The position numbers were made by a program, and so were the translations under genes. A stretch of 64,000 nt of DNA from Clavibacter sepedonicus (lineage in GTDB: Bacteria; Actinomycetota; Actinomycetes; Actinomycetales; Microbacteriaceae). The notes below the pieces were generated by a model. It saw only the letters and a program-made list of their open reading frames with translations, searched no databases and had not been told where the DNA came from. The stretch lies in NCBI RefSeq assembly GCF_000069225.1, contig NC_010407.1:3038001-3102000 (forward strand), read 5' to 3'. This document shows positions 1-64,000 of this stretch, piece after piece (position 1 is the first letter of the stretch; every line of letters begins with the position of its first letter).

Positions 1-2
1 CG

Positions 3-989
3 CTGCAGAGCCTCGTCGCATCCGCCGACGTGCGGGCGCGCGCCTCCCGGCTGCCCGGCCGGCCGTCGCTGTTCGCGGCGCTCGTGCTGGTCGGCGAGGT
101 CGGCGCCGCGGTGGGTCCGCTCGCCGGGGCGGCGCTGCTCGGGCTGGGGTTCTCGGCGACCGTGCTCGTGGGCGCGGCGCTGTTCGCGGCCGTCGGCGTG
201 GCGCTCTGGTGCGTCATCCCGGCGGACGCGGGGCGGGTGGTCGCGGCGTCGGCCGCACCGGTCGGATCTGCCCCGCCCGCCGACCGCTGGGCCGCCGTCC
301 GCGACCGCCGCTTCCTCGCCTTCTCCGCCATGTTCGCCGTCGACCTCGTCGCCTACAACCAGCTCTACCTCGGGCTGCCGCTCGAGCTCGCGCGGGCGGG
401 CGCCGGCACCGCGGCGGTCGGATCCGCGTTCCTCGCGGTCTCGCTCCTCACGATCGCGCTGCAGTGGCCCGTCGCGCTCCTCGCGAAGCGGCTCGGACCC
501 GGCCGCGCGCTCGCCTGCGGCTTCGGCACCACCGCGACGGGCTTCGCGGCGCTCGCACTCGCGTCCGTCGTGCCGCCGCCCGCGGGTGCCGAGCTCGTGC
601 CCGCCGCGATCCTCGTCGTGTGCCTCACGCTCGGCCACATGACCGCGGGCCCCGTGACCATGGAGCTCGTCCCGTCCTTCGCCGCCGGACGCCCGACCGC
701 GTCGTACTACGGGCTGCTCGCCAGCTGCGGCGGCGTCGCCGTGCTCGTCGCCGGCGGCGTGGTCGGATCCCTCCTCGACGACGCGCCCGCCGTCGCCTGG
801 GGGATCCTCGCCGCGCTGCCCGTCGCCGCCGCCGTGGGCCTGCCCCGGCTGCTGCCCGCGCCGCCGCCCGCCCCTGCGCATGCGGCCCGCCCGGCCCGCG
901 CGACCGCTCCCCCGACCACCACCCCCGATGCCCCGCGCATCGCCGACGATGCCCCGCGCATCCCCGCCGAAGGACCCCATGCCCGCTAG
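3..989 (+). CDS. MFS transporter, C-terminal part (5' end outside window)
   Basis: The frame is open from base 3, so the gene begins before the window. The visible ~328 residues hold repeated hydrophobic segments of about 20 residues with short Arg-rich loops (for example AKRLGPGRALACG near the middle), as in the second half of a major facilitator sugar or drug exporter. The C-terminal tail after the last membrane segment is rich in Ala and Pro and probably cytoplasmic. The stop overlaps the ATG of the next gene by 11 bases, so the two are translationally coupled. The substrate cannot be told from sequence. Confidence 0.75.
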   Translation: MQSLVASADVRARASRLPGRPSLFAALVLVGEVGAAVGPLAGAALLGLGFSATVLVGAALFAAVGVALWCVIPADAGRVVAASAAPVGSAPPADRWAAVRDRRFLAFSAMFAVDLVAYNQLYLGLPLELARAGAGTAAVGSAFLAVSLLTIALQWPVALLAKRLGPGRALACGFGTTATGFAALALASVVPPPAGAELVPAAILVVCLTLGHMTAGPVTMELVPSFAAGRPTASYYGLLASCGGVAVLVAGGVVGSLLDDAPAVAWGILAALPVAAAVGLPRLLPAPPPAPAHAARPARATAPPTTTPDAPRIADDAPRIPAEGPHAR

Positions 990-2538
990 ACGCCCCCGCC
1001 CCGCCCGCCACGCGCGCCCCGCCCGCACCGCCGCCCTGATCGCGCTCGTCGCCGCGTCCGCGCTCGCCCTCAGCGGCTGCTTCGCCGCGAGCCCGGGATC
1101 CACCACGGGAGGCGGCCAGGACGGCGACGCCCGCATCCGCCTCGCCATGCTGCAGCCGCCGCGCTCCGGCCTCACGCCGCTCAGCGACGACGCCTTCAAG
1201 CTCGCGCGCTGGAGCACGGCCGAGACGCTCGTGACCCTCGACGACCTCGGCGACGCGCAGCCGCAGCTCGCCACCGGCTGGACCCGCGTCGACGACCTCA
1301 CCTGGGCCTTCGACATCCGCCCCGACGTGCCGTTCCACGACGGCACGACCCTCACGGCCACGCAGGCCGCCGCCTCGCTCACGGCCGCCGCGACCGCGAG
1401 CCCCAAGCCGCGGATCCTCGACGGCGTCGACCTCACCGCGACCGCGGACGGCGACCGCGTCGTCGTGCGCACCGCGACGCCGGATCCGCTCGTGCCGCAG
1501 CGCATGTCGAGCCCGCAGCTGGCGATCCTCGCGGCCTCCGCGTACGGCGCCGACGGCACGGTCTCGCCCGTCGGCACCGGCACGGGCCCGTTCCGCCTGA
1601 CCGCGGTCGACGGGACGACATCCGCCACGCTCGACCGGTTCGACGGCTACTGGGGCGGGCGGGCCGCGTCCGCCGGCATCGACGTGCGTTTCGTGCCCGA
1701 CGGCACCGCCCGCGCCGCCGCGCTCCGCACGGGCACGGCCGACGTGGTCGAGGCGATCCCGGTTGGCCAGGCCGCCCAGGTTGATCCGCAGCTCCTGCAC
1801 GAGGTCGCCATGCCGCGCACGAACACGCTGTACCTCAACACGCGGACGGGCCCGTTCGCGGACCCGGCCGTGCGCGCCGCCGCCCAGGCCGCGGTCGACC
1901 GCGCCGCGCTCGTCTCCGGCGTCTACGAGGGACGGGCCGACGAGGCCACCGGGCTCCTCGGCCCCGCGCTGCCCTGGGCCGCCGACCTCCGCGACGGCGC
2001 CTCCTACCGCGACGCGCTCGCCGGCCGGGCGACGCCCGCCGAGGTCGACGGCGTGCCGATCACGCTGGGCACGTTCACCGACCGGGCCGAGCTCCCCGAG
2101 GTGGCCGTGCAGCTCGAGCAGCAGCTCGAGGCGGCCGGGTTCCAGGTGACCCAGGACGTGCGCGAGTACCAGTACATCGAGGCCGACGCGCTGGCGGGGA
2201 AGTTCGACGCCTTCATCCTGTCGCGCGCGACCGTGCTCGACTCCGGGGATCCGGCCGCGTACCTGTACAGCGACTTCGCGTGCCAGGGCTCCTTCAACAT
2301 CTCGCAGGAGTGCGACCCCGCGGTCGACCAGGCCCTCGCCGACGCCTCCGCGCTGCCGGCCGGGCCCGATCGCCGCGCCGCGATCATGCGGGTCGAGGCG
2401 CTCGTGCTGGCCGATGACGCCGCCGTGCCGCTCCTGCACGAGCGCGTGATCCAGGGCGAGGCCGCCGGGGTGACGGGCGCCGTGCGGGATCCCCGCGAGC
2501 GCGCGCTCATCACGGCCGACACGCGCGTCGAGCGCTGA
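979..2538 (+). CDS. ABC transporter substrate-binding lipoprotein (SBP family 5, peptide/nickel type)
   Basis: This is the extracytoplasmic binding protein of an oligopeptide/nickel-type ABC importer. The ATG at 979 follows an AAGGA ribosome site and opens an Arg-rich n-region, a hydrophobic stretch and the lipobox LSGC at about residues 31-34, so the protein is a lipoprotein. The body (519 aa) has family-5 landmarks: a WSTAETL start, the motif WAFDIRPDVPFHDGTTLTA, and a C-terminal stretch that recruits a short peptide or metal complex. An in-frame start 99 bases upstream lies inside the MFS gene and would add a poor n-region. The stop overlaps the permease ATG (TGATG). Confidence 0.9.
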   Translation: MPARRPRPARHARPARTAALIALVAASALALSGCFAASPGSTTGGGQDGDARIRLAMLQPPRSGLTPLSDDAFKLARWSTAETLVTLDDLGDAQPQLATGWTRVDDLTWAFDIRPDVPFHDGTTLTATQAAASLTAAATASPKPRILDGVDLTATADGDRVVVRTATPDPLVPQRMSSPQLAILAASAYGADGTVSPVGTGTGPFRLTAVDGTTSATLDRFDGYWGGRAASAGIDVRFVPDGTARAAALRTGTADVVEAIPVGQAAQVDPQLLHEVAMPRTNTLYLNTRTGPFADPAVRAAAQAAVDRAALVSGVYEGRADEATGLLGPALPWAADLRDGASYRDALAGRATPAEVDGVPITLGTFTDRAELPEVAVQLEQQLEAAGFQVTQDVREYQYIEADALAGKFDAFILSRATVLDSGDPAAYLYSDFACQGSFNISQECDPAVDQALADASALPAGPDRRAAIMRVEALVLADDAAVPLLHERVIQGEAAGVTGAVRDPRERALITADTRVER

Positions 2539-4331
2539 TGGGCCGCGCGCGCGACGGGCTCGTCGTCGGGGCGTCCCGCGTCGTCGCGGTCGGCGGCGTC
2601 GTGGCGCTCGTCGGCGCGCTGCCGTGGCTGTCCGGCCGCTCGCCCGAGTACACGATCCTCCGCGCGCGCTACGCCGACCTCGAGGCGACCCCGGAGGCGC
2701 TCGCGTCGGTGCGCGCGCAGCTCGGCCTCGACCGCGGGCCGCTCGCCGTCTCGCTCGACTGGCTCGCGGGCGTCGTCCGCGGCGACCTCGGCACGTCGTG
2801 GATCTCGGGCCGCCCGGTCCTGCCCGGCACCCTCGCCGCGCTCGGCGTCTCGCTCACGCTCATGGCGTTCGCGATCGCGGTCGCCGTAGGGGTCGCGGCG
2901 CTCCTCTGCGCGCCCGCCCTCCGCGACGCGACGCGCGGGCGCCGCGCCCGCGGATCCGGCGCCCTCGCCGCCGCACTCACCGCGCTCCCCGAGTTCCTGC
3001 TCGCGACCGCGCTGCTCGTGGTGGTCGCGGTCTGGCTGCGCTGGGCGCCGCCGTCGGGCTGGGACGGGCCGGCGAACGCGGCGCTCCCGGCGCTCGCCCT
3101 CGGGATCCCCGCGGGCGGGCTCGTCGGCCGCCTCCTCGCCGACGCGATCCAGGCCGCATCCGCCGAGCGCTGGGTCGCCACGTGGGCGATGGCGGGCCTG
3201 CCGCCCACGCGCACGACCCTCGCGGTGCTGCGCCGCGCGCTCCCGTCGGTGCTCGGGCAGGTCGGGCTCGTGCTCGTGGGCCTCACGGGCGGCGCGGTCG
3301 CGGTCGAGCAGGTGTTCGCGATCCCCGGCATCGGCCGCGCGACCCTCGGCGCGGCCAGCAGCCAGGACGTCCCGGCGCTCCAGGCGGGCGTGCTCGCGCT
3401 CCTCGCGGTCGCCGTCGCCGCGGGCGCGCTCGCGGACCTCGCCCGTCGCGCGCTCCTCGGCCCCGCCCTCCGCCTCGGATCCCTGCCCGTGCCCGACGCG
3501 CGCGTCCCCGCCCGGCCGCGCGACGTCGTCGTGCCGGCCGTCGCGGCGGGCCTCCTCGCGGTCATCGTCGTGGCCGGCCTCGCGCGGGATCCCCTCGCCA
3601 CGACCGCGGGCCGCCTCGCCCCGCCCTCGTGGCACCTGCCGTTCGGCGCCGACGCGAGCGGCCGCGACCTCCTCGGCCGGGTCGGCCACGGCGCGGTCAC
3701 GACGCTCGGCACGGCGCTCGTCGTCGTGATCGCGTGCTGCGCGATCGGCCTGGTGCTCGGGCTCCTGCCGCGCGCCGCGCTCGGCCCGATCGAGGTCGCG
3801 AACGCGGCACCGCCGATCCTCGCCGGGATCGTGGTGGCCGCGATCCAGGGCCCGTCGACCGCGGGCGCCGCCATCGCGGTGGCGGCCGTCGGCTGGGCGC
3901 CGCTCGCCGCGCACGCCGGGGCGCTCATGCAGGAGGCGCGCGCGCAGCCGCACGTGCGGATCCTGCCGGTGCTCGCCGTCGGGCGCGCGCGGATCCTCCT
4001 GGTGCACCTGCTGCCCGCCGTCGTGGGTCCCGTGGTGCGCAACGCGATGCTGCGGCTCCCCGGCATCGCCCTCACGCTCGCGGCGCTCGGCTTCCTCGGC
4101 CTCGGCAGCGCGCCGCCGACGCCCGAGTGGGGCCTGATCCTCAGCGAGGGCAGCGCCTACGCGGAGCGCGCCCCGTGGGCGGTCGCCGCCCCCGCGCTCG
4201 CGCTCGTGCTCGCCGCGGTGCTCGCGGTGTCCCTGTCGGCGCACGACCTCACGGGGCTCCTGCGGCGGCGACGCGCATCCGCCGCGGCCGCGCGTCCGGC
4301 GGACGCGACCGCGATGGCTCCCCGGGGCTAG
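2538..4331 (+). CDS. Fused DppB-DppC type ABC transporter permease
   Basis: One 597-aa chain carries both membrane subunits of a dipeptide-type ABC importer. Residues ~1-300 resemble DppB (RAQLGLDRGPLAVSLDWLAG, then RGDLGTS, later FAIPGIGRATLGA). Residues ~330-597 resemble DppC (LPFGADASGRDLLGRVGHGA, then LGLGSAPPTPEWGLILSEG). Normally these are two genes of about 300 codons each. Translation is coupled to the binding protein by a TGATG overlap. No ATPase gene follows, because a convergent gene originally abutted this stop; the ATPase must lie upstream of the window or elsewhere. The TAG stop is part of a CTAG used as target by IS copy 1. Confidence 0.85.
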   Translation: MGRARDGLVVGASRVVAVGGVVALVGALPWLSGRSPEYTILRARYADLEATPEALASVRAQLGLDRGPLAVSLDWLAGVVRGDLGTSWISGRPVLPGTLAALGVSLTLMAFAIAVAVGVAALLCAPALRDATRGRRARGSGALAAALTALPEFLLATALLVVVAVWLRWAPPSGWDGPANAALPALALGIPAGGLVGRLLADAIQAASAERWVATWAMAGLPPTRTTLAVLRRALPSVLGQVGLVLVGLTGGAVAVEQVFAIPGIGRATLGAASSQDVPALQAGVLALLAVAVAAGALADLARRALLGPALRLGSLPVPDARVPARPRDVVVPAVAAGLLAVIVVAGLARDPLATTAGRLAPPSWHLPFGADASGRDLLGRVGHGAVTTLGTALVVVIACCAIGLVLGLLPRAALGPIEVANAAPPILAGIVVAAIQGPSTAGAAIAVAAVGWAPLAAHAGALMQEARAQPHVRILPVLAVGRARILLVHLLPAVVGPVVRNAMLRLPGIALTLAALGFLGLGSAPPTPEWGLILSEGSAYAERAPWAVAAPALALVLAAVLAVSLSAHDLTGLLRRRRASAAAARPADATAMAPRG

Positions 4332-4374
4332 CTGTACTCGGCCGTGACGTTGGTGACACTTCGGGGCGTGTGAA

Positions 4375-4427
4375 GAGGCCTCCTGGCTTGATGGAGCTGT
4401 TCAGTTCAACCATCGCCAGGAGGCCTC
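4375..4427 (+). promoter_or_regulatory. Inverted repeat sequestering the transposase ribosome binding site (IS copy 1)
   Basis: GAGGCCTCCTGGC at 4375-4387 is a perfect 13-base complement of GCCAGGAGGCCTC at 4415-4427, which contains the Shine-Dalgarno AGGAGG and ends one base before the ATG. In a transcript that reads in from outside, the hairpin would hide the ribosome site. A transcript starting inside the loop would escape. This is the arrangement known from other insertion sequences that limit expression by impinging transcription. Confidence 0.75.
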
Positions 4428-4428
4428 G

Positions 4429-5391
4429 ATGTCCCACGCTAATGCCCGGTTGACTGTTCATGGTCGGCTTCTCCTCGTGCGTCGGGTAGTCGAGGATCGT
4501 CGTCCGGTGTCGCATGTGGCTCGCGAGCTCGGGGTGTCGCGTCAGTGCGCGCATCGGTGGGTGGCCCGGTTCCGTCAGGAGGGTGTCGCGGGGCTCGCGG
4601 ATCGGTCCTCGAGACCACGGTCGATGCCGGCGAGGACGAGTCCGGAACAGGAAGGCGCCGTGCTGGCTGCGCGCGCGGAACTTCGGTTCGGGCCCGCCCG
4701 GCTGGCTCCGGTGACGAGCGTTCCGGCCCGCACGATCTCCCGGATCCTGCGCCGGCACGGGGCGCCGCCGTTGGCATGGTTGGACCCTGTAACCGGGGCG
4801 GTGATCCGGGCATCCCGGTCAACGGCGCACCGGTATGAGCACGAGCATCCGGGTGATCTGATCCACGTGGACGTGAAGAAGCTCGGGAGGATCCCGGACG
4901 GAGGCGGCTGGCGGGTCCACGGGCGCAGCGAGCAGGTCCGCGGCCGCGGGATCGGGTTCGATTACGTCCATGCCGCGGTCGATGACCACACCCGTCTCGC
5001 CTACGCGGAGATCCATCCCGATGAGAAAGGCGCGACCGCGGCCGGGTTCCTGACCCGCGCAGCGGCGTACTTCGCCGGGCGCGGGATCACCCGGATCGAG
5101 CGGGTCATCACGGACAACGCGTTCGCCTACCGGCACTCGACCGCGTTCAAGAACGCCGTCCAGGACCTGGGCGCGCGGCAGAAGTTCATCCGCCCGCACT
5201 GCCCCTGGCAGAACGGCAAGGTCGAGCGCTTCAACCGGACCCTCGCGACCGAGTGGGCCTACCGGCAACCCTTCACCAGCAACCAACACCGGGCCGACGC
5301 GCTTGACCCCTTCATCGAGCACTACAACACTGAACGGATCCACTCGAGCCACGGGCTGACGCCCGCGGCCCGAGTGTCACCAACGTCATGA
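4429..5391 (+). CDS. IS481-family transposase (IS copy 1)
   Basis: A 320-aa DDE transposase that cuts and joins the element's ends. Residues ~1-60 form an HTH region (VVEDRRPVSHVARELGVSRQCAHRW), followed by a second winged segment near residue 100 and the rve integrase core. The catalytic acids are seen as D148 (IHVDVKKLG), D229 (VITDNAFAY) and E266 (QNGKVERFNRTL). Length and motif order match the family. It is identical at protein level to copy 3 and differs from copy 2 mainly in the N-terminal ~125 residues. It appears intact. Confidence 0.95.
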   Translation: MSHANARLTVHGRLLLVRRVVEDRRPVSHVARELGVSRQCAHRWVARFRQEGVAGLADRSSRPRSMPARTSPEQEGAVLAARAELRFGPARLAPVTSVPARTISRILRRHGAPPLAWLDPVTGAVIRASRSTAHRYEHEHPGDLIHVDVKKLGRIPDGGGWRVHGRSEQVRGRGIGFDYVHAAVDDHTRLAYAEIHPDEKGATAAGFLTRAAAYFAGRGITRIERVITDNAFAYRHSTAFKNAVQDLGARQKFIRPHCPWQNGKVERFNRTLATEWAYRQPFTSNQHRADALDPFIEHYNTERIHSSHGLTPAARVSPTS

Positions 5392-5401
5392 CCCAGTACA
5401 G

Positions 5402-6331
5402 CTAGGCCCCGGGCGCCAGCAGCGCCGCGATCACCAGCAGCACCGGGATCGACGCGACCGTCGTGATCAGCACGGTGTCGCGCGCGAGCACCACGCCGCG
5501 CTCGTAGCGCGACGCGAAGTTGAAGATGTTCTGCGCGGTCGGCAGGCCCGCGATCACGGTCGCGGCGAACGTCTGCGGCGCATCGAGGTGGAACGCGAAG
5601 CGCGCCAGCAGGAACGCGGCGAGCGGCATGACCACCGTCTTGATCACCGAGGCCACGACGATCTCGCCGCGACCGGATCCCGGCGCGAGCGGCTTCCGGC
5701 CCACCAGCGACATGCCGAACGCCATCAGCACGATCGGGATCGCCGCGCCGCCGATGAGCCGGAAGGGCTCGTAGATCGCATCGGGGACCTGGAGCCCGGT
5801 GATCGCGATGAGGATGCCGAGCACCGACGCGATGATCATCGGATTGCGCAGCGGCTGGGTGAGGATCCCGACCACCGACGCGGAGCCGCGGCTCGCGATG
5901 TCGAGGATCGTCAGCGTCGTCGGCGCGAGCACGAGCAGCTGGAGCAGCAGCACGGGCGCGACGTACTGCGCGTCGCCGAGCACGTAGATCGCGACCGGCA
6001 GGCCGATGTTGTTGGCGTTCACGTAGCTCGCCGAGGCCGCGCCGATGGTGGTCTCGGCGACCGGCCGGCGGAAGAGGATCCGCGCCACGACCAGGTAGAG
6101 GATCGCCGAGACGGCCACCGCGCTCGCCGACGTCAGCAGGAACGTCGAGAACACGACGTGCAGGTCGGCCTTCGCGAGCACCGTGAACAGCAGCGCGGGC
6201 GTCGCGACGAAGAACGCGACCCGGTTGAGGGAGTGCTGCGCGCCCGGCCCTGCGATGCCCGAGCGGCCGACGCCGTAGCCCACGGCGATGATGAAGCCGA
6301 TGATGGCGAAGCCGGTCAGCACCCCGATCAT
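5402..6331 (-). CDS. AEC-family (auxin efflux carrier-like) transporter
   Basis: A 309-aa integral membrane protein with about ten hydrophobic segments and the N-terminal pattern GVLTGFAIIGFIIAVGYGVGRSGI typical of bacterial AEC carriers, which move malate or other small carboxylates. A conserved polar stretch YVNANNIGLPVAIYVLG lies near residue 110, and PTAQNIFNFASRYE near residue 275, both usual in the family. Its TAG stop is the reverse-strand reading of the CTAG at 5402-5405, so it originally overlapped the stop of the ABC permease. It is divergent from the phosphatase gene. The real substrate is unknown. Confidence 0.85.
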   Translation of the reverse strand: MIGVLTGFAIIGFIIAVGYGVGRSGIAGPGAQHSLNRVAFFVATPALLFTVLAKADLHVVFSTFLLTSASAVAVSAILYLVVARILFRRPVAETTIGAASASYVNANNIGLPVAIYVLGDAQYVAPVLLLQLLVLAPTTLTILDIASRGSASVVGILTQPLRNPMIIASVLGILIAITGLQVPDAIYEPFRLIGGAAIPIVLMAFGMSLVGRKPLAPGSGRGEIVVASVIKTVVMPLAAFLLARFAFHLDAPQTFAATVIAGLPTAQNIFNFASRYERGVVLARDTVLITTVASIPVLLVIAALLAPGA

Positions 6332-6539
6332 CCGACTCCCCTCGCCCGCGTCCTCCCACCCTACGGGCGACCCGGCCCGCTCCCGACGCCGGCCGGCGCC
6401 CCGCCCCGCGCCCCGCCCGTTCAGCGCCGGGACACCGCCGCGTCACGCGCTCCGCCTAGCGTCGGCCGCGTCGCGCCCGCGACCGACCCGCACCCGCCGC
6501 CGCGCGCATCCCGCGCCGCGCCCGCTCCGCCAGGAACCC

Positions 6540-8201
6540 ATGCGCCTCCGCACCCGTCGCCGCCTGTCCGCCTCCGTCGCGCTCGCGCTGGCCCTCGGGA
6601 TCGCCGCCGGGGGATCCGCCCTCCCGGCGCTCGCCGCGACCGGCGACGGCACCGGCACCGCGACGGGCACGGGATCCGGCGACCGCACGTACTACAGCAG
6701 CAAGACCCCGTACCAGCCGCAGGGCACCGCGGCCGGCCTCGCCCCCGCGCCCGCCGGGTTCGCGCCCGTCTACACGGAGTCGGTCGCGCGCCACGGATCC
6801 CGCGCCCTGTCGAGCTTCAAGTACGACTCGCTCACCACGCAGGTGTGGGAGCAGGCGCGCTCCGAGGGCGCGCTCACGACGCTCGGCCAGACCCTCGGCC
6901 CGGAGATCCAGAAGCTCACCGCGGCGAACGAGGAGCTCGGATACGGCAACCTCACCGGCCAGGGCGCCGACCAGCACCGCGGCATCGGCGCGCGCGTCGT
7001 CCAGCGGCTGCCGTCGCTCTTCGCGGGCATCGACGCCGGATCCGACCAGGTCACGCTCGAGAGCTCCGGCGAGGCGCGCGCCACCGCATCGGGCAAGGCG
7101 TTCGCGGAGGGGCTGAGGAAGGCGGATCCGCTCCTCGCCTCGCACCTGCCGAAGGACATAGCCAAGGACCCCGCCACGCTCTACTTCCACAAGTCGGCCG
7201 CCAACGCCGATTACCAGGCCTACGAGGACGGGCCGGCCGTGACCGCCGCTGTCGATGCGATCCACGCCCAGCCCCGCAGCCACGAGGCCGCGCGCCGTCT
7301 GCTCGAGCGGATCTACACGCCCGCCTTCGTCGACCGCCTCGCGGCCGGGCGGTACCACTTCGTCGACGGCGGCGACGGCGGCACCCACGTCGACGACGAG
7401 CTCGACGCCGCGATGATGCTCTACAACCTCTACATCATCGCGCCCGACATGACGGAGGAGGTCAGCGTCGACTTCGACCGCTACTTCTCACCGGCTGGCG
7501 CGGGCGATGACGCGGACACCGAGTGGTTCGCCTACCTGCTCGACTCCGAGGACTTCTACTCCAAGGGCCCGGCGTTCCAGGGCAGCGACATCACGTACCG
7601 GATGGCGACGCCGCTCCTCGACGACTTCCTCGACTCGATGGACGCGCGGCTCGCCGGATCCACCACCGCCGCGACCTTCCGCTTCGCGCACGCCGAGACG
7701 ATCATCCCGTTCGCCGCGCTCCTCGGCCTGCCCGGCTCGACGCAGCAGGTGACCCCCGAGGCGCCCTACACGTACGCGACGAACGCCTGGCGCGGCGAGA
7801 CCGTCACGCCGATGGCCGCGAACGTGCAGTGGGACGTCTTCCGCGACGCGGGCGGCCGCGCCGTCGTGCGCATGCTCTACGACGAGAAGGCGATCCCGTT
7901 CCGCACGGGCTGCACACCCATCGCCCCCGGCTCGCTGTTCTACGACGCGGGCGAGGTGCGCCGCTGCCTCACGGGCGCCGCGGCGGCGGATCCGGGGACG
8001 CCGGCTCCCGCAGCCGGTGCCACCCTCCCCGGCTCGCCTGCCGAGGTCGCCGCCGCCGACGCCTCCGCCGCCCGGGGCGACACCCTCGCCGCCACGGGCA
8101 TGTCCGCAGACGAGCTGCCGTTCCTCGCGCTGCTCGCGTTCGCGCTCGGCGCGGCGGGGATCACCGCGGTCGGCGTGGTGCGGCGGCCGCGGCACCCCTG
8201 A
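6540..8201 (+). CDS. Cell-wall-anchored histidine phosphatase (MINPP/phytase-like)
   Basis: A 553-aa secreted phosphomonoesterase of the histidine acid phosphatase branch. The ATG at 6540 follows AGGAA and gives an RR-rich signal peptide ending around ALPALAA. The nucleophile motif RHGSR (residues 84-88) and the distal HAE (about residue 384) are both present, and the spacing resembles multiple inositol polyphosphate phosphatases. The C-terminus has an LAATG sorting signal (about residue 516), a hydrophobic span and RRPRHP, so a class E type sortase should anchor it to the wall. Its role may be release of phosphate from plant inositol phosphates; that part is inferred. hipA originally ended two bases beyond its stop. 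Confidence 0.82.
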   Translation: MRLRTRRRLSASVALALALGIAAGGSALPALAATGDGTGTATGTGSGDRTYYSSKTPYQPQGTAAGLAPAPAGFAPVYTESVARHGSRALSSFKYDSLTTQVWEQARSEGALTTLGQTLGPEIQKLTAANEELGYGNLTGQGADQHRGIGARVVQRLPSLFAGIDAGSDQVTLESSGEARATASGKAFAEGLRKADPLLASHLPKDIAKDPATLYFHKSAANADYQAYEDGPAVTAAVDAIHAQPRSHEAARRLLERIYTPAFVDRLAAGRYHFVDGGDGGTHVDDELDAAMMLYNLYIIAPDMTEEVSVDFDRYFSPAGAGDDADTEWFAYLLDSEDFYSKGPAFQGSDITYRMATPLLDDFLDSMDARLAGSTTAATFRFAHAETIIPFAALLGLPGSTQQVTPEAPYTYATNAWRGETVTPMAANVQWDVFRDAGGRAVVRMLYDEKAIPFRTGCTPIAPGSLFYDAGEVRRCLTGAAAADPGTPAPAAGATLPGSPAEVAAADASAARGDTLAATGMSADELPFLALLAFALGAAGITAVGVVRRPRHP

Positions 8202-8202
8202 T

Positions 8203-8268
8203 TCAGACGTCGATGCGGCGCCCCAGGACGTCGAGTACCTGTCGCGACCGCACCGCGATGCGCTCTAG
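8203..8268 (-). pseudogene. Severed 3' end of hipA
   Basis: Reading the minus strand across IS copy 2 (joining the two CTAG copies) gives the original HipA tail: after VVELL the frame continues LERIAVRSRQVLDVLGRRIDV and stops at 8203-8205, just past the stop of the convergent phosphatase. This piece is now separated from the rest of hipA by 1070 bp. It is not expected to be translated. Confidence 0.8.
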
Positions 8269-8311
8269 CTGTACTCGGCCATGACGTTGGTGACACTTCG
8301 GGGCGTGTGAA

Positions 8312-8364
8312 GAGGCCTCCTGGCTTGATGGAGCTGTTCAGTTCAACCATCGCCAGGAGGCCTC
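8312..8364 (+). promoter_or_regulatory. Inverted repeat over the transposase ribosome site (IS copy 2)
   Basis: The same 13-base perfect inverted repeat as in copy 1: GAGGCCTCCTGGC at 8312-8324 and its complement at 8352-8364, ending one base before the ATG at 8366. It is conserved although the adjoining coding region has diverged, which argues that the hairpin matters. Confidence 0.72.
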
Positions 8365-8365
8365 G

Positions 8366-9328
8366 ATGTCCCACGGTAATGCTCGTCTGACGGTTCACGG
8401 GAGGGTTCTCCTCGTGCGGCGGGTGGTGGAGGATCGTCGGCCGGTCGCGCACGTCGCGCGGGAGCTGGGGGTGTCGCGGCAGTGCGCGCATCGATGGGTG
8501 AACCGGTTCCGTGCCGAGGGGCTGCGAGGGCTGACGGATCGGTCATCGCGGCCCCGGTCAGTACCGAGGCGAACGAGCCCGGAGCGGGAACGGGCCGTGC
8601 TGGAAGCGCGGGCCCAGTTGCGGGCGGGTCCTGCGCGGCTGGCGCCGGTGACAGGTGTTCCATCCCGTACGATCTCCCGCATCCTGCGCCGGCACGGGGC
8701 GCCGCCGTTGGCATGGTTGGACCCCGTCACCGGGGCCGTGATCCGGGCATCCCGGTCAACGGCGCACCGGTATGAGCACGAGCATCCGGGTGATCTGATC
8801 CACGTGGACGTGAAGAAGCTCGGGAGGATCCCGGACGGAGGCGGCTGGCGGGTCCACGGGCGCAGCGAGCAGGTCCGCGGCCGCGGGATCGGGTTCGATT
8901 ACGTCCATGCCGCGGTCGATGACCACACCCGTCTCGCCTACGCGGAGATCCATCCCGATGAGAAAGGCGCGACCGCGGCCGGGTTCCTGACCCGCGCAGC
9001 GGCGTACTTCGCCGGGCATGGGATCACCCGGATCGAGCGGGTCATCACGGACAACGCGTTCGCCTACCGGCACTCGACCGCGTTCAAGAACGCCGTCCAG
9101 GACCTGGGCGCGCGGCAGAAGTTCATCCGCCCGCACTGCCCCTGGCAGAACGGCAAGGTCGAGCGCTTCAACCGGACCCTCGCGACCGAGTGGGCCTACC
9201 GGCAACCCTTCACCAGCAACCAACACCGCGCCGACGCGCTTGACCCCTTCATCGAGCACTACAACACTGAACGAATCCACTCAAGCCACGGGCTCACGCC
9301 CGCGGCCCGAGTGTCACCAACGTCATGA
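8366..9328 (+). CDS. IS481-family transposase (IS copy 2, diverged N-terminus)
   Basis: A 320-aa DDE transposase with the same catalytic triad positions as copy 1 (D148, D229, E266). The N-terminal HTH part differs at many residues (for example MSHGNARL, HVARELGVSRQCAHRWVNRFRAEGLRGLTD), while residues from about 125 on are identical except for one or two. The frame is intact, so it may be active. The mosaic is probably the product of recombination between two IS lineages. Confidence 0.93.
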   Translation: MSHGNARLTVHGRVLLVRRVVEDRRPVAHVARELGVSRQCAHRWVNRFRAEGLRGLTDRSSRPRSVPRRTSPERERAVLEARAQLRAGPARLAPVTGVPSRTISRILRRHGAPPLAWLDPVTGAVIRASRSTAHRYEHEHPGDLIHVDVKKLGRIPDGGGWRVHGRSEQVRGRGIGFDYVHAAVDDHTRLAYAEIHPDEKGATAAGFLTRAAAYFAGHGITRIERVITDNAFAYRHSTAFKNAVQDLGARQKFIRPHCPWQNGKVERFNRTLATEWAYRQPFTSNQHRADALDPFIEHYNTERIHSSHGLTPAARVSPTS

Positions 9329-10599
9329 CCCAGTACATCTAGCAGCAGCTCGACGACAGGCGTCTGGAGCGCCGACTCCAGTTCGACGGCGACCGCGCGG
9401 AACACCGCGGGCAAGGCCGCAGCCACCTGCCGCCCCCACTCCAGGAACGCCTCCCCGTCGAGGCCGGCCTCACGACCGACAGCAGCCCATTGGAATGCCC
9501 CCATGTCCCCCACTCCGTAGGAGTCGACTAGTCGCGATGCCATGTGAGTCCCTTCGATCGCGGAGAGCACGTCGTCCGACCGGCTCCCGGCGGGAGAGAC
9601 GTAGGGAAGGTACGAGGAGGCATCGTAGATCGGAGCTAGATCGAATCCCGTCGGCCAACGCCTCAAGGAGTAGTTCTTTCCGTGAGCATCTGTGTTGAGC
9701 ACCATCCACGAGAACAGCAGGTACTTCATGAACCGCTCCTTGGCTGGGGCCCGAACCTCGTGCTCATCGATTCGATCCAGCAGCTCGAGGATCGTGCGCA
9801 CGCTGGGCCCACCGCGCTCCTCGAACTTTCGGAAAGCGGGAAGACCAAGCGCCTGCACGAGATCCTCTTGGTGGATGCGCGTGACGAATCCGCGCTCGTC
9901 TGCGCGCCGGTCGAATCTGGCGACGACGAGTGAGTGCTGATCAGTGAACGAGCTGATCTCCGTCGATGCCGCGCTCAACCCCAGCACCGCGGCAGAGGTC
10001 ATGGTCACGTGTTCGACGATCTCGGCGTCCACCAGATTTCGAACCCGGGGCTTGAAGATGTGCGTGGACGGCTGCACGCCTGTCGGCTCGTGACATCTGC
10101 CGTCGGACCATGCCAACGCGAATTTGCCTTGCGCGCCGGCAAGCGAGAACTGACCCGGTCGAGCCGGAGCCCCGTCTCCTTCGCCTACGTCCCTGTCCTC
10201 TCGGATCGCTCGAATGCGGTCTGCGATCTGGGCTTCCGTCAGCGCCTCCAAGGAGCCTTCCATTCTCGCCGGATGCCCTTCGGGATGGAATTCCAGTGCG
10301 CCCGCCACGTCAGCCCCATGGGAGCTGAGGAGGTGGAACGGCTCTACGGACCCGGAGTCGTTCTCTCGTGACCACGATCTTCGAACCGCGTCGTCCTCAG
10401 GAAGCAGGTTGTCCAAGAAGCGCAGGACCGGTGCTCCCGTGTGCACGCGGCGCAGCGTCGGCAACGACAGCGAGATCGACGGGCCTCCGGTGGCGAACCA
10501 TTCAGCCTCGTAGACCAGGCGATATCGCAGGGGCGCAGTCCTCTCCAGCTTCGCCGCCAGTCGCCCGTAGAGGAATACATCAAGCACTCGCGTGCTCAT
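9259..10599 (-). CDS. hipA: HipA-like serine/threonine kinase toxin, C-terminus replaced by IS sequence
   Basis: A HipA-type kinase toxin, whose family phosphorylates GltX or other targets and causes growth arrest. It has HipA_N (residues ~1-100, DVFLYGRLAAKLERTAPLRY), the kinase core STHIFKPR, the catalytic loop LNTDAHGKNYSL and the metal motif LAPIYDASSYLPY. The native protein ended in about 21 residues now stranded at 8203-8268. The present frame instead runs from CTAG into IS copy 2 and ends in an IS-encoded tail (DVLGHDVGDTRAAGVSPWLEWIRSVL) at 9259. All catalytic motifs remain, so activity is possible. It overlaps hipB by four bases (ATGA). Confidence 0.88.
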   Translation of the reverse strand: MSTRVLDVFLYGRLAAKLERTAPLRYRLVYEAEWFATGGPSISLSLPTLRRVHTGAPVLRFLDNLLPEDDAVRRSWSRENDSGSVEPFHLLSSHGADVAGALEFHPEGHPARMEGSLEALTEAQIADRIRAIREDRDVGEGDGAPARPGQFSLAGAQGKFALAWSDGRCHEPTGVQPSTHIFKPRVRNLVDAEIVEHVTMTSAAVLGLSAASTEISSFTDQHSLVVARFDRRADERGFVTRIHQEDLVQALGLPAFRKFEERGGPSVRTILELLDRIDEHEVRAPAKERFMKYLLFSWMVLNTDAHGKNYSLRRWPTGFDLAPIYDASSYLPYVSPAGSRSDDVLSAIEGTHMASRLVDSYGVGDMGAFQWAAVGREAGLDGEAFLEWGRQVAAALPAVFRAVAVELESALQTPVVELLLDVLGHDVGDTRAAGVSPWLEWIRSVL

Positions 10600-11066
10600 G
10601 AGCGATGCTGCTGCTTGGACGGAGGCGGGGGCGCCATCGGGTCCCGGGCGAGCGCCGCGCCTTGCTGTCCGATCTTCTCGACCATCACCCTCACATCACG
10701 ATTCCGACGGAGCACCGCCTCGGCGGCACGTGAGCCCGATGTTCCGATGTCGGATGCGGGCTCCTGGCCGACTCTGGCCATCAACGCGCTCATGAAGTCG
10801 TCGTTCACGGCCGGTACGCGGGCAGCTCGGGCCGCTTCCGGACTCACGTCCCCCGACACCTTCGTCTCGATCTCTAGCCGAAGGTCGAGCTCCCTGAGCA
10901 CGCGCATTACCTTGGACAGCGCCGCGTCGCCCTTCGCGGTCTCGAATCGCGTGAGCCACTGCCTCGTCACCCCTGCCCGACGAGCGAGCTCCTCTTGTGA
11001 GAAGCCGAGATCCTGCCTCTGCTGGCGTGCCACATTCCCTAGGTCCTCTGGCCATCTCGCGAGCAT
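10596..11066 (-). CDS. hipB: HipB-like antitoxin, XRE-type DNA-binding protein
   Basis: A 156-aa protein with an N-terminal XRE helix-turn-helix (RQDLGFSQEELARRAGVTRQWLTRFETAKGDAALSKVMRVL, residues ~18-58). It sits immediately upstream of hipA with an ATGA overlap, the classical antitoxin-toxin order. It should bind HipA and repress the operon. It is longer than E. coli HipB (88 aa); the C-terminal ~90 residues have no recognised motif. The ATG at 11066 has a GAGGAGG site about 6 bases upstream. A palindrome lies 40-61 bases upstream. Confidence 0.85.
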   Translation of the reverse strand: MLARWPEDLGNVARQQRQDLGFSQEELARRAGVTRQWLTRFETAKGDAALSKVMRVLRELDLRLEIETKVSGDVSPEAARAARVPAVNDDFMSALMARVGQEPASDIGTSGSRAAEAVLRRNRDVRVMVEKIGQQGAALARDPMAPPPPSKQQHRS

Positions 11067-11105
11067 GGAGCCTCCTCAGCAGCACACGATGTTGTGGTAC
11101 GCAGA

Positions 11106-11127
11106 TGTTACATGACTTCATGGAACA
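11106..11127. promoter_or_regulatory. Palindromic operator candidate upstream of hipBA
   Basis: TGTTACATG, four bases, CATGGAACA: nine-base arms with one mismatch, lying 40-61 bp upstream of the hipB start. Position and symmetry fit a HipB dimer site that autoregulates the operon. This is inferred from symmetry and place only. Confidence 0.5.
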
Positions 11128-11164
11128 CTGGCGTAACACGTAAGGCTGCAACGCTGCCGTCACA

Positions 11165-11623
11165 TCACCGGCCTACTCCGGCGCCATCCGGCGCGACCAG
11201 CCCCTCCATCACGTCGAGGAACGCGCCCCAGCCCTGCATCGTCATCTCGCGCTGCTCGGGCGTGAACTCGCCCGCGCGCTGCGTCATGGTCATGCGCGTG
11301 GCGCCGCCCGCGACCTCCTCGAGGTCGACCGTGAGCGGCTCGCCCGCGGGCTGGTCGGGCCGGTCGGTCATGGTCATCGCGATGCGCGACGGCCGGTCGA
11401 GCTCGACGTACTCCCCCGCCCAGTCGATGGATCCGCCGTCGGGCAGCCGCATCACCGCGCTCCACGCGCCGCCCACGCGCACGTCCATGCGCAGGGTGTC
11501 GAGCGGCACGTCGACCGCGGCGGTGCCGAACCAGGTGGAGAAGTCCGCCGGCGAGGTCCACGCGTCGAAGACGCGCTCCCGCGAGGCGGCGAACGTGCGG
11601 GTGATGACGATGGGCTCGCTCAC
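11165..11623 (-). CDS. SRPBCC/AHSA1-domain protein
   Basis: A 152-aa single-domain protein of the START-like AHSA1 group. The opening pattern ITRTFAASRERVFDAWTSPADFSTWFG and the closing WGAFLDVMEGLV are typical. These domains bind hydrophobic ligands; the precise ligand is unknown. In many actinobacteria such a gene is paired with an ArsR regulator, but none is adjacent here. It is followed downstream by the convergently placed end of the hipBA control region and appears to be a single gene. Confidence 0.85.
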   Translation of the reverse strand: MSEPIVITRTFAASRERVFDAWTSPADFSTWFGTAAVDVPLDTLRMDVRVGGAWSAVMRLPDGGSIDWAGEYVELDRPSRIAMTMTDRPDQPAGEPLTVDLEEVAGGATRMTMTQRAGEFTPEQREMTMQGWGAFLDVMEGLVAPDGAGVGR

Positions 11624-11776
11624 GGCGACCTCCGATGACGCGGGGCGGACGGGATCCGCGGCGGGTAGGCGACGCGGACGGGCCGCCGCCTCCGTGAGGG
11701 AGACGACGGCCCTGCCGTGATCCGACCAACCCGGGACCGCGTTGTCAACGGGTCGTGCGCCGGCCGGACGGCCGGG

Positions 11777-14135
<2,359 letters not shown>

Positions 14136-14151
<16 letters not shown>

Positions 14152-14187
14152 GAAGTGCATCATTGCACTCCGGGACATTGAGTGCAA
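14136..14187. promoter_or_regulatory. Twin TetR operators TTGCACT-N11-AGTGCAW
   Basis: Two copies of an inverted repeat sit head to tail: TTGCACT at 14136 paired with AGTGCAT at 14154, and TTGCACT at 14163 paired with AGTGCAA at 14181. Both have an 11-base spacer and lie 27 bases apart. They cover the tetR translation start and the region just upstream, so binding would block transcription of tetR and the pump. The exact arms in both copies make chance unlikely. Confidence 0.72.
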
Positions 14188-14228
14188 CATGCAGCCCCGC
14201 CGCCCCCGTCGGGCCGGCGGAGCGCGGA

Positions 14229-14939
14229 TCAGATGCGGAAGCCCTCCGGCCAGCCGTGCGCCTCGAGGTAGGCGCGCACGCGCTCGACGTCGGCGTCCGA
14301 GGGCATCTCGGAGGTGACGCCCGCGATGGCGTCGGCGACGTCGAGCCGGCTGGCGGGCAGCCCGCCCTCGGACGCGAGCCGGGCGCTCACCTCCCGCACC
14401 TCCTCGTCGCTGAGGCGGCGGCGCAGCAGCGCGAGCAGCGGCACGAAGTCCTGCTCGGGGAGGCCGGCGGGGTAGCCGGCGCGCAGCCACGCGACGATGC
14501 GGGAGACGAGGCCCGTGCGCTCGGTCGCGCGCGCGTGGGCGGCATCCGGCTCGTGCAGGTCCTCGGGGGATCCGAGCGGCCAGCCCGCGGCCGCCAGGCG
14601 GGCCGAGACGCGCACCAGGTCCTCGGGCATCGCCGGGCCGAGCAGCATCGCCTCGACGCGCTCGCGGAGCCGGCTCCTGCCGATCTCCTCGCCGGCCGCG
14701 TCCGCCGCGACCGCGTCGTCGACGAGCTGGTCGACCACCTGCTCGAGCTCCTCGGCGGTGAGGCTGCGGCGGAGGATCCCGAGCAGCGGCACGTAGTCCT
14801 GGTCCGGCACGCCGGATGGGTATCCGGCCCGCAGCCAGCCGACGACGCGCTGGACGATGCCGCGGTCGGGCCGGTCGGGGACGGCCGCGCCGGTCGGGCC
14901 GTCGCGGGGCCCGCCGACCTCGGATGCGCTGTCGGTCAT
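14229..14939 (-). CDS. Two-domain DUF3349 protein
   Basis: A 236-aa soluble protein with two tandem copies of the DUF3349 helical domain. The repeats are visible as VVGWLRAGYPSGVPDQDYVPLLGILRRSLTAEE (about residues 32-64) and IVAWLRAGYPAGLPEQDFVPLLALLRRRLSDEE (about residues 148-180). Mycobacterial members such as Rv0543c have a single copy of about 100 residues. It is the last gene of the pit operon, starting two bases after the preceding stop. The gene order pit, small membrane protein, DUF3349 matches M. tuberculosis Rv0545c-Rv0543c, so it probably serves phosphate uptake or its control. The molecular role is unknown. Confidence 0.82.
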   Translation of the reverse strand: MTDSASEVGGPRDGPTGAAVPDRPDRGIVQRVVGWLRAGYPSGVPDQDYVPLLGILRRSLTAEELEQVVDQLVDDAVAADAAGEEIGRSRLRERVEAMLLGPAMPEDLVRVSARLAAAGWPLGSPEDLHEPDAAHARATERTGLVSRIVAWLRAGYPAGLPEQDFVPLLALLRRRLSDEEVREVSARLASEGGLPASRLDVADAIAGVTSEMPSDADVERVRAYLEAHGWPEGFRI

Positions 14940-14941
14940 GG

Positions 14942-15253
14942 TCAGCCCTTCGAGGTGAAGGTCGGGATGACGTGCTCGAAGCTCACCGACTGGCCGAGGC
15001 CCGTCGCGATGATGAGCGTGAGGCCCGCGATCACGGCGAGGACGACGACCGCGTAGCAGAGGGCGCCCGCCACCTGGAGGACGATCGGCGGCGTGCGACG
15101 CGAGGAGTCGGATCCGGCGACGCGGCCGCTGGTGTCGGGGCTGGCCAGCGCGAACGACCGGACGCCGAGCGCGAAGAGGGCGGGTAGGCCCGCGCCGAGG
15201 AGGAGGGCGACGAGGGCGACCTGACCGACCGCGGAGAAGAAGAGGGGGAGCAT
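14942..15253 (-). CDS. Small membrane protein of the pit operon
   Basis: A 103-aa protein with two membrane segments (VGQVALVALLLGAGLPALFALGV and VAGALCYAVVVLAVIAGLTLIIATGLG) joined by a polar loop of ~30 residues. It is eleven bases after pit and two before the DUF3349 gene. The position and topology match Rv0544c beside pitA in mycobacteria. A role as an accessory subunit of the phosphate carrier is a reasonable guess but is not shown. Confidence 0.75.
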   Translation of the reverse strand: MLPLFFSAVGQVALVALLLGAGLPALFALGVRSFALASPDTSGRVAGSDSSRRTPPIVLQVAGALCYAVVVLAVIAGLTLIIATGLGQSVSFEHVIPTFTSKG

Positions 15254-15264
15254 GGCGGGATCCT

Positions 15265-16482
15265 TCAGACGTCGGCGGGCTGGGCGGCGGGGCGGGCGGA
15301 CTTCTCGTCGGACCACTCGTCGTTGACGTTGTGCGCGCCGACGTCGTCCTTGCGCGAGCGGACGTAGACGGTGATCGCGACGGCGACGAGCACGAGCGTC
15401 ATCGCGATGCCGCCCGCCGCCCCGCCGATGAGGTGGCCGAGCCACCACATGACCGCGCCGACGAGCGCGGCGGCCGGGAGGGTGATGATCCACGCCACGA
15501 CCATGCGCAGCGCCACGCGCCAGCGCACCTGCGCGCCGGGGCGGCCGACGCCGGAGCCAAGGATGGAACCGGTGGCCACGTGCGTGGTGGAGAGGGCGAA
15601 GCCGAGGTGGCTGGAGGCCAGGATGACCGCGGCCGAGGAGCTCTCGGCCGCCATGCCCTGGTGCGTGTCGATCTCGACGAGGCCCTTGCCGACCGTGCGG
15701 ATGATGCGCCAGCCGCCGATGTAGGTGCCGAGCGAGATGGCGAGCGCGCAGCTGATCTTCACCCAGAACGGCACCGACTCGGTGTCGGTCCAGCCGCCCG
15801 CCGCGATGAGCGCGAGCGTGATGACGCCCATGGTCTTCTGCGCGTCGTTCGTGCCGTGCGCGAGCGAGACGAGCGAGGCGCTGCCGATCTGGCCGATGCG
15901 GAAGGTGCGGTCGAGGCCGCGCCCGGCGAGGTTGCCGATGATGCGGAACACCAGCCAGGTGCCGACGGCGGCCACCGCCCCGGCGAGGATCGGCGACATG
16001 AGCGCCGGCAGGATCACCTTGCCCACGACGCCGTCGAGCTTGGATCCGTCGCCCGCCCAGTTCACGCCGTTCAGCCCGAGGCCCGCGAGCGTGGAGCCGA
16101 TGAGGCCGCCGAACAGCGCGTGCGAGGAGCTCGACGGGAGGCCGAGCAGCCAGGTGAGCAGGTTCCAGACGATGCCGCCGATGAGGCCCGCGAGCACGAT
16201 GAGCAGCAGCGCGGATCCGCCGCCCTGGAGGAGCGCCGGGTCGGGGGCGCCCGACTTGTCCTGGATCTTCACGACCGCGTTCGTGACCGTGAGCGCGACC
16301 TCGATGCTGAGGAACGCGCCCACCAGGTTGAGCACGGCGGAGAGGGTGACGGCGACCTTGGGCTTCAGCGCACCGGTCGCGATGGACGTGGCCATCGCGT
16401 TCGCCGTGTCATGGAAGCCGTTGGTGAAGTCGAAGGCGAGCGCCGTGACGACGACGAGCACGAGGAGAATGAATGGATCCAC
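15265..16482 (-). CDS. pit: Low-affinity inorganic phosphate transporter, PiT family
   Basis: A 405-aa secondary phosphate (metal-phosphate/H+) importer. Both PiT signature sequences are present: DFTNGFHDTANAMATSIATG near residue 20 and SLAHGTNDAQKTMGVITLAL near residue 210. About ten membrane spans are seen. The start is a GTG at 16482 that gives MDPFILLVLVVVTALAFDF, the usual PiT beginning. It leads a three-gene unit with the small membrane protein and the DUF3349 protein. Confidence 0.93.
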   Translation of the reverse strand: MDPFILLVLVVVTALAFDFTNGFHDTANAMATSIATGALKPKVAVTLSAVLNLVGAFLSIEVALTVTNAVVKIQDKSGAPDPALLQGGGSALLLIVLAGLIGGIVWNLLTWLLGLPSSSSHALFGGLIGSTLAGLGLNGVNWAGDGSKLDGVVGKVILPALMSPILAGAVAAVGTWLVFRIIGNLAGRGLDRTFRIGQIGSASLVSLAHGTNDAQKTMGVITLALIAAGGWTDTESVPFWVKISCALAISLGTYIGGWRIIRTVGKGLVEIDTHQGMAAESSSAAVILASSHLGFALSTTHVATGSILGSGVGRPGAQVRWRVALRMVVAWIITLPAAALVGAVMWWLGHLIGGAAGGIAMTLVLVAVAITVYVRSRKDDVGAHNVNDEWSDEKSARPAAQPADV

Positions 16483-16609
16483 GGCGATGATCCTGCGCCC
16501 TGCTCGCCTGTCCCCTCTACGGGGGACCGCCGGGTTCACCCGCTGTTCACCCGCACCTGTGGACGGCCCCGCGCCGGCCCCGCCGCCCCGCCTCCCGGAA
16601 GGACCCCCG

Positions 16610-17188
16610 ATGCCCGCCATCCCGACCGACGCCCCGCCCGCTCCCCCGGCCGTCGAGCTCGTCCCCGTCGACGTCGAGCGCGACCGCGAGGCGCTCCGGG
16701 CGTTCCTCACGTCGAACGCGTTCCCCTTCCACGTGCGCCCGGCCCCGACGACCGCGGACGTCGACGCGCGCATCGCCGACGGCGACTTCCAGGGGCCCGA
16801 GCACGAGGCGCTCTGGGTCGAGGTCGCGGGATCCGGCCGCGTGGGCCTCGTGGTGCTCGACGACCTCGAGGATCCGGGCGTGCTGTTCGACCTGCGCCTC
16901 GCGGAATCGGCGCGCGGCCGGGGGCTCGGCGTGCCCGTGGTGCGCGCGATGACGGAGCACGTGTTCCGCACGTACCCGCACGTGACGCGGTTCGAGGCGC
17001 AGACCCGCGACGACAACCGGGCGATGCGCCGCGTGCTCGTGCGCGCGGGCTTCGTGAAGGAGGCCCACTACCGCGACGGCTGGCCCGTCGCGGGCGGCGA
17101 GCCGCGCGCATCCGTCGGCTACGCGGTGCTGCGCCGCGACCACGAGTCGGGCACCACCACGCCCGTACCGGAGGACAACGAGGCGTGA
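16610..17188 (+). CDS. GNAT-family N-acetyltransferase
   Basis: A 192-aa acetyltransferase. The fold can be followed from VELVPVDVERDREALRAFL, through DLRLAESARGRGLGVPVVRAMTEHVF (acetyl-CoA loop of RxxGxG/A type) to RFEAQTRDDNRAMRRVLVRAGFVKEAHYRDGWPV, as in RimJ/RimL-like enzymes. The ATG follows GGAAGGA by eight bases. It is divergent from pit. The substrate could be a small molecule or a protein N-terminus. Confidence 0.85.
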   Translation: MPAIPTDAPPAPPAVELVPVDVERDREALRAFLTSNAFPFHVRPAPTTADVDARIADGDFQGPEHEALWVEVAGSGRVGLVVLDDLEDPGVLFDLRLAESARGRGLGVPVVRAMTEHVFRTYPHVTRFEAQTRDDNRAMRRVLVRAGFVKEAHYRDGWPVAGGEPRASVGYAVLRRDHESGTTTPVPEDNEA

Positions 17189-17325
17189 CCGGCGGCGCTC
17201 GCGCAGGGAAGCTGCGCGGGCAGCCGGTTCCACGCGCGGATCCCGCACGCGGGACACGATCTCGCGCCGAACCCGCCGTTACGGTGGAGGGACCGCACGC
17301 CACCCGCACGATCGGAGGTCGATCC

Positions 17326-18747
17326 ATGTCCAGCGCCGCAGCAACCGCAGCCGTCATCGGTGAGCCCGAGGTCGTCGAGGACGTGACGCGCGTCGCCTCC
17401 TCCCCCGCCTGGCTCGCCCTCAAGGACGCCACCGTCGCGCTCCAGCCGATGCAGGCGAAGGACGGGTCGGTCCCCGACGCCGCGCACCACGCGGAGGCCG
17501 CGCGCCTCGTCGCGGTGATCCGCGACTCCGTCCGCGCGCTCGCCCCGCTCTTCCCGCACGACGCCGCGTACCTCGCCGCGCTCGACGTGGACTTCGCCCG
17601 CTGGGTCGACCAGGGCCTCGGCGTCCCCGACTTCCTCGACTCCCTGAACGCGTTCCAGCCGCAGCGCGACCGCGTCGACGGGATCCGGCACCTCGTCGTC
17701 TTCCCGATGACCACGCAGAACGGCAGCGCGTCGCGGCTCGTGGAGGCCGTGCTCATCGAGGTCGTCTGGCCCGAGTTCGTGGCGGAGCTGGAGGCGGGCG
17801 AGTACGGCAACGCGCTCTTCGTCCCCATCCGCTTCGTCGACTTCACGCCCGGCTACGACACCAACTCGGCCGTGCTCTTCCCCGAGACCGTCGCGATGCG
17901 CGAGATCCCGACCTTCACGTGGGGCGCGATCTTCGCCGACCGCGAGGCCGCCCGCTTCCGTCGCGTGGTGCGTCACGCCGCCGAAGTCACGAAGCTCGAG
18001 CTGCCGGAGGACGCCCGGCGCCTGCTCGACGACCAGCGGCTCGCGGAGGAGACCTTCGTGATGTGGGACCTCATCCACGACCGCACGCACATGCGCGGCG
18101 ACCTGCCGTTCGACCCCTTCATGATCAAGCAGCGCATGCCGTTCTTCCTCTACTCGATCGAGGAGCTGCGCTGCGACCTGACCGCGTTCCGCGAGGCCGT
18201 CGCCATCCAGCGCCGGCTCGCCGCCATGGACCCGGCCGAGCGCACGCCCGGCGACGACGCCCTGCTGGAGCGCGCCGGCCTCGTGCAGCACGCGGTGATC
18301 TTCGACCGCATCTTCCGGTTCGCCATCACCGGATCCCGCGTGCGCAACTACGACGGCCTCGGCGGCCAGCTGCTCTTCGCGTGGCTGCACCAGCACCACG
18401 TGCTGCACTGGACCGACACGCGCCTCACGATCGACTGGGACGACGTCGCCGACGTGGTGGTCGCCCTCGCCGACCGCGTGAACGACCTCTACTGGCGCTC
18501 CATCGACCGGCCGAAGACCGCGCACTGGCTGGCCGCGTACGCGATGGTCACCGAGACGGTCACGCCGCACCCCGCGTCCACCTGGGCGAAGGGGCCGGAC
18601 GCGCTGCCGCTCGACGGGCCGCCGAAGGGCCTCACCGACCTCGTGCTCGACGACGAGTTCCCGCTCAGCATGTTCTTCGAGGCGCTGGAGAAGAAGATGC
18701 GCGACGTCATCGGCTCCACGGCCGGGATCACGGGGCAGACGGCGTGA
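17326..18747 (+). CDS. DUF6421 family protein
   Basis: A 473-aa cytosolic protein that I recognise as the actinobacterial DUF6421 type, with the stretches RHLVVFPMTTQNGS, FVPIRFVDFTPGYDTNSAVLFPETVA, WDLIHDRTHMRGDLPFDPFMIKQRMPFFLYSIEELRCDL and HHVLHWTDTRLTIDWDD. A cluster of His, Asp and Glu residues (HDRTHMRGD) could bind metal. No function is known. Its stop overlaps the GTG of an SDR gene, and this SDR neighbour suggests a joint redox or metabolic role. Confidence 0.75.
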   Translation: MSSAAATAAVIGEPEVVEDVTRVASSPAWLALKDATVALQPMQAKDGSVPDAAHHAEAARLVAVIRDSVRALAPLFPHDAAYLAALDVDFARWVDQGLGVPDFLDSLNAFQPQRDRVDGIRHLVVFPMTTQNGSASRLVEAVLIEVVWPEFVAELEAGEYGNALFVPIRFVDFTPGYDTNSAVLFPETVAMREIPTFTWGAIFADREAARFRRVVRHAAEVTKLELPEDARRLLDDQRLAEETFVMWDLIHDRTHMRGDLPFDPFMIKQRMPFFLYSIEELRCDLTAFREAVAIQRRLAAMDPAERTPGDDALLERAGLVQHAVIFDRIFRFAITGSRVRNYDGLGGQLLFAWLHQHHVLHWTDTRLTIDWDDVADVVVALADRVNDLYWRSIDRPKTAHWLAAYAMVTETVTPHPASTWAKGPDALPLDGPPKGLTDLVLDDEFPLSMFFEALEKKMRDVIGSTAGITGQTA

Positions 18748-19373
18748 GCGTCGACGGCCGCGTGGTCGTGGTCGCGGGCGCGTCGAGCGCCGCCGGACGC
18801 GCGGTCGCGGCGGAGCTCACGGCGGCGGGCGCGCGCGTCGTCGCCGTCGGCACCGACGCGGGCCGGCTCGCGGACGTCGACGCGGAGCGCCTGGAGGTGT
18901 GCGACCTCGCCGACCACGCGGCCGTCGTGGACCTGGCCGCGCGGATCCGGGCGGACCTCGGGGGCGTCGACGGCCTCATCCACCTGGTCGGCGGCTGGCG
19001 CGGCGGCAACGGCCTCGAGGGCCAGACCGACGACGACTGGGACTTCCTGCACGAGCGGCTCGTGACGACGCTGCGCAACACCACGCGCGCGTTCGACGCC
19101 GACCTGCAGGCGTCGGAGGCCGGTCGCCTCGCGATCGTCTCCTCCACCGCCGTGCAGCGCCCGTATCCCGGCGGCGCGAACTACTCGACCGCGAAGATCG
19201 CCGCGGAGACGTGGGTGCGCGCGGTCGACCGCGGGTTCTCGAAGGCCGGATCCCCCGCCCGCACGACGATCTTCGTGGTCAAGGCCCTCGGCGGCCTCGA
19301 GCGGGCGCTGGCCCGCCGGGTCGTGGGGCTGTGGACCACCGTGCCGCCCGAGCGCGACCTGATCGAGGCCTGA
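18744..19373 (+). CDS. Short-chain dehydrogenase/reductase (SDR)
   Basis: A 209-aa NAD(P)-dependent oxidoreductase starting at GTG with a four-base overlap (GTGA) on the DUF6421 gene. The cofactor motif is GASSAAGRAVA near residue 12, LIHLVGGW replaces the common NNAG, and the active-site pair is Y..(x3)K in NYSTAKIAAE, with S in VSSTAVQ before it. The C-terminus is somewhat short for the family (usually ~250 aa). Substrate unknown. Confidence 0.83.
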   Translation: MSVDGRVVVVAGASSAAGRAVAAELTAAGARVVAVGTDAGRLADVDAERLEVCDLADHAAVVDLAARIRADLGGVDGLIHLVGGWRGGNGLEGQTDDDWDFLHERLVTTLRNTTRAFDADLQASEAGRLAIVSSTAVQRPYPGGANYSTAKIAAETWVRAVDRGFSKAGSPARTTIFVVKALGGLERALARRVVGLWTTVPPERDLIEA

Positions 19374-19461
19374 TGCCGCCCTCGCGCTACCACACGGCGG
19401 ATCGCCCCGGAGAGGGCACGCGCCGGACTCCCGCGGGCCGTGGAGCGCGGTATACGTTCGC

Positions 19462-20367
19462 GTGGTGACCCCGCACGCCAGAACCGCCGAGCACGACGCC
19501 TTCGGCCCGTGGATCGACACGGTCCGCACCACCGACGAGGTCCCCCGCCTCTACCGCCCGCACGGCGTCGACCCGTTCGCCGCGCGCCTCGTGCTCAAGG
19601 TGCCGCGCGACATCCCGCGCCGCGACACCGACCCGACGATGGACCTGTACGACCACCTCCTCGTCGTCGGCGACCGCGACCTGGAAGTGCTCTCGCGCGA
19701 CGGATCCGCGTACACCGCCCGGCGCATCCCCTTCGCCGACATCGTGGCCGTGCGCGACCGCGTCGACCTGCTCGACGGCCTGCTCGCGGTGCACACGGCC
19801 GACGGGCAGGCCCTGCGGATCCCGTTCAACGGCGCATCCGCCGAGGTGGTCGTGGAGCTGACCGAGCTGCTGATGACGCTGGCGGCCGACTCCGCCGGGG
19901 TGCCCGCCACCTGCCCGAAGAAGACCGCGCGGGCGACGCCGCGCATCGACGTCGGACAGGACGAGGCCGGCGTCGCGGCGGCGTACTGGGACCTCGCCGC
20001 CCGGGATCCCGAGCTGCGCTACCTGTCGTCGCGGCCGCGCACGCCGCTCGTCTCCACGGCCGACGGCCTCATGGGCGCGCTGCAGCACCTCCGGCCGATG
20101 AGCCTCGCGGGCGCGGTGGCCGCGTGCTCGCCGCGTGAGCTGCTGATCCTCACCCGCCGCGACCAGGTCGTCCGCCGCCGCACCGCGACGCTCTCCATCG
20201 CCCGCCTCCGCATCCTCCGCCACGCCATCTCCAGCACCACCGCCGAGCCGCACCCGCGCTGGGTCGGCATGTCGACGGTGACCATCCGCGCCGGCGCCGC
20301 CTCCTTCGAGGTCGTCGCGGCGTCCGCGGACGAGCTGGAGTGCGACCTCGTCACGGGCGGCAGCTGA
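19462..20367 (+). CDS. Uncharacterised 301-aa protein
   Basis: I do not recognise a family. The protein has no signal peptide or membrane span. Codon use is normal for this genome. Residues ~60-120 (DHLLVVGDRDLEVLSRDGSAYTARRIPFADIVAVRDRVDLLDGLLAVHTADGQALRIPFNG) and ~220-290 (ELLILTRRDQVVRRRTATLSIARLRIL...STVTIRAGAASFEV) look like two beta-rich, PH-like or bacterial-PH-type units. The start is GTG at 19462, or the GTG at 19465. The SDR lies upstream and a P-loop kinase follows by five bases. Confidence 0.7.
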   Translation: MVTPHARTAEHDAFGPWIDTVRTTDEVPRLYRPHGVDPFAARLVLKVPRDIPRRDTDPTMDLYDHLLVVGDRDLEVLSRDGSAYTARRIPFADIVAVRDRVDLLDGLLAVHTADGQALRIPFNGASAEVVVELTELLMTLAADSAGVPATCPKKTARATPRIDVGQDEAGVAAAYWDLAARDPELRYLSSRPRTPLVSTADGLMGALQHLRPMSLAGAVAACSPRELLILTRRDQVVRRRTATLSIARLRILRHAISSTTAEPHPRWVGMSTVTIRAGAASFEVVAASADELECDLVTGGS

Positions 20368-20372
20368 GCGCC

Positions 20373-20912
20373 ATGACCGACGCCGTGATCCTCACCGGCA
20401 CCGTCGGCGCGGGCAAGACCACGACGATGCACGCGCTCGGCGCCCTCCTGGCCGCACGCGGGGTGCCGCACGCGCTGGTCGACGCGGACGCCCTGCGGCT
20501 GCTCCATCCCGCGCCGGCGGACGATCCGTTCCACCAGGAGCTGATGCTGCGCAACCTCGGCGACCTGTCCCGCAACCACCGCGAGGCCGGGGCCCGCGTG
20601 GTGGTGGTCGCGGCCGTCGTCGAGCGCGCTGACGACCTGCCTGCCTACGCCGCCGCGCTGGGATCCCACGAGCCGCTGCTCGTCCGGCTCACGGTCGACG
20701 CCGACGCGGTGCGGGCGCGGCTCGACGCCCGACACGGCGAGGACGACGCAGCCCTCGCGTGGCATCGTGCACGCGCCCCCGAGCTGGCCGCGATCATCGA
20801 CGCCGCGGGCCTCGGCGGGCTGGCCATCGACACCACATCCCACAGCCCGGCGGACGTCGCCGCGCTCGTCGCCGACCGCGCCGGCTGGTGGGCGCGCCCT
20901 AGGGTCGAATGA
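20373..20912 (+). CDS. P-loop NTPase, small kinase-like
   Basis: A 179-aa protein with Walker A GTVGAGKTT at residues 8-16, an LVDADALRLLHP acidic strand that would be Walker B-like, and HRARAPELAAIIDAAG near the end, resembling adenylylsulfate-kinase or shikimate-kinase-type folds of unknown substrate. The upstream gene ends five bases before; the following DUF1905 gene overlaps its stop (ATGATGA). Confidence 0.72.
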   Translation: MTDAVILTGTVGAGKTTTMHALGALLAARGVPHALVDADALRLLHPAPADDPFHQELMLRNLGDLSRNHREAGARVVVVAAVVERADDLPAYAAALGSHEPLLVRLTVDADAVRARLDARHGEDDAALAWHRARAPELAAIIDAAGLGGLAIDTTSHSPADVAALVADRAGWWARPRVE

Positions 20913-21217
20913 TGAGCGACGACCTCCCCCTCGACTTCACCGCGCCGCTCTGGGCGTGGGAGGCGCGGCGCGAGCTGTGGACCTTCGTGAGCCTGCCCGT
21001 CGAGCTCGGCGGCATGCTGCGCGAGCTCGGCGAGGCCGGCCGTCGCGGCTTCGGATCCGTGCCCGTCCGCGTCCGCGTCGGCACCACGACCTGGCGCACG
21101 TCCGTGTTCCCGCAGGGCGACGGCACGTGGGTGCTGCCGATCAAGCGCGCGGTCCGCGACGCCCAGGGCCTCGAGGTCGGCGCGCCCGTGTACGTCGACC
21201 TCGAGCCGATGCCCTGA
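20909..21217 (+). CDS. DUF1905 domain protein
   Basis: A 102-aa single-domain protein with the DUF1905 pattern DFTAPLWAWEARRELWTFVSLPVELGGML...GFGSVPVRVRVGTTTWRTSVFPQGDGTWVLPIKRAVRDAQGLEVGAPV. The fold is a small beta barrel of unknown function. Two ATGs are available (20909 and 20912), both overlapping the preceding stop. Confidence 0.85.
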   Translation: MMSDDLPLDFTAPLWAWEARRELWTFVSLPVELGGMLRELGEAGRRGFGSVPVRVRVGTTTWRTSVFPQGDGTWVLPIKRAVRDAQGLEVGAPVYVDLEPMP

Positions 21218-21229
21218 GACCGCCCCGCG

Positions 21230-21589
21230 TCAGCCGCCGACCGGCGGCGAGTACAGCTGCAGGTCGTTCCCCTCGCTGTCCTGGAACGGGAGGATCCGGC
21301 CCCACTCGTGGTCGCTGATCTCGCCCGTGATCTCGGCGCCGCGTGCACGGATCCGCTCGAGCTCGTCCTCGATGGAGCCCTCGGGCGTGAACGAGATGAC
21401 CGCCCCGCCGCTCGACGAGCCGCTCGCTTCCTCGCGTGCGTTCAGCCCGATCATCAGGCCGTCCGCGTCGATCTCGCTCCAGTCCGCGTCCTCGCTCGTG
21501 ACCGTGAGTCCGAGCGTGTCGCGGTAGAACGCCACCGCGCGCGTCATGTCCTGCACGGGCAGCCATACCGTCGCCACCGAATCGACCAT
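21230..21589 (-). CDS. VOC-family (glyoxalase/bleomycin-resistance-like) protein
   Basis: A 119-aa protein with the beta-alpha-beta3 VOC layout: TVWLPVQDMTRAVAFYRDTLGLTVTSEDADWSEI, then VISFTPEGSIEDELERIRARGAEITGEISDHEWGRILPFQDSEGNDLQLYSP, with the C-terminal metal-type E/Q positions (LPFQDSEGNDLQ). IS copy 3 is inserted 18 bases upstream of its ATG. The GAGGA ribosome site is kept, but the native promoter is now 1.07 kb away. Confidence 0.85.
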   Translation of the reverse strand: MVDSVATVWLPVQDMTRAVAFYRDTLGLTVTSEDADWSEIDADGLMIGLNAREEASGSSSGGAVISFTPEGSIEDELERIRARGAEITGEISDHEWGRILPFQDSEGNDLQLYSPPVGG

Positions 21590-21620
21590 GGGGTTCCTCC
21601 TCGCATCTAGGTGTACTGAG

Positions 21621-22583
21621 TCATGACGTTGGTGACACTCGGGCCGCGGGCGTCAGCCCGTGGCTCGAGTGGATCCGTTCAGTGTTGTAGTGCTCGATGA
21701 AGGGGTCAAGCGCGTCGGCGCGGTGTTGGTTGCTGGTGAAGGGTTGCCGGTAGGCCCACTCGGTCGCGAGGGTCCGGTTGAAGCGCTCGACCTTGCCGTT
21801 CTGCCAGGGGCAGTGCGGGCGGATGAACTTCTGCCGCGCGCCCAGGTCCTGGACGGCGTTCTTGAACGCGGTCGAGTGCCGGTAGGCGAACGCGTTGTCC
21901 GTGATGACCCGCTCGATCCGGGTGATCCCGCGCCCGGCGAAGTACGCCGCTGCGCGGGTCAGGAACCCGGCCGCGGTCGCGCCTTTCTCATCGGGATGGA
22001 TCTCCGCGTAGGCGAGACGGGTGTGGTCATCGACCGCGGCATGGACGTAATCGAACCCGATCCCGCGGCCGCGGACCTGCTCGCTGCGCCCGTGGACCCG
22101 CCAGCCGCCTCCGTCCGGGATCCTCCCGAGCTTCTTCACGTCCACGTGGATCAGATCACCCGGATGCTCGTGCTCATACCGGTGCGCCGTTGACCGGGAT
22201 GCCCGGATCACCGCCCCGGTTACAGGGTCCAACCATGCCAACGGCGGCGCCCCGTGCCGGCGCAGGATCCGGGAGATCGTGCGGGCCGGAACGCTCGTCA
22301 CCGGAGCCAGCCGGGCGGGCCCGAACCGAAGTTCCGCGCGCGCAGCCAGCACGGCGCCTTCCTGTTCCGGACTCGTCCTCGCCGGCATCGACCGTGGTCT
22401 CGAGGACCGATCCGCGAGCCCCGCGACACCCTCCTGACGGAACCGGGCCACCCACCGATGCGCGCACTGACGCGACACCCCGAGCTCGCGAGCCACATGC
22501 GACACCGGACGACGATCCTCGACTACCCGACGCACGAGGAGAAGCCGACCATGAACAGTCAACCGGGCATTAGCGTGGGACAT
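21621..22583 (-). CDS. IS481-family transposase (IS copy 3)
   Basis: A 320-aa DDE transposase, identical in amino-acid sequence to the transposase of copy 1. The triad D148, D229, E266 and the N-terminal HTH are intact. The start is an ATG at 22583 preceded by the RBS-sequestering inverted repeat. Confidence 0.95.
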   Translation of the reverse strand: MSHANARLTVHGRLLLVRRVVEDRRPVSHVARELGVSRQCAHRWVARFRQEGVAGLADRSSRPRSMPARTSPEQEGAVLAARAELRFGPARLAPVTSVPARTISRILRRHGAPPLAWLDPVTGAVIRASRSTAHRYEHEHPGDLIHVDVKKLGRIPDGGGWRVHGRSEQVRGRGIGFDYVHAAVDDHTRLAYAEIHPDEKGATAAGFLTRAAAYFAGRGITRIERVITDNAFAYRHSTAFKNAVQDLGARQKFIRPHCPWQNGKVERFNRTLATEWAYRQPFTSNQHRADALDPFIEHYNTERIHSSHGLTPAARVSPTS

Positions 22584-22584
22584 C

Positions 22585-22637
22585 GAGGCCTCCTGGCGAT
22601 GGTTGAACTAGACAGCTCCATCAAGCCAGGAGGCCTC
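22585..22637 (-). promoter_or_regulatory. Inverted repeat over the transposase ribosome site (IS copy 3)
   Basis: GAGGCCTCCTGGC at 22585-22597 and GCCAGGAGGCCTC at 22625-22637 form the same 13-base stem as in copies 1 and 2, read on the minus strand and ending next to the ATG. The loop of this copy has two changed bases (GAACTAGACAG against GAACTGAACAG), so the stem is more conserved than the loop. Confidence 0.72.
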
Positions 22638-22753
22638 TTCACACGCCCCGAAGTGTCACCAACGTCACGGCCGAGTACATCTAGGCCGGTCGGTCGACCG
22701 GCTCTCCCTCCCGGTCTACTCCGACGCGCGCAGCCGCGGCCTCGACGCCGAGA

Positions 22754-22801
22754 TAGTTGACACCTGTCCACCACAGGAATATGGTTGCCCGTAGTCAACT
22801 A
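22754..22801 (+). promoter_or_regulatory. Sigma-70 type promoter with embedded palindromes for the DHA2-MarR operon
   Basis: TTGACA at 22757-22762 and TATGGT at 22780-22785 are separated by 17 bases, close to the consensus. The spacer holds CCTGT-N5-ACAGG, and TAGTTGAC at 22754-22761 is mirrored by GTCAACTA at 22794-22801, around the -35 and just downstream of the -10. These palindromes are good candidates for binding by the MarR protein encoded second in the operon. GGAGG precedes the ATG at 22813. Confidence 0.7.
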
Positions 22802-22812
22802 CCCGGAGGATC

Positions 22813-24570
22813 ATGTCCCAGCACCACCCGGCCCCCGCAGCTCCCGCGAAGGCCCCCCGCCGTACCGTCTCCGCCGACGGATCCATGTCGAAGCGCCAGG
22901 TCCTGGAGTCCCTCTCGGGCCTCCTCCTCGGCATGTTCGTCTCGATCCTCGCCGGCACCGTCGTCTCGACCTCGCTGCCGATCATCATCAGCGACCTCAA
23001 GGGCGACCAGTCGGGCTACACCTGGGTCGTCACCGCGACCCTGCTCGCCACCACGGTGAGCACCCCGCTCTGGGGCAAGTTCGCCGACCTCTTCAACCGC
23101 AAGCTGCTCATCCAGCTCGCGCTCGGCGTCTTCGTGCTGGGATCCGCGCTCGCCGGCTTCTCGCAGAACACCGAGACGCTCATCGCCTTCCGCGTTCTGC
23201 AGGGCCTCGGCGCCGGCGGCCTCGCCGCGCTGAGCCAGATCATCATGGCCGACATCATCAGCCCGCGTGACCGCGGCCGCTACGCCGGCCTCTTCGGTGC
23301 CGTCATGGCCGTCGGCACCGTCGGCGGCCCGCTCCTCGGCGGCGTCGTGACGGACGCGTTCGGCTGGCGCTGGAACTTCTTCATCGCGCTGCCCATCGCG
23401 ATCATCGCGATCATCCTGCTGCAGGTCACCCTGCACCTCCCCCAGCACCCGAAGCGCAAGGTGCACGTCGACTACCTCGGCGCGGTCTTCATCGCCAGCG
23501 GCGTCTCGCTGCTGCTCATCTGGGTCTCGCAGGCCGGCACGCAGTTCGAGTGGGCCTCGGGCACCTCGTACCTCATGGCCGGCGGCGCGGTCGTGCTGCT
23601 GATCGCCGCAGTGATCACCGAGCTCAAGGTCTCCGAGCCGATCATCCCGCTCACGATGTTCCGCAACCGCACCTTCACGCTCTCCGTGCTCGCGAGCCTC
23701 GCGGTCGGCATCTCGCTGTTCGGCACCTCGGTCTTCCTCGCGCAGTACATGCAGCTGTCGCGCGGCGCGACGCCCACGCAGTCGGGCCTCCTGACGATTC
23801 CGCTCATGGCGGGCCTGCTCATCTCCTCGACCGTGTTCGGCACCCTGATCAGCCGCCGCGGCAAGTGGAAGGCGATCATGATCTCCGGCGCCGTGCTCAT
23901 CGTCGCCGGCACGTCGCTCCTCTCCACGCTCCGCTACGACACCGACTTCCTGCTCGTGGGCATCTACATGTTCGTGCTCGGCGCGGGCCTCGGCATGCTC
24001 ATGCAGAACCTCGTCCTCGTCGTGCAGAACGCCATCGAGGTCAAGAACCTGGGCGTCGCCACCAGCGCCGTCACGTTCTTCCGCAGCCTCGGCGGCACGA
24101 TCGGCGTCTCGGTGCTCGGCTCGATCCTCGGCACGATCATCGCGTCGGAGATCACCGCCGGGATCACGAAGCTCGCCCCGGCCGACCAGGCGGCGGCCGC
24201 GCAGGCGCTCGGCTCCGGCGTCATCCCGCAGGTCTCGCAGCTCAGCCCCGCGGTGCGCACCGTGGTCGAGAGCGCGTACGGCGTGGGCATCGGCGACGTG
24301 TTCCTCTACAGCGTGCCGCTCGCGATCGTGTCGCTCCTCGCGGTGATCTTCCTGCCCAACGCGCAGCTCGGCAGCAAGAACGCCGTGCAGCTGAAGAGCG
24401 ACCGGACCGCCGCGCCCGAGGCCCGGGACGTGCACCGCACCGACGCCGAGGACGCGCTCATCGGCGCATCCGCGGGCGCGGTCGCCCTCGCCCCGGCCGG
24501 CGAGGCGAACCCGACCGGGTCGATCCGCCTCCCCGAGGCCGAGAACGCGGGAGCCGACTCCCGCCGATGA
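22813..24570 (+). CDS. MFS drug exporter of the DHA2 (EmrB/QacA) family
   Basis: A 585-aa pump with 14 predicted spans. Motifs: LAGTVVSTSLPIIISDLKGDQSGYTWVVTATLLATTVSTPLWGKFADLFNRK (D1 and A), [57 protein letters not shown] (B and C). The tail of ~70 residues is polar. A GGAGGATC ribosome site precedes the ATG. It is the first gene of an operon with a MarR regulator that overlaps its stop, and has a well-formed promoter. Substrates probably include antimicrobial or plant compounds; this is inferred from context only. Confidence 0.92.
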   Translation: MSQHHPAPAAPAKAPRRTVSADGSMSKRQVLESLSGLLLGMFVSILAGTVVSTSLPIIISDLKGDQSGYTWVVTATLLATTVSTPLWGKFADLFNRKLLIQLALGVFVLGSALAGFSQNTETLIAFRVLQGLGAGGLAALSQIIMADIISPRDRGRYAGLFGAVMAVGTVGGPLLGGVVTDAFGWRWNFFIALPIAIIAIILLQVTLHLPQHPKRKVHVDYLGAVFIASGVSLLLIWVSQAGTQFEWASGTSYLMAGGAVVLLIAAVITELKVSEPIIPLTMFRNRTFTLSVLASLAVGISLFGTSVFLAQYMQLSRGATPTQSGLLTIPLMAGLLISSTVFGTLISRRGKWKAIMISGAVLIVAGTSLLSTLRYDTDFLLVGIYMFVLGAGLGMLMQNLVLVVQNAIEVKNLGVATSAVTFFRSLGGTIGVSVLGSILGTIIASEITAGITKLAPADQAAAAQALGSGVIPQVSQLSPAVRTVVESAYGVGIGDVFLYSVPLAIVSLLAVIFLPNAQLGSKNAVQLKSDRTAAPEARDVHRTDAEDALIGASAGAVALAPAGEANPTGSIRLPEAENAGADSRR

Positions 24571-25133
24571 CGGACGAGGACCGCTCCCCCGGGGGCGACG
24601 CCCCGGGGGTCGCCGCCGGCATCGCCGAGGTGGAGGAGCAGATGACCGCCCTCGCCGCGCGCATCCGGGCGACGACCCGGGAGGCCGCGGCGGCGATCCA
24701 CCCGGAGCTGCCGCCCATCGGCTACAAGATGCTCCGCGTGATCCGCCGGTGCGGCGCCGCCCACGCGAGCGCCGTCGCCGACCAGCTCGGCGTCGACCGC
24801 AGCGTCGTCAGTCGGCAGCTCCGCCAGCTCCAGGACCTGGGGCTCGTGGAGGTGGGCGCCGACGCGCAGGATGGCCGCGTGCGCGTGCTCGCGCTCACGG
24901 CCGCGGGCCGCGCGGGCGTCGAGGCCGACGACGCGCAGGGCGGCAGCCGCCTGATCCGCGGCCTCGGCGGGTGGAGCCGCGCGGACCTCGACGCGTTCGC
25001 CGGGTACCTCGCGCGGCTCAACGCCGGAGCGGATGCCGGGGTCGACGTGGCGGCGGGACCCGGATCGGCACCCGGCGCCGCCGCGTGCCCCGCGGATCCG
25101 GTGCCCACGAATCCGGGCGCCCGCGCGGCCTGA
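24567..25133 (+). CDS. MarR-family regulator
   Basis: A 188-aa winged-helix repressor. Recognition region: LPPIGYKMLRVIRRCGAAHASAVADQLGVDRSVVSRQLRQLQDLGLVEVGADAQDGRVRVLALTAAG, residues ~50-115, ending in the DxR wing. The C-terminus is Ala/Gly/Pro rich. Its ATG overlaps the stop of the DHA2 pump, so it is co-transcribed with the transporter and likely controls the palindromic promoter at 22754-22801. Confidence 0.88.
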   Translation: MTDEDRSPGGDAPGVAAGIAEVEEQMTALAARIRATTREAAAAIHPELPPIGYKMLRVIRRCGAAHASAVADQLGVDRSVVSRQLRQLQDLGLVEVGADAQDGRVRVLALTAAGRAGVEADDAQGGSRLIRGLGGWSRADLDAFAGYLARLNAGADAGVDVAAGPGSAPGAAACPADPVPTNPGARAA

Positions 25134-25153
25134 GCCCACGGCGGCCCGCCGGG

Positions 25154-25903
25154 TCAGCTGGCCGGCGGACGTCCGAGCAGCAGGGTGAGGAAGCCCAGCG
25201 TGCCGCGGTAACCCTCGAGCCACGCCCGGCGGTGCTCGACCGACGCGGCCATCACCTGATCGCCGTCGGGGTCGTCCGGGTGGTCCAGCGCCCACCGCGC
25301 GAGCGCGCCGGTCCACGACCACTCGTAGTCGTCCCACTCCTGCAGGGTGCTGACGTGCCCCTGCAGCGGCACCCATCCGTTCGTGGCGGCGAGCTCCACA
25401 GTGGCCGCCAGGTCGCGGTAGTCGTCCAGCTCCGAGCCGAGGAGATCCAGCACCCGCGGGGTCGGCGTCCGCTCCCAGAAGCACTCGCCGACGAGCGCCC
25501 GACCGCCCGCGCGCAGGTGCCCGTCGATCGCGGACAGGGTCGGCTCGAGGCCGCCGAAGGCGTGCGTCGCCCCCACGCTGAGCACGACGTCGAACCCGTC
25601 GTAGGACGTCCACAAGCGGGCGTCGGCGCAGACGAGCTCGAGGCGGTTGGAGAGGCCCTCGCGCTCGGCCTGCTCGCGCACGCGGCCGAAGCCCGCGTCG
25701 GAGTGGTCGACCCCGACCGCCGTCAGCGACGGCTCGAGACGCAGGGCCCGCAGCAGCCAGCTGCCGTCGCCGCACCCGAGGTCGAGGACGGCGCCCTGCC
25801 CGGTGACCGCGGCCGCGAGGAGGCGATCGACGCTGTCGTCGCCCAACGGGGAGGCGATCGGGTGGTCCGCGTGGGCCAGGTCGCTTATCCGGTCCCTGTC
25901 CAT
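25154..25903 (-). CDS. SAM-dependent methyltransferase
   Basis: A 249-aa class I methyltransferase. The SAM motif I is VLDLGCGDGSWLLRAL near residue 40, with an acidic end of strand 2 (GVDHSD) and motif II FDVVLSVGATHAFGG. The pattern resembles small-molecule C/N-methyltransferases of the UbiE type. Substrate unknown. It converges with the MarR gene; they are only 20 bases apart. Confidence 0.83.
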   Translation of the reverse strand: MDRDRISDLAHADHPIASPLGDDSVDRLLAAAVTGQGAVLDLGCGDGSWLLRALRLEPSLTAVGVDHSDAGFGRVREQAEREGLSNRLELVCADARLWTSYDGFDVVLSVGATHAFGGLEPTLSAIDGHLRAGGRALVGECFWERTPTPRVLDLLGSELDDYRDLAATVELAATNGWVPLQGHVSTLQEWDDYEWSWTGALARWALDHPDDPDGDQVMAASVEHRRAWLEGYRGTLGFLTLLLGRPPAS

Positions 25904-25977
25904 GGCCTCACCCTAGGGCGAGGACGGATCGCGTCGGATGCCGGCCGGGCGGACGGGCGCGGACCGCCGGACTGCGC

Positions 25978-26641
25978 TCAGTCCTCCACGCGCACGCGGA
26001 AGTGCCGCGCGAAGACCGGGCCGAGCGCCATGAGCTGGGTCGAGTGGAGGACGGCGCCGCGGAGGCCGTCGGGGGTGTCGAGGTCCATGATCTCGGCGCC
26101 GCGGAGATCCAGGTGCGTGAGCGACGAGTCGGCGAGGTCGAGCGTGCCGATGGTGGTGCGGGCGAACGCGATGCGCATGCCGGCGGTGCCGCGGAGGTCC
26201 AGCTCCTCGATGGCGCAGTCGGTGATGAGCAGGTCGGTGATCTTCGAGCCGCGCAGGTTCACGAAGCCGAGGCGGCAGTCGGTGATGTGCACCGAGGAGA
26301 GCGTGGCGTCGTAGAGCTCCGCGGATCCGACGCGCGAGCCCTCGAGCCGCACGTCGCGCATGCGCATCCGGGGCGCCTTCAGCACGGGCGCGTCGAGGCG
26401 CGAGGCGAGCACGTCCACGAGGCTCGCGGCCGTGAGGTCGGCCTCGTGCAGGCGGATCCGCTCGAGCACGCACTCCTCGAACCCGATGTCCACCAGGTCG
26501 GCGTCCGACAGGTCGGCATCGGCGAACCGCCGCCGCTCGAAGGACGCGTGCGCGTCGAGGTCGGACGGGTCGCCGTCCGCGAGTCCGTCGAGCCGCGGAT
26601 CGCTGATCCGCGGCGGCAGGATGCGGGGGGGATGCGGCCAT
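25978..26641 (-). pseudogene. Pentapeptide-repeat-like protein, copy A, start frameshifted
   Basis: From 26493 down, the frame encodes 171 residues with A(D/N)LXX-like and LDLRG repeats (ITDCAIEELDLRGTAGMRI, IGTLDLADSSLTHLDLRGAEI), a right-handed quadrilateral beta helix. The repeat pattern clearly continues upstream of the GTG at 26493 (FADADLSDADLVD), so the true start must be earlier. The only good one is the ATG at 26641 (MAASP...), but it is out of frame by one base: a G/C run of seven at 26625-26631 would have to be six. Copy B has five. The product may be made from the internal GTG or not at all. Confidence 0.7.
26245..26610. repeat. 366-bp direct repeat, copy A
   Basis: As far as I can compare by eye, 26245-26610 is identical to 28116-28481, same orientation. 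It covers the 5' half of the pentapeptide-repeat gene. Beyond the 3' edge of the repeat the two copies remain similar but diverged through the poly-G run and promoter region. The two copies flank the protease gene. Confidence 0.85.
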
Positions 26642-27097
26642 GCGGGACCTCCAGGTGCGGTGCGGGACGCCGTCGGCGAGAGCTACCTCCCACGCTACGG
26701 GAGCCCCACGTCCGTCGGGCCGCCATGCGGACGGACCGGTCGCCTCCCTCCGCGCACCGTCGGCCATCCGGAACGGCGTGAGCAGCCGGGCCCGTGCCGA
26801 TGGGCCGCTGCGGTGGTAGGGGCGCATTCTCCGCCGTCGTCGGCTCTGCCCCCCTCTCCGAGATGCACGCTGCCTCGTCCTTCGCGGCGGTGCTCGCCGC
26901 GGCGGCGCGGGCCCGGATGTCCGCCCAGGAGTTGCGCGGCGGGGGATCCTCGCCCCACGACGACCGGGCGCCCTTGTGCACGAGGAGACCGCCGGGCCGC
27001 CGCGCATGGCTACTTTGTCCCACGCTGCCATCGCCGTGGACGCCCACGTCCATTTCCGACCCAATGCGGGAGGCAGCCCTGTCAGATCGGTACCCAG
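26642..27097. other. Intergenic stretch between pentapeptide copy A and the protease
   Basis: The first ~70 bases resemble the region upstream of copy B (cacgctacgggagc against cacggtacgggaga). The rest has no gene I can support. The minus strand is open here for a stretch that includes WADIRARAAAASTAAKDEAACISERGAEP, which could be a gene remnant, but it has no clear start. The promoter of the protease should be in this interval; no convincing -35/-10 pair was found. Confidence 0.5.
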
Positions 27098-28003
27098 ATG
27101 TCCCCTCTCTCGTCGCGTCCCCGGCTACGTCTCCATCGTCGTCGCCACGGTCACGCAGGAGCCTCGACAACGAGCCCCCGAACCACCCCTCATACCCGCA
27201 GGTGGACACGGGCCCTCGTGGTACTGGCTGCCGTCTCCGCACTCATCCTCTCCTCACCGGTGTCCGCGGCGAACGCCGCGCCGCCACTGAATCCCGACCG
27301 CATTCGCCTCCCCATCGTCGCCGGCACCAAGCTCAACGGCGATGCGGGCAGCTGTACCGCGGGAGCCGTCCTCCAGTACGACTTCTACCAGCTGCTCCCC
27401 GCCGGATTCGCGGCGAAAGCGACCCGGTACGTGGTCACGGCCAAGCACTGCTTCGCCGTCGGCGAGATCGTCCGCGTGGGCGGAGTGCCCGTGGGCCATG
27501 TCATCGAGCAGGCGGAGCACGCGGATCTCGAGCTCGTGGAGATCGACGCGAAGCTGGACCCGTCCGCCGGGCTCCACTGTGCAACACACGGGAGCCATCC
27601 CGCCTTCTGCGCGCACAACTACTACGTTCCCCGCGCGACGGGCGAGATCATCACCAATTCCGGAGGCCACCCTCGGCGCATGCCCGTCGAAGGCCACACG
27701 GAAGCGCCCGCCGGCCGCTTCTGCACCAGCGGCTACTTCACGGGGGTCCAGTGCGATTGGACCAGCTTCCGGGGCCCCGAACCCCAGCCCAGCCACGGTG
27801 ACATACATTCCTTGAAGGCCGCGGAGTCACCCGTGCTGGGGACGACGGACGCGGGCGACTCTGGCGGCCCGGTGTACACCTACGACCGTGAGCTCATCGG
27901 CATCAACTCGCAGAGCGCGTATTTCGGTTCGATCCTGTTTTACGTGCCCTTCTCCTTCGTGTTCTCCAACTTTCCGGGCTACTCCTTGGCGACGAACAGG
28001 TGA
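27098..28003 (+). CDS. Secreted trypsin-like serine protease of the Chp/Pat-1 type
   Basis: A 301-aa exported S1-fold protease. The ATG at 27098 gives a long Arg/Thr-rich n-region (~36 aa), a hydrophobic core ALVVLAAVSALILSS and a cleavage site near VSAANA. The catalytic triad is seen as H117 (VVTAKHC), D143 (HADLELVEID) and S255 (DAGDSGGPV). Paired Cys residues occur around it (C86, C118, C161, C171, C209, C219). This size and motif order fit the Chp/Ppa/Pat-1 proteases that are virulence or host-range factors of Clavibacter. Base composition is less GC-rich than its neighbours, and direct repeats surround it, suggesting transfer. The ribosome site is weak. The exact ortholog is not assigned. 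Confidence 0.82.
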   Translation: MSPLSSRPRLRLHRRRHGHAGASTTSPRTTPHTRRWTRALVVLAAVSALILSSPVSAANAAPPLNPDRIRLPIVAGTKLNGDAGSCTAGAVLQYDFYQLLPAGFAAKATRYVVTAKHCFAVGEIVRVGGVPVGHVIEQAEHADLELVEIDAKLDPSAGLHCATHGSHPAFCAHNYYVPRATGEIITNSGGHPRRMPVEGHTEAPAGRFCTSGYFTGVQCDWTSFRGPEPQPSHGDIHSLKAAESPVLGTTDAGDSGGPVYTYDRELIGINSQSAYFGSILFYVPFSFVFSNFPGYSLATNR

Positions 28004-28115
28004 GCGAGGGCCGCAAGACGCCGCGCCGGTGAGCGGGGATCCGCACGATCGCAGCCCACGGCCGCCGTGAAGCGCTCCGAGGTTCCCGTCGACGCGGTGT
28101 TGCGCGAAGCGACAG

Positions 28116-28481
28116 CGAGCCGCGCAGGTTCACGAAGCCGAGGCGGCAGTCGGTGATGTGCACCGAGGAGAGCGTGGCGTCGTAGAGCTCCGCGGATCCG
28201 ACGCGCGAGCCCTCGAGCCGCACGTCGCGCATGCGCATCCGGGGCGCCTTCAGCACGGGCGCGTCGAGGCGCGAGGCGAGCACGTCCACGAGGCTCGCGG
28301 CCGTGAGGTCGGCCTCGTGCAGGCGGATCCGCTCGAGCACGCACTCCTCGAACCCGATGTCCACCAGGTCGGCGTCCGACAGGTCGGCATCGGCGAACCG
28401 CCGCCGCTCGAAGGACGCGTGCGCGTCGAGGTCGGACGGGTCGCCGTCCGCGAGTCCGTCGAGCCGCGGATCGCTGATCCG
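28116..28481. repeat. 366-bp direct repeat, copy B
   Basis: Partner of 26245-26610, apparently identical. The spacing from copy A to copy B is 1871 bp. Recombination between the two would loop out the whole protease gene and restore a single pentapeptide gene. Confidence 0.85.
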
Positions 28482-28510
28482 GGGCGGGAGGATGCGGGGG
28501 ATGCGGCCAT
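28116..28510 (-). pseudogene. Truncated pentapeptide-repeat gene, copy B
   Basis: This carries the first ~130 codons of the copy A gene and then ends abruptly; beyond 28116 the sequence is unrelated and the C-terminal repeats are missing. The ATG at 28510 (MAASP) is out of frame with the repeat domain by one base in the opposite sense from copy A, because the G/C run at 28496-28500 is five long where six would be in frame. The next gene upstream is the SASA esterase. Confidence 0.75.
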
Positions 28511-28541
28511 GCGGGCCTCCGGGTGCGGGTCGGTGCAGGAT

Positions 28542-28565
28542 GCGGGCCGCCGTGTGGCGGCCCGC
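28542..28565 (-). terminator. Hairpin terminator after the SASA esterase
   Basis: GCGGGCCGCC, GTGT, GGCGGCCCGC: a perfect ten-base stem, 26 bases past the esterase stop on the minus strand. No U-run follows, as is common in high-GC actinobacteria. Confidence 0.7.
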
Positions 28566-28590
28566 TCCACGGTACGGGAGACCCCCGGGG

Positions 28591-30555
28591 TCACCGCCCG
28601 GTCTGGCGGAGGTAGGCGGCGTAGAAGCCCGCGCCCATCATCCGGGCGCCGACGGCGTCGTAGTGGATGAAGGCCTCGCCCTCGTTGGCGTGCCCCGAGA
28701 CGCCGGGCACGTACGCGACCTCCTTCCGCAGGGAGCGCAGGCCCTGGTGCACCGCGTCGATGTCCTGACGCGCCGCATCCGATCCGATCCACTCGGGGAC
28801 CATCCCCCCGACCAGGAACGGCACGGGACCGTAGCGCACGGCCAGGCCGGACTCGAGCTCGAGGAGCCGGTCGGCGTACTTGACCTTGGCCGCCACCCGC
28901 CCTGCGGCGGTGGGGGCCGACGAGATGGCGTTCGCATCCGACTCTCCCTGCGCCCAGATGATCGCGACCAGCCGGTTGTCCGGATCGAGCGCCAGCGCGT
29001 TGTCGATCTGGGTGGTCGCGTTCGCGTAGAGGTTCGTGAGGCCGGCCTCGACCGAGCCCTGCTCCGGGCTCGGATCCCACGTGAACTTCTGCACGGCGTC
29101 CACCCGGGTCAGCGAGGTGCTGCCCTGGGCGGCGGGGACGAGGAGGACCCGGCGGCCGGGCGCCGAGTCGGCGAGGAGGGCACGGCCGAAGGTCATGCCG
29201 GGGCCGACGAGCTTCGGTCGGTCCGTCATGCGCCACGTCGTGACGTGCTTGAGGCTGTCTTCCGCGGGCACGACACGGCCCCAGTCCTTGTCCTGCCAGT
29301 CGCCGACGAGCTGGTCGAGGCCGTCCTGCGCGACGTCGATCGCGGGGTCGTAGCCGAAGCCGCCGCCCTGGGCGTTCGACTGCCCGAGGATCGCCACGAC
29401 GTCGTGGCCCACGCCGTCCTGTGCGCCCGCGACGGCCGTCACCGGCGCGGTCGCGCTCGCGGTGGACCGGTGGACGTCCGCCGATCCCGCCCAGCTGCCC
29501 GTCACGGTGACGGTGATGCGCTTGCCGAGCGCCGCATCGTCGAGCCGCAGCGTCGGGCCGGTCTGGCCCGGCTGCGTCACGCCGTCGAGGTACCAGCGGT
29601 AGCGGAGGGGCGTGGAGGTGGGCGTCCAGTCGCCGGGCAGGGCGCGCACCGCGCTCCCGACGGTGAGCTGGCCGACGATCCGGGGTGCCGTCGTCGTCGG
29701 GGCGACGGGAGGCGTGGGAGCGGGTGTCGGGACGGGCGCCGTGGTCGGAGCCGGGGTCGGGATCGGCGCGACGGTCGGAACCGGGGTCGGCACGGGCGCG
29801 GTGGTCGGCGCCACGGTGGGCACAGGCGTCGGCGCCACGGTGGGCTTCGCGGTCGGCGTGATCGTCGGCACGGGCGTCGGCTTCGGCACGGGCGCGGGTG
29901 CGACGGCCTTGCTCGCCGCGCTCTTCATCGTCAGGGTCTGCACGCCGGTGCGGCTGCCGGTCACCGAGGCGGTGATCCGCGATCCCGCGTCGCCGGGGGC
30001 CAGCCGGTAGGTCGCCGCCGCCGCTCCCGCGATGAGGACGCCGTCGCGGCTCCAGGAGTAGGAGAAGGCCGGCGCCGGGTTCCAGCCGCCCGGGCGGACG
30101 GTGAGGAGGAATCCGACCGCCACCGTGCCGACGAGCGTCGGGACCGGTGCGGTCCGGAACGCGGGCAGCGTGACGGCGGCCGTGGGCTGGCTGAGCCGCT
30201 CCATGGTGATGCTGCCCGTGCGCGTCGCGATCACCCGGACGCGGATCGTGCGGCTGAGGTCCTTCGCGGCGAGGGTGTAGGTCCTGCCCTTGGCTCCCGG
30301 AATCGCCGTGTCCCCGGAGAACCACTGGTAGGCGAAGGCGGCGCCGACGGGCTTCCAGGCGCCGGGCACGGCGGTCAGGATCTGGCCGACGAGCGGCTTC
30401 CCGGTGATCGTCGGCTCCGGGCTGGCGGTGAACGGCACGGCGGGCTTGGCCGCGGCGGAGATCGAGCCGGATGCGACGGAGGTGACGGCGGGCTCCCGCG
30501 ACGCGGCACCGGCGACGTCCGCCGGCAGCGCGATCGCGGAGAGGACCAGGGCCAC
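28591..30555 (-). CDS. Secreted SASA/SGNH-type carbohydrate esterase with Ig-like repeats
   Basis: A 654-aa exported protein. Residues ~40-210 hold two ~85-aa Ig-like repeats ([28 protein letters not shown]...), then a long Pro/Thr/Val linker (TPVPTVAPT repeats, ~215-285), then a third repeat ([34 protein letters not shown]). The C-terminal ~260 residues are a sialate O-acetylesterase/acetylxylan esterase-like domain (GQSNAQGG near residue 395; WAQGESD near 540), so it likely removes acetyl groups from a polysaccharide. The start is a GTG at 30555; the signal peptide has an unusually neutral n-region and no better in-frame start exists. The Ig-like units are like those in the four genes on the other side. 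Confidence 0.78.
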
Positions 30556-30695
30556 GGCGAGCCGGTCACGTGGAGTCGGGATCGGCGTCGGGGCGCAGCA
30601 GGACCAGGGGCGGAGATGAGCACATGCACTCCTCGAGAGGGTCGCGTCGGGTACGCGAGCGACCCCTGTTTACCGCACCGAGGAAATGTGCGCCG

Positions 30696-30719
30696 CCCCC
30701 CGAACGGCCGGTCGGGGGG
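30696..30719. other. GC hairpin between divergent surface-protein genes
   Basis: CCCCCCGA and TCGGGGGG form a perfect eight-base stem around ACGGCCGG. It lies 141 bases upstream of the esterase start and 107 bases upstream of the repeat-protein start. It may insulate the two divergent promoters or be an operator. Confidence 0.45.
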
Positions 30720-30735
30720 CCATTGCCCGCGCGGA

Positions 30736-30781
30736 GCCCGAACTGGGTACACGACAGCACCTGGGAGAAGCCGGTAAGCAT
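30736..30781 (+). promoter_or_regulatory. Conserved upstream element of surface-protein genes, copy 1
   Basis: GCCCGAACTGGGTAC followed 22-23 bases later by CGGTAAGCAT. Nearly the same pair occurs at 36774-36819 upstream of the fourth paralogue, and CGGTAGGCAT occurs at 34056-34065 before the second. The spacing of GAAC to GGTA resembles an ECF-sigma promoter. This is a comparative inference from a few sites. Confidence 0.5.
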
Positions 30782-30825
30782 GCCCGACGGCCGCGCCCGA
30801 AGCGGCCCCCGGATCCAGGAGCACC

Positions 30826-33800
30826 ATGACAACCGCACGCCGACGCGCCCTCGTCGGCCTCCTCTCGCTGGCCCTCGTGGCCTCCGCGCAGGCGGGCATG
30901 GCGACCAGCGCCATCGCCGCCCCCGCGCCCGTCGGCACCGACGCCGTCGGCACCACCGCCGTGACCTTCACCACCGCCCCGCAGCCGTCGATAACCGGCA
31001 CCGCGCAGGTCGGCTCCACCCTCTTCGCCGTCACCGGCACCTGGGCACCGCAGCCCGACTCGTTCACCTTCAAGTGGTGGAGCGACGGCGTCGCGATCTC
31101 CGGCGCCACGGGATCCGCGTACACGCTCGTCGCCGCGGACGCGGCCAAGAAGATCACGCTGACCGTGACCGCGAACAAGGCCGGCTACACGTCGCTCGCC
31201 AAGTCGAGCGCCGCGACCGCGACCGTGGCCGCCGCCCCCGCGCCCGCCGCCTTCACGACCATCCCGACGCCGACGATCACCGGGACGCCGAAGGTCGGCA
31301 CGCCGCTCACCGCGGCCACCGACACGTGGGCGCCCGTGCCGACGACCTTCTCCTACCGCTGGTTCGTGGCGAACGTCGCCGTCACCGGCGCGACGACCTC
31401 CACCTACACGCCGGTCGCGGCCGACGTCGGCAAGCGCATCACCGTCACCGTCACGGGCAGCCGCACGGGCTACACGACCGCCGCGAAGACCAGCGCGGCC
31501 TCGGCCGCGGTCGTCGCCGCGCCGGTCACGACCCCGTCGACCTTCACCACCGTGCCGACGCCCACCATCACCGGATCCGCGCAGGTCGGCGCCACGCTGA
31601 CGGCCACCCCCGGCACCTGGGCACCCGTGCCGACGACCTTCTCCTACCGCTGGTTCGTCGCGAACGTCGCCGTCACCGGCGCCACCGCCTCCACGTACGT
31701 GCCCATCGCCGCCGACCTCGGCAAGCGGATCACCGTGACCGTCACCGGCGCACGCTCGGGCTACACCCAGGCCTCGAAGACGAGCGCAGCTTCGGCTGCG
31801 GTCGTCGCGGCGCCCGTCACGAGCCCGTCGACCTTCACCACCGTGCCGACGCCGACCATCGTCGGCACCGCCCAGGTCGGCGCGACCCTGACGGCAGCGC
31901 CCGGTACCTGGGCACCCGTCCCCACGACCCTCTCCTACCGCTGGTTCGTCGCGAACGTCGCCGTCACCGGCGCGACCGCCTCCACCTACGTGCCCGTCGC
32001 CGCCGACCTCGGGAAGCGGATCACCGTCACCGTGACCGGCGCGCGAAGCGGCTACACGTCGGCCGCCAAGACCAGCGCCGGCACGGCCGCGGTGATCGCC
32101 GCCCCCGCCGCCAAGGCGTTCGCGATCGCGTCCGCCCCCACCGTCACCGGCTCCGCGTCGGTCGGCGGCGTGCTGACCGCGTCGACCGGCACCTGGTCCC
32201 CTGCCCCGGCGTTCACGTACCAGTGGACCGTGGGCACCACCGCGATCACCGGCGCCACGGGCTCGACGTACACGGTCGGCACGGCTGACCTCGGCAAGAC
32301 GATCACGGTCACCATCACCGCCAAGCTGGCGGGCTACGTCACCACGAGCAAGACGAGCGTCGCCACGGCGGCGGTCGGGAAGCCGGCCATCGCGTCGACG
32401 CAGCCGGTGATCGTCGGTGATGCGAAGGTCGGGTACACGCTGCGCGTCGTGCCCGGCCTCTGGACGCCGAAGCCGTCCTTCTCCTACGTCTGGTACGCGA
32501 ACGACGTGAAGATCGCGGGAGCGACCTCGAATGACTTCGTCGTCACGACGGCAGAACTCGGCAAGCGCATCACGGCGACCGTGGTCGGCACCGCGTCGGG
32601 CTTCTCGAACACCGCGCGCACGAGCGCCCGGACTGCGGCGGTCGTCGCCGAGAACGTGCAGTTGCCGCAGCAGCCGTGGTACTCCACGGTGACGGGCGGC
32701 GTCTACCTCGACTCAGTGCGTCCCGAGAACCTGATCACGGACGGCTACATCGAGGTGACCGACCCCGACTACGGCTGGGACAAGGCTGGCACGCAGTTCA
32801 CCGGCGGTTCGTTCGCCATCACCGGGCTCCGCGCGGGCGAGTACTCGCTGCGGGCATATGTCGAGGTCGCCGGCGAGTACATCGAGCAGTACCTCGGCCC
32901 CACAAGGGACTACCGCGCCGCTCAGACGTTCGCCGTGCAAGCCGACGGCACGGTGCGCATCGACATGGTCGTGAAGCGCGCGGCCACGGTCAGCGGCACA
33001 GTCACCGCGGCCGACGGCTCCCCCGTGGAGAACGCCCTCGTGACCGTGACGGGCGCGACTGAGGACGACTGGTACGGCGGAAGCGCGTACACGGACTACT
33101 TCGGGCGCTTCACCGTGCGAGACATCCAGCCCGGCACGTACAAGGTGCAGTACTCGGCTCCGTCGCCCAATCCCTCGGGCCTGACCGGTGAGTGGTACGG
33201 CGACGCTGACGATGAGAGCTCCGCGACGGTCGTGACGGTCGCGAACTGGAGCCAGACGGTCATCGGCATCAACGCCGTGCTCGACGTGGGCGCCCGGATG
33301 ACCGGTTGGATCTACGACTCCAACTACGCCTCCGTCGCGGACGCCACCGTCTACGTCGTGCCGGTCTCGTCCGCTGTCGAGGGCACCACACCCTACAGCG
33401 CACGGCATGTGCAGACGGACGCATCGGGCGACTTCGAGATGACGGGGATCGTCCCCGGCGACTACTACATCTACGTATCAGCGACTCGGTACTCGGCCCC
33501 CGCGCTGGCCGCGCAGTGGGTCGGCGGCACCGGCACCTTGGCCACTGCGTCCGTCTACCGGGCGACCCGCGGGACGCAGATGTCGAGCGTCTATGCGCAG
33601 CTCGCCGTCAGCCCGTCGGTGACGACGACGGTCACCGGCCTCGCGGCGGCCGGCTGGGACAGCGATTACGCCGTCGTGAACCTGTACCAGGGTGGCTCCA
33701 TCAAGTACTCCGAGTACTCCTGGTACGGCGCGGCCGCGTTCATCAAGGACATCGCCCCCGGCACCTACCAGGTCGCCGTGACGTACCACCGCGGCACCGA

Positions 33801-33936
33801 GCTCAAGGCCTACTGGTGGAACGGCGGCACCTACGCCGACAGGTCCGAGATCGTCGTGCGCGCAGGGGACTCGATCTCCATCGTCGCGAAGGCGATCACG
33901 CGGGTCGCTCCGGCGGGCGCGCGGCTGGTCCGCTAG
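30826..33936 (+). CDS. Large secreted Ig-like repeat/carboxypeptidase-regulatory-like protein
   Basis: A 1036-aa exported protein. Signal peptide ARRRALVGLLSLALVASAQAG is nearly the same as in the three paralogues downstream. Residues ~47-610 are six Ig-like units of about 96 aa ([75 protein letters not shown]...), three of them nearly identical. The C-terminal ~420 residues are four or more carboxypeptidase-regulatory/CNA-B-like units (ATVSGTVTAADGSPVENALVTV...). No sortase motif or membrane anchor is seen, so it is probably released or held non-covalently. A role in adhesion or polysaccharide binding is a guess. Confidence 0.82.
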   Translation: MTTARRRALVGLLSLALVASAQAGMATSAIAAPAPVGTDAVGTTAVTFTTAPQPSITGTAQVGSTLFAVTGTWAPQPDSFTFKWWSDGVAISGATGSAYTLVAADAAKKITLTVTANKAGYTSLAKSSAATATVAAAPAPAAFTTIPTPTITGTPKVGTPLTAATDTWAPVPTTFSYRWFVANVAVTGATTSTYTPVAADVGKRITVTVTGSRTGYTTAAKTSAASAAVVAAPVTTPSTFTTVPTPTITGSAQVGATLTATPGTWAPVPTTFSYRWFVANVAVTGATASTYVPIAADLGKRITVTVTGARSGYTQASKTSAASAAVVAAPVTSPSTFTTVPTPTIVGTAQVGATLTAAPGTWAPVPTTLSYRWFVANVAVTGATASTYVPVAADLGKRITVTVTGARSGYTSAAKTSAGTAAVIAAPAAKAFAIASAPTVTGSASVGGVLTASTGTWSPAPAFTYQWTVGTTAITGATGSTYTVGTADLGKTITVTITAKLAGYVTTSKTSVATAAVGKPAIASTQPVIVGDAKVGYTLRVVPGLWTPKPSFSYVWYANDVKIAGATSNDFVVTTAELGKRITATVVGTASGFSNTARTSARTAAVVAENVQLPQQPWYSTVTGGVYLDSVRPENLITDGYIEVTDPDYGWDKAGTQFTGGSFAITGLRAGEYSLRAYVEVAGEYIEQYLGPTRDYRAAQTFAVQADGTVRIDMVVKRAATVSGTVTAADGSPVENALVTVTGATEDDWYGGSAYTDYFGRFTVRDIQPGTYKVQYSAPSPNPSGLTGEWYGDADDESSATVVTVANWSQTVIGINAVLDVGARMTGWIYDSNYASVADATVYVVPVSSAVEGTTPYSARHVQTDASGDFEMTGIVPGDYYIYVSATRYSAPALAAQWVGGTGTLATASVYRATRGTQMSSVYAQLAVSPSVTTTVTGLAAAGWDSDYAVVNLYQGGSIKYSEYSWYGAAAFIKDIAPGTYQVAVTYHRGTELKAYWWNGGTYADRSEIVVRAGDSISIVAKAITRVAPAGARLVR
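31252..32124 (+). repeat. Three tandem 291-bp coding repeats
   Basis: Near-identical units begin at about 31252, 31543 and 31834, a period of exactly 291 bases (97 codons). They encode Ig-like units 2-4. Similarity is high at DNA level too, not just protein, which shows recent duplication or gene conversion. The copy number may vary among strains. Confidence 0.85.
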
Positions 33937-33955
33937 CCGGGACCGCACGGCCACC

Positions 33956-33990
33956 GACGCCGCCACGACCGCACCGGTCGTGGCGGCGTC
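33956..33990 (+). terminator. Hairpin terminator after the large repeat protein
   Basis: GACGCCGCCACGACC, GCACC, GGTCGTGGCGGCGTC: a perfect 15-base stem starting 20 bases after the TAG stop. It separates the first and second paralogues, so these genes are likely separate transcripts. Confidence 0.8.
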
Positions 33991-34102
33991 GTCGTCCGCG
34001 CCCCTCCCGCCGCGCCCCCGTTCCGCGCGACACGTCGACAGCGGATCCCGTCGAGCGGTAGGCATGGGACAGCGCCGCAGGGGGCGGCGGACCGGGGGAT
34101 CC

Positions 34103-35911
34103 ATGCACGCACCACGCCGACGCGCCCTGATCGGGCTGCTGTCGCTCTCGCTCGTCCTGTCCGCGCAGGCCGGCCTCGCGGGAGCCGCCACAGCGGCGGA
34201 CGCGCCGACCGCCACGAGCACGAGCACCAGCCGCGCCACGCCCGCCTTCACCGCATCACCCAAGCCGACCATCTCCGGCACACCGCGCGTCGGCTCCACG
34301 CTCACCGCGGTCACCGGCGACTGGGCGCCGAAGCCGACGACCTTCGGCTACCGCTGGTGGCGCGACGGCGTCGCCATCGCCGGCGCGACCGGATCCACGT
34401 TGAAGCTGACCGCAGCAGACGCCGGGGCGCGCATCAACGTCACCGTCACCGCCCGCCGAGGCGGGTACGCGTCCCTGGCGCGGTCGAGCGGGCCGACCGC
34501 GGCCGTCGCGCCCGCCACCACGACGCCCCCTCCGCCGGCGCCCACGCCGACGCCCACCGCGCCGACGCCCGACCCCGCGCCGACCACCGATCCGACGCCC
34601 GCGCCCACGCCTGACCCCACGCCTCCCGCCGCCACGGCCCCCTTCTCCGAGGCCTCTGTCCCGGTGATCACCGGCGACGTGCAGGTCGGCCGCCCGCTGC
34701 GCGCCGTCGCCGGCCTGTGGACCCCGCGACCGACGTCGTTCGCCTACGCCTGGTCCGTCAACGGCGTGGCCATCGCGGGCGCGATCTCCATCTCGTACAC
34801 GCCCGTCGACGCGGACGCCGGGAAGCGGATCACCGCGTCCGTCACCGGCACGGCCGCCGGCATCACGCCCACCACCCGCACGAGCGCGCCGACATCGCCG
34901 GTCGCGGCCGCGGGCGTCGACCTGCCCGAGCAGCCGTCGACCGGGAAGGTGGTCGGAAACGTCTACCTCGGCTCGGTGGATCCGGCGAACGTCATCCCCT
35001 ACGCCGCGATCTACCTCGAGGACGCGGCAGCGGAGGGCTCGTCGACCGACGACCCCGCCGCCGAGATCATCGACGGGGCGTACTCCTTCTCCGGGGTCCG
35101 GCCCGGCGAGTACCGGATGCACGTCTTCTACGCCGTCGACGGGACGTACTACTACCAGTACTACGGGCAGACCAAGGAGGCGGACCGCGCCCAGACCTTC
35201 GCGGTGTCCGCCGACGGCACGGTGCACGTCGACGTGGTGCTGAAGCGCTACGCCACCATCGAGGGCACGGTCACGACGACGGGCGGGGTGCCGGCGTCGG
35301 GGCTCTCCGTCACCGCCATCCGCGCGTCCGACGGGAAGCCGGTCGACTCCGAGACGACGGACGCGCAGGGCCGCTACATCCTCCGGGACGTGGAACCCGA
35401 CGACTACCTCCTCCGGGTCTCACCACCCGTCGCCGACTCCCGGGGGTTCATCGGGGAGTGGTACTCGGACGCCTACGACCAGGCGAGCGCGACGCCGGTC
35501 ACCGTCACGCGGTGGGGAGCGCCGCTCACCGGGATCGACGTGCAGCTGTCCCGCGGCGCGAGCGCGAAGGGCCAGGTCTACCGGGTCGACGGGGTGGGCT
35601 CCTCCGGCTCGAGCGTGCGCTTCGTGCCCGTCGGGTCGGCTGTGGACGGCGTGCGTCCCACCGTCGGCCTCGTCGCGTACACCGACCGGTACGGCCGCTT
35701 CAGCCTCGACGGCATCACGCCCGGCGAGTACGTCGTGTACGTCACCGGCCCCGCGCAGCAGGCGCGGTGGGCCGGCGGCACCGGCTCGCTCGCCACCGCG
35801 ACGCGCTACACGGCGACGCTCGACGGGCAGCTGCCGGCGATCTACGTGCAGTTCGGGGCGGATCCGACCGCCCGGTCACTGACCTCCCGCACGGCCGCCG
35901 CCGCCCGCTGA
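34103..35911 (+). CDS. Secreted Ig-like/carboxypeptidase-regulatory-like protein, second paralogue
   Basis: A 602-aa exported protein with signal PRRRALIGLLSLSLVLSAQAGLAGAATA. It has two Ig-like units (ASPKPTISGTPRVGSTLTAVTGDWAPKPTTFGYRWWRDGVAIAGATGS near the start; EASVPVITGDVQVGRPLRAVAGLWTPRPTSFAYAWSVNG after a Pro/Thr/Asp linker at ~135-180), followed by carboxypeptidase-regulatory-like units with TGEWYSD and AQQARWAGGTGSLATATRYTATL, the same closing motif as its paralogues. No anchor signal. The start is the ATG following GGGGGATCC. Function is unknown. Confidence 0.8.
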   Translation: MHAPRRRALIGLLSLSLVLSAQAGLAGAATAADAPTATSTSTSRATPAFTASPKPTISGTPRVGSTLTAVTGDWAPKPTTFGYRWWRDGVAIAGATGSTLKLTAADAGARINVTVTARRGGYASLARSSGPTAAVAPATTTPPPPAPTPTPTAPTPDPAPTTDPTPAPTPDPTPPAATAPFSEASVPVITGDVQVGRPLRAVAGLWTPRPTSFAYAWSVNGVAIAGAISISYTPVDADAGKRITASVTGTAAGITPTTRTSAPTSPVAAAGVDLPEQPSTGKVVGNVYLGSVDPANVIPYAAIYLEDAAAEGSSTDDPAAEIIDGAYSFSGVRPGEYRMHVFYAVDGTYYYQYYGQTKEADRAQTFAVSADGTVHVDVVLKRYATIEGTVTTTGGVPASGLSVTAIRASDGKPVDSETTDAQGRYILRDVEPDDYLLRVSPPVADSRGFIGEWYSDAYDQASATPVTVTRWGAPLTGIDVQLSRGASAKGQVYRVDGVGSSGSSVRFVPVGSAVDGVRPTVGLVAYTDRYGRFSLDGITPGEYVVYVTGPAQQARWAGGTGSLATATRYTATLDGQLPAIYVQFGADPTARSLTSRTAAAAR

Positions 35912-36004
35912 CGGCCCTCGACCGGGGGTCGTGACCGCGCCGCCGTCGAGGAGTAGACCGGTCTCCCGACCGGTACCCCGCCGGTCCGACCATCGGAGCA
36001 GCCC

Positions 36005-36751
36005 ATGCCATCCGTCCGCCGACGCGGTCTCGTCGGCCTCATCTCCCTGGCCCTGATCGCCGCAGCTCAGGCCGGCCCCGCCTCCCCCGCATCCGCGGAC
36101 CCCGCCCCATCCGCCCGCGTCGCCGCCGACGCCACGACCGCCATCGTCGTCGGCCGCGTCTACCTCGACCGCGTGGATCCCCGGAATCTCGTCCGCGACG
36201 GGAGCATCTCGCTCGAGCTGTCCGGCATCCCCTTCGGCGAGAACGTCGACATCGTCGACGGGTCCTTCCGCTTCGAGTCCCAGCCCGCCACGCGCTACAC
36301 GCTGCACGCCTTCCTGACGGTCGGCGGAGCCGAGGTCTCCCAGTACCTCGGGCAGGTGAACGAGTGGCAGGACGCGCGCTTCTTCACGGCTCCGGCTGGT
36401 CGGACGACCCGCGTGGACGTCGTGCTCCGCACCCCCGCGAGCATCGGCGGCACGGTGATGCTCCCCGAGGGCGCGCCCGCCGGATACTCCCCCGTCGACG
36501 TGCTCCGCGCCACGGGCGACGGCCGGCTCGAGGCGTCGGGCACCACGGATGAGGCGGGCCGCTACACCATCGAGAACCTCGAGCCGGGCTTCTACGTGCT
36601 GCGCTTCGGCGTGCCCCCGGGGGATCCGACCTCGTACGGCGCGGTGTGGTCGGGCGACCGCACGCAGCGGGCGCAGGCGAAGCGCATCGTCGTCTCGCAG
36701 TGGGGGCAGGTGGTCACGGGCGTCGACGCCACGCTCGCCCCCGCCCGGTGA
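36005..36751 (+). CDS. Small secreted carboxypeptidase-regulatory-like protein, third paralogue
   Basis: A 248-aa exported protein with the same signal type (RRRGLVGLISLALIAAAQAGPASPASA). It lacks Ig-like units and holds only regulatory-like units, beginning VVGRVYLDRVDPRNLVRDGSISLEL, which is the same opening as the C-terminal half of its neighbours (GNVYLGSVDPANVIP). It looks like a truncated but intact member. The upstream region has two ACCGGT palindromes within 20 bases. Confidence 0.8.
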   Translation: MPSVRRRGLVGLISLALIAAAQAGPASPASADPAPSARVAADATTAIVVGRVYLDRVDPRNLVRDGSISLELSGIPFGENVDIVDGSFRFESQPATRYTLHAFLTVGGAEVSQYLGQVNEWQDARFFTAPAGRTTRVDVVLRTPASIGGTVMLPEGAPAGYSPVDVLRATGDGRLEASGTTDEAGRYTIENLEPGFYVLRFGVPPGDPTSYGAVWSGDRTQRAQAKRIVVSQWGQVVTGVDATLAPAR

Positions 36752-36773
36752 TGCCGCCCCCCTCATCGGGTCA

Positions 36774-36819
36774 GCCCGAACTGGGTACGGCGCGAGGCAC
36801 CGCGTGCGCGGTAGGACTG
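36774..36819 (+). promoter_or_regulatory. Conserved upstream element of surface-protein genes, copy 2
   Basis: GCCCGAACTGGGTAC and, 21 bases on, CGGTAGGACT: the same pair as at 30736-30781. Only these two genes share both halves. It lies 40-85 bases before the ATG at 36859. Confidence 0.5.
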
Positions 36820-36858
36820 GACCGGGCCGCATCGAACCGGTCCGGATCCGGGAGCACC

Positions 36859-39111
36859 ATGTCATCCGTTCGCCGCAGGGCCGTCGTCGGCCTCGTCTCG
36901 CTGGCCCTCGTGGCCTCCGCCCAGGTCGGGATCGCGTCGGGGGCATCCGCCGCGACCGCGCCGGCCCCCACGCCCGCCGGGTCCGCCGCAGCGACCGCCG
37001 CGACGCCCGCCGCCCTCGTGTTCACCGCTTCGCCCACCCCCACCGTCAGGGGCACGACGGAGGTCGGCGCGACGCTCACGGCCGTCACCGGCACGTGGAC
37101 CCCGACGCCCGGCACCTTCCTCTACCGCTGGGCGCGCGACGGCGTCGCCATCCCGGGCGCGACGCGGGCGACGTACGCGCTCGTCGCGGCCGACCAGGGG
37201 AAACGGCTCACCGTCTCCGTCACCGCGGTGAAGACCCGCTACCCGTCCACGACCCGCACGAGCGAGCCGACGACCGCGGTCGCACCGAAGGGCGGGGCGC
37301 CCGAGGTCCGCCTCCCGTTCACGGCGGCGCCCGTGCCGACGATCACCGGATCCGTGACCGTCGGCGGCACCGTCACGGCCGTCCCCGGCTCGTGGTCGCC
37401 CTCCCCGCGCCTCGCGTACCAGTGGTTCGCCGGATCCACGGCGATCCGCGACGCGAACGTCGCCACCTACGAGCCCACCGCCGCGGACCTCGGCCAGGAG
37501 CTCAGCGTCTCGGTCGCGGCCTTCCGCGACGGGTACGCCACCACCACCCGCATGAGCGCGGGCGCGATCGTGTCGGAGGGCACCTTCCCCGAGCGCACCT
37601 TCGTCATCCGCGGCGAGGCGCGCGTGGGCGGGTACCTCGACGTGGCGAACGAGACGTACTCCTACGAGGCGGACCGCACCTACACGTGGGCCGCCGACGG
37701 CGTGACGATCGCCGGTGAGACGAGCGACGGGTACCGCCCCGTCGTCGCCGACATCGGCAAGCGCATCACGGCCACGATCACCGGCTCGGCCGCCGGCTTC
37801 ACGACGGAGACCCGCACGACCACGCCGACGGCGCCGGTCGTGGCCGCCGATGCGGCTCCGGTCGTCGAGACCGGCGTCGTCTCGGGCCGTGTCTTCCTCG
37901 GATCCGCCACGGACGCGAACCTCCTCGGCGACGGCATCGTGAGCGCCAGCCGTGTGTCCGACGGCACTGGCCGAGACGGTCGGCTCGTCGACGGCTCCTT
38001 CGAGGTGAGGGACCTCGGGCCCGGGGTCTACACGCTCTCGGTCTTCACGGAGGTCGACGGGGTCTACGCTTCCCAGCCCTATCGCGCGCCCGGCGACCCC
38101 GCTCGGGCCACCCGCTTCACCGTCACGAACGACGGCGCGGTGCGGCTCGATGTGGTCCTCGTGCGCCATGCGTCGATCAGCGGCACCGTGACGCAGAGCG
38201 ACGGGCAACCCGCCGTGGGCTCGAACGTCGAGGTGTTCCCGGTGCGCGGTGGCGAGCCCGTCGGCGGCGGACGCACCGATGCGGCCGGGCGGTTCCGCAT
38301 CTCATCGGAGTGGCTCACGCCCGGCCAGTACGAGGTGCGATTCGGCGCCCCGTTCGAGAACCCCGAGGGCTACATCGGCGAGTGGTACGGCGACACCGAC
38401 GACCGCAACAGGGCGAAGCGCATCACCGTGGTGGGCACCGATGCGGTCACCGGGATCGACGCCGAGCTGACCCGGGGCAGCCGCCTCGAGGGCGTCCTGC
38501 AGGCCGGCGCGGCCGGCGAGGAGTCCAGCGCCGTCTACCTCGTGCCCGAGACCGCGGCGCTCCTGGGCTCCGGCCCGCGCAGCGGCCGCTTGACGGGCGT
38601 GGACCAGTCCGGCCGCTTCAGCCTCACGCAGATCACGCCTGGCCGCTACTACGTGTATGCCCAGACGACGCGCTACGAGGCGCCGTCCTACGGTCCGCAG
38701 TGGGTGGGCGGCACGGGCACGCTCGCGACCGCCACCGTCTTCACGGTGCGACGCGGCGCGGACCTCCCGTTCCTCGACATCCGGATGAAGCAGGACTCGT
38801 CGGTCACCGTGGTCCTCGCCGGCGTGACAGCGCCCGGCTGGGAGCAGCGCGCCATCGTGGAGCTGCTGCAGGACGGCGTCGTCGTGAAGCAGTACGGCGT
38901 GATTCCCGGCTCCTCGACGTTCATCCCCAATGTGGCTCCCGGCACGTACCGGGTGCGCGTCTCGCACATCCGCGACGGCGTGTGGATCCCCACCTGGTGG
39001 GCCGGTGGCACGGGCGCCGACCGCTCGCGGATCGTCGTGAACGTCGACCGGAGCGTGCGCATCGCCGTGCGCGCCGCCACGGGCACGGAACCGCCCGCGC
39101 AGGCACGCTGA
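36859..39111 (+). CDS. Secreted Ig-like/carboxypeptidase-regulatory-like protein, fourth paralogue
   Basis: A 750-aa exported protein with signal VRRRAVVGLVSLALVASAQVGIASGASA. Three Ig-like units (FTASPTPTVRGTTEVGATLTAVTGTWTP; FTAAPVPTITGSVTVGGTVTAVPGSWSP; a diverged one starting RTFVIRGEARVGG) precede regulatory-like units with GEWYGDTDDRNRAKRITV and GPQWVGGTGTLATATVFTVRRG. The C-terminal IVELLQDGVVVKQYG...YRVRVSHIRDGVWIPTWWAGGTGADRS matches the large first paralogue (TELKAYWWNGGTYADRS). No cell-wall anchor seen. Confidence 0.82.
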   Translation: MSSVRRRAVVGLVSLALVASAQVGIASGASAATAPAPTPAGSAAATAATPAALVFTASPTPTVRGTTEVGATLTAVTGTWTPTPGTFLYRWARDGVAIPGATRATYALVAADQGKRLTVSVTAVKTRYPSTTRTSEPTTAVAPKGGAPEVRLPFTAAPVPTITGSVTVGGTVTAVPGSWSPSPRLAYQWFAGSTAIRDANVATYEPTAADLGQELSVSVAAFRDGYATTTRMSAGAIVSEGTFPERTFVIRGEARVGGYLDVANETYSYEADRTYTWAADGVTIAGETSDGYRPVVADIGKRITATITGSAAGFTTETRTTTPTAPVVAADAAPVVETGVVSGRVFLGSATDANLLGDGIVSASRVSDGTGRDGRLVDGSFEVRDLGPGVYTLSVFTEVDGVYASQPYRAPGDPARATRFTVTNDGAVRLDVVLVRHASISGTVTQSDGQPAVGSNVEVFPVRGGEPVGGGRTDAAGRFRISSEWLTPGQYEVRFGAPFENPEGYIGEWYGDTDDRNRAKRITVVGTDAVTGIDAELTRGSRLEGVLQAGAAGEESSAVYLVPETAALLGSGPRSGRLTGVDQSGRFSLTQITPGRYYVYAQTTRYEAPSYGPQWVGGTGTLATATVFTVRRGADLPFLDIRMKQDSSVTVVLAGVTAPGWEQRAIVELLQDGVVVKQYGVIPGSSTFIPNVAPGTYRVRVSHIRDGVWIPTWWAGGTGADRSRIVVNVDRSVRIAVRAATGTEPPAQAR

Positions 39112-39648
39112 TCCGAGACGCACGCGCGCGCCGATCTCCTGGGGTCGGCGCGCGCATGCGGCGGATGCGGCGGTCCCGGGGATTCGAGTGCGACCTACCC
39201 CACGATCGGATCCGCCGCCGCCTCCGCCCTGCCGCTGGCCGCGACCACCGCGAGCGCGCGTGAGCACCTGGAGGTCCTCCATCGTCTCCACGTCGGTGAC
39301 TCTGCCCCACCGCAGCGTCATGAACTGGAACATCGTGTTGCTGTAGACCTCGCCCCCGGGGAGCGGGCCGCGGATCCCCGCCCGCACCGCCACGCGCGTG
39401 CGCCACGGACCCCCGCGCACGATGACCTCGTGGATGGTGAACCGCGCGCCCGGGAGCACCTCGCGCACGCGCTGCCACCAGCGGATCATCGCGTCGCGCG
39501 ACGTGCGCCGACCGCAGAGGGCGTGGTCGCCGTGGAACAGGTACGTGAAGGGCTCCCCCAGCCCGTCGACCATCTCCATGTGGTCGCCCGCGTTGATCCG
39601 GTCGAACACCGAGCGGACCCGGGCCTCCACGATGCGCGCGTAGATCAT
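38302..39648 (-). CDS. NTF2/SnoaL-like protein with abnormal 3' extension
   Basis: The ATG at 39648 opens a 130-residue NTF2-like domain: VRSVFDRINAGDHMEMVDGLGEPFTYLFHGDHALCGRRTSRDAMIRWWQRVREVLPGARFTIHEVIVRGGPW...TMFQFMTLRWGRVTDVETMEDLQVL. Such domains bind small molecules or serve in hydroxylation or isomerisation. There is no stop after it. The frame runs on, through a hairpin at 39124-39155, antisense to the fourth surface paralogue and ends at 38302, giving 448 aa. The extension has no domain, and is Arg/Gly/His rich. The real gene probably lost its stop. A gene of length 390-450 bases was expected. Confidence 0.6.
   Translation of the reverse strand: MIYARIVEARVRSVFDRINAGDHMEMVDGLGEPFTYLFHGDHALCGRRTSRDAMIRWWQRVREVLPGARFTIHEVIVRGGPWRTRVAVRAGIRGPLPGGEVYSNTMFQFMTLRWGRVTDVETMEDLQVLTRARGGRGQRQGGGGGGSDRGVGRTRIPGTAASAACARRPQEIGARVRLGSACLRGRFRARGGAHGDAHAPVDVHDDPRAVGARATGPPGGDPHAVADVRDAHPVRAGSHIGDERRGAGNHAVLLHDDAVLQQLHDGALLPAGRCHAGEDHGDRRVLLHPDVEEREVRAASHREDGGGRERARAAHPLRTVGRRLVARRLGIHVVAARRDLREAEAAGLVHARQAAAARAGAQERRGLGHEVDGAGLLAGRAGLQDALEAAAPGQLGVDPGDRIGAHHGDALRPVAVVGVAVPLADVALGVLERGAESHLVLAGREPLR
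39124..39155. terminator. Hairpin terminator downstream of the fourth paralogue
   Basis: GCGCGCGCCGA and TCGGCGCGCGC form a perfect 11-base stem with a 10-base loop, 13 bases after the TGA. It also lies where the reverse-strand NTF2-like gene should end, so it can serve both directions. Confidence 0.72.
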
Positions 39649-39677
39649 GGTGCCGTCCTTATCCCGTCCCCGCGCCG

Positions 39678-42116
39678 CTAGGCATTGTCGTCGCCGCTGT
39701 CGATCGCGACCTGGCGCGACGGATCCGCGAACGGCAGCCCCTCCGCGCCCGACACGTCGGGCATGTCCTCGCCGTACTGCCGCGTGTGCACGCGGTGCGC
39801 GATGCGCTCGTCGTCCATGCGCTGCGAGAGGCCCGCGTAGGTGGTCTCGAGGTGCGGCACGCGGCGGATCACGTCCATCACGAGCCGGAACCGGTCGAGG
39901 TCGTTGAGCATCAGCATGTCGAACGGCGTGGTCGTGCCGCCCTGCTCGACGAAGCCGCGCACGTGCATGTTCTCGTGGTTGTGGCGCTTGTACGTGAGGC
40001 GGTGGATGAGCGACGGGTAGCCGTGGAACGCGAAGACCACGGGCTTGTCGCGCGTGAACAGCGCGTCGAAGGACCCGTCGTCGAGGCCGTGCGGGTGCTG
40101 CGTCGAGTCCTGCAGCCGCATCAGGTCGACCACGTTGATGAACCGCACGCGCAGCTGCGGGATCTCCCGCTTGAGGATCTGCACCGCCGCCATCGCCTCC
40201 ACCGTCGGGATGTCGCCCGCGCATGCGACGACCACGTCCGGCTCGAGCCCCGGCACCTCGGTGCCCGCCCACTCCCACACGCCGACGCCGCGCGCCCCGT
40301 GCGCCCGCGCCTCCTCGAGCGACAGCAGGCTCGCCGTCGGCTGCTTGCCCGCGACGACGACGTTGATCAGATCCGTGCCGCGGAGGCAGTGGTCCATGGT
40401 CACGAGCAGCGAGTTCGCGTCGAACGGCAGGTACACGCGCACGATCTCGGCGCGCTTGTTCACGACGTGGTCGAGGAATCCCGGGTCCTGGTGCGAGAAG
40501 CCGTTGTGGTCCTGCCGCCACACGTGCGACGACAGCAGGTACGTGAACGACGCGACCGGCCGCCGCCACTCCACCTTTGAGCTCGACTCGAGCCACTTCG
40601 CGTACTGGTTGAACATCGAGTCGACGATGTGGATGAAGGCCTCGTACGACGTGAAGATCCCGTGCCTGCCGGTGAGCAGGTACGCCTCGAGAAGCCCCTG
40701 CGTGATGTTCTCGTTGAGGATCTCGATGACCCGGCCCTCGTGCGCCAGGTGCTCGTCGACCGGCAGCACCTCGCCCTGCCAGGCCTTCGCGGTGACCTCG
40801 TACACGTCGTCGAGCCGGTTGCTGGCGGTCTCGTCGGGGCCGAAGATCCGGAAGTCGAGCGGGTTGCGGGCGATCACGTCGCGCAGCCAGCCGCCGAGCA
40901 CGCGGGTCGGCTCGGCGATGACGCCGCGGCCGTCGCTCAGGTCGACCGCGTTCACCTCGAGCGGCGGCAGCCGGAGGTCGCGGCGGAGCAGGCCGCCGTT
41001 CGCATGCGGGTTGGCGCTCATCCGCCGGTCGCCCTCGGGGCGGTTCGGCTGGAGCGCGGGCGTCAGCCGGCCGTCGCGGTCGAAGAGCTCGTGCGGGCGG
41101 TAGCTCTCCATCCACTCCTGGAGCTGGCGGAGGTGATCCGGGTCGTCGCGAACTCCCGAGAGCGGCACCTGGTGCGCGCGCCACGTGCCCTCGACCTGCT
41201 TGCCGTCGACCTCCTTCGGGCCGGTCCAGCCCTTCGGGGTGCGGAGGATCAGCATCGGCCAGGCCGGGCGCTCGTCGCTGCCGCCCGTGCGGGCCGCGAG
41301 CTGGATCCGGCTGATCTCGTCGAGCGCGTCGCCGAGCGCCAGCGCGAACCGCTCGTGCACGGCCGCGTGGTCCTCGCCGTCGAAGCCCCCCGAGACGATC
41401 CGCAGGGAGTAGCCGTAACCGGTGAACAGCGCGAGCAGCTCCTCCTCGGGGATGCGCGCGAGCACGGTGGGGTTCGCGATCTTCCAGCCGTTGAGGTTGA
41501 GGATCGGCAGCACCGCGCCGTCCGTCTCCGGGTCGAGGAACTTGTCGAGGTGCCAGCTGGCGGCGAGCGTCGCGGTCTCCGCCTCGCCGTCGCCGATCAC
41601 GCAGGAGACGACGAGGTCGGGGTTGTCGAGCGCGGCGCCGTACGCGTGCACGAGGGAGTAGCCGAGCTCGCCGCCCTCGTTGATGGATCCGGGCGTCTCC
41701 GGCGCCGCGTGCGACGGCACGCCGCCCGGGAACGAGAACTGGCGGAAGAGGTGCCGGAGGCCCTCGCGGTCGGGCGTCGCCGCGGAGAAGAGCTCCGAGT
41801 AGGTGCCGTCGAGGTAGGCGTTCGCGACCATGCCGGGGCCGCCGTGGCCGGGGCCGGCGATGTAGATCATGTCGAGGTCGCGCTCGATGATCGCCCGGTT
41901 GAGGTGCGCGTAGACGAAGTTCAGCAGCGGGGTCGTGCCCCAGTGCCCGAGCAGGCGCGGCTTGATGTCGTCGCGCGTGAGCGGGCGCTCCAGCAGCGGG
42001 TCGTCGAGCAGGTAGATCTGCCCGACGGACAGGTAGTTGGCGGCGCGCCACCAGCCGTCGACGACGTCGAGGTAGAGGGGTGCGGACGGGTCGCGGGGTG
42101 CGGTGTCTGAGGCCAT
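39678..42116 (-). CDS. xfp: Phosphoketolase (xylulose 5-phosphate/fructose 6-phosphate)
   Basis: An 812-aa thiamine-diphosphate enzyme that splits xylulose 5-phosphate (and often fructose 6-phosphate) with phosphate to acetyl phosphate and glyceraldehyde 3-phosphate (or erythrose 4-phosphate). Seen: N-terminal [16 protein letters not shown], active-site [17 protein letters not shown] and [23 protein letters not shown], the ThDP motif [15 protein letters not shown], and later [23 protein letters not shown] and [25 protein letters not shown]. The length is usual. Its TAG stop lies in a CTAG. It stands alone and could feed acetyl-CoA through an acetate kinase elsewhere. Confidence 0.95.
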
Positions 42117-42398
42117 GCATCAGCCTACGGCGGTGGCATCGCGCGCGACCCGGGGCGGCGGATCCGATCAGGAGGGTCGCAGGTCGGCGGAGCGGGCCCG
42201 CACGTCGTCTCGTGGGCGGTCCGCCTGCCGGCAGGATCGACGCCACGCCCAGCGGCAAGAACAGCACGGATGAGACGACCGTCGCGAGACCCTGCGCGAC
42301 GATCACCGATCGCATCACCGCTGATGAGTCGCGGACGGTGGATGTGGTCGATTCCCCGGCCGCGGGCACGAGGGCGTCCGATGGTCGAGCAGGCAAGG

Positions 42399-42940
42399 TT
42401 ACCTCTGACACTCCCGCGTGCGGTTCGCGTGATGCGCGCGCACTGCTGTGTCGTCTGCAGATCCCGGCCGGCCGCGCCGACGACCATCCTCCGTGGCGCC
42501 CAGATCTTCGCCGGACCTGCCGAGTAGCCCGCCCCTGAACCGATCTCGCCCCTGTCCTGCCAACCGGGCGCGGCGATTCGTGGACCACGAGCGATGCGAT
42601 GCGGCCGAGCTCACCGTGGCCCCTCCGCACCATGCCCCTTCGACCCGGACATCCCAGATCGCGTTGCCAACGGGTGCATGAGCGGTCGTCCTCACCTGTC
42701 CCGTCCAGCAGTCTCCGACCGCGCTCGTTCGGATGAGGGCCTCGTCCTCCGATGTGAAGGTTGTCTCCACCGCGTCCGTTGGGGAGAGGGTGACGGACTT
42801 GGTCGACGAAGCGGGCACGAGGTACGGCTGGAGTGCAGCCCTGTCGCCGTCGGGAAGCATGGCATAGGCGCGGCCGGGGTCCGGGCTGGCTTGGACGTGA
42901 GCATGGGCATCACCTGCATGAGCCCAGGCGCCTTCGGCGA
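42399..42940 (-). pseudogene. Remnant of a secreted or surface protein
   Basis: On the minus strand, about 100 residues read like a real protein: MLPDGDRAALQPYLVPASSTKSVTL... through DCWTGQVRTTAHAPVGNAIWDVRVEGAWCGGATVSSAASHRSW, with two Cys and regular Trp spacing. The W..G..W.C pattern resembles C-terminal beta domains in secreted actinobacterial proteins. No start or signal peptide is attached. I cannot name the family. Confidence 0.4.
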
Positions 42941-43254
42941 GCTGGGACCCTCTCCGGTTTCTGGTGCGTAGGGACAGGGGTGATGGAGCAGGGGTCGGCG
43001 TATCTGACGCCTTCCCGCAGATCTCCTCCCCGGCTGCTTCGCTCAGCGAGCCGCTGCCACCCGCTCCGCTTCCCCCGCATCTTCTCGTCGAGCCCCATCG
43101 CGACGAGGACGTCGACGATCGAGCCGAAGTCGCCCTTCTGCAGGAGCGCCTCCATCGCATCGCTGTGGTCGGCGGCGGATGCGTAGATCACATCCTCCAG
43201 CTCGGCGGCGCCCGTCGGCGAGCCACGGGGACGTCCCTGCGCGCTCGCCGGAGG
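42910..43254 (-). pseudogene. 5'-truncated gene fragment at the IS30 junction
   Basis: A minus-strand frame reads AAELEDVIYASAADHSDAMEALLQKGDFGSIVDVLVAMGLDEKMRGKRSGWQRLAERS. It is acidic and helical and looks genuine, but its 5' end is cut by the IS30-family element. The other flank of the element (44716 onward) does not continue it, so DNA was lost or rearranged. Confidence 0.5.
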
Positions 43255-43271
43255 CGGCGGATTCTCGTGGT

Positions 43272-43305
43272 CCCCGCAACACCCTGAGTTCAGGGGGTTG
43301 CGGGG
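43272..43305 (+). promoter_or_regulatory. Hairpin over the ribosome site of the IS30-family transposase
   Basis: CCCCGCAACACCCTGA (43272-43287), GT, then its complement with one mismatch (43290-43305). It ends three bases before the GTG start and contains the only G-rich ribosome site (GGGG). It overlaps the terminal repeat. It would block translation from transcripts that enter from outside. Confidence 0.62.
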
Positions 43306-43308
43306 ATC

Positions 43309-44679
43309 GTGGTTTCGGGTGAGTTGCGGCGGGAGTTCTTCGAGGTACTGGACCGGGTCGATGGCAGCATCACGGCTGCTGCGGCTGTGGTCGGGGTGAG
43401 TCGGAACACCGCGTACGGGTGGGCGCGCACGGCTGGTGTGCGTGGGCGCGGGAAGTCCGGTACAGCGGGGCATCCAGGGCGTGGCGAGTACGAGCGGCTC
43501 CGCGTGGAGGGGATGTCCCGGCGGGTAGCCGCGTCGCGGGTCGGTGTGCATGAGCGCACTGCGCAGGACTGGGACCGCGGCTGGATGAAGCGGGGCAGTG
43601 TTCGGATTCATGCTGATGGTCGGCGGATCGAGTACAACACCGGGATGGCTACCATCACGGGACCGCGTCTGCCCGCTGTCGACGCTGTTCTGCATCCGCG
43701 GTTCCTGACCGTGATCGAGCGGGAGACGATCGCGGATCTGCGCCGTCAGGACCTGTCGCTGCGCGCGATCGGGCGGGTTCTGGGTCGGCCGGCATCGACG
43801 ATCAAACGCGAGCTCGATGCCCGCACGGTCGCGGGGACCTACCAGCCCCACGCGGCGCACCGGGCCTGGGCAGCGAGCCGCTCTCGTCCGAAGCGGGCGA
43901 AGCTCGCTCAGGACGGGCCGCTGCGGGACTACGTCGCACGCAAGCTGATGCTGCGCTGGTCACCGGAGCAGATCTCCCGCCTGCTGGTTCGGGAGTTCCC
44001 GGGCGAGGAGAGTATGCGGGTGAGCACGGAGACGATCTACCAAGCGATCTACGTCCAGGCCCGCGGCGGACTGCGCCGCGAAGTCGCCGACGCGTTACGC
44101 ACCGGCCGCACCCGCCGCAGACCCCGCACCCGCCCAGAGCATCGCACTCAACGGTTCGTGGACCCGATGGTCATGATCGCTGACCGGCCCGCGGAGATCG
44201 AGGACCGGGCAGTCCCTGGGCATTGGGAGGGTGATCTGATCGTCGGCACGAGCTCACAGTCCGCGATCGTGACTCTGGTCGAACGCACCACCCGCTACGT
44301 CATGCTCGGCCATCTCCCCGGCGGGCATACCGCCGAGGAAGTCCGTGACGTGCTCGTGCCCTTGATCAGCACCCTGCCTGCACACCTACGTGGATCGTTG
44401 ACCTGGGACCAGGGCGCTGAGATGGCGAGCCACCGCCAGATCAGCATCCAGGCCGGAATCCCGGTCTATTTCTGCGATCCGCACTCACCCTGGCAACGCG
44501 GCAGCAACGAGAACACCAACGGACTCCTGCGCCAGTACTTCCCTAAGGGCACCGATCTCGCCGCCCATACCTCCGCCGACCTCGAACATGTCGCTCAGCA
44601 GCTCAACGGCCGACCACGCAAAACGCTCGACTGGGACACCCCAGCCGAGCGAATGCGTGCTCTACTGACAACCATCTAA
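43309..44679 (+). CDS. IS30-family transposase
   Basis: A 456-aa transposase beginning at GTG. The N-terminus has two HTH units (ITAAAAVVGVSRNTAYGWARTAG and MSRRVAASRVGVHERTAQDW) plus a third (LSLRAIGRVLGRPASTIKREL). The DDE core shows D in HWEGDLIVG, D in LTWDQGAEMA and E in the IS30 signature HSPWQRGSNENTNGLLRQYFPKGTDL. It appears intact. Confidence 0.95.
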   Translation: MVSGELRREFFEVLDRVDGSITAAAAVVGVSRNTAYGWARTAGVRGRGKSGTAGHPGRGEYERLRVEGMSRRVAASRVGVHERTAQDWDRGWMKRGSVRIHADGRRIEYNTGMATITGPRLPAVDAVLHPRFLTVIERETIADLRRQDLSLRAIGRVLGRPASTIKRELDARTVAGTYQPHAAHRAWAASRSRPKRAKLAQDGPLRDYVARKLMLRWSPEQISRLLVREFPGEESMRVSTETIYQAIYVQARGGLRREVADALRTGRTRRRPRTRPEHRTQRFVDPMVMIADRPAEIEDRAVPGHWEGDLIVGTSSQSAIVTLVERTTRYVMLGHLPGGHTAEEVRDVLVPLISTLPAHLRGSLTWDQGAEMASHRQISIQAGIPVYFCDPHSPWQRGSNENTNGLLRQYFPKGTDLAAHTSADLEHVAQQLNGRPRKTLDWDTPAERMRALLTTI

Positions 44680-44753
44680 ATCATCAGGTGTTGCGACGAC
44701 CACGAGAATCCGCCGGTGCGCGGCCGGGCCCCTCGTCGTGGTGCGGGCGCGGA

Positions 44754-45632
44754 TCAGCCCCAGAAGGCGCGGACCTCCTCGGCGAGCCGCTCGCCCTGGC
44801 GGCGGCCCGCCTCCGCGGAGGCCGTGCGGGTCGAGAGCAGGAGCGAGTTCTCGCCGAACGCGGCCGTGCTCTCGGCGTCGGCCTGGATCACGAGCACATC
44901 GGCCCGGCCGCGCAGCTGCGTCACCACGGTGGAGAGCGTCGGGCCCATGCCGCTCTGCGGGGCCTCGGGGCCGCACACGATGACGAGGATCCGCTCGTGG
45001 TCGGCGACGACGTCGGCGTTCGTGCCGGAGCGCATGCCGCCGTCCATGTAGGGGCGGCCGTCGATGGTGACGGGCGGGAAGACGCCGGGGACGGCGCAGC
45101 TCGCGGCCGACGCGCGCACGAGGTCGGCGCCGGAGGCCTTGTCGAAGACCGTGAAGCGGCCCGTACCGGCGTCGACCGCGGTGATGCGGAGATCCTGCTC
45201 GGGCCAGTCGCGGATGGGCAGCAGCTGGCCGATGCGCTCGACGCTCGCCGCGTCGTCCACCTCGGGGTCGTACTCCTCGAGCGCGAGCTCGCCGATCCTC
45301 TGGCGCGTCGGGATCTCGCCCGCGGTGCTCGCGATGCCCTCCCCGATGACCTCGACGGTGCGCGCGAGGTCGCGGCTCCCCATCGGCTCGGCCATGCCCG
45401 CGACGTCGACGAAGTGCTCGTCGTAGGCGGCGGCGATGGCGCCCGCGCGCAGGTTGATCGCGACGACCGATCCGGCCGACGTGCCGACCACCGTGTCGGC
45501 CGCGCCGAGGTCGATGCCCGCGGCGAGGAGTCCGGACAGCAGGCCCGTCTCCCACGCGATCCCGGCGACGCCTCCGCCGCCGAGGACCAGTCCCCGCGTC
45601 GGCGTGGTCGTGTTCCGCTCGGTCCCGGTCAT
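44754..45632 (-). CDS. Patatin-like phospholipase
   Basis: A 292-aa hydrolase with the patatin pattern: oxyanion loop GLVLGGGGVAGIAW (residues ~14-27), nucleophile elbow GTSAG (S in TVVGTSAGSVVA, near residue 52), and catalytic Asp in the MDGGMRSGTNAD motif. No signal peptide, so it is cytosolic or membrane-associated. The ATG at 45632 is preceded by GGAGGA. Substrates are probably phospholipid or acyl esters. Confidence 0.87.
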   Translation of the reverse strand: MTGTERNTTTPTRGLVLGGGGVAGIAWETGLLSGLLAAGIDLGAADTVVGTSAGSVVAINLRAGAIAAAYDEHFVDVAGMAEPMGSRDLARTVEVIGEGIASTAGEIPTRQRIGELALEEYDPEVDDAASVERIGQLLPIRDWPEQDLRITAVDAGTGRFTVFDKASGADLVRASAASCAVPGVFPPVTIDGRPYMDGGMRSGTNADVVADHERILVIVCGPEAPQSGMGPTLSTVVTQLRGRADVLVIQADAESTAAFGENSLLLSTRTASAEAGRRQGERLAEEVRAFWG

Positions 45633-45763
45633 GGTCCTCCTCTGCCGCGTGCCCGCGGGCCGCATGGTCGTCGTGGTGGTGGTGGTTGATGCGGGTCCAT
45701 CATCCCCGAACAGGGTGGACGCCGCCCGAGCGCCCGATGCACGCGCGATGGACGGGGACGGGA

Positions 45764-46318
45764 TCATCGGCCGTCGGGCGGCTCCGCGGCGGCTCCGGAT
45801 CCCGCGGGACCCGCGGCCGCCTCCCGGTAGACCTCGCGCACCTCGCCGAGGAACCGCGTCACGGCGGCGCGCTCCGCGTCGGTCAGGGCGTCGGCAGCGC
45901 GCGCGACGCCGCCGATCATCGGCATCAGCTCCGCCATGGCGCGGCCGACGGAGGCGGGTCGCGGGACGACGACGACCCGGCGGCGGTCGTGCGGGTGCGG
46001 GCGGCGGTCGACGTGGCCGACCTCGACGAGCCGGTCGACCACGAGCGTCGCGGCGGCGGTGGAGATCCCGAGGCGGCCCGCGAGCTCGGTGGGCGACAGC
46101 GAGCCCGCCTGGATGAGGTGCTCCATCGCCTTCATGTCGGTGGGGTTCACATCGAGCACGCCGCCGAGCCGGCGCTCGAATCCTGCCGCGAGGCCGAGCA
46201 CGTCGCGGAGGATCCGGCCGAGCTCGCCGGCTCCGTCCGCCTCGGCCGGGACGCCCGTGCCCGGTGCCGGGAGCGCGTCAAGCGTCCCCGGTTCGGGGCG
46301 GGGACGGGCTCGGGGCAT
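45764..46318 (-). CDS. MarR-family regulator, divergent from the MMPL exporter
   Basis: A 184-aa repressor with a MarR winged helix (LTDAERAAVTRFLGE at the end and SLSPTELAGRLGISTAAATLVVDRLVEVGHVDRRPHPHDRRRVVVV in the middle). It is divergent from a truncated MMPL transporter that it may once have controlled. The shared intergenic region of 77 bases contains the palindrome TAGCTA at 46340-46345; no firm operator can be assigned. Confidence 0.85.
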   Translation of the reverse strand: MPRARPRPEPGTLDALPAPGTGVPAEADGAGELGRILRDVLGLAAGFERRLGGVLDVNPTDMKAMEHLIQAGSLSPTELAGRLGISTAAATLVVDRLVEVGHVDRRPHPHDRRRVVVVPRPASVGRAMAELMPMIGGVARAADALTDAERAAVTRFLGEVREVYREAAAGPAGSGAAAEPPDGR

Positions 46319-46395
46319 GCCGTCATCGTACGCCGGAGGTAGCTAAGGCGCTTGACCATCAGTAGGCTGACGATCACCGCACCCCTGGAGGACCC

Positions 46396-48378
46396 GTGAG
46401 ATCCATCGCCCGCTTCGTCAGCTCCCGCCGCACCGCCTGGATGGCGCTCGTCGCGGCGGCCGTCGCCGTCGCCGCCCTGTTCGCCCTCCTGCCGAAGGGC
46501 GAGGCGGACGCGTTCCCGCCCTCCGGCCTGCCGGAGTCGAGCCAGGCGCGGCAGGTGAGCGAGCTGCTCGAGCGGTTCCCGAGCGCGGACACGACCGTCG
46601 GGATCCTCGTCTTCAGCAGGGACGGCGCCGCCCTCACGGAGGCCGACACCGCGGCGATCGGGCAGCGCGCCGAGGCGCTGGCGGCCGACTCGATCGCCCC
46701 GCAGGCCGTGGTGCCGCAGGTGAGCGACGACGGGACGGCCGCGCTCGTGGCCGTCCCGCTCGACGCCTCGGACGCCACCGACGACGTCGCCGGGACCGCA
46801 GGGGCCCTCCGCGCCACGGCCGCGGAGGGCCTCCCGGACGGGCTCGTCGCGCAGCTCACCGGCCCCGTCGGCTTCCAGGCCGACATCTCGAACGCGTTCG
46901 CGGGCGCCGACTTCCGGCTCCTGCTCGTGACGGTGCTCGTGGTCGCGGTGCTGCTCATCGTCACGTACCGCAGCCCCGTGCTCTGGATCGTCCCGCTCGT
47001 CGCGGTCGGCGTCGCCGACGGCCTCGCCCGCGTGGTCGTCACGGCCCTCGCGGAGCCGCTCGGGATCACGATCGACGCCTCGATCGGCGGGATCCTCTCG
47101 GTGCTGGTCTTCGGCGCCGGCACGAACTACGCGCTGCTGCTCGTGGCGCGCTACCGGGAGGAGCTGACGCGCCAGGAGGACCGCCACGCGGCGATGCTCA
47201 CGGCGGTCACGAGCGCGGGCCCCGCCATCGCGGCGAGCGGCGGCACGGTCGCGCTCAGCCTCATCACCCTGCTGCTCGCCGAGCTCTCCGGCAACCGCGC
47301 GCTCGGCTTCGCGTGCGCGATCGGCGTGCTCATCGCGATCGCCGCTGCTCTCCTCGTGCTGCCGGCCGCCCTCGTGGTTTGCGGCCGAGGCCTGTTCTGG
47401 CCGTTCATCCCGCGCGCCGGGACCGACGCCGACCACGGCGGGAAGCCGGGCGTGTGGCGGCGTCTCGGCCTCCGGGTCCGGCGCCGCCCCGCGGTCGTGG
47501 CCGCCGCGGCCCTCGCGGGTGTCGGCGTGCTCGCGCTCGGCCTCGTCGGCGCGCGCGTCGGCCTGTCGCAGACGGACCAGCTGCTCGGCGACCCCGAGTC
47601 GGTCGCCGCCCAGGAGGTCGTCGACGCCTCGTTCTCCGCCGGCCTCACGGCGCAGACCGTGATGCTCGCGCCGGACGCGGTGGCCGCCGACGCGGTCGCC
47701 ACCGCCGAGTCCATCCCCGGAGTCGCGAGCGCCCGCGCCGGCGAGTCGGCGGAGGGCCGCACCCGCATCGACGTGCAGCTCGACGCCGAGCCGGAGAGCA
47801 CGGCGGCCTTCGCGGCCGTGCAGGACCTCCGCGACGCGTACGCGGACGCTCCGGGCGCGGAGTCCACGACGCTCGTGGGCGGCAGCGACGCCACGGCCGC
47901 CGACACCGCCGCGTCGTCCGAGCGCGACCAGGGGCTGATCATCCCGATCATCCTGGCCATCGTCTTCGTGATCCTCGGCCTGCTGCTGCGCTCCCTGGTG
48001 GCCCCGGTGCTGCTCATCGCGAGCGTGTTGGCCACGTTCTTCGCGAGCCTCGGGGCCGCGAACGTCCTGTTCCAGCAGGTGCTGGGCTTCCCCGCGTTCG
48101 ACGCGAACGTGGTGCTGTTCGCGTTCCTCTTCCTGGTGGCGCTGGGGGTCGACTACAACATCTTCCTCGTCACCCGGGCGCGCGAGGAGCGGCGCCTGCA
48201 CGGCACACGCGAGGGGATGGTGTGGGCTCTCGCGTCGACGGGCGGCGTGATCACGAGCGCGTCGGCGTACGCCTCCCCCAGCGGCCGGTCGCCCGGGCCC
48301 TCGCCGAGGAGGCGCTCGAGCTCCGCCCCGACGACGTCCGCGCCACCCCAGACGAGGTCGGCCTTCGACGGGAAGTAG
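46396..48378 (+). pseudogene. MMPL-family exporter, C-terminus deleted
   Basis: This starts as a normal MMPL (RND-like lipid/drug exporter): signal-like first span, an extracytoplasmic domain, and repeated VDYNIFLV-type segments (LVTYRSPVLWIVPLVAVGVADG; then a second set near residue 560, FLVALGVDYNIFLVTRAREERRLHGTREGMVWALASTGGVITSAS). A family member goes on for about 100 residues with three more membrane spans. Here the frame leaves the family after GGVITSA at about 48262 and enters reverse-strand TetR sequence, ending at 48378. It cannot have the full membrane domain. The start is GTG at 46396 after GGAGG. Confidence 0.82.
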
Positions 48379-48548
48379 CGGAAGAGGCTGCGGCGGCCGA
48401 CGCCCGCGGCCTCGGCGATGTCGGCCATGCTGACCGCCTCGTAGCCCCGCTCCGCGAAGAGGCCGATGGCGACGCGGGCGAGGTCCTGCGCGTCGATCGC
48501 GGCGGGGCGGCCGAGGGCGGGCCGGTCGCTCGGCGGGGTCGACGGCAT
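48153..48548 (-). pseudogene. TetR-family regulator, C-terminal domain deleted
   Basis: The N-terminal HTH is complete: LARVAIGLFAERGYEAVSMADIAEAAGVGRRSLFRYFPSKADLVWGG. It continues to GDRPLGEAYADAL, then at about 48265 enters reverse-complement MMPL sequence (VITPPVDARAHTIPSRVPCRR...). Normal TetR proteins need another ~100 residues for the ligand domain. The promoter and ATG at 48548 are intact. A free DNA-binding domain may still act. Confidence 0.82.
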
Positions 48549-48609
48549 GTCGGGAATCGTATCCCGCGGCCCGTTCCCCGGATCCGCAGCGCTGTGGCAC
48601 CGTGGGGGC

Positions 48610-49060
48610 ATGAGACTCGCGGAAGCTCTGATGGAACGGTCCGACCTGCAGAGGCGCATCGAGTCGCTGCGGAGCAGGATCCAGGCGACGGCCCGGTACC
48701 AGGAGGGCGAGGATCACGCGGAGGACGCGGCGGCGCTGCTCGCGGAGGCGGGCGAGACGGTGGATCGGCTCGCGGGGCTCGTGACGCGGATCAACCTCAC
48801 GAACACGGCCGCCCGCCTCGACGACGGCACGGCACTCACGGCGGCGCTCGCCCGGAGGGACGCCCTGCGGACGCGGCACGGGATCCTCACCGCCGCGGCA
48901 GATGCGGAGCGAGCTGCGGCAGATCTCCGCGCTGCCGATCCGCGACGTGCGCGACCGGGCCGACGACACGGCCCGGGAGCTGCGGGAGCTCGACGCGCGG
49001 ATCCAGCGCGCGAACTGGGAGGTGGAGCTGGTCGACGAGGTCGACGGGACGGAGGCGTAG
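48610..49060 (+). pseudogene. DIP1984-family gene with frameshift and small internal loss
   Basis: Frame 1 starts at the ATG at 48610 (MRLAEALMERSDLQRRIESLRSRIQATARYQEGEDHAEDAAALLAEAGETVDRLAGLVTRINLTNTAARLDDGTALTAALARRDALRTRHGILTAAA), the usual coiled-coil start of the family. From about 48902 the family continues in a different frame (MRSELRQISALPIRDVRDRADDTARELRELDARIQRANWEVELVDEVDGTEA, stop 49060). The bases between correspond to a missing ~15-20 codon linker. A one-base frame change plus deletion is needed to join them. Confidence 0.78.
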
Positions 49061-49320
49061 GGGCGAGTCGGTAGTCGTCCGGAGCGGGCACACCCCGGCG
49101 GGTCAGCGGGCAATCTGATCCCCTGTGGCGCGGAGGGCAGCGCACCCGGCGAGAGCCGAGCACACGTCAGCCCCGCACCTCGCACCGGGAACGGTGCACG
49201 GGTACAGCTCACCACCACGTGCCGGTCGGACGACGAGGGAGGGTTCGGGGACCTCGCCCCCACGCGCGATGATCGAGGTGCGCGTCGAACGACGCCCGCC
49301 GATCCAGCCCAGGAGCCCCC

Positions 49321-49956
49321 ATGCCCGCACCCCGTCGCGCCCTCGTCCTCGTCGACGTCCAGCAGGAGTACTTCGCCGGTCCGCTCGAGATCCGGCACCC
49401 GGATCCCGCCGAGTCGGTGCGCGTGATCGCCCGCGCCGTCGACGCGGCGACCGAGGCCGGGATCCCGGTCGTCGTCGTGCAGCACGACTCCGGCGCGGGC
49501 GCGCCGGTCTTCGACCCGACGACCGACGCGTTCCGCCTGCACCCCGAGCTGGAGTCGCGCCGCACGGACGCGTGGAAGGCCGTGACGAAGTCGAAGGGCT
49601 CGGTCTTCGCGGGCACCGACCTCGTCGAGTGGGTGCGTGCGGAGGGCGTCGACACGATCACGCTGGTCGGCTACATGACCAACAACTGCATCCTCGCGTC
49701 GTCGGTGGAGGCCGAGGGGCTCGACATCGCGGCCGAGGTGCTCTCGGACGCGACCGGCGCGATCGCGATCGCCAACGCGGCCGGATCCGTCGACGCCGCG
49801 ACCGTGCACGGCACCCTCATGGCGCTGCTGCACTCCAACTTCGCCGCGGTCGCGACGACCGACGCGTGGATCGCGGCGGTTGCGTCCGGCGACGCGCTCC
49901 CGAAGGACGGCCTCGCGACCTCCGCGATGGCGGGCGCGGCGCGCTCCGCGGGCTGA
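49321..49956 (+). CDS. Isochorismatase-like cysteine hydrolase
   Basis: A 211-aa hydrolase of the isochorismatase/nicotinamidase-like superfamily. The triad is Asp in LVLVDVQQEYF, Lys in WKAVTKSKGSVF and Cys in VGYMTNNCILASS, with the cis-peptide region before the Cys. The pattern is typical of amidohydrolases that act on small amides or isochorismate. The 260 bases before it hold no gene and no evident promoter. Confidence 0.88.
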   Translation: MPAPRRALVLVDVQQEYFAGPLEIRHPDPAESVRVIARAVDAATEAGIPVVVVQHDSGAGAPVFDPTTDAFRLHPELESRRTDAWKAVTKSKGSVFAGTDLVEWVRAEGVDTITLVGYMTNNCILASSVEAEGLDIAAEVLSDATGAIAIANAAGSVDAATVHGTLMALLHSNFAAVATTDAWIAAVASGDALPKDGLATSAMAGAARSAG

Positions 49957-49964
49957 TCAGCGCG

Positions 49965-50690
49965 TCACTCGGACGCGTCACGCAGCTGCTCTGCGGTGGC
50001 CGTGCAGGCGACGGACGCGCCGGTGCCGGTCGCCGTCTGCTCAGCGACCACGGTGGTGCCGACGAGGATCCGGCACACGATGCCGCCGCCGTCGATCGTG
50101 GAACCGTCGATCGTGGAACCGTCGGTCGCGGCGCCGTCGACGCCGACGGTGCCGGAGATCGCGAAGGACGCGCTGTCGAAGCCTGCCGAGTCGGGGACGA
50201 TGATCTCGCGCGTGAAGGGCAACGTCGCGGCGAGGTCCTGCTCGGTCCCGAGCGATCCGCCCACCGAGGTCACCCAGACGGCGGCGGCCGATGTCGTGCC
50301 GCCCGTGCCCTCCAGCTCGTAGGTGAAGCGGACGTCGTCGGCGGCGCCGGCCGACGACCGCGCCTCGGACTCCTCCACGGCGCCGGTGATGGCGGTGACG
50401 ATGCCGGCCGTGTAGACGATCGCGAGCACGATCGAGAGGATCAGCGCGACCACGCTTAGGATGAGGCCGCCGAACGCCATGCCCTTCGGCCGGTCCCGGA
50501 GGATCAGGCCGACGATCCCGAGCACGATGCCCACGACCGCGAGGAACCCCGACACGTAGTTGAGGATCGGGATGACCGAGCCGACGAGCGACAGCACGCC
50601 GACGATGAGCGCGGCGAGGCCGACGCCGTTGAACGACTTCCGCTCACGGGGTGCGGTCGGCTCGGGCTCGGGGGCGTAGCGGAAGGTCAT
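49965..50690 (-). CDS. DUF4190 membrane protein with MmpS-like extracellular domain
   Basis: A 241-aa protein. After a polar N-terminus two membrane spans (GLAALIVGVLSLVGSVIPILNYV, and MAFGGLILSVVALILSIVLAIVYTAGI) form a DUF4190-type region. The last ~130 residues, VRFTYELEGTGGTTSAAAVWVTSVGGSLGTEQDLAATLPFTREIIVPDS..., resemble the beta-rich outside domain of MmpS proteins. A small repeat TIDGSTIDGG comes from a 12-base repeat. MmpS proteins assist MmpL pumps; one is nearby but broken. Confidence 0.72.
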   Translation of the reverse strand: MTFRYAPEPEPTAPRERKSFNGVGLAALIVGVLSLVGSVIPILNYVSGFLAVVGIVLGIVGLILRDRPKGMAFGGLILSVVALILSIVLAIVYTAGIVTAITGAVEESEARSSAGAADDVRFTYELEGTGGTTSAAAVWVTSVGGSLGTEQDLAATLPFTREIIVPDSAGFDSASFAISGTVGVDGAATDGSTIDGSTIDGGGIVCRILVGTTVVAEQTATGTGASVACTATAEQLRDASE

Positions 50691-50722
50691 GCATCGACCC
50701 TGCCAGGGATGCGGGCGGATCC

Positions 50723-50754
50723 GGCCGCCGCGGGGTCACGATCCCGCGACGGCC
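50723..50754 (-). terminator. Hairpin terminator after ald
   Basis: GGCCGCCGCGGG and CCCGCGACGGCC form a 12-base stem with one mismatch and an eight-base loop, starting 10 bases past the ald stop on the minus strand. Confidence 0.7.
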
Positions 50755-50763
50755 TGTCGCGCG

Positions 50764-51882
50764 TCAGGCGGCCAGCACCTCCGCGACCGGCGTCAGCGGC
50801 ATGTCGAGCGCCGCCGCGACGTGCGGCTCGGTCACGTGCCCGTCGTGCACGTTGAGCCCGAGGGCGAGCGCGGGATCCTCCGCGAGCGCCCGCTTCCACC
50901 CCTTCTCGGCGAGGGCGATCACGTACGGCAGCGTCGCGTTGGTGAGCGCGCGCGTGGAGGTCTCCGGCACCGCGCCGGGCATGTTGGCGACGCAGTAGTA
51001 GACGCTGTCGTGCACCGCGAAGGTCGGGTCGTCGTGCGTGGTGGGGCGGGATCCCTCGAAGCAGCCGCCCTGGTCGATGGCGATGTCGACGAGCACGGAG
51101 CCCTTCTTCATGGTCGCGACCATCGCGTCGGTCACGAGCTTCGGGGCCTGCGCGCCGGGGATGAGGACCGAGCCGATGACGAGGTCCGCGTCCTTCAGCT
51201 GCGCCGCGATCTCGTACGCGGAGGACACGCGCGTCTGCACCTGCCCGCCGAAGCGGATCTCGAGCTCGCGGAGGCGCGGGATGGAGAGGTCGATGATCGT
51301 GACGTCGGCGCCCATGCCGAGCGCGTTCGCCGCCGCGTGCTCGCCCGCGACGCCGCCGCCGATCACGACGACCCGCGCCTTCGGGGTGCCGGGGACGCCG
51401 CCGAGGAGGATCCCGCGCCCGCCGGCCGCGCGCATCAGGTGGTACGCGCCGACCTGGGTGGAGAGCCGGCCGGCGACCTCGCTCATCGGCTGGAGCAGCG
51501 GCAGCTGGCGGTTCGGGAGCTGCACCGTCTCGTAGGCGATGGCCGTCGTGCCGGACGCGACGAGCGCGTCCGTGCAGGGCCTGGACGCCGCGAGGTGCAG
51601 GTAGGTGAAGAGGGTCTGTCCGGCGCGCATGCGCGGGTACTCCTCGAGGATCGGCTCCTTGACCTTGAGCAGCAGATCCGCCTGGCCCCACACCTCGTCG
51701 GCGGTGGCGACGATGGTCGCGCCGGCCTCGACGTAGTCGGCGTCGGTGATGCTCGATCCGAGCCCCGCGCCCTCCTGCACGAGCACCTCGTGGCCGCGGC
51801 GCACGAGCTCGTGCACGCCCGCGGGCGTGGCGGCGACCCGGTTCTCGTTGTTCTTGATCTCGGTGGGGATCCCGACCTTCAT
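50764..51882 (-). CDS. ald: Alanine dehydrogenase
   Basis: A 372-aa NAD-dependent enzyme that interconverts L-alanine and pyruvate plus ammonia. Seen: [65 protein letters not shown] (substrate Lys and His), [40 protein letters not shown] (NAD fold), and [22 protein letters not shown] near the end. It is divergent from an Lrp-type gene, its likely regulator. Confidence 0.95.
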
Positions 51883-52049
51883 GCGCGTGCTCCGTCTCGT
51901 CTCCCCGCGAGGTGCGGCCGGCGGCAGCGATGCGGGAGGGCGGGACCCATGGTGGCCATCGTGCGTCCCAGGCGCGTGGAATCCGTAGGATCTTCCGCGA
52001 CAGCCGCTCGATCTGCACGATCCTGCGCCCGCTAGCCGAGGAGGACCGG

Positions 52050-52544
52050 ATGCCGACGAAGGATGTGCGGACGCCCGAGCCGCTCGACCAGGTCGACCGG
52101 AAGCTGGTCGCCCTCCTCCGAGCCGACGCGCGCACCCCGAACAGCCGCCTCGCCGAGCAGGCGGGCATCGCGCCGTCGACGTGCGTGACCCGCGTGCGCG
52201 GCCTCGTCGAACGCGGCGTGATCACCGGCTTCACCGCCACGATCGACGCGGATGCGGTGGGCGTGGGCCTGCAGGCGCTCATCAGCATCGCGATCCGCGC
52301 GGGCGCCCGCCACGAGATGGCCGCGTTCGCCGATGAGATGCGCGAGCTCGCCGATGTCGTGCAGCTCTTCTTCCTCGGCGGATCCGAGGACTTCATCGTC
52401 CACATCGCCGTCCGCGACAGCGACCACCTCCGCGACTTCGTCCTCCAGCACCTGTCGGCGCATCCGGCCGTCGCGTCGACCCGCACGAGCGTCGTGTTCG
52501 ACCACCACTACTCGGGGCCGGCGGTGGGGGATCCGGCCGACTAG
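52050..52544 (+). CDS. Lrp/AsnC-family regulator, probably of ald
   Basis: A 164-aa feast-famine regulator with HTH (LDQVDRKLVALLRADARTPNSRLAEQAGIAPSTCVTRVRGLVERGVITGFTATIDADAVG) and a RAM ligand domain (HLSAHPAVASTRTSVVFDHHYSGP). Divergent from ald with 167 bases between, as is usual for AldR, so alanine-responsive control is likely. The ATG at 52050 follows GAGGA. Its stop is TAG inside a CTAG that IS copy 4 used as target; the duplication kept the stop. Confidence 0.9.
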   Translation: MPTKDVRTPEPLDQVDRKLVALLRADARTPNSRLAEQAGIAPSTCVTRVRGLVERGVITGFTATIDADAVGVGLQALISIAIRAGARHEMAAFADEMRELADVVQLFFLGGSEDFIVHIAVRDSDHLRDFVLQHLSAHPAVASTRTSVVFDHHYSGPAVGDPAD

Positions 52545-53600
52545 CTGTAGTTCCTCGGGAGGTTGTGAACGCTGGGGCGGATAGCGAAGACCTCCGGGAC
52601 GATGTGGGTTACCACACTCATCAACGTCCACGGAGGTCTTCGTGACTCACGCTAACGCCCCGTTCACTCCCGTGGGCAGGGTTCGGCTTGCCCGGTTGAT
52701 CGTTGAGGACGGGTGGCCGGTCCGGCGTGCGGCGGAGAGGTTCCAGTGCTCGCCGGCGACGGCGTCGAGATGGGCTCGCCGGTATCGGGCCGGGTTGCCG
52801 ATGACAGATCGCTCATCCCGCCCGCACCGGCAACCGACCCGCACGAGTCAGCGTCGGGAGCGGCGGATCATCGCGCTGAGATTCACTCGCCGGTGGGGCC
52901 CGCACCGCATCAGCTACCACCTGCGTATCCCCCGTTCCACGGTCGAGCGGGTCCTCCGTCGCTACCGGATGCCGTTGCTCACGCACCTGGATTCCGCGAC
53001 GGGACTCCCCGTCCGACGCTCGCCCGCGCGACGCTACGAGCACTCCTCACCGGGAGATCTGGTCCACGTCGACATCAAGAAGCTCGGCCGCATCCCGGAC
53101 GGCGGCGGGCACCGAGTCCTCGGCAGAGCGGCCGGCCGGAAGAACAACCCCCGGACCGGGCGGGGATACGCGTTCCTGCACCACGCCGTGGATGACCACT
53201 CCCGACTCGCGTACTCCGAGATCCTCACCGACGAGCGCAAGGAGACCGCCGCCGCGTTCTGGGCCCGCGCGAACGCGTTCTTCACCACCGCGGGCATCAC
53301 CGTGATCCGTGTCCTGACGGACAACGGCTCCTGCTACCGCTCCCACGCCTTCACCGAGGCGCTCGGCACCATCGCCCACACACGCACCCGCCCCTACCGG
53401 CCCCAGACCAACGGGAAGGTCGAGCGCTTCAACCGCACCCTCGCCACGGAATGGGCTTACGCCCACCCCTACCTCACCGACGAGGCCCGCGCCGCGACCT
53501 ACCCTGCCTGGCTGCATCACTACAACCACCACCGCCCCCACACCGGCATCGGCGGACTCACGCCCGCCGAACGCGTTCACAACCTCACTGGGAACTACAG
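52545..53600 (+). mobile_element. IS481-family insertion sequence of a second type, copy 4 (1056 bp)
   Basis: Bounded by CTAG at 52541-52544 and 53601-53604. Its ends are CTGTAGTTCC...GTTGTGAACGC, different from copies 1-3. It carries a transposase only distantly similar to theirs. The CTAG here was the shared stop of the Lrp gene and the convergent GNAT gene, so both keep their stops. The transposase has no stop of its own inside the element. Confidence 0.9.
52586..52641 (+). promoter_or_regulatory. Inverted repeat over the transposase ribosome site (IS copy 4)
   Basis: GAAGACCTCCG at 52586-52596 and CGGAGGTCTTC at 52631-52641 form a perfect 11-base stem that contains the GGAGG site and abuts the GTG start. 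The sequence is unrelated to the stem of copies 1-3, so the same layout arose or was kept in a different element. Confidence 0.72.
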
Positions 53601-53604
53601 CTAG
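52642..53604 (+). CDS. IS481-family transposase (IS copy 4)
   Basis: A 320-aa DDE transposase: N-terminal HTH (LIVEDGWPVRRAAERFQCSPATASRWARRYRAG), then the catalytic core with D144 (VHVDIKKLG), D227 (VLTDNGSCY) and E261 (NGKVERFNRTL). It is intact but its last codons are ...AACTACAG|C TAG: the stop codon is supplied by the CTAG of the target duplication at 53602-53604, not by the element. Any CTAG insertion in this orientation would give a stop. Confidence 0.93.
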   Translation: MTHANAPFTPVGRVRLARLIVEDGWPVRRAAERFQCSPATASRWARRYRAGLPMTDRSSRPHRQPTRTSQRRERRIIALRFTRRWGPHRISYHLRIPRSTVERVLRRYRMPLLTHLDSATGLPVRRSPARRYEHSSPGDLVHVDIKKLGRIPDGGGHRVLGRAAGRKNNPRTGRGYAFLHHAVDDHSRLAYSEILTDERKETAAAFWARANAFFTTAGITVIRVLTDNGSCYRSHAFTEALGTIAHTRTRPYRPQTNGKVERFNRTLATEWAYAHPYLTDEARAATYPAWLHHYNHHRPHTGIGGLTPAERVHNLTGNYS

Positions 53605-54104
53605 GCGCCGTCGGCGGGTGCGTCGCGCAGGTCGCGCGTCATCCACACGCTGTCGCCGTGCGCGGGATCTGCGGTGACGCGGCCGCTGTCGACGAAGCCC
53701 GCCCTCTCGAGGACGCGGAAGGACGGCGCGTTCCAGCGGCGCACCGTGGCCCAGAGCCGCGAGCGGCCGGTGTCCCGCGCCGCGTCGACGACGGCGTGCG
53801 CCGCCTCCGTCGCGAACCCCCGCCCGTGGAACTCCCGCAGCAGCTCGAAGGCCATCTCCTGCTCCTCCACGGAGGCGCTGCCGACGACCAGGCCGCAGTA
53901 GCCGACCATCCCGGGCTCGTCGCGACGCTCGATCGCCAGCAGCCGGATCCCGGTGCGCATCGACTCCTCCGCCTGCACCACGAGCCGGGTGCGGACTTCG
54001 TCCCGCGAGGGATGGCCGTCGCCGTCGATGCGTCGCGAGGCGGGGCCGCGGGCGTCGCGTTCGGTCCAGAGCCGGTGCACGACGTCGGCGTCCGCCGGGC
54101 CCAT
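53601..54104 (-). CDS. GNAT-family acetyltransferase, N-terminus possibly frameshifted
   Basis: A 167-aa acetyltransferase with MVGYCGLVVGSASVEEQEMAFELLREFHGRGFATEAAHAVVDAARDTGRSRLWATVRRWNAPSFRVLERAGFV, the usual GNAT core. The ATG at 54104 lies after the first conserved strand; upstream in frame is LPTPPLPAHLETARLLLRP, the true start of such proteins, but the only GTG upstream (54169) is out of frame by one base. One missing base near 54160 would explain this. The stop is TAG on the minus strand of the CTAG used by IS copy 4. Confidence 0.78.
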   Translation of the reverse strand: MGPADADVVHRLWTERDARGPASRRIDGDGHPSRDEVRTRLVVQAEESMRTGIRLLAIERRDEPGMVGYCGLVVGSASVEEQEMAFELLREFHGRGFATEAAHAVVDAARDTGRSRLWATVRRWNAPSFRVLERAGFVDSGRVTADPAHGDSVWMTRDLRDAPADGA

Positions 54105-54226
54105 CGGTCGCAGCAGGAGGCGCGCGGTCTCGAGGTGCGCGGGCAGCGGCGGGGTGGGCAGCCGCTCACGCTACGACGGGCGCATCCGGGTGCGGCTGGG
54201 AGCGGCGGGATCGGTCGCCGAGCGGA

Positions 54227-54766
54227 TCAGTGGACCGCGAGCTCCACCGCGAGGACCGCGACGCCGAGGACCGCGACGCCCGCGAGCACGAGCGTCTTCA
54301 CGCCGAACCCGACGCGGAGCCGGCGGACGGCGATCAGCGTCACGAGCACGAGGGTCGCCACGAGCACGATCGCGATGATCCGCAGGGCCGCCGTCAGGTC
54401 GAGCGCACCCAGGGCGGCCAGGCCGAGGATCGCCATCGGCGCGGGCAGCACGCCGAGCGAGCTGCCGCAGACGTAGAGGATGTGGCCGACGTCGCGCCGG
54501 TCGGGCACCTCGCCGTCGCGCACCATCTGCGCGATGTACTCCGCGACCGACACCGCGAGCAGCGTGCCGACGACCGTGAGCAGCAGGGTGAGCGCGGCGC
54601 CGCCCACGGTCGCGTGCTCTGCCTCGCGCTCGGTCGCGATGGTGACCGCGAGCGCGGTGAAGGTGACGTAGATCCGCTCCTTGAGCGCCTCGGAGCGCTG
54701 CTCGGCGTCGGGGGCGCGGCGGCCGCGGGGGTCGCGGCGGTCGGGGACGTGCTGCTGGTCTTCCAC
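54227..54766 (-). CDS. Uncharacterised membrane protein, about four to five spans
   Basis: A 179-aa protein with a polar N-terminus of ~45 residues and hydrophobic stretches (GGAALTLLLTVVGTLLAVSVAEYIAQMV, VGHILYVCGSSLGVLPAPMAILGLAALGALDL, ALRIIAIVLVATLVLVTLIAV, GVKTLVLAGVAVLGVAVLAVEL). I do not recognise a family. The start is GTG. No promoter was identified. Confidence 0.7.
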   Translation of the reverse strand: MEDQQHVPDRRDPRGRRAPDAEQRSEALKERIYVTFTALAVTIATEREAEHATVGGAALTLLLTVVGTLLAVSVAEYIAQMVRDGEVPDRRDVGHILYVCGSSLGVLPAPMAILGLAALGALDLTAALRIIAIVLVATLVLVTLIAVRRLRVGFGVKTLVLAGVAVLGVAVLAVELAVH

Positions 54767-54775
54767 CCGCTCAGG

Positions 54776-55750
54776 CTAGGCGGGCGGCGGGCGGTGACCC
54801 GCGGGCGCGGACACGACGCGCTGCTCGGCACCCGGCCGACGGATCCGCGTCCGGTACGTGACCGGCGCCTCGCCCGTGTGCCGCTTGAAGGCGGAGCTGA
54901 AGGCGCTCTCGGATCCGTAGCCGAGCGCGAAGGCCAGCTCGCCCACCCGCCTGTCGCCGGACCGCAGCTCGCGGCGGGCGAGCAGCATCCGCCACTCGAT
55001 GAGGTACGCGAGCGGCGTCGTCCCCGCCACCTCGCGGAAGCGCTGGGCGAACGACGAGCGCGACATCGCGGATGCCCGGGCGAGGCTGTCCAGGCTCCAG
55101 GCACGCGCGGGCTGCGCGTGGATCACCGCCAGCGCAGGCCGCAGCCGCTCGTCGGCGAGGAGCCGCAGCCAGCCCGCGGGCACGTCCGGATCGAGCATCG
55201 AGGCGCGGACGATGTCGAGCACCAGCAGCTGCCCGTACTGGCGGATGGCGAAGGCGGATCCGACGCGATCGGCGGCGAGCTCCCTCGAGATCCGCTGGAC
55301 GTGGGCGCGCACGTCCGCCCCGACCGGGCTCCGCCGGTCGATGTGCGCGACCGGCGGCAGCACGGAGGTGAGCAGCTCGCGGCCGACGGGATCGAGATCC
55401 ACGCGTCCGCCGATGAGCACGTCGGCGTGGGGGTCGCGCAGGTCGGCGTCGCGGAGGGGCGTGCCGGGTGCGGGCGGATCCACGTGCGTCAGCGGCCCGT
55501 CGCCGCTCCCGCCCTCGAGCGTCAGCCACGCGCGGCCGTTCAGCACCGCGACGTCGCCCTCGGCGAGCTCGATCGGGGCGTCGAGGCCGTCGGCGGTGAG
55601 GCGAGCGCTGCCGACGACGACCGCGATGAACTTGAGGTCTTCGTCGATCGCGCTGTGGATGCGCCAGCGTCCGCGGGCCGCCGATCCGCCGGAGACGACA
55701 GCGCGCACCTGGATGAGGTCGAGCACCTCGGAGAGCCGGTCGTCGGTCAT
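54776..55750 (-). CDS. AraC-family regulator with cupin sensor domain
   Basis: A 324-aa regulator. The N-terminal ~150 residues (DDRLSEVLDLIQVRAVVSGGSAARGRWRIHSAIDEDLKFIAVVVGSARLTADGLDAPIELAEGDVAVLNGRAWLTL) are the cupin_6/AraC ligand type, and the C-terminal ~100 (WSLDSLARASAMSRSSFAQRFREVAGTTPLAYLIEWRMLLARRELRSGDRRVGELAFALGYGSESAFSSAFKRHTGEAPVTYR) hold two HTH motifs. It is divergent from the SDR gene at 55865, which it probably controls. Confidence 0.88.
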   Translation of the reverse strand: MTDDRLSEVLDLIQVRAVVSGGSAARGRWRIHSAIDEDLKFIAVVVGSARLTADGLDAPIELAEGDVAVLNGRAWLTLEGGSGDGPLTHVDPPAPGTPLRDADLRDPHADVLIGGRVDLDPVGRELLTSVLPPVAHIDRRSPVGADVRAHVQRISRELAADRVGSAFAIRQYGQLLVLDIVRASMLDPDVPAGWLRLLADERLRPALAVIHAQPARAWSLDSLARASAMSRSSFAQRFREVAGTTPLAYLIEWRMLLARRELRSGDRRVGELAFALGYGSESAFSSAFKRHTGEAPVTYRTRIRRPGAEQRVVSAPAGHRPPPA

Positions 55751-55864
55751 GCTCGGACTCTACGACATGGGATGCGCACTCCACGTGATTCCGGATCCGA
55801 TCCCGCGGCCGCAAGCTCGACCCAGAGCCGAGCATCCGCACGGCCGGACCAGCAGGAGGAACGC

Positions 55865-56590
55865 ATGATCGCTCTCGTCACCGGAGGCAACAAGGGGATC
55901 GGCCGCGAGATCGCGGCAGGGCTCGCGGGGCTCGGGCACACCGTCGTCATCGGCGCGCGCGACCTCGGGCGCGGCGAGGAGGCGGCCTCGGCGCTGCGGG
56001 CCGCGGGCGGCGACGTCGGGGCGGTCGCGCTCGACGTGACCGACCGGGCCTCCGTCGCGGCCGCTATCGAGGTGATCCGGGGCCGTCACGGCCGCCTCGA
56101 CGCCCTCGTGAACAACGCCGGGATCAGCCACCGGCCCGGTGCCGACTTCGCGGGTCAGGTGCCGGGATCCGGCGACGTGGACCACGTCCGCTTCGTCTTC
56201 GAGACCAACGTGCTCGGCGTGATGGCCGTCACCGAGGCGTCCCTGCCGCTGCTGCGCCTCTCGGACGCCCCGCGCATCGTCAACGTCTCGAGCAGCGCGG
56301 GATCCCTCGCGGCCATCTCCGACTTCGCGAACGCGGACCCGATCGCGCTCGGCTACGTGCCGTCGAAGACCGCGGTCACGGCGCTGACGATGATGTACGC
56401 CCGCGGGCTCGCGGCCGAGGGGATCCTCGTGAACGCGGTGTGCCCGGGCTTCGTCGCGACCGACCTCAACGGCTTCCGCGGCGTGCGCACCCCCGAGCAG
56501 GGCGCGCGGCAGGCGGTGCGGATGGCGACGATCGCGGCCGACGGCCCGACGGGCACCTTCACGGACGAGGACGGCCCCGTCGCCTGGTGA
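55865..56590 (+). CDS. Short-chain dehydrogenase/reductase (SDR)
   Basis: A 241-aa NAD(P)-dependent enzyme. TGGNKGIGREIA (cofactor site, residues 6-17), LVNNAGISH near residue 82, S of VSSSAG and Y/K of GYVPSKTAVTALTM (active site), PGFVATDLNG near the end. The ATG follows AGGAGGAAC. It is divergent from an AraC regulator, with only 114 bases between. Confidence 0.92.
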   Translation: MIALVTGGNKGIGREIAAGLAGLGHTVVIGARDLGRGEEAASALRAAGGDVGAVALDVTDRASVAAAIEVIRGRHGRLDALVNNAGISHRPGADFAGQVPGSGDVDHVRFVFETNVLGVMAVTEASLPLLRLSDAPRIVNVSSSAGSLAAISDFANADPIALGYVPSKTAVTALTMMYARGLAAEGILVNAVCPGFVATDLNGFRGVRTPEQGARQAVRMATIAADGPTGTFTDEDGPVAW

Positions 56591-56606
56591 GCGCGGGCGG
56601 CACGGG

Positions 56607-56798
56607 TCAGAACGGGATGCGGAGTCCGCCGCTCGCCGCTATGGAGAGCCAGAGCATCGCGAAGAGGGCGGTCGCGACGGCGACGAGCAGCAGGAGGAGG
56701 CCGGCGATGATGCCGAGGGCCGATCCCGCGCGGAAGCAGACCACGGCGAGGGCGCCCAGGAGCAGCGCGAGCAACCCGATCACGAGACCGGCGATCAT
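56607..56798 (-). CDS. Small two-span membrane protein
   Basis: A 63-aa protein made almost wholly of two hydrophobic stretches (MIAGLVIGLLALLLGALAVVCFRAGSALGIIAGLLLLLVAVATALFAMLWLSIAASGG). Codon use is normal. No family recognised. A small gene is plausible, but it is short and could be spurious. Confidence 0.5.
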   Translation of the reverse strand: MIAGLVIGLLALLLGALAVVCFRAGSALGIIAGLLLLLVAVATALFAMLWLSIAASGGLRIPF

Positions 56799-56972
56799 CG
56801 CGGGCCGACCGCGGAGGCGGACGCGTGTCGTGCGCGACGAGGGCCAGGAGCTTCCACGACCTCAGGCTAGGGGGAGGTGGGTCCTCCGTCGCGGGTGACG
56901 GCGTCGGTCGTGCGCGCGCTTCGAGGACGTCCCGGCCCCGACGCCGCCGACCCGCGTGGGAGCATCGGATCC

Positions 56973-57488
56973 ATGAGCGATGCGACCGCGCCCGTCTCCC
57001 CGCCCGACCTGGCCGCCGCCGCCCGGATGTGGGACGCGTACGCCGTCGCGCACCCGCAGGCCGTCGCCGCGGGTCCCGAGCACACGGTCGAGCTCTTCGG
57101 CGACCACGCCCGGCTCGCGGACGAGCTGCTCGGGATCGTGCTGTCCGGCCGCAAGCGCGCGACCGCCGAGCTCGTCGCCGACTTCCTCGCGCGCGGCGAC
57201 GAGGTGCCGCGCATCGGATCCCACTGGATCGCCTGCGACAGCACCGGGGCGCCGCGCATCGTGATCCGCAGCACCGAGCTCCGCGTCGGACCGTTCACGA
57301 GCGCCGACGCCGCGTTCGCGCACGACGAGGGCGAGGACGACCTCTCGCTCGAGAGCTGGCGCACCCAGCACCGCATCTACTGGGAGCGCGTGAGCGCGGC
57401 CCGCGGCGCGGTGTGGTCGGCGAGCGACGAGATCGTGTTCGAGCGCTTCGCCGTCGTGTGGCCGCCGGAGCACGCGGACCCGCGGTGA
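56973..57488 (+). CDS. ASCH-domain protein
   Basis: A 171-aa protein with the ASCH fold pattern: ELFGDHARLADELLGIVLSGRKRATAELVADFLARGDEVPRIGSHWIACDSTGAPRIVIRSTELRVGPFTSADAAFAHDEGEDDLSLESWRTQHRIYW. The GxKxxT-like motif SGRKRAT and the closing W are typical. ASCH domains are thought to bind RNA or act on modified nucleosides. It overlaps the next gene at its stop (GTGA). Confidence 0.87.
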   Translation: MSDATAPVSPPDLAAAARMWDAYAVAHPQAVAAGPEHTVELFGDHARLADELLGIVLSGRKRATAELVADFLARGDEVPRIGSHWIACDSTGAPRIVIRSTELRVGPFTSADAAFAHDEGEDDLSLESWRTQHRIYWERVSAARGAVWSASDEIVFERFAVVWPPEHADPR

Positions 57489-58423
57489 GGCGGATGGGGC
57501 CGGTGGCCGCGGGCACGTGGGCCCGCCTCTGGTTCGCCGCGCAGGCGGCGGGCGGCACCGCCTGGTGGATCGCCGTGCCGACCGTCCCCGCGGTGCGCGT
57601 CGCGACGCTCGGGTCGCTGGATCCGCTGCCCGTCGCCCTGCTCGACGTCCCGATGTTCGTGGTCGGGTCGGCGCTCGCCGCAGCCGGGATCCGGTGGGCG
57701 GCCGCCGTCGCCTCCGCCTGGACGCTCCTCGTCGCCGTCGCGCTCGCCGCCTACGCGACCGTGACGACCGAGGCCGGGATCGGCGTCGTGATCATGGCGG
57801 TCGCCGCCCTGGGGTCCCTCGTCGCCTGCGCCCTGCTGCTGGTCGGCCGGCTGCCGACCCGCTGGGCGCTCATCGGCCCGCTCGCGGCACGACCCGCCGA
57901 CGCGACCGCCGCCACCTCCCGGCACGTGCTCGCGACGGCCCTGCAGATCGTCGTCTTCTGGGGCTCCTTCCTCGTCGTCGCGCCGCTCGCGATCCGGTGG
58001 CTCGAGATGCGCTGGCGAGTCGCGGTGCCGCTGCCGTCGGCTGCGCTGCCCGTCGGGATCGCCGTGCTGGTGCTGGCGAGCGCACTCGGGATCTGGTCCG
58101 CCGCCGCCATGTCGACCCGCGGCGGCGGCACCCCGCTCCCGGCCGCGACGGCCACGCGCCTCGTGATCGCCGGCCCCTACCGCTTCGTCCGCAACCCCAT
58201 GGCGCTCGCGGGCGTGACGCAGGCGGCGGCCGTCGGGCTGATCCTCGGGTCGTGGCTCGTCGTCGCCTACGCCGTCATCGGCTCGTCGCTCTGGAACCAC
58301 GTCGTGCGCCCGGGAGAGGAGGCGGACCTCGAGGCCCGCTTCGGGGATCCGTTCCGCCGCTACCGCGCCGCCGTGCGCTGCTGGGTGCCGACGTTCCCGG
58401 GCGTCCCGGGGACGCCGCGCTGA
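57485..58423 (+). CDS. Membrane methyltransferase of the isoprenylcysteine carboxyl methyltransferase (ICMT/PEMT) type
   Basis: A 312-aa membrane protein with about seven spans. The C-terminal part holds the ICMT/phospholipid methyltransferase pattern: LVIAGPYRFVRNPMALAGVTQAAAVGLILGSWLVVAYAVIGSSLWNHVVRPGEEADLEARFGDPFRRYRAAVRCWVPTF, with the RNPM, EE..L and FG..(Y)R residues used to bind SAM. The GTG overlaps the upstream stop (GTGA); an ATG at 57494 is an alternative. Confidence 0.84.
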   Translation: MRRMGPVAAGTWARLWFAAQAAGGTAWWIAVPTVPAVRVATLGSLDPLPVALLDVPMFVVGSALAAAGIRWAAAVASAWTLLVAVALAAYATVTTEAGIGVVIMAVAALGSLVACALLLVGRLPTRWALIGPLAARPADATAATSRHVLATALQIVVFWGSFLVVAPLAIRWLEMRWRVAVPLPSAALPVGIAVLVLASALGIWSAAAMSTRGGGTPLPAATATRLVIAGPYRFVRNPMALAGVTQAAAVGLILGSWLVVAYAVIGSSLWNHVVRPGEEADLEARFGDPFRRYRAAVRCWVPTFPGVPGTPR

Positions 58424-58455
58424 CGCCCCGGCCCGATCGGCGGAGGATGGACCCG

Positions 58456-59307
58456 ATGGCTGACACCGAGATCCCCACGACCACCTTCCCCGACGGCCGC
58501 ACCGCGGTCGCCCTCGCGCAGGGCACCTGGAACATGGGCGACGAGCCCGCCGCCCGCGCGACCGAGCTCGACGCCCTGCGCGCCGGCCTCGACGCGGGCC
58601 TCACCGCGATCGACACCGCCGAGATGTACGGCAGCGGGCGATCCGAGGAGCTGGTCGGCGAGGCCATCGCCGGTCGCCGCGACGAGGTCTTCCTCATCAG
58701 CAAGGTGCTGCCGTCGAACGCGTCGCGCCGCGGCACGGGCGAGGCGGCCCGCCGCAGCCTCGCGCGCCTCGGCACCGACCGGCTCGACCTCTACCTGCTG
58801 CACTGGCGCGGATCCCACCCGCTCGCGGACACGGTCGCCGCGATGCAGGAGCTCGTCGAGGAGGGGCTGATCCGCGGGTGGGGCGTCAGCAACCTCGACG
58901 CGGTCGACCTCGACGAGCTGGCCGCGATCCCCGGCGGCGACGCCGTGCAGACCGACCAGGTGCTCTACAACCTCGCCCAGCGCGGGCCCGAGCACGACGT
59001 GATCCCGTGGGCCGGATCCCGCCGCATGCCCGTCATGGCCTACTCACCGCTCGACCAGGGCCGGCTCGCGACGGATCCGACGCTCGCCGCCCTCGCCGAC
59101 CCCCTCGGCGTGAGCGCCGGCCAGCTCGCGCTCGCGTGGGTCGTCCGCCAGGCGCCGCACGTCTTCGCGACCGCTAAGGCGGCCACCGTCGCGCACGTCG
59201 CCGAGAACCGCGCGGCGCTCGACCTCGTGATCCCCGAGGAGACGCTCGCGGCGCTCGACCGCGCGTTCCCGGGGCCGCGGGGTGCGGAGCCGCTCGCGAT
59301 GTACTGA
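58456..59307 (+). CDS. Aldo/keto reductase
   Basis: A 283-aa NADPH-dependent reductase. The catalytic tetrad is seen as D (AIDTAEMY), Y (EMYGSGRSEE), K (LISKVLPSN) and H (YLLHWRG), with WGVSNLD and QVLYNL following and a C-terminal VIPEETLAALDRAFP. The ATG at 58456 (MADTEIPT) has a GGAGG nine bases before, while the ATG at 58447 is too close to it. It is a single-domain member that acts on unknown sugars or aldehydes. Confidence 0.92.
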   Translation: MADTEIPTTTFPDGRTAVALAQGTWNMGDEPAARATELDALRAGLDAGLTAIDTAEMYGSGRSEELVGEAIAGRRDEVFLISKVLPSNASRRGTGEAARRSLARLGTDRLDLYLLHWRGSHPLADTVAAMQELVEEGLIRGWGVSNLDAVDLDELAAIPGGDAVQTDQVLYNLAQRGPEHDVIPWAGSRRMPVMAYSPLDQGRLATDPTLAALADPLGVSAGQLALAWVVRQAPHVFATAKAATVAHVAENRAALDLVIPEETLAALDRAFPGPRGAEPLAMY

Positions 59308-59347
59308 GGCGCGCCGCGTCCGGGCGACCCGTCCGGCGCCGCGCGCG

Positions 59348-60784
59348 TCAGGCCCGCGCGGCCCCCGTCACGATCCACCGGTCGCCGCGTGCCCTGAGGC
59401 CCAGCGTGAGCGCCCGCGCGCCGATGTAGACGAGGCCGAACGCCGCCCACAGCGCGAGGAGGGCGGGGGTGCCGGCGACGGTCCCCGACTCGGTGAGCCA
59501 GGCCACGAGGATCAGCGCGGGCGCGTAGATCGCCAGGTTCACGAGGCCGGCGAGGGCGAGGTAGCGGGCGTCGCCGGCGCCGATGAGCACGCCGTCGAGC
59601 ACGAACACGTAGCCCGCGACCGGCAGGCCGATCGCGAGCACGAGCGTCACGGCGGTGAGCATGCGGTGGATCCCCGCGTCGCCCGTGAAGACCGGCCCGA
59701 GCAGCGGCGAGAGCGCGGCGAGCAGCAGGCCGAGGATCGCGCCGAGCCCCACGCCCCACTGCACGAGCCGCCGCGAGACCGCACGGACGCGCGGCACGTC
59801 GTCGGCGCCGAGGCCGTGGCCGACGAGCGCCTGGCCGGCGATCGCGAGCGCGTCGAGCACGAACGCGACGGTCGAGAAGAGCGTGAGCGCGATCTGCAGG
59901 GTCGCCAGCCCGGTCACGCCGAGGCCCGCGCCCACGGCGACCGTCGCGAGGATCGCCGCCCGGAGCGACGCCGTGCGCACGAGCAGCCAGCCGCCGGACG
60001 CCGCCGAGCGCGCGACGCCGCGGATCCCGGGCCGCAGCGTCGTACCCGTCTCGCGCGCGGCCCGCGCGGCGATGGCGACGAACACCGCGGCCATGCCCCA
60101 CTGCGCGAGGACGGTGCCCCACGCGGATCCCGCGATGCCGAACCCGAACCCGTAGATGAGGACCGCGTTGAGCGCCGCGTTCGCCGCGAAGCCGGAGACC
60201 GCGACGACGAGCGGGGTGCGCGTGTCCTGCAGGCCGCGGAGGAGGCCGGTCGCGGCGATGACGAGGAGCATCGCGGGGATCCCCGCGAGCGAGATGCCGA
60301 GGTAGGTGCGCGCCGCGTCGACCACGGCGGCGGTGGCTGCGGGATCCGCGTCGGCGCCGCCGGTGTCGGCGACGGCGCGCACGAGCGGATCCGCGACCAC
60401 GAGCCCCAGCACGAGGACCACCGCACCGAGCGCGAGCGCGAGCCACAGGCCGTCGATGCCCGCGCGGATCGCGCCCGGCCGGTCGCCCGCGCCGAGCCGT
60501 CGCGCGACCGTGGGAGTCGTCGCGTAGGCCAGGAAGACGAGCAGGCCGATGATCGTCTGCAGGATCACGCTCGCGATGCCGAGGCCCGCGAGCGGTGCGC
60601 TCCCGAGGTGGCCGACGAGCGCGGTGTCGGTGAGGAGGAACAGCGGCTCGGCCACGAGGGCGCCGAGCGCGGGCACCGCCAGCGCGAGGATCTCGCGGTC
60701 GAGCGGGCGGCGGATCCGCGGACCGCGCCCGGTGGACCCAGGCGAGGGCGAGGGCGCGGATCCGGGCTCGGACGCGCCCGTCAG
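59348..60784 (-). CDS. MATE-family multidrug exporter, non-AUG start
   Basis: A 478-aa protein with 12 spans and MATE/DinF features (ALAVPALGALVAEPLFLLTDTALVGHLGSAPLAGLGIASVILQTIIGLLVFLAYATTPTVARRLGAGD; later GTVLAQWGMAAVF, LDALAIAGQALVGHGLGAD, GVLIGAGDARYLALAGLVNLAIYAP). No ATG, GTG or TTG starts the frame before TM1. The CTG at 60784 overlaps the stop of the ParA-like gene (CTGA), so it is a good candidate start by coupling; a start inside the ParA gene cannot be excluded. Confidence 0.82.
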   Translation of the reverse strand: MTGASEPGSAPSPSPGSTGRGPRIRRPLDREILALAVPALGALVAEPLFLLTDTALVGHLGSAPLAGLGIASVILQTIIGLLVFLAYATTPTVARRLGAGDRPGAIRAGIDGLWLALALGAVVLVLGLVVADPLVRAVADTGGADADPAATAAVVDAARTYLGISLAGIPAMLLVIAATGLLRGLQDTRTPLVVAVSGFAANAALNAVLIYGFGFGIAGSAWGTVLAQWGMAAVFVAIAARAARETGTTLRPGIRGVARSAASGGWLLVRTASLRAAILATVAVGAGLGVTGLATLQIALTLFSTVAFVLDALAIAGQALVGHGLGADDVPRVRAVSRRLVQWGVGLGAILGLLLAALSPLLGPVFTGDAGIHRMLTAVTLVLAIGLPVAGYVFVLDGVLIGAGDARYLALAGLVNLAIYAPALILVAWLTESGTVAGTPALLALWAAFGLVYIGARALTLGLRARGDRWIVTGAARA

Positions 60785-62613
60785 CGCACCGCGTGCGCGA
60801 GCCGCTGCACGACCCCCGCGGTCGCCGCCGTGAAGGCGCGCGAGACCTCGGGGTCGAGCGAGGCGAGCGAGATCGGGCCGCGCTCGGCGATGTGCGCGTC
60901 GTACGGCACCGTGAAGATCTGCGCCGGGCGGGCGTCGTCGAGGATCCGGTCGATGCGCGCGACGACCGCGGGATCCTCCGGGCGCCCGTCGTGCAGGCGG
61001 ATGATGATCGCGTTGTCCGCCAGGACGCCCGCGTGCCCGCCGAGCTCGCGCAGGAAGTCGAGCAGCGCGACGGCCTCGAGCACCGCGTCGCCCGCGTTGA
61101 GCACGGGGACGACGAGCACGTCGGTGACCTCGATGGCGCCGCGGAACGCGGACGACGACGGCTGGTTGCCGGAGTCCATCACGCGCATCGCGTAGTACTC
61201 GTCGATGAGGCGCGAGACGCCGATGACGTCGTCGCCCGTGAGCTCGCGGCGCGGCCCGACGGACGCGACGACGGAGGCGAAGCTCGTCTGCGGCGCGGTG
61301 TAGCCGGCGAGCTGGCCCGCGCTGTGGATCTCGTCGCGGTCGCGCACGAGCTCGCCGAGCCCGCGCTGCGGCTGGCCCTCGGCGCGGTAGCCGAGCGCCC
61401 CGGGATCGTCGGTGACCTCGACCACGGCGACGGATCCGCCGCGGACGGAGCCGAGCACGCCGCCCAGGATGAGGGAGGTGGGCGTCTTGCCGACGCCGCC
61501 CTTGCGGTTGGCGACCAGCACGCTGACCGCGCGCGGCCAGGTGGCCTGGCGGATCACGCGCTCGTCGCCCTCGCGGCGGGCGACCTCCGCGTTCGCGGCG
61601 GCCTCCTCCGCGCCGGGCCCGATCTTGAAGACGCCGCCCGTGACGGCGTTCATGAAGCCGCGGAAGCCGGTGCGCGCGACGGCGGGGCCGCGCGGCGGGC
61701 GCTGGCCGGTCTGCTCGGGGAAGAGGGTGAGGGCGCTCGTGGCGGCGTCGGCGCGCGGGGTGCGCATGACGTAGCGCTGCGGATCCGCGTCGGGGAACGC
61801 CGTGAGGTCGGTGCCGGGGCGCGGGGCATCGGCGGGCTCCTCGACGTCGTCGGGCGCGGCGGGGAGCGAGGCGACCGGGGTCGGCTGGGGCTCGACCGCG
61901 GGAGCGGCAGCGGCAGCGGCGGCGGCAGCGGCGGCGGCGCGGGCGGGCGGCGCGTCGTCGACGGGGGCGGAGTCGGCGCGCACGGGCGCGGGCGGGGCCT
62001 CGGTACGGGCGGGGCTCGCGGGCTCGGCGTCGGCCGGCTCGGGGCCGGACGCCTCCGTGCTCGGGCGCAGCGGCATGCGGAAGGGGTGGGCGTTCACGAC
62101 GTGCGGCGCGGGGACCGTCCATGCGGATCCGGCCTCGGGGGAGACGACGGCGTCGAACGGGGTGGGCTCGGCGGCGGGGCGCTCGTCGTCCGCGTCGTCG
62201 TCGGCGGGGGTCCCGGCGGCGGGCACGCGGTCCTCGGGATCCACGTCGTCGTCCTCGGCGTCGTCGAACAGCTCGTCGAAGGCGTGCGTGCCGACGATGA
62301 CCTCCTCGTCGTGCTCGGGATCCGTCGCCTCGGCGTCGTCCTCGGGACCGTCGACCTCGGGAGCCTCGTCCTCAGGAGCCTCGACCTCGACGGGGGCGGC
62401 GCCGAGGCGCACGCGGTCGGGTCCGAACAGGCCGCCCTCGGAGGTGCGCGGCACGGCGGGGAACGGATCCACCCAGCGGTGCGCGTCGCCCGACGGCTCG
62501 GCGGAGGTGCGCTCCATCTCCTGCTGGCGGCGGCGCAGCTCCCTGCGGCTGAGGAGGGGAGGCTCGGACGCCCCACCGTCGCGGTGGCCGGTGTCCTGCG
62601 TGTCGTCGGTCAT
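60781..62613 (-). CDS. ParA/MinD-like ATPase with long acidic and Ala/Pro-rich N-terminus
   Basis: A 610-aa protein. The first ~300 residues are low complexity: acidic stretches (DDAEDDDVDPEDR), Ala/Pro-rich, and a run of twelve alanines. The C-terminal ~260 residues are a ParA/MinD-type ATPase with deviant Walker A RKGGVGKTPTS, VVEVTDD, and YAMRVMDSGNQPSS (switch). A Pro/Ala-rich leader fused to a MinD-like ATPase is also seen in ESX-secretion EspI-like proteins, a possible parallel only. It overlaps the MATE gene and is divergent from the exported protein. Confidence 0.8.
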   Translation of the reverse strand: MTDDTQDTGHRDGGASEPPLLSRRELRRRQQEMERTSAEPSGDAHRWVDPFPAVPRTSEGGLFGPDRVRLGAAPVEVEAPEDEAPEVDGPEDDAEATDPEHDEEVIVGTHAFDELFDDAEDDDVDPEDRVPAAGTPADDDADDERPAAEPTPFDAVVSPEAGSAWTVPAPHVVNAHPFRMPLRPSTEASGPEPADAEPASPARTEAPPAPVRADSAPVDDAPPARAAAAAAAAAAAAPAVEPQPTPVASLPAAPDDVEEPADAPRPGTDLTAFPDADPQRYVMRTPRADAATSALTLFPEQTGQRPPRGPAVARTGFRGFMNAVTGGVFKIGPGAEEAAANAEVARREGDERVIRQATWPRAVSVLVANRKGGVGKTPTSLILGGVLGSVRGGSVAVVEVTDDPGALGYRAEGQPQRGLGELVRDRDEIHSAGQLAGYTAPQTSFASVVASVGPRRELTGDDVIGVSRLIDEYYAMRVMDSGNQPSSSAFRGAIEVTDVLVVPVLNAGDAVLEAVALLDFLRELGGHAGVLADNAIIIRLHDGRPEDPAVVARIDRILDDARPAQIFTVPYDAHIAERGPISLASLDPEVSRAFTAATAGVVQRLAHAVR

Positions 62614-62723
62614 GTGGCTCGCCTTCGTCGTCCCCGCCTGCGCGGACGAGGCTACCAGGGGCGCCCCCGCGCCCGGCCCCCGCGCATCGTCCCCGGCCCC
62701 TCGATCGGGGCACAGTCGCCGTC

Positions 62724-62780
62724 CCGGTAGTCCGTGCCGCGCGGCACGGGACCACTGGTGATCGGCGCCCCGACTACCGG
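62724..62780. other. Nested inverted repeats in the divergent ParA/TasA intergenic region
   Basis: CCGGTAGTC at 62724-62732 is the complement of GACTACCGG at 62772-62780. Between them CCGTGCCGCGCGGCACGG at 62732-62749 is a perfect palindrome. The 297-bp interval has no gene. These could be operators or a protein-binding site shared by the two divergent genes. Confidence 0.45.
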
Positions 62781-62910
62781 CGTCGCGGGCGGGCGGGTCC
62801 CGGAGCGGGGCGGCGGTCCTACCTTCAGCCTGTCGTCCGGATCCGGCCGACGTTGGGGCGGGCCGTCCGGGACAGGATGCGCGACCCGCGCGATCAGGGG
62901 GAACACGGAC

Positions 62911-63606
62911 ATGGCACTTCACGCAGAGCGCTCGCGCATGACGCAGCGCACCAAGACGATGGCGTTCCTCTCCGGAGGACTCGTGCTCGGCCTCGGGATC
63001 ACCGCGACGCTCGCGGCCTGGACCGACACCGAGTGGGTGTTCGGCGGCAACGCGGACGGCAGCGGCCCGGGCGTCGGCACGGGCACGTTCGAGGTGGAGC
63101 AGAACGTCTCCGTGCCGTTCGACCCCGCGGCGTTCGGGCAGTTCGAGACGAACCCCGGCCAGGACCTCGCGTTCGCGCCCGGCGCCCTCACGCTCAGCCC
63201 CGGCACCTCCGTGTACGCACCGGTCGCGCTCCGCACGATCGACGGATCCGTCGGGGCCGCCCTGACGCTGCAGGACGCCGTCCCCGCCGAGGGTGCGGGC
63301 CTCGAGGCCGAGGACCCGGACGGCCTGCTGCTCGCCGCGCTCACCCTCCGCGTCGCGGTGTCGGCCACCGCGACCACGTGCGACGCCGCCGCGTTCACCA
63401 CGGGCACGATCATCGCGTCCGGCTCGCTCGACGCCGCGCAGGGCACCGCGGCGCAGGCGCTCGCCGCCGACAGCGGATCGACGCAGTACTACTGCTTCGA
63501 GGTCACGCTCCCGGCCGCGCCCGTGCTGCCCGCCGGCGCCACGGTCGACGTGCTCCAGGGTCGCGCCGTGACCCCCGCGTGGGAGTTCATCGGCACGTCG
63601 GTCTAG
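62911..63606 (+). CDS. Exported TasA/SipW-substrate-like protein
   Basis: A 231-aa exported protein. RTKTMAFLSGGLVLGLGITATLAAWTDTEW is a signal peptide with a cleavage region before the WTDTE sequence, typical of proteins processed by SipW-type signal peptidases. The rest is a beta-rich domain of the TasA/alternate signal-mediated exported group (VEQNVSVPFDPAAFGQF..., LTLSPGTSVYAPVALRT). A SipW-like peptidase gene starts 20 bases downstream. It may form surface fibres or coats. Confidence 0.75.
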   Translation: MALHAERSRMTQRTKTMAFLSGGLVLGLGITATLAAWTDTEWVFGGNADGSGPGVGTGTFEVEQNVSVPFDPAAFGQFETNPGQDLAFAPGALTLSPGTSVYAPVALRTIDGSVGAALTLQDAVPAEGAGLEAEDPDGLLLAALTLRVAVSATATTCDAAAFTTGTIIASGSLDAAQGTAAQALAADSGSTQYYCFEVTLPAAPVLPAGATVDVLQGRAVTPAWEFIGTSV

Positions 63607-63625
63607 CCAGCGACGGATCCCCGAC

Positions 63626-64000
63626 ATGACAGCGCAGGACACGGCGACGCGGGCGGAGGCGCTCGCCGCCGCCCGCCGCGAGGCCGTCGACGCGGCCCGG
63701 GCACGCGCCCGACCGCGGCGGCCAGCCTGCGTGCGGGTGCGGGACGCGGTGATCACCCTCGCGGGCCTCGCCGGCCTCGCGGTCATCGCCTGGACCGTCC
63801 TGTCGCGTGTGCTCGGCCTGTCGCTCGTGGTGCTCATGACCGGATCCATGGCCCCTACGCTGCCCACCGGCTCGGTGGCGATCACGCTCGACCGCGTGCC
63901 CGCCGCCGAGCTGCACGTGGGCGACGTGGTGAAGGTGCCCCGGCCGGGGTACGAGCTGCCGGTCACGCACCGCATCGTGGAGGTCGGCCCGGTCACGGGC
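63626..64000 (+). CDS. Signal peptidase I, SipW-like, partial (3' end outside window)
   Basis: 125 residues are visible. A basic N-terminus and one span (AVITLAGLAGLAVIAWTVLSRVLG) precede the active-site SLVVLMTGSMAPTLPTGSVAI, whose Ser is the nucleophile of family S26B. It continues to KVPRPGYELPVTHRIVEVGPV, where His takes the place of Lys as in SipW and archaeal/eukaryotic signal peptidases. It lies directly after its likely substrate. Confidence 0.82.
   Translation, partial: MTAQDTATRAEALAAARREAVDAARARARPRRPACVRVRDAVITLAGLAGLAVIAWTVLSRVLGLSLVVLMTGSMAPTLPTGSVAITLDRVPAAELHVGDVVKVPRPGYELPVTHRIVEVGPVTG

What the first reader, a model, noticed from the sequence alone, without database searches (positions are those of the whole stretch)
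4328..5405. IS481 elements sit in CTAG that serves as the shared stop codon of two convergent genes (copy 1)
The ABC permease stop TAG is in CTAG 4328-4331; the AEC transporter stop is the reverse reading of CTAG 5402-5405. Removing the element and one CTAG restores two genes whose stop codons overlapped, inside an 8-bp GC hairpin (cccggggcTAGgccccggg). CTAG is rare within high-GC coding DNA but contains TAG on both strands, so targeting it steers insertion to ends of convergent genes and costs the host nothing.
Basis: seen in the sequence. Interest (0 to 1): 0.7.

Follow-up and report, generated by a model that had tools for sequence, protein, structure and literature searches.

The report
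Jumping element lands at gene ends
A common mobile DNA element of this plant-associated bacterium inserts at the four letters CTAG, which in GC-rich genomes survive mostly in stop codons and between genes, so it tends to land at gene ends; but the copy singled out here joins two genes that were brought together by a later genome rearrangement.

Summary
The history inferred is wrong. The target duplication is 6 bp (NCTAGN), and copy 1 has gCTAGc left, gCTAGg right. In 0 of 12 and 0 of 17 Clavibacter relatives are the two genes neighbours. Both missing halves flank one other copy (C2:248747-249814), and re-paired hexamers match. Copy 1 is an IS x IS recombination junction; the hairpin is a chimera.

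The general idea partly holds. CTAG is nearly banned from genes (0.019/kb; 2.39 expected). Of 56 intact insertions (this element and an 86% relative), 38 touch a stop and 7 sit at shared convergent stops, against 63 and 5 of 142 CTAGs in an element-free relative. Insertions prefer G/C three bases outside CTAG: a wobble position at stops, often T in promoter -10 boxes. Against that relative's CTAGs with G/C at both +-3 the excess vanishes; against the two host genomes' own, an excess at stops remains. CTAG supplying stop codons is already published for TnRErm46. "Costs the host nothing" is not shown.

The parts
4333..5400 (+). IS481-family insertion sequence (very likely IS1121), copy 1
   Evidence: inverted ends, 1068 bp, one of 71 full copies in the genome
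4429..5391 (+). transposase, 320 aa, ends with TGA inside the right inverted repeat
   Evidence: Pfam LZ_Tnp_IS481 and rve_3
4333..4359 (+). left terminal inverted repeat
5374..5400 (-). right terminal inverted repeat
4327..4332 (.). left target hexamer gCTAGc
   Evidence: equal to the left hexamer of copy C2:248747
5401..5406 (.). right target hexamer gCTAGg, not equal to the left one
   Evidence: equal (reverse complement) to the right hexamer of copy C2:248747
2538..4331 (+). ABC permease gene; stop TAG in the left CTAG
5402..6331 (-). AEC-type transporter gene; stop TAG in the right CTAG
8270..9337 (+). second copy in the window, equal hexamers TCTAGC
21612..22679 (-). third copy in the window, equal hexamers TCTAGG

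Best explanation
Copy 1 is one product of recombination between two IS481-family copies. One had inserted at the stop-codon CTAG shared by the ABC permease gene and a convergent gene of about 98 aa; the other at the stop-codon CTAG of the AEC transporter gene. A single inversion between copy 1 and the oppositely oriented copy C2:248747-249814 would restore both ancestral junctions. The general stop-codon bias comes mainly from the target: CTAG is nearly absent inside genes of this GC-rich genome, so CTAGs are stop codons, -10 promoter boxes or other spacer DNA; and insertions prefer G or C three bases outside CTAG. In the stop frame that base is the wobble position of the penultimate codon, almost always G/C here, whereas -10 boxes (CTAGNNT) put a T there. 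Shown by sequence: the junction history, the CTAG distribution, the +-3 preference. Inferred: that the +-3 preference belongs to the transposase and not to selection on survivors, and that it accounts for most of the bias.
For: Unequal hexamers. 0 of 12 permease orthologues have the transporter downstream, 0 of 17 transporter orthologues have the permease, within the up to 1.5 kb held. Downstream DNA of both genes in relatives matches the two flanks of C2:248747 (96% from G003 and 91% from L097; 82-96% over the eight queries), and re-paired hexamers are equal. 7 of 12 relatives have the permease stop CTAG shared with a small convergent gene. CTAG in genes 0.019/kb against 2.39 expected; 63 of 142 CTAGs at stops in G008. 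A/T at -3: downstream of genes 1 of 45 occupied against 18 of 74 G008 half-sites, in genes 0 of 15 against 5 of 12, so not only promoter avoidance. G/C at both +-3: 49 of 56 intact insertions, 71 of 142 G008 CTAGs, of which 57 are at stops. STOP/STOP among 38 copies with unequal hexamers: 4 seen, 6.2 expected from random joining. A second species with a second element shows the same stop bias.
Against: A stop effect remains after adjusting for local sequence: odds ratio 1.82 (1.10-3.02) against G008 and 3.05 against unoccupied CTAGs of G000 and G003; against CTAGs with G/C at both +-3 of G000 and G003 any-stop is still enriched (p=0.001 and 0.012). So the context rule may not explain everything. 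Unequal hexamers alone do not prove recombination: copies 708875 and 1552626 have unequal ones although both flanks map to one site in G008. My gene calls come from a home-made codon model. Half-sites are not independent. The G008 background is 580 kb of one relative.
Confidence: 0.82

Rival explanations
1. One reading: one insertion into a CTAG that was the shared stop of the permease and transporter genes.
For: Both flanking genes do stop in the CTAG; 7 of 56 intact insertions are at shared stops.
Against: Unequal hexamers, no adjacency in 12 and 17 relatives, original partners found at another copy.
Confidence: 0.03
2. Stop bias is the result of purifying selection: insertions at gene ends survive, those in genes or promoters are lost.
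For: Half-sites facing a gene start with A at -3 (the -10 box position) are under-occupied: 9 of 62 against 48 of 129 in G008.
Against: In-gene half-sites are not under-occupied (15 of 212, against 12 of 284 in G008), and A/T at -3 is avoided also downstream of genes and inside genes.
Confidence: 0.2
3. The transposase or its target complex senses gene ends beyond the DNA letters, for example through transcription or translation termination.
For: Residual odds ratio 1.8-3 after adjusting for local letters; any-stop enriched against CTAGs with G/C at +-3 of G000 and G003.
Against: The residual depends on the background: against G008 CTAGs with G/C at +-3 there is none (57 of 71 at stops there, 36 of 49 matching insertions).
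Confidence: 0.08

Closest known systems
IS1121 of Clavibacter sepedonicus (IS481 family)
   Same: The review PMC9190974 (passages) gives 68 chromosomal + 2 + 1 plasmid copies; here 71 full copies, 68 + 2 + 1 on three replicons, chromosome of 3,258,645 bp.
   Different: No reference sequence of IS1121 was at hand; the name, and its place in the IS481 family, rest on copy number, genus and recall.
TnRErm46 / ISRe46 of Rhodococcus equi (PMC6794481; passages and section 10 seen)
   Different: In what I saw of it: no background count, no shared convergent stops, no preference outside CTAG; its transposase ends in the target's TAG, this one in TGA inside the element.
ISLxc2 / ISLxx4 of Leifsonia xyli (PMC2516522, passages)
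   Same: IS481 family, NCTAGN duplicated on insertion.
   Different: Transposase stop lies within the duplicated target.
IS-associated rearrangements without target duplications (PMC11708052, passages)
   Same: Missing duplications discussed as a trace of recombination between copies.
   Different: IS5 and an IS481-family element of other hosts; that paper argues for cases without IS-IS recombination.

Membership tests
IS481 family | DDE transposase with IS481 leucine-zipper/HTH and integrase core | tested here: met
   Pfam LZ_Tnp_IS481 2.5e-15, rve_3 2.1e-19
IS481 family | about 1 kb, terminal inverted repeats, single transposase frame | tested here: met
   67 of 71 copies 1068 bp, 4 of 71 1069 bp; 27-bp ends; the frame was looked at in copy 1
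IS481 family, CTAG-targeting branch | 6-bp NCTAGN target duplication | tested here: met
   25 of 63 CTAG-flanked copies in G000 (7.7 expected by chance) and 32 of 41 in G003 (6.4 expected; 2 of the 41 are repeats of a redundant contig end) have equal hexamers
IS1121 | sequence identity to the named element | not testable with these tools
   no reference copy held; copy number agrees
insertion into a shared convergent stop (copy 1 as read) | both flanks from one ancestral site | tested here: not met
insertion into palindromes or hairpins | excess of inverted repeats round the target | tested here: not met
   mean complementary pairs in 8, centred on CTAG: 2.47 at 57 intact sites, 2.32-2.49 at unoccupied CTAGs, 2.98 (sd 0.17) when flanks of the 57 are re-paired at random

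The most novel reading that the evidence does not exclude
A purely local target rule, G/C-N-N-CTAG-N-N-G/C, works as a gene-end finder in GC-rich genomes: it uses codon wobble composition to separate stop-codon CTAGs from promoter -10 CTAGs, which would let such elements reach high copy number at little cost, and should hold for CTAG-targeting IS481 elements in other GC-rich hosts.
Probability: 0.3. Interest if true: 0.55.

Novelty: already known. Interest (0 to 1): 0.33.

Why it matters
It corrects a tempting misreading: in a genome reshuffled by its own insertion sequences, the two sides of a copy cannot be taken for one ancestral site without relatives. It also gives a simple, countable reason why CTAG-targeting elements gather at stop codons in GC-rich bacteria, and a prediction (G/C at +-3) that can be tested on any IS481 data set.

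Tried and rejected
Rejected: the permease/transporter pair as ancestral neighbours. Rejected: palindrome or hairpin targeting. Rejected as sufficient: unequal hexamers alone as a proof of recombination (searches show two copies against it). Changed on the way: the first background (unoccupied CTAGs of G000 and G003) made the stop bias look 5-fold (odds ratio 5.1); against an element-free relative it is 2.5 (chromosomal half-sites only). The first detection of right ends in G003 found only 17 of 41 copies and was replaced; the +/- orientation labels are unreliable and not used. Two G003 plasmid copies proved to be repeats at a contig end and were dropped; still count them (57 intact sites, 216 half-sites). 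Eight G000 ends without CTAG were left out of half-site fractions. Background CTAGs within 1500 bp of a piece end were left out of the half-site background. A first codon model was contaminated and replaced. A search of the family (36 of 249 genomes with a match, G000 included) gave a table only and was not analysed for target sites. One search scored only 40 of 222 candidates, so copies were counted by end patterns instead and then in the fetched DNA.
Full report
The sequence. The window lies at C2:3038001-3102000 of a 3.40-Mb genome in three contigs; C2 has 3,258,645 bp. With 71 full copies of the element it fits Clavibacter sepedonicus and IS1121 (68+2+1 copies in PMC9190974, passages); species and element names are my inference. 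The element at 4333-5400 has a 320-aa IS481-type transposase and CTAG on both sides; the ABC permease gene (2538-4331) and the AEC transporter gene (5402-6331, minus strand) each end with the TAG of one of these CTAGs.

Target duplication. For 70 copies and then all 71 I compared the bases round both CTAGs. 63 of 71 have CTAG on both sides; 25 of these 63 have the same hexamer NCTAGN on both sides, against 7.7 expected by chance. In G003, another Clavibacter with an 86% identical element, 32 of 41 copies have equal hexamers against 6.4 expected; two of the 41 are repeats of a redundant contig end, so 31 of 39 unique. So the duplication is 6 bp, as published for ISLxc2 (PMC2516522, passages) and TnRErm46 (PMC6794481, passages). 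Copy 1 has gCTAGc and gCTAGg.

Copy 1 is a recombination junction. Twelve relatives have a close permease orthologue (about 90-96% identity) and in none does the transporter lie in the 1.5 kb held beyond it. Seventeen relatives have the transporter and in none does the permease lie in the flanks held, up to 1.5 kb. Ten of the relatives carry both on one contig: by the coordinates they are 0.41-0.59 Mb apart in eight and 2.7 Mb apart (linear) in two. In 7 of 12 relatives the permease ends in CTAG and a convergent gene of about 98 aa has its stop in the same CTAG. In 13 of 17 the transporter ends in CTAG, with a small gene ending 12-96 bp further on or, in two, sharing it. The DNA beyond the permease in G003 lies, at 96%, on the left side of copy C2:248747-249814, and the DNA beyond the transporter in L097, at 91%, on its right side (other relatives, 82-96%). 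Re-paired, the hexamers are GCTAGC/GCTAGC and CCTAGC/CCTAGC. Copy 1 and that copy point in opposite directions, so one inversion between them would restore both sites. The permease half thus does come from a shared convergent stop, but with another gene, and the hairpin joins two unrelated flanks. Among 38 copies with unequal hexamers, 4 (copy 1 included) have strong stops on both sides; random joining of their halves gives 6.2.

More empty sites. In 580 kb of G008, in which no copy was found, flanks of G000 and G003 copies meet at 13 sites with both halves found, and two more sites have one half; at 11 of the 13 the ends overlap by 6 bp. At five sites the two halves come from different G000 copies. 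Two copies (708875, 1552626) have unequal hexamers although both halves map to one site, so unequal hexamers alone are not proof. CTAG is present in G008 at 10 of the 15 sites; 8 of 10 are at a stop, one of them shared. That shared stop was hit in both G000 and G003 by elements 86% alike; whether independently I did not test. At least one end of 8 of the 41 G003 copies falls on a G000 site.

Where CTAG lies. In G008, CTAG occurs 0.24 times per kb (2.39 expected from base composition): 10 in genes (0.019/kb), 63 at stops (5 shared), 69 between genes. Of 129 half-sites facing a gene start, 48 read CTAGNNT, often about 9 bases before the start codon, as in leaderless -10 boxes (the promoter reading is from general knowledge of actinobacterial TANNNT boxes).

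Where insertions lie. Of 212 CTAG half-sites of unique copies (134 in G000, 78 in G003), 93 are at stops. Unoccupied CTAGs give 68 of 496 in G000, 29 of 248 in G003 and 68 of 284 in G008. Of 56 unique intact insertions, 38 touch a stop, 7 are at shared stops and 10 have an in-gene side; six of the seven shared stops are in G003, one in G000. Against G008 CTAGs (63 and 5 of 142) p is 0.004 and 0.04; with strict gene calls the shared-stop excess is 5 of 57 against 5 of 142, p=0.15.

Why stops. Occupied half-sites have G at -3 in 60% (27% in the G000/G003 background) and A/T in 6% (35%), and richer flanks (78% against 68% GC). The avoidance of A/T at -3 holds downstream of genes (1 of 45 against 18 of 74 in G008) and inside genes (0 of 15 against 5 of 12), so it is not only promoter protection. 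In the stop frame this base is the wobble position of the penultimate codon; GC3 here is 0.96, and 67 of 68 G008 stop half-sites have G/C there. Of G008 CTAGs with G/C at both +-3, 57 of 71 are at stops and 5 are shared; of intact insertions with that context 36 of 49 and 7. All 56 unique intact insertions against this background show no excess (any stop p=0.15, shared p=0.37). A residual stop effect remains in regressions: odds ratio 1.82 (1.10-3.02) against G008, 3.05 against G000 and G003, and any-stop stays enriched against CTAGs with G/C at +-3 of G000 (p=0.001) and G003 (p=0.012). I therefore give the rule most, not all, of the credit.

Cost. CTAG targeting lowers gene hits (10 of 56, with about 86% of DNA coding), but in-gene CTAGs are not spared relative to their number (15 of 212 half-sites against 12 of 284), and IS x IS recombination has rearranged the chromosome. 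'Costs nothing' is not shown.

Prior work. That the CTAG target supplies stop codons and leaves target genes intact is in PMC6794481 (passages and section 10). In the listings of six searches and the passages that I read I saw no count of insertions against the CTAG background, no shared convergent stops and no +-3 preference for this family; most subscription journals are not in that library, and the listings were capped.

Noticed in passing
8270-9337 and 9343-10077 (-): Copy 2 (equal hexamers TCTAGC) sits at the 3' side of a HipA_C-domain gene whose frame runs into the element without a stop.
   Followed up: partly
G000, all copies: Two groups of the element among the 40 scored candidates: nine copies (copy 1 included) 98-100% identical to copy 1, the other 31 full-length ones about 93%.
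   Followed up: no
G000 C2:1929601: A lone inverted-repeat end with CTAG outside and no partner end, perhaps a remnant.
   Followed up: no
G000, 8 of 142 ends: Ends without CTAG outside, as after adjacent deletions.
   Followed up: no
G008 1-580000: CTAGNNT is common about 9 bases before start codons, as leaderless -10 boxes; CTAG thus has two notable homes, stops and promoters.
   Followed up: partly
G003 contig C3: Two copies repeat at a spacing of 48,669 bp in a 67,694-bp contig, suggesting a circular plasmid assembled with redundant ends; an ungapped comparison of the two ends gave 76% identity, so there is at least a shift.
   Followed up: partly
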